A DNA stretch of 11,094 nucleotides from a bacterium (lineage in GTDB: Bacteria > Chloroflexota > Dormibacteria > UBA8260 > Bog-877): assembly GCA_021791455.1 (NCBI GenBank), contig JAJYWM010000168.1:1-11094 (forward strand), written 5' to 3'. Below, one piece after another: positions 1 to 11,094 of the stretch. A program made the translations under genes and the position numbers. Under the pieces are notes generated by a model. It made no database searches. It was not told where the DNA came from and saw only the letters and a program-made list of their open reading frames with translations. The stretch's first letter is position 1. Each line of letters opens with the position of its first letter.

Positions 1-1
1 G

Positions 2-496
2 CGCTACAGCTACGGCGTCGCAGGCTCTGTCGGGCTGCTCAGCGCCCGGATCTTCGGGTACAGCGATAGGGCCGTCCCTGGCTACGCCGTGGAACTAGGA
101 GAGGCGATGCAGCTGACCAACATCCTGAGGGATCTGTCCGAGGACCTCGGCAATGGGCGCTGCTATTTGCCGACCGAGGACCTGGAGCGCTTCGGCGTGA
201 CCCGCGAGGATCTCCTGGCCGGACCCCGCGGGCCTCACGCCCAGCATTATCGTGACCTCATGCGGTTCGAGGTCGCGCGCGCCCGGAGCCACTTCCGCAG
301 CGGGCTCCGGCTCGTTCCCCTGGTGGATCGGGATGCCCGCGGCTGCCCGGCCGCACTGGCGTCTCTCTACCAGCGACTCCTGGTCGAGGTCGAGCGCCGC
401 GGCTACGACGTTCAGGCGCAGCGCATCAGCCTTCGGAAGTCGCACAAGATGGGGCTGGCGCTGGGCGCGTGGTTGCGCGCCACCCTGCGACCGTGA
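2..496 (+). CDS. hpnD: Presqualene diphosphate synthase HpnD, C-terminal part (5' end outside window)
   Basis: The frame is open from base 2, so the gene begins upstream; about 164 residues of a family usually near 280 are present. It is the C-terminal half of a trans-isoprenyl diphosphate synthase of the squalene/phytoene synthase family. HpnD converts two farnesyl diphosphates (or the HpnC product) toward presqualene diphosphate for hopanoids. Visible hallmarks are YGVAGSVGLLSARIFGY at the left edge and the second Asp-rich motif QLTNILRDLSEDLGNGRCYLP-type segment, which binds Mg-diphosphate, followed by the basic C-terminal tail. The IFGY variant and the immediate hpnE neighbour favour HpnD over HpnC or a phytoene synthase (CrtB). 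The stop overlaps the hpnE start by four bases (GTGA, 493-496), indicating coupled translation. Family assignment is strong; HpnD versus CrtB rests on context. Confidence 0.88.
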   Translation, partial: RYSYGVAGSVGLLSARIFGYSDRAVPGYAVELGEAMQLTNILRDLSEDLGNGRCYLPTEDLERFGVTREDLLAGPRGPHAQHYRDLMRFEVARARSHFRSGLRLVPLVDRDARGCPAALASLYQRLLVEVERRGYDVQAQRISLRKSHKMGLALGAWLRATLRP

Positions 497-1830
497 ACGG
501 AGCGTCAGATCGGCCAGAGACGGTGGTGGTCGGGGGCGGACTGGCCGGGATCACGTGCGCTCTGGGCCTGGCTGATCGCGGCCATCGAGTGACCCTGTTG
601 GAGCGCGCTCCCGTCCTGGGGGGCCTCTGCCGGTCCGTCGCCGATCCGACCGTCGGCCGGGTCGACACCGGCCAGCATGTGTACCTCGGTTGCTGCTCCC
701 GCCTGGAGGGTCTTCTGGGTCGCCTGGGAGTCCGGCCCGCTCTGGCACAGCGCCGCCTGGAACTCGCGGTCGCCGACCCCGCGACGGGCACGACCAGGGT
801 TCTGCGGGCAGCGCCTCTGCCCGCGCCGTTACACCTTCTGCCGGTGTTGGCCAGGTGGCCGGGTCTCGGGCCGGGGACACTGGTGGAAGCCCGCCGGGTG
901 GCCTCCTCGCTTGAGGCCGGAGTCCCGACCCAGCTGGATGACGTGCCCGCCCTCGGTTGGTTGCAGAGCCTGGGCCAGGGTCAAGCCATCATCGAGAGGC
1001 TGTGGGAGCCCTTCCTGGTCGCGGCGTGCAACGTCGGCCTCGACGAGTGCAGTGCCGCCTCGGCGGCCCAGGTCGTAGCCGAGGGGCTCCTGGGATCGGC
1101 AGCGTCGGCGGCGCTGCGGGTTCCCGGTGAAGATCTCACCGCCTGGCTGGGCGAGCCCGCCATGCGCCGTCTGCAAGCGGCGGGCGTCACCGTTCGCGTG
1201 CGCTTTCGCGTCAAGGGGATTCGTCGGATCGAAGGCGGCCTGGAGGCCTTCGACGACGACGGGGTGGTCGTGCCCTCGACAAGGGTCGTGCTGGCGACGA
1301 CAGCCCGCCACGCCAGGGCCATGCTCTCCCAGGGTGGGATGGAGGACGATGGCGTCAATCGAGCCTGTGAGATCCCTGACTCTCCGATCGTGAACGTTCA
1401 CCTCTTCACGGACCGGCCCTTCCTGCCCCACCCCATCGTGGTCGTGCCGCGCTCCCCACTGCAGTGGCTCTTCGACCGATCAGCACTGAATCCCGCGGGG
1501 CGTCAGGGGAGCACGGCCTTTCACTCGGCGATCTCCCTCTCGGCGGCGCGCGACGAGGTTGCGATCGCCGAAGACCGCCTGACCGAAGTGATGTGGGAGC
1601 TGTGCCGCTCCGTGTTCCCGGCCGCCGCCCGGGCCCGCCTGCTGGGGTCCAGGGTGACCAGGGAGGCACATGCCACCTTCGCTCCGGTCGCCGGCTCGGG
1701 GGCGTCCCGACCGGGGCCCGCAACCTCCCTCTCAGGGATCCTGCTGGCAGGGAGTTGGACGGCGACAGGCTGGCCGGCGACGATGGAGGGAGCGGTCAGG
1801 TCCGGCGAGGCGGCAGCCAGGGCCGCCTGA
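493..1830 (+). CDS. hpnE: Squalene-forming FAD-dependent oxidoreductase HpnE
   Basis: Encodes about 445 residues of an amine-oxidase/phytoene-desaturase-like flavoprotein. HpnE reduces hydroxysqualene to squalene in the HpnCDE pathway. The N-terminus carries the dinucleotide-binding motif VVVGGGLAG (residues about 11-19) with the downstream acidic residue in LLERAPVLGG. The C-terminus has the family signature LLAGSWTATGWPATMEGAVRSG, in which FAD contacts are made. I chose GTG at 493, overlapping the hpnD stop, rather than the in-frame GTG at 469, because a 4-base overlap is the classic coupling arrangement and the extra eight residues lie inside hpnD. There is no clear Shine-Dalgarno sequence, which fits re-initiation after hpnD. 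Its stop at 1828-1830 is one base from the stop of the opposing gene. A C30 carotenoid desaturase is the main alternative, but the C-terminal signature and the hpnD, hpnA and hpnG neighbours argue for HpnE. Confidence 0.9.
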   Translation: MNGASDRPETVVVGGGLAGITCALGLADRGHRVTLLERAPVLGGLCRSVADPTVGRVDTGQHVYLGCCSRLEGLLGRLGVRPALAQRRLELAVADPATGTTRVLRAAPLPAPLHLLPVLARWPGLGPGTLVEARRVASSLEAGVPTQLDDVPALGWLQSLGQGQAIIERLWEPFLVAACNVGLDECSAASAAQVVAEGLLGSAASAALRVPGEDLTAWLGEPAMRRLQAAGVTVRVRFRVKGIRRIEGGLEAFDDDGVVVPSTRVVLATTARHARAMLSQGGMEDDGVNRACEIPDSPIVNVHLFTDRPFLPHPIVVVPRSPLQWLFDRSALNPAGRQGSTAFHSAISLSAARDEVAIAEDRLTEVMWELCRSVFPAAARARLLGSRVTREAHATFAPVAGSGASRPGPATSLSGILLAGSWTATGWPATMEGAVRSGEAAARAA

Positions 1831-1831
1831 T

Positions 1832-3295
1832 TCAGCCAATCCCAGCAGCCTCGCCGCGCTCGGCGGCCGACGACGGCTCCCCGCCCGCATGAAGCAGGTT
1901 CAACGCCTTTCGGAGCGCTTCAGTCAGAGCGCGAGCGGCCACCTGCTGGCGCCTGCCGACCGCAAGCAGGGAGGGCACGGCACCGGGCTGGCGGAGGAGC
2001 AGTCGCATCAAGAGGAGCGGGGATGGGCCCCTCCCACCCAGGCGCAGCAGGGCTCCCGCCTCGCCCAGGGGTTCTGCGGGGGTGTCCAGCACCACTCGCA
2101 GCCCGACGACCGAGGGCCCGAGGGATTCGATCCACGCCGCGGTCTCCATCTCCACCAACTCGGCCCCCTGGCTCAAGAGCGCCAGCCGCTGCTCCGGTCC
2201 GTCGGCGATCTCGGCCACACTGGCAAGACAACACGGCCGCCCCACCCCGCTCAGAAGGATGCTCTGGTTGGCCTCACCAACCAGGCGGATCCAGGCACCG
2301 GCCGGGGACAGCACCCGCTCCGCCACCCCCACCATGCCCAGTTCCCATCCGGCGGCGCAACCACCGGCTATCCCGGCCACCACAACGGCTGCGGCCGGGG
2401 GGACGGCGTGGGACGCCCTTGCGGCGGCCGCCTGACCCATCCCCGTCACCCATATCTCGACTGGCGCTCCTGGGCTATGCCACCTGATGCCCCAGGCGGT
2501 GCGCGATCGTTCCCATCTGAGGGGCAGGGCGGCCCTGGCAGCGGACGCCTCTGAGCTGAGCGCGCAGGCGACGATGAGCAAGCCGGTGGGGGCGGCCTCG
2601 GCATCCATCAGGCCCCTGGCGGCCAGCAAGCATAGGAGGATGACCCCTGCTGCCGCCGCCGCCGCCATCCCGACTCCCAGTAGCAGGGCGAGCACCGTGC
2701 CCTGGAGGAACACCGCGGCGAGCAGGATCCAGCACAGGCCAAGGCTCAGGGACCGTCCGGGGCGTGTCTCCCCTAGCCAGATTCGCAGCCAGACCTGGAG
2801 CAGCAGCCCGACCGCGAACCAGCCGGCGTAGTTCAGGGCGGAGACGCCAAACCAGACTCCCGTCCCCGGGGGGTAGCGATAGATCGACCCCAGAAACCAG
2901 TGCGCGCCCCTCAGGGCCACCGGATCCACGACGACGTCAAGGCCGACCATGAGGAGCGCGCCCAGCACGATCCGGGCGGGGCCACGCGCGCCCAGAGCGC
3001 CCAGGACGACGTAGGCGCTGTAGGCGAGCCAGGTGAAGCTCAGGCTGTCGAAAAGTGGTACCCCGAAAACCAGCCAGTCGTGTCTCAGCCCCGCCAGCCG
3101 GTAGTGGTAGACCCCGAATGGAATGCCGGGGCCCGAGACCGATCCCCACTCGGCCAAAAAGGCGATCGCCCAGCCTCCGATGAGAACCGCCAGCGCCACC
3201 CGCGCCCCGTGGCGCCGCCAGATGACGAAGGCCACCAGCAGCCAGGGCAGGAACGAGTACCAACGGTCAAGAAGCGGCAGAAGATACTGCGGCAC
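1832..3295 (-). CDS. Fusion protein: CruF/DUF422 carotenoid-hydratase-like membrane domain + HpnG-like nucleoside phosphorylase
   Basis: About 487 residues in one uninterrupted frame. Residues 1-230 are a polytopic membrane domain with roughly six or seven hydrophobic segments and CruF/DUF422 signatures: GIPFGVYHY (57-65), DVVVDPVAL (120-128) and FGVSALNYAGWF (149-160). CruF proteins hydrate the end of acyclic carotenoids. Residues about 238-487 form a purine-nucleoside-phosphorylase-like domain starting GLLIVACALSSEA, with GIAGG (308-312), VEMETAA (381-387) and an Asp in RVVLDT (404). HpnG, the hopanoid member of this fold, removes adenine from adenosylhopane to give phosphoribohopane. The start is GTG 3295: it lies one base after the hpnA stop and has AGGAGG at 3313-3308, 12 bases upstream. 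A further-upstream start at 3409 would run 113 bases into hpnA. Both domains look intact. The fused arrangement is unusual, and what the CruF-like part acts on is inference. Confidence 0.85.
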   Translation of the reverse strand: MPQYLLPLLDRWYSFLPWLLVAFVIWRRHGARVALAVLIGGWAIAFLAEWGSVSGPGIPFGVYHYRLAGLRHDWLVFGVPLFDSLSFTWLAYSAYVVLGALGARGPARIVLGALLMVGLDVVVDPVALRGAHWFLGSIYRYPPGTGVWFGVSALNYAGWFAVGLLLQVWLRIWLGETRPGRSLSLGLCWILLAAVFLQGTVLALLLGVGMAAAAAAGVILLCLLAARGLMDAEAAPTGLLIVACALSSEASAARAALPLRWERSRTAWGIRWHSPGAPVEIWVTGMGQAAAARASHAVPPAAAVVVAGIAGGCAAGWELGMVGVAERVLSPAGAWIRLVGEANQSILLSGVGRPCCLASVAEIADGPEQRLALLSQGAELVEMETAAWIESLGPSVVGLRVVLDTPAEPLGEAGALLRLGGRGPSPLLLMRLLLRQPGAVPSLLAVGRRQQVAARALTEALRKALNLLHAGGEPSSAAERGEAAGIG

Positions 3296-3296
3296 C

Positions 3297-4283
3297 TCAG
3301 GAGCCCGCCTCCTGTCGCCGCACCCGAAGCTCCATGACGGCTTCCCGCAGCGCCCGATCGAGATCGCCGGGAGACCACCCCAGCTCCTCCTGCGCCCGGC
3401 GGGAGTCAACCCACATGGGGTGGCCAGCCATACGCACGGCGGTCAGGGGAATCTGCGGCGGGCGTTGCCGGACCCACCCCGCGACCTCGCTGGCAGCGGC
3501 CGTGGCGTAGGCGATGCCGAGGGGGATCCTCCATCGGGGCGGTCTGACTCCCGCCCGGACCGCGACCTCGGCCAGCAGCTGGGCCATGGTCAGATTGCGA
3601 TCCCCGAGGATGTAGCTGCGCCCGGGCACGCCCCGCTCCAGTGCCAGCACATGGCCACGGCCGACCGCCTCGACGTCGACCAGGTTCAGCCCGGTGGCCA
3701 CGAATGCAGGTATCCGACCCGCCAGGAAGTCCCTGATCGTAGCGCCGGTCGGAGTCGGCCGCACGTCTCCGGACCCGACCGGGGTGCTTGGCTGCACCAC
3801 CACCACCTCCAGGTCCCGGCAGCCGAGCGCGATCCTCTCGGCGACCCACTTCGACCGCTTGTAGGGACCGGCCAGCGTCGCGGGGTCCTTCGCCTGGTCG
3901 ACCTCGGTTAGGACTCTTCCGCCTCGCTCAAAGGCCAGGGTGCCCACCGTGCTGCAGTGGACGACCCTGCGCACGCCCGCCTTCGAGGCGGCCCTGAGCA
4001 CGTTTCGCGTGCCCCCCACGTTGGTCGCGACCATGGAGGAGACGTCGGCCGCCCTGAGCGCCAGGCGATAGTCGGCAGCGCAGTGGACTATGGCCTCGCA
4101 ACCGGAAGCGGCCTCGGCCAGGGTGTGGGGATGGTTGACATCCCCGACCAAGACCTCGGACCGGCCTGCTGCGACCTTGGCTGGGCTGCGCGCCAGGATC
4201 CTCGTCTGGTGCCCGGACTCAGCCAGGGCGCGGACGACCGCCGCCCCGACGAAGCCAGAGCCGCCCGTCACAAGAACCCTCAT
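3297..4283 (-). CDS. hpnA: Hopanoid-associated NAD-dependent sugar epimerase-like protein HpnA
   Basis: About 328 residues of an extended short-chain dehydrogenase/reductase (NAD-dependent epimerase fold). The Rossmann motif VTGGSGFVG is at residues 5-13. The active site shows STVGT (111-115) and the catalytic pair YxxxK in GPYKRSK (Y141, K145). The segment QPSTPVGSGDVRPTPTG (164-180), with TGLNLVDVEAVGRGHVLAL and SYILGDRNLT after it, is the characteristic HpnA block that separates it from UDP-glucose epimerases. HpnA is recurrent in hopanoid clusters, but its substrate is not settled; a role in modifying the C35 side chain is the usual guess. Start ATG 4283 places MRVLVTGG at the N-terminus. 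The ORF extends upstream into the regulator gene, but the extra residues show no homology. It lies 19 bases after the regulator and one base before the CruF-HpnG fusion, so all three are probably co-transcribed. Confidence 0.9.
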   Translation of the reverse strand: MRVLVTGGSGFVGAAVVRALAESGHQTRILARSPAKVAAGRSEVLVGDVNHPHTLAEAASGCEAIVHCAADYRLALRAADVSSMVATNVGGTRNVLRAASKAGVRRVVHCSTVGTLAFERGGRVLTEVDQAKDPATLAGPYKRSKWVAERIALGCRDLEVVVVQPSTPVGSGDVRPTPTGATIRDFLAGRIPAFVATGLNLVDVEAVGRGHVLALERGVPGRSYILGDRNLTMAQLLAEVAVRAGVRPPRWRIPLGIAYATAAASEVAGWVRQRPPQIPLTAVRMAGHPMWVDSRRAQEELGWSPGDLDRALREAVMELRVRRQEAGS

Positions 4284-4302
4284 GTCGGAGCGAGCCAGTC
4301 CG

Positions 4303-4998
4303 TCACCGCCCGCCCGACGGTGGCTTGGACGGAGCCAGGAGAACGTACCCATCGTTGCGGTGGGTCAGCAGCATCTGCGGGTGACTGGGATCGGCCTCCA
4401 ACTTGTGCCGCAGCCGATGCACGCACATCGTCACGGCCTGGGGGGTGGCGGCCGGATCTCCACCCCATGCACCCTCGATGATCTGGCTCCTCGTTACCAC
4501 CACGCCAGAGTTCACGGCCAGGTATTCGAGCAGGTCGGCCTCCCGGGGACTGAGAAAGTGGCGCCGTCCCTCGATTCGGGCGGACCTGCGCACCGGTTCG
4601 ACAACCAGTGGGCCGACCTCGATCGCCCGGCCCGCTCCTCGACGCTCGGTCTGGCGACGGCGCAGGATGGCGGCCATGGTCGCCTTGAGAATGGCAGGGG
4701 GGTAGGGCCTGGGCAGGACGTAGTCGGCTCCTGCCTCCATCAGGGCCGCCGCTTCCTGCAGGTCGCTGCTGGTGATGACGAGCGGCGCCGTCGTGAAGGT
4801 GCGGATGGACTCGACGCCCCGCACTCCCCGGAGTGGCCCCCGGTCAGCCAATATCGCGACCGGCTGCTCCTGGCGCACCCGCTGTCCCAGCTGCTCCGAG
4901 GTCGCGACCAGGACCACCTCGAGCCCTGGAATCTGCCCCAGCAGGTGTTGCGCCACGTCGGCGTAATCACGATCCGGCTCCAGAACCACAACCAGCAT
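4303..4998 (-). CDS. OmpR/PhoB-type response regulator with atypical receiver domain
   Basis: 231 residues. The N-terminal receiver (about 1-115) is followed by a winged-helix DNA-binding domain (about 126-222) with LSPREADLLEYLAVNSG, the recognition-helix region VTMCVHRLRHKLEADP and the terminal hairpin THRNDGYVLL. It should act as a cytoplasmic transcription factor. The receiver is unusual. The acidic pocket reads EPD (7-9) rather than two or three consecutive acidic residues, Asp52 in ILADRG is the probable phosphoacceptor, and Thr76 is in place. The normally invariant Lys before Pro (KP) is Arg97 (LPRPY). No histidine kinase gene is in the window. It is the first gene of the leftward operon with hpnA and the CruF-HpnG fusion, which suggests but does not prove that it regulates hopanoid genes. 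The ATG at 4998 has a weak GGAA Shine-Dalgarno-like element about nine bases upstream. Family assignment is firm; the signal and targets are unknown. Confidence 0.9.
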   Translation of the reverse strand: MLVVVLEPDRDYADVAQHLLGQIPGLEVVLVATSEQLGQRVRQEQPVAILADRGPLRGVRGVESIRTFTTAPLVITSSDLQEAAALMEAGADYVLPRPYPPAILKATMAAILRRRQTERRGAGRAIEVGPLVVEPVRRSARIEGRRHFLSPREADLLEYLAVNSGVVVTRSQIIEGAWGGDPAATPQAVTMCVHRLRHKLEADPSHPQMLLTHRNDGYVLLAPSKPPSGGR

Positions 4999-5066
4999 TA
5001 GGCTATTTTCCGCGACCGGATATCAGAGGTCGGGGCCAAAACCACTTTCAGGAGGGAGCAGACACC
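4999..5066. promoter_or_regulatory. Divergent intergenic region, probable promoters for the hopanoid-side operon and the Rieske gene
   Basis: These 68 bases separate two start codons that point away from each other, so promoters for both directions should lie here or overlap the genes. It is locally AT-richer than the flanks (CTATTTTCC, GGATATCAG). AT-rich hexamers on both strands could serve as -10 elements, but no convincing -35/-10 pair is visible. The assignment rests on layout. Confidence 0.4.
5050..5058 (+). promoter_or_regulatory. Strong Shine-Dalgarno sequence fixing the ATG 5067 start
   Basis: AGGAGGGAG ends eight bases before ATG 5067. It decides the start of the DUF2231-Rieske gene against the longer open frame that begins at 4833 inside the regulator gene. 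Confidence 0.85.
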
Positions 5067-5945
5067 ATGACGCTCTTCAACTCGGAGGCCTTGCTGGACC
5101 GCCTGGAGTTCCTGGATGGCCCCGCCGACGCGCTGCAGCGCTGGCTTGGACGCGGCCTCAAGGCCGGGGGGCCCAGCGCGCAGACCGGCAAAGATATCCT
5201 CAATGGAGTGTGGCTCGGACACCCGCTGCACCCGGCACTGACCGACATCCCGATCGGTGCGTGGACGTGCAGCACCACCCTGGACCTGGTGGACCGCGGC
5301 CGGGGTGGGCCACTGGCCAGAGCGGCGGACATCCTCATCGGCGCCGGGCTCGCCTCGGGTCTCGGGGCCGCCGCCTCCGGGATCGCCGACTGGCACGACA
5401 CCTACGGGGCCGAGCGCCGCGCCGGCCTTGCTCATGCGCTGCTCAACTCAGCGGGGCTGGGCGCGTTCACAGGAGCCCTGGCACTGCGGCTCACCGGTCA
5501 TCGCTCCGCGGCGCGGCCCCTGTCCGTTATGGGCTACCTGCTGGCCTCTGCCGGGGCGTTCCTTGGCGGGGACATGGTCTTCCGGCTTGGGACTCAGGTC
5601 AACCGCAACGCCTGGGAGGAGGGGCCTCACGAGTGGGCGGACGCCGCCGCGGCTGAGGACATCTCAGAAGGCAAGATGCAGCGCTGCCAGGTTGGCTCAG
5701 CGAGCGTGCTCCTTCTGCGCCAGGGAGGCGAGATCTGCGCTATGAGCGCGGTCTGCTCCCACGCCGGCGGTCCGCTTGAGGAAGGCGAAGTGGTGAGTGG
5801 GACGATCCGATGCCCATGGCACGGATCCCGGTTCGACCTGCGGTCAGGTGAGGTGAGGCAGGGCCCGGCAAGCGTGAGCCTGCCCGTCTTCGAGACCAGG
5901 AGCACGGCCGCGGGACGAGTGGAGATAAGGAGGGCCCGCGGCTGA
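5067..5945 (+). CDS. DUF2231 membrane protein fused to a C-terminal Rieske [2Fe-2S] domain
   Basis: 292 residues. The N-terminal two thirds is a DUF2231-type membrane domain: GHPLHPALTDIPIGAW (51-66) is its signature, followed by about four hydrophobic helices between residues 55 and 175 with conserved-looking His110, His123 and Asp109-type polar positions. The C-terminal part (about 203-292) is a Rieske domain with Cys230-x-His232 and Cys249-x2-His252 in the CSHAGGPL and CPWHGSRF boxes. All four cluster ligands are present. It probably shuttles electrons at the membrane; the partner is unknown and no oxygenase or reductase subunit is adjacent. There is no twin-arginine signal, so the Rieske side is probably cytoplasmic, by inference. 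The start is fixed by a strong AGGAGG element. The gene is transcribed alone and diverges from the hopanoid operon. Confidence 0.88.
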   Translation: MTLFNSEALLDRLEFLDGPADALQRWLGRGLKAGGPSAQTGKDILNGVWLGHPLHPALTDIPIGAWTCSTTLDLVDRGRGGPLARAADILIGAGLASGLGAAASGIADWHDTYGAERRAGLAHALLNSAGLGAFTGALALRLTGHRSAARPLSVMGYLLASAGAFLGGDMVFRLGTQVNRNAWEEGPHEWADAAAAEDISEGKMQRCQVGSASVLLLRQGGEICAMSAVCSHAGGPLEEGEVVSGTIRCPWHGSRFDLRSGEVRQGPASVSLPVFETRSTAAGRVEIRRARG

Positions 5946-6150
5946 GGATCGGCCGGAGCGGGAGGCCAAGGGCGCGCCCAGGTCCACCTTGGGAATCGTT
6001 CTCCACCTACGGCAAAAGTTGCATCGCGACGGTTCCAGGACATCCCGCGACAGCCGCCATGACCGGTCGGCCAGGCCCGCCGAGTAGAGGTGAGAGCGCC
6101 CGGTCAACGGTGGCCATTCAAAGGCGGCGTGGCCGCCCCATGGCCACGGC

Positions 6151-6189
6151 ACCAGGCCTGGCCAGCGGCCGCTGCCAATCCCGCCTGGT
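6151..6189. repeat. Nested inverted repeat with perfect 12-base palindrome
   Basis: The outer arms ACCAGGC (6151-6157) and GCCTGGT (6183-6189) are exact reverse complements. Inside them CAGCGGCCGCTG (6163-6174) is a perfect palindrome. TGG/CCA flanks extend the inner stem with one bulged C. It could fold as RNA or bind a dimeric protein; which, if either, is unknown. Confidence 0.5.
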
Positions 6190-6190
6190 G

Positions 6191-6222
6191 GTCGGGGACG
6201 GCCTAGGAAGTACGTTGGTAGC
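6191..6222. repeat. Imperfect direct repeat, copy 1
   Basis: GTCGGGGACGGCC followed by TAGGAAGTACGTTGGTAGC. It matches copy 2 at 6257-6287 at most positions after two one-base gaps; the repeat period is about 66 bases. The shared core is AGGAAGT, a purine, C, then TTGGTA. Confidence 0.5.
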
Positions 6223-6256
6223 CCGGCCAGCCTGGCGGGAGCACTTGCTGTGCGCT

Positions 6257-6287
6257 GTCAGGGCGGTCCGAGGAAGTGCTTGGTACG
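6257..6287. repeat. Imperfect direct repeat, copy 2
   Basis: GTCAGGGCGGTCC followed by GAGGAAGTGCTTGGTACG. Its right half doubles as the left arm and loop of the 10-base-pair stem at 6271-6297. Copy 1 has no matching right arm. Confidence 0.5.
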
Positions 6288-6297
6288 AGCGCTTCCT
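6271..6297 (-). terminator. Strong stem-loop at the end of the S51 peptidase gene, possible terminator
   Basis: AGGAAGTGCT (6271-6280) and AGCGCTTCCT (6288-6297) pair over ten positions with one G-U wobble around a seven-base loop. The right arm overlaps the peptidase stop codon TAG (6298-6296). There is no T tract after it in the direction of transcription, so it is not a canonical intrinsic terminator. It may stabilise the 3' end or act as a protein site. Confidence 0.35.
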
Positions 6298-7054
6298 ACT
6301 GCGTCCCGCCGACCGCGCCGGGGAGCGGCCGAGGCTCAATCCGGGACTCCTTGGCCTCCCCGTCCGGGCCCCGCTCGACGTGATAGGCGGCAGCTCCATG
6401 CACCTCGCTCACCGCCTCGACCATCTTGGTACCCCGATACAGGAGTCCGACACCGTTGTCGGTGGCATAGCCGGCGGGCAACACCTCATCTGCGATCAGC
6501 CGCTGATACAGGGGCCGCCGCTGAGCCTCCGCATCGTAATGGACGCAGTTGGAGAAGGGCAGGAAGCCCAGGCCATTGGTCAGCGGCCGCAGATCGGGGC
6601 CGAATGAGTCCGTGGTTCCCCCGACATGCCAGCAGACCGAACCGGCGGAGACACCGGCCAGGACGACCCCGGACTCCCAGCACTCCCTGAGGATCGTATC
6701 CAAGCCGTGCAGTCGCCACAGGGCCAGCAGGTTGGCGGTGCTGCCCCCGCCCACCCAGATCAGGTCCTGAGCACGCAGATGTTGGGCCACCTCGACGATG
6801 TTGGGCATGGGAAAGAGCTTGAGGAATGAGACCCTCACGTCACGCTCGTAGAAGGCGGCGTGCAGGGTCGCGCTCCACCAGGCCTGATCACCGCCGGCGG
6901 TTTCGATGAAGCAAACCTTGGGAGCGCCCTTGGGCTGGGAAAGCTCCAGAGCATGATCGAGCAGTGGCCCGGGTCTCACCAGCGTCCTTGGATCCGGGAG
7001 CAAGCCTCCGCTGGTCGCGAGTATGGTCGGTGAATCGGCGGGCACTGCCGGCAT
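6296..7054 (-). CDS. Peptidase S51 family (dipeptidase E-like) serine peptidase
   Basis: 252 residues, near the usual family length of 230-250. The fold is the class I glutamine-amidotransferase-like peptidase E / cyanophycinase family. The nucleophile elbow GVSAGS places Ser136. VGGGSTANLLALW (101-113) is the preceding conserved glycine turn. By spacing from Ser, His172 (NCVHYD) is the likely catalytic His and Asp149 the likely acidic residue. Peptidase E of Salmonella/E. coli cleaves Asp-X dipeptides; cyanophycinases cleave beta-Asp-Arg. The exact substrate here cannot be told. There is no signal peptide, so it is cytoplasmic. The start ATG 7054 places TILATSGG near the N-terminus, as in relatives; no Shine-Dalgarno sequence is visible, so leaderless or weak initiation is possible. 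It stands alone, divergent from the Sir2 gene. Confidence 0.87.
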   Translation of the reverse strand: MPAVPADSPTILATSGGLLPDPRTLVRPGPLLDHALELSQPKGAPKVCFIETAGGDQAWWSATLHAAFYERDVRVSFLKLFPMPNIVEVAQHLRAQDLIWVGGGSTANLLALWRLHGLDTILRECWESGVVLAGVSAGSVCWHVGGTTDSFGPDLRPLTNGLGFLPFSNCVHYDAEAQRRPLYQRLIADEVLPAGYATDNGVGLLYRGTKMVEAVSEVHGAAAYHVERGPDGEAKESRIEPRPLPGAVGGTQ

Positions 7055-7102
7055 GTTATCAGGGGCTTCGACCGGGGGCAGCTGCGGTAGGAGGAGGTGG
7101 AA

Positions 7103-7258
7103 TCAGCTGCCGGTGACGTTTCCTCTCCCCTCCAGATTGAACCCGATGTCGGCTCCGCGGTCGGCGCCTATACATGGGAGCGCTCGGCCGGGTACGGCGT
7201 CCCACCGGCCCTGGCCCGTCAGTGGTAGTCCACCGAGCACGAGCTCCCAATCTGGCAT
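7103..7258 (-). CDS. Possible 51-codon small protein of unknown function
   Basis: An ATG-started frame between the divergent peptidase and Sir2 genes, beginning MPDWELVLGGLPLTG and ending NLEGRGNVTGS. About 70 percent of third positions are G or C, compatible with coding in this genome but below a strong signal. No Shine-Dalgarno sequence is properly spaced and no family is recognised. It is in the same direction as the peptidase gene, 48 bases ahead of it. The frame stays open upstream across the Sir2 start region, which weakens the case. It may be chance. Confidence 0.25.
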   Translation of the reverse strand: MPDWELVLGGLPLTGQGRWDAVPGRALPCIGADRGADIGFNLEGRGNVTGS

Positions 7259-7261
7259 CCT

Positions 7262-8086
7262 TTGAGGAGCTTTAATGAATGGGCTCAGCTGTTGATCGAC
7301 CGTGCCGCGCTCACCCCCGAGCCTGGCCCGCTGGCGACGGGTGAAGATGTCATCCGTCTGGTCGCGCGAAGTGGTGCAATCTGTGCGCTGACCGGAGCCG
7401 GTATCTCCACCGACTCTGGAATCCCAGACTTCCGGGGCCCAAATGGGCTCTGGACCCAGGACCCCTTGGCCCAAACCAGGAGCTCCCTCAACCATTACAT
7501 CCACGACCAGGCTGCGCGGCGGGCCACCTGGAGGCAGCGCGCGCGGGCGGAGGAGCCGGAGCCACAGCCCAACTCGGGACATCTGGCACTGGTTGACCTG
7601 GAGCGGCAGGGACGGTTGCAGGCGCTCGTCACTCAGAACGTGGACGGCCTGCACCTGCGAGCGGGGACGTCACCCGAGCGGCTGGTGGAGCTGCACGGTT
7701 CGTTGCGCGAGTTTATCTGCCTCTCCTGCGGCCATGGCGGGCCCATGGCCGAGGTTCTGGAGCGTGTCCGCCAGGGGGACGACGATCCCGACTGCCCCGC
7801 CTGTGGGGGGCTGCTGAAGTCAGCGGCGATCTCCTTCGGACAGAAGGTCCCGGTGGAGGCGATGCGCCGGGCCGAGAGTGCGGTGCGCGCCTGCGACCTG
7901 CTGCTCGTGGTGGGGACCAGGCTGGAGGTCTACCCCGCGGCTGAGCTGCCCCACCTGGCCCTCGCGGCGGACATTCCGATCGTGATCGTCAACGCCCAGC
8001 CCACGCGCTACGACCGTCACGCAAGGGCCGTCCTCCGCCAGCCCATATCGCAGGTTCTACCAGGCCTCCTGGCGCCCTCCGGCTGA
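7262..8086 (+). CDS. Sir2-family NAD-dependent protein deacylase (CobB-like)
   Basis: 274 residues from the TTG at 7262. It removes acyl groups from lysine using NAD+, releasing nicotinamide and O-acyl-ADP-ribose. The NAD-binding motif GAGISTDSGIPDFRG is at 45-59, TQNVDGLH at 124-131 and the catalytic His145 in ELHGS. A four-Cys zinc site is at C153/C156 (CLSC) and C178/C181 (CPAC). VVGTRLEVYPAAELP (217-230) is the C-terminal Rossmann element, with Arg where Ser is common in GTS. All catalytic residues are present. The start is uncertain: no ATG or GTG occurs in frame before the NAD motif, and the TTGs at 7262 and 7292 are the options. A GAGGAG at 7264-7269 sits before out-of-frame ATGs at 7275 and 7279. 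The gene converges on an HDAC-type deacetylase gene. The function is firm; the N-terminal 25 residues are not. Confidence 0.92.
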   Translation: MRSFNEWAQLLIDRAALTPEPGPLATGEDVIRLVARSGAICALTGAGISTDSGIPDFRGPNGLWTQDPLAQTRSSLNHYIHDQAARRATWRQRARAEEPEPQPNSGHLALVDLERQGRLQALVTQNVDGLHLRAGTSPERLVELHGSLREFICLSCGHGGPMAEVLERVRQGDDDPDCPACGGLLKSAAISFGQKVPVEAMRRAESAVRACDLLLVVGTRLEVYPAAELPHLALAADIPIVIVNAQPTRYDRHARAVLRQPISQVLPGLLAPSG

Positions 8087-8218
8087 GCCCTATCTTGACC
8101 GGCCCGCCGAGCTCGGGCGCCTGCAGGTGGTCACCGGAGCGGCGGCTGCGGGTGGTGCGGCGGGGCCAGTGCGGGCCACACAGCCCCATCTCAGGTCCTC
8201 GACTCCTCACACGGAGGC

Positions 8219-8234
8219 GCCGGCACGAGCCGGC
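8219..8234. repeat. Stem-loop between convergent deacylase genes
   Basis: GCCGGC (8219-8224) and GCCGGC (8229-8234) pair around ACGA. A second hairpin, AGCCA/TGGCT with loop CAGC, lies at 8251-8264. The two sit between the Sir2 stop (8086) and the HDAC stop (8279-8281) and could act in bidirectional termination, but neither has a T tract. The rest of the 192-base gap shows nothing recognisable. Confidence 0.3.
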
Positions 8235-8278
8235 AACCTCGTCCCGAGCGAGCCACAGCTGGCTGTCCCTCCGGCTGA

Positions 8279-9244
8279 CTAGTCCCTGGGGAGCCAGCTG
8301 GGAACGGGCTCCAGCCCCGCCAGCGTGAGCGTGACCGCGGTCGCGGCGACGGTCATCTGCTCGAGGTCGTAACCGCCCTCGAGGACCACCGCCACCCGGC
8401 TCGGGCCCGCGTCCGCCGCGACCTGACAGATGCGCTCAACCGCTGCCGCGTAGGCCCGCCAGTCCAGGGCGAGGTTGGCCAGGGGATCGGTCCCCAGGGC
8501 GTCGAAGCCGCAGCTGACCACCACCAGCTCCGGCTCATGGGCCGCCACCGCGGGCAGAATCACCTCCTCCATGGAACGCAGCCACTCCGAGTTCCCAGTG
8601 CCGGGGGCCAGCGGAACGTTGAGCGTCTTGTTGAAGCCCGCTCCCTCTCCCCTCTCCGAGGTCATCCCGCTACCCGGGTAGAGCGGCGACTGATGCAGTG
8701 ACGAGTAGAGCACGCTGCCGTCCAGCCAGAAGGCGTCCTGGGAGCCGTTGCCGTGGTGGACGTCGAGGTCCACGACGGCGGCCCGCTCCACGCCCAGGTC
8801 AGCCTGAGCATGGCGGACGGCGATCGCGACATTGTTGAAGAGGCAAAAGCCCATCGCCCGGTCGGGGGTCGCGTGATGGCCCGGGGGGCGCACCAGGGCG
8901 AATGCCGGCGTCGGGTGGGGAAGGCAGGCGACCTCGACCGCCTTCATGGCCGCGCCGACCGCGTCGAGCCCGATCTCGTACGACGAGGGGTTGCAGTAGG
9001 TGTCGGAGTCTATCCACCCCCCGCCCTGGAAGGCGAAGTCGCGGATGGAGCTCACGTGGGCCTCCGTGTGCACCAGGGTCAGGTCCTGCTCCTCGGCCGG
9101 CTCCCCGCTCAGCCACCATTGGTCGCGGATTCGAGGATCTCTTCTCAGGCCAGCGGTTATCGCCCTCAATCGGTCGGCTGACTCCGGGTGCCCCCAGCTG
9201 TCATGGCCGAGAAAGGTCGGGTCGTAGATCAGGGCCAGAGGCAT
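8279..9244 (-). CDS. Histone-deacetylase superfamily protein (AcuC/HDAC-like, zinc-dependent)
   Basis: 321 residues from ATG 9244. This arginase/deacetylase-fold family uses zinc to hydrolyse acetyl-lysine, or acetyl groups on polyamines and other small amides. Visible active-site blocks are RPPGHHA with the His pair (about 123-124), [11 protein letters not shown] (158-167) supplying zinc ligands Asp161 and His163, [10 protein letters not shown] with Asp248, and VLEGGYDL with Tyr292. All catalytic residues are present. An in-frame TTG at 9271, three bases after the upstream stop, is an alternative start. I prefer ATG 9244 because [15 protein letters not shown] aligns with the normal N-terminus; neither start has a good Shine-Dalgarno sequence. 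It follows the two YbjQ-type genes by 30 bases and is probably in their operon. Substrate (protein, polyamine or small molecule) is open. Confidence 0.9.
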
Positions 9245-9274
9245 AGAGGACGGTTCCGAGGTGCCGTCCAACTG

Positions 9275-10090
9275 CTACTGGTCCAGCGAGAGAACCATCT
9301 GGGGGGGAGCTATGCGGTGATCTTCCTTGGTGGGTCTGACGGCGGTCCCGACCGCGAAGAACTCGATCACGTGGCTGCCCCAGCCATGGTTGTTCTCCTT
9401 GATCTGGGCACCGACGATGCCCTCGGCGGAGACCTCCTCGGCCTCTGTCTGCATCCGCTCCATGGCCAGTTCCCGGGCGTCATAGAGCGCCTGAGTGAAG
9501 TTCGGCATCTCCTGGTTCTGGCCCATCTTGCGCATCCAGGCGCCCAGCCCCTGATGGGCGACGTGATACACGCAGGATCCCATGACCAGGGCCAGGGGGG
9601 CGTATCCGGCCTGCAACAGGGTCCAGAAATCCTGCCCCGAGAGGTCGGAGGTGAACGGCTTGCCCTTGGGCGTCTTCATGCTGCCCTGCTGGCTGCGCAC
9701 AGCCGTCCCCACGGCCATGAACTCGGCCAGCCCCTGGCCCCATTCGTACCTGTTGATGTCCAGCCTGACCCCGACGATGCCGTCGGCGCCCAGGACGTCG
9801 GCCTCCTCCTCCATCCGGCTCATGGCCAGCTCCCGGGCCTGGTACATGGCCTGACTCAAGACCTGCAGCTCCTGGTTCTGCCCGTAGTTGGCTATCTGCA
9901 GGCCGATGTGGTAGATGGAGCTGCCCACCACCAGGCCGACCGGTTCGAAGCCGGCCTCCTTGACCAGAAGGAACTCCGAGATCGAGAGGTCGCTGGTGAA
10001 GAGCTTTCGGTGCCCCTCGGTGCCCCGCATCTCGCGGAGCCGGTTCATGGCGTCCTGGGGAATCTCAGGCAGCCCCGGTTGGTCGGGCAT
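9275..10090 (-). CDS. Tandem two-domain YbjQ/UPF0145 family protein, paralogue B
   Basis: 271 residues made of two YbjQ (UPF0145, putative heavy-metal-binding) domains at about 31-132 and 146-252. Each domain has the order FTSDLS, an AG(F/Y)xP hydrophobic strand, (V/M)GS.(I/V)YH, a helix with ARELAM and M..EA, then GIVG, and ends EFxAVGTAVR. A single YbjQ protein is about 100 residues and forms a pentamer; no biochemical role is established, and the metal-binding label comes from structure. The last residues, MVLSLDQ, resemble the end of its neighbour (MVISLRT). There is no signal peptide or membrane segment. ATG 10090 is well supported by AAAGGAGG at 10105-10098, seven bases upstream, which overlaps the stop codon of the preceding gene. 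It is followed after 30 bases by the HDAC-like gene. Confidence 0.87.
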   Translation of the reverse strand: MPDQPGLPEIPQDAMNRLREMRGTEGHRKLFTSDLSISEFLLVKEAGFEPVGLVVGSSIYHIGLQIANYGQNQELQVLSQAMYQARELAMSRMEEEADVLGADGIVGVRLDINRYEWGQGLAEFMAVGTAVRSQQGSMKTPKGKPFTSDLSGQDFWTLLQAGYAPLALVMGSCVYHVAHQGLGAWMRKMGQNQEMPNFTQALYDARELAMERMQTEAEEVSAEGIVGAQIKENNHGWGSHVIEFFAVGTAVRPTKEDHRIAPPQMVLSLDQ

Positions 10091-10097
10091 GCGCTAG

Positions 10098-10105
10098 CCT
10101 CCTTT
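10098..10105 (-). promoter_or_regulatory. Perfect Shine-Dalgarno sequence overlapping the upstream stop codon
   Basis: AAAGGAGG on the minus strand shares two bases with the TAA (10106-10104) of the upstream paralogue and lies seven bases before ATG 10090. This points to coupled translation of the two YbjQ-type genes. Confidence 0.85.
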
Positions 10106-11054
10106 ACGTTCTGAGTGAAATTACCATCTTGGGTTTCTCAAACTTCGGGGCGGCGGCGTGGGGGGAAACCGCGGTCCCGAGGATCACCCATTCGATGATC
10201 CTGCCCCCGACCGACTCCGAACCAGTGGGAAACTCCAGGACGTGTGACTCGATCTCGACCCCAACCACACCGCCGGCCCTCACGTCGGCGGCCTCCCGAG
10301 CCAGGCGCCGGCGGCTCATGTCCTGGGCCCGGGCCAGGGCCAGGGTGTAGCTCGCCACCTCCTGGTTGGTCCAGGCGGAGACGCCCATGCCACCCAGGCG
10401 GCCCATCCCCAGGCCACCGCCGAAGTAGGCAATGGCCTGATAGGCACTGGCTCCCATCACCAGACGCAATGGGCGGTGGCCTGCAGCGAGCAGCTTGGCC
10501 ATCTCCTGGCCACTCAGGGTGGACGTGAAGGGCGGGCCGGCGGGGGCGGCCCCGTCCTGCACGACAGCCGTGCCGATCACGGTGAACTCGGCCATGCCGG
10601 TGGCCCATTCCCAGCGGTTGATCTTGAGGCGGACGCCAACCACCCCCTCCGCTCCCAACCCCTCGGCCTCCAGGCTCAGGCGGTGGATCGCACGTTGCCG
10701 TGCCTCCATCAGTCCGGTCGTCAGCATGGAGTTCTCCTGGGGCTCGGAGCCTCCGTAGCCCATGCTGGAGAAGCCCCCGCCGACATTGCCCCAGCCGGTG
10801 GAGATCCAGCCCATCCGGTAGAGCGAACTTCCCAGCACCATCGCCACCGGGCGGTAGCCTATCGCCCTGAGAGCCGCCATCTCGTCAACCGAGAGATCGG
10901 AGGTGTAGGCGCCTCCCTCTGTCGTCTGGCGCTTGATCCGCTCCTGGGCCTCCAAGGGGATCCCCCCGGACTCGACCATCTGGCGGCTTTGCTCCAGGCG
11001 CTGCTGCTGCTCTGGGGTCAGCTGCCCGCCGCCTCCGCCGCGAAAAAAGCGCAC
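10104..11054 (-). CDS. Tandem two-domain YbjQ/UPF0145 family protein with glycine-rich insertions, paralogue A
   Basis: 316 residues from GTG 11054. A Gly-rich and Gln-rich N-terminus (FFRGGGGG, then a TPEQQQRLEQ helix) precedes two YbjQ-type domains at about 50-165 and 176-297. Domain 1 ends VGVRLKINRWEW..AEFTVIGTAVV. Domain 2 is more divergent, ending with an extended EFPTGSES insertion before EWVILGTAVS. Each domain has a Gly-rich loop where paralogue B has none (about 87-102 and 211-224). The N-terminal IPLEAQERIKR also matches IPQDAMNRLRE of paralogue B, so the similarity runs the full length. The start is a GTG just six bases after a possible upstream stop codon, with no clear Shine-Dalgarno sequence; Met26 is a less likely alternative. 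Cellular role unknown. It shares an operon with paralogue B and the HDAC-like gene. Confidence 0.85.
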   Translation of the reverse strand: MRFFRGGGGGQLTPEQQQRLEQSRQMVESGGIPLEAQERIKRQTTEGGAYTSDLSVDEMAALRAIGYRPVAMVLGSSLYRMGWISTGWGNVGGGFSSMGYGGSEPQENSMLTTGLMEARQRAIHRLSLEAEGLGAEGVVGVRLKINRWEWATGMAEFTVIGTAVVQDGAAPAGPPFTSTLSGQEMAKLLAAGHRPLRLVMGASAYQAIAYFGGGLGMGRLGGMGVSAWTNQEVASYTLALARAQDMSRRRLAREAADVRAGGVVGVEIESHVLEFPTGSESVGGRIIEWVILGTAVSPHAAAPKFEKPKMVISLRT

Positions 11055-11060
11055 TTTCGC

Positions 11061-11093
11061 TCAGCCTAGCAGACGTTCCAGGGCCTGACGGTC
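11061..11093 (-). CDS. Possible C-terminal end of an upstream gene (partial)
   Basis: The minus strand reads DRQALERLLG and a TGA stop (11063-11061), then six bases to the GTG of the YbjQ paralogue A gene. The spacing and amphipathic composition look like a real protein end in the same operon, but ten residues cannot be assigned to a family and may be chance. Confidence 0.3.
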   Translation of the reverse strand, partial: DRQALERLLG

Positions 11094-11094
11094 G

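What the first reader, a model, noticed from the sequence alone, without database searches (positions are those of the whole stretch)
1832..3295. Fusion of a CruF/DUF422 membrane domain to an HpnG-like hopanoid phosphorylase
Seen: one unbroken frame joins an intact DUF422-type membrane domain (GIPFGVYHY, VDPVAL, ALNYAGWF) to an intact phosphorylase domain (GIAGG, VEMETAA), next to hpnA, hpnE and hpnD. Known: HpnG acts on adenosylhopane, while CruF hydrates carotenoid ends; they are normally separate proteins of different pathways. Inference: the fusion either tethers HpnG to the membrane where its lipid substrate sits, or the CruF-like half itself acts on a hopanoid or squalene substrate, which would be a new role for DUF422. 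There is no carotenoid gene in the window, which favours a hopanoid link.
Basis: partly seen in the sequence, partly recalled or inferred. Interest (0 to 1): 0.72.

Follow-up and report, generated by a model that had tools for sequence, protein, structure and literature searches.

The report
Hopanoid enzyme fused to membrane domain
Some uncultured soil bacteria carry one protein that joins an enzyme for making sterol-like hopanoid lipids to a membrane domain usually labelled a carotenoid enzyme, and comparisons with other bacteria suggest that this branch of the membrane family works on hopanoids instead.

Summary
The fusion is real. One 487-residue frame (3295..1832, minus strand) joins a seven-helix DUF422 (PF04240) domain to a nucleosidase of HpnG/MTAN type, one base after hpnA, in a hopanoid locus. 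The database holds 62 other near-full-length copies. In the window's class (Dormibacteria, inferred) 18 of 110 genomes have it; 17 of those have shc and 16 hpnH. The 11 other genomes with DUF422 have neither.

The nucleosidase half keeps MTAN's catalytic acids and branches with unfused HpnG-like proteins of hopanoid-making Dormibacteria. The DUF422 half is far below the CruF cut-off and falls with DUF422 proteins of Geobacterales, Nitrosomonas, a methanotroph and a planctomycete, away from carotenoid-type CruF. In Geobacterales that DUF422 co-occurs with an HpnG/MTAN-like nucleosidase (118 genomes both, 17 neither, 6 discordant), within 1 kb in 59 of 118. In a sample of Nitrosomonas's order, 5 of 5 strong carriers have hpnH, against 32 of 399 overall.

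Best reading: HpnG removes adenine from adenosylhopane and the DUF422 half does a neighbouring step on the hopanoid side chain. The chemistry is inferred; whether the Geobacterales nucleosidase is HpnG or MTAN is open. New variant of known kinds.

The parts
1832..3295 (-). DUF422-HpnG fusion gene, 487 aa plus stop, GTG start
2633..3259 (-). DUF422 (PF04240) domain, residues 13-221; seven long helices in the model; E49, D73, D83, D120, D124, N155 invariant in 58 aligned fusions
2582..2611 (-). linker, about residues 229-238; substitutions look unconstrained over residues 223-238
1886..2581 (-). HpnG/MTAN-type nucleosidase half, about residues 239-470; E249, E384, D404 align with MTAN E12, E174, D197
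3308..3313 (-). AGGAGG, possible ribosome-binding site 12 bases before the GTG start
   Evidence: sequence printed
3297..4277 (-). hpnA (SDR family, function not established); stop lies one base before the fusion start
4303..4998 (-). OmpR-type regulator (receiver match under cut-off), same strand, upstream of hpnA
   Evidence: kept next to hpnA in L001-L005
469..1830 (+). hpnE, hydroxysqualene dehydroxylase, convergent with the fusion
2..496 (+). 3' part of hpnD, presqualene diphosphate synthase

Best explanation
A conserved two-domain protein of C35 hopanoid side-chain synthesis. The C-terminal half is the adenine-cleaving step (HpnG role: adenosylhopane to ribosylhopane), on the cytosolic side. 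The N-terminal half belongs to a hopanoid-linked branch of DUF422. It is not a carotenoid hydratase but an active, probably cofactor-free membrane enzyme that acts on the hopanoid just before or after HpnG, most simply on ribosylhopane on its way to bacteriohopanetetrol, beside HpnA encoded in the same run of genes. Shown here: architecture, conservation, ancestry of the HpnG half, co-occurrence with shc and hpnH, recurrent linkage of this DUF422 branch with HpnG/MTAN-type nucleosidases, conserved acids. Inferred: substrates, reaction, membrane side, co-transcription.
For: 62 other near-full-length fusions. Fusion in 18 of 110 genomes of the class; shc in 17 of 18 (16 over cut-off, G195 in pieces) and hpnH in 16 of 18. 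HpnG half branches with unfused HpnG-like proteins of shc-bearing Dormibacteria (97/94, then 94/94) and keeps the catalytic acids. DUF422 half falls with rows from hpnH genomes (hpnH) and shares residues with them that are nearly absent elsewhere. Geobacterales: DUF422 and nucleosidase in 118 genomes together, 17 neither, 6 discordant; within 1 kb in 59 of 118. Order of Nitrosomonas: 5 of 5 strong carriers with hpnH against 32 of 399. DUF422 half more conserved than the HpnG half (mean pairwise identity 0.65 against 0.49).
Against: No biochemical evidence at all. The HpnG match is far under its cut-off. Most hpnH genomes lack this DUF422: 27 of 32 in the Nitrosomonas order and all 27 shc/hpnH Dormibacteria without the fusion, so it is not essential to the pathway. 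The Geobacterales nucleosidase scores about equally as MTAN: 3 of 7 scanned pass the MTAN cut-off, 4 of 7 score higher as MTAN-type, and it groups with E. coli MTAN (87/92). In 48 of 118 Geobacterales the two genes are far apart or on different contigs. Outside these, the DUF422 genes of Nitrosomonas, Methylotetracoccus and the planctomycete have no HpnG-like neighbour in the DNA held. L086, next to a P450 in a genome without shc or hpnH, falls at the base of the hopanoid-linked side, on a long branch. Tests are not corrected for kinship or genome gaps.
Confidence: 0.5

Rival explanations
1. The DUF422 half is a lipid handler: it binds, presents or flips adenosyl- or ribosylhopane, feeding HpnG or passing its product outward, without chemistry of its own.
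For: Loop charges put the conserved loops 2 and 4 on the side opposite the C-terminal domain in most groups. In 6 of 22 Geobacterales genomes checked, DUF422 lies directly downstream of an MlaD gene, with MlaE before it in the two read and scanned.
Against: Conserved acids shared with the CruF family, whose known members are hydratases (PMC6013536, passages). Loop 4 of the fusions is itself positively charged, so the topology is weak. 16 of 22 Geobacterales loci show no MlaD in the DNA held, mostly 1.5 kb upstream.
Confidence: 0.22
2. The DUF422 half acts on the C30 stage: hydration or dehydration between diploptene and diplopterol, or on squalene, in line with CruF chemistry on an isolated double bond.
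For: CruF-type enzymes hydrate an isolated C=C without cofactor (PMC6013536, passages); the locus makes squalene and hopene.
Against: The fusion and the Geobacterales neighbour are with the nucleosidase, not with shc or the squalene genes; in the four Geobacterales hpnH loci read, shc is on another stretch than DUF422.
Confidence: 0.12
3. The DUF422 half is a passive membrane tether for HpnG.
For: HpnG's substrate is a membrane lipid, and a tether would explain the fusion alone.
Against: The DUF422 half is the more conserved one (33 of 222 invariant positions against 21 of 232; pairwise identity 0.65 against 0.49), with lower pN/pS, and keeps polar family-wide residues. Unfused copies persist in other groups.
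Confidence: 0.1
4. The DUF422 half is a carotenoid hydratase (CruF) that happens to be fused.
For: Pfam and source names call it carotenoid biosynthesis; family-wide residues are shared.
Against: 35.7 bits against a CruF cut-off of 154.7; outside the side of the tree with carotenoid-context and Chloroflexota rows; squalene genes and no carotenoid-specific gene in the window. Carotenoid genes elsewhere in carrier genomes were not searched.
Confidence: 0.04

Closest known systems
HpnG, hopanoid-associated phosphorylase (TIGR03468)
   Same: MTAN fold, three aligned acids, place in hopanoid-making genomes and loci
   Different: Fused to DUF422; 41.3 bits against a cut-off of 187.1. The cut-off was reached by no gene in 110 class genomes or 141 Geobacterales, and a Methylotetracoccus HpnG-like gene beside shc scores 179.6
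CruF, carotenoid 1,2-hydratase (TIGR03460, NF045693; PF04240)
   Same: Seven-helix domain, E49, Y63, Y65, D120, D124, N155, W159 nearly universal
   Different: Subfamily residues D83, W133, Y139, Y141 and others; hopanoid rather than carotenoid genes nearby; far under CruF cut-offs
5'-methylthioadenosine/S-adenosylhomocysteine nucleosidase (MTAN)
   Same: Fold and the hydrolase-type acid corresponding to E12
   Different: MTAN models do not match the window protein at E <= 1, whereas HpnG does
Chloroflexota DUF422-acyltransferase fusion (PF04240 + PF01553)
   Same: A DUF422 domain N-terminal to a second enzyme domain (L021, L026)
   Different: CruF-like DUF422 (267.7 bits to NF045693, cut-off 400) and an acyltransferase instead of a nucleosidase

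Membership tests
PF04240 (DUF422) | Pfam gathering score of 25 bits | tested here: met
   62.6 bits over residues 13-221
CruF hydratase (TIGR03460) | Curated cut-off of 154.7 bits | tested here: not met
   35.7 bits
CruF hydratase | Carotenoid genes in the neighbourhood | tested here: not met
   None in the window proteins scanned or among five L005 neighbours scanned; the rest of the genomes was not searched
CruF hydratase | Hydration of acyclic or monocyclic carotenoids | not testable with these tools
   Needs an assay
HpnG (TIGR03468) | Curated cut-off of 187.1 bits | tested here: not met
   41.3 bits; so it is called HpnG-like here
HpnG | Phosphorylase/nucleosidase (MTAN-type) fold | tested here: met
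HpnG | Acids aligned with MTAN E12, E174, D197 | tested here: met
   their roles are recalled, apart from mutant titles
HpnG | Presence in genomes with shc and hpnH | tested here: met
   17 of 18 and 16 of 18 carriers
HpnG | Cleavage of adenosylhopane | not testable with these tools
   Needs an assay
MTAN | Match to the MTAN models | tested here: not met
   No MTAN model listed for the window protein at E <= 1; fold alone is shared

The most novel reading that the evidence does not exclude
The hopanoid-linked DUF422 branch is an unrecognised enzyme of C35 hopanoid side-chain synthesis, in some lineages the missing conversion of ribosylhopane towards bacteriohopanetetrol (perhaps with HpnA as the reductase), and the Dormibacterial fusion passes the HpnG product straight to it.
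Probability: 0.3. Interest if true: 0.85.

Novelty: new variant of a known kind. Interest (0 to 1): 0.66.

Why it matters
Hopanes are widely used molecular fossils of bacteria, yet the enzyme that makes bacteriohopanetetrol from ribosylhopane is described as not established, and so is the function of HpnA (PMC12583986, passages). A fusion in one group plus a gene-neighbour link in another names a concrete candidate family, found in 121 of 141 Geobacterales genomes (two genomes' copies were seen to be, or include, another type or a poor match, so the hopanoid-type number may be slightly lower), where deletion in a laboratory strain could test it. It would also mean that proteins auto-named 'carotenoid biosynthesis protein' in these groups (e.g. 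Geobacter) are misnamed.

Tried and rejected
Sequencing error or chance fusion: rejected. Carotenoid role: disfavoured. A separate HpnG in carrier genomes: a further weak HpnG-model hit exists in 9 of 18, never on the hpnH contig. Six of the nine were fetched; one (L108) was scanned and scored best as uridine phosphorylase (68.8 bits against 56.6 for HpnG); the other five were judged only by similarity to it. Fold of the DUF422 half: no PDB match by Foldseek at E <= 0.001, best E 0.55; this does not show that the fold is new. phmmer of the whole fusion against PDB sequences: nothing at E <= 10. Mla-type transport as the main partner of Geobacterales DUF422: MlaD in 6 of 22 genomes only. A Python query labelled HpnH was in fact a MoaA-like protein; replaced, and no conclusion rests on it.

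Literature: CruF with hopanoid, 0 papers; at least two of hopanoid, DUF422, PF04240: 2 papers, of which I saw passages of one (PMC8692599: it counts PF04240 and squalene/hopene cyclase domains among terpene clusters; no fusion in the passages seen) and the other only in the listing; Dormibacter with hopanoid, 0; hpnG, hopanoid, fusion and carotenoid together, 1, listing only. Searches gave listings, from which I read passages of PMC12583986, PMC5642901, PMC6013536 and PMC5358736. Most subscription journals are missing, so I do not claim that the link is unpublished.

Not done: a search of whole carrier genomes for carotenoid genes, hpnN or hpnO (cap reached); tests corrected for kinship or completeness; inter-domain distances in the model; the whole genome of the window, which is not held.

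Full report
WHAT IS THERE. The frame 3295..1832 (minus strand) encodes 487 residues without a stop. Residues 13-221 match PF04240 (62.6 bits, cut-off 25). Residues 278-459 match NCBIfam HpnG (41.3 bits, cut-off 187.1), and CruF scores 35.7 (cut-off 154.7). The GTG start lies one base after the hpnA stop, with AGGAGG 12 bases before it, so hpnA and the fusion are probably co-transcribed (inference), after an OmpR-type regulator on the same strand. hpnE and the end of hpnD run convergent.

A REAL, CONSERVED PROTEIN. Of 65 database hits, 63 cover 77% or more of the query; one is the identical protein, leaving 62; ten of the listed source names include Dormibacteria or Dormiibacterota. The two exceptions (P0065, P0066) match the DUF422 half only and were not pursued. 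Against six relatives pN/pS is 0.35-0.58 in the DUF422 half, 0.49-0.75 in the HpnG half and 0.76-1.45 in the linker. Synonymous changes are near saturation, so these ratios are rough.

LOCUS. L001-L005 share regulator, hpnA, fusion and hpnE; hpnD is present in the three whose contigs reach that far; the deacetylase, sirtuin and DUF2231-Rieske genes on the other side are all found in L002-L004, and L005 lacks a match to the sirtuin. In L005 the order continues hpnC (248.4 bits, just under its cut-off of 250.45), shc, a polyprenyl synthase and ispH, and L092 shows the same order by similarity. In the 16 carriers with hpnH it lies on another contig than the fusion.

DISTRIBUTION IN THE CLASS. The class of G004 has 110 genomes held. 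The fusion is in 18: 15 match both halves in one frame (two lack the first 22 or 59 positions; G003 has two copies; the one stop reported, in G188, is the last codon of the match, compare), and 3 (G191, G192, G193) are cut by contig ends (locus lengths). shc is in 17 of 18, G195 in two pieces under the cut-off, G190 none. hpnH is in 16 of 18, G190 and G001 none. Fisher p is 2e-7 and 3e-6, uncorrected for kinship or genome gaps. Eleven other genomes have a DUF422 and none has shc or hpnH; partial shc-model hits under 37 bits were ignored. Twenty-seven genomes have shc or hpnH without the fusion, and none of these has a DUF422 match. By my count, 19 of those 27 have an HpnG-like hit within about 6 kb of hpnH on the same contig.

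THE DUF422 HALF. Alone it models with mean pLDDT 93.0 and seven long helices. In a 55-row tree the 14 fusions, 13 Geobacterales rows and the Methylotetracoccus, Nitrosomonas and planctomycete rows form one side with support 100/99, together with one long-branch Dormibacterial row, L086; without L086 support is 92/85. The tool warns about long branches, and the drawing root is the midpoint. E49 and Y63 are kept in all groups, and Y65, D120, D124, N155 and W159 in all but one or two rows. D83 is D in all 30 hopanoid-side rows and I, V or M in the others; W133, Y139 and Y141 behave alike, and G130 and G136 nearly so; D73 is D or E there. In the fusion alignment 33 of 222 positions are invariant in this half against 21 of 232 in the other, and mean pairwise identity is 0.65 against 0.49. 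A mere anchor would not be expected to be the more conserved half. Loop charges suggest that the HpnG side is cytosolic and conserved loops 2 and 4 face outward, but loop 4 of the fusions is itself positive, so this is weak.

GEOBACTERALES. The order of G009 (record titled Geobacteraceae; order name inferred) has 141 genomes: 121 have DUF422 and 121 an HpnG-model hit at E <= 1e-12, none over the cut-off; 118 both, 3 and 3 discordant, 17 neither (Fisher 3e-16). Distance, of 118: within 1 kb 59, all convergent; 1-12 kb 11; farther on one contig 11; different contigs 37. hpnH is in 125 of 141 and tracks DUF422 (both 114, DUF422 only 7, hpnH only 11, neither 9; p 2e-5) and the nucleosidase (115, 6, 10, 10; p 2e-6). 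Nine genomes lack all three, among them three of 4.8-5.5 Mb.

Against a clean reading: of seven of these nucleosidases scanned, three score highest as HpnG and four as MTAN-type, three pass the MTAN (TIGR01704) cut-off (L074, L078, L094), and they group with E. coli MTAN (87/92). At this threshold 120 of the 121 genomes have just one such gene, while E. coli, which has an MTAN, also rings. So it is the likeliest HpnG there, but it may be MTAN or serve as both. In four hpnH loci read (L128-L131) shc, an hpnA-like gene and hpnH lie together with no HpnG-like match. One of the drawn loci, L059, is a DUF422 of another type, in a genome that also has the usual one. Geobacter is reported to make BHT cyclitol ether and BHT glucosamine (PMC5642901, passages).

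A THIRD GROUP. In 399 genomes of the order of G007 (Nitrosomonas; Burkholderiales in GTDB is recalled), the profile of nine unfused DUF422 proteins finds five strong carriers (over 200 bits; G746's copy has in-frame stops) and two weak ones (50 and 55 bits). All five have hpnH, the two weak ones do not, and 32 of 399 have hpnH overall (p 2e-6). The profile contained G007's own sequence. 27 of the 32 hpnH genomes lack a strong match. The four carriers' loci L099-L102 show no HpnG-like gene in the roughly 1.5 kb held on each side. A database search with the same profile gave 2212 proteins at E <= 1e-30, 120 listed.

MECHANISM. From PMC12583986 (passages): HpnH makes adenosylhopane, the putative phosphorylase HpnG removes adenine to give ribosylhopane, the enzyme giving BHT is not established, and neither is HpnA's function. 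CruF-family enzymes are cofactor-free, membrane-associated hydratases (PMC6013536, passages). From fusion, neighbourhood, co-occurrence and conserved acids I infer that the DUF422 half acts on the hopanoid side chain next to the HpnG step. Because many hpnH genomes lack it, it must be one of several solutions to that step or a lineage-specific modification. A precedent for DUF422 fused to a second enzyme domain is the Chloroflexota DUF422-acyltransferase protein.

VERDICT. Observation confirmed; the hopanoid interpretation is partly supported and extended. Known folds and families in a new pairing, plus an apparently unnamed hopanoid-linked branch of DUF422.

Noticed in passing
window 5067-5945 (+): A DUF2231 membrane domain joined to a Rieske ferredoxin domain in one protein, divergent from the regulator next to hpnA; relatives sit at the same place in L002-L005.
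   Followed up: no
window 7262-8086 (+) and 8279-9271 (-): A sirtuin (SIR2) and a histone-deacetylase-type protein as neighbours, kept beside the hopanoid genes in L002-L004.
   Followed up: no
window 9275-10090 (-) and 10104-11054 (-): Two neighbouring proteins with YbjQ (PF01906) matches, each apparently holding more than one copy of the unit by eye (one search counts two stretches in the first).
   Followed up: no
window 4303-4998 (-): OmpR-type regulator with a receiver match under the Pfam cut-off (18.7 against 30.2); unfused HpnG-like genes of L090 and L091 also lie next to a regulator of this kind.
   Followed up: partly
L021:1351-3072 and L026:667-2286: In Chloroflexota genomes a CruF-like DUF422 domain is fused to an acyltransferase domain (PF01553).
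   Followed up: partly
L093, L094, L095, L009, L064, L073 (Geobacterales): DUF422 lies directly downstream of an MlaD lipid-transport gene in these 6 of 22 genomes checked, with MlaE before it in L094 and L095.
   Followed up: partly
L086:4764-6822: A lone DUF422 at the base of the hopanoid-linked side of the tree lies next to a cytochrome P450, in a genome without shc or hpnH.
   Followed up: no
L126 (G265:C161:1-6000): A second HpnG-like gene of 184 bits beside an shc-like gene in a Geobacterales MAG that also has the usual gene; it may be contamination.
   Followed up: no
P0065, P0066: Two short relatives whose sequence matches only the DUF422 half; by eye their tails look like another frame of the fusion, not tested.
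   Followed up: no
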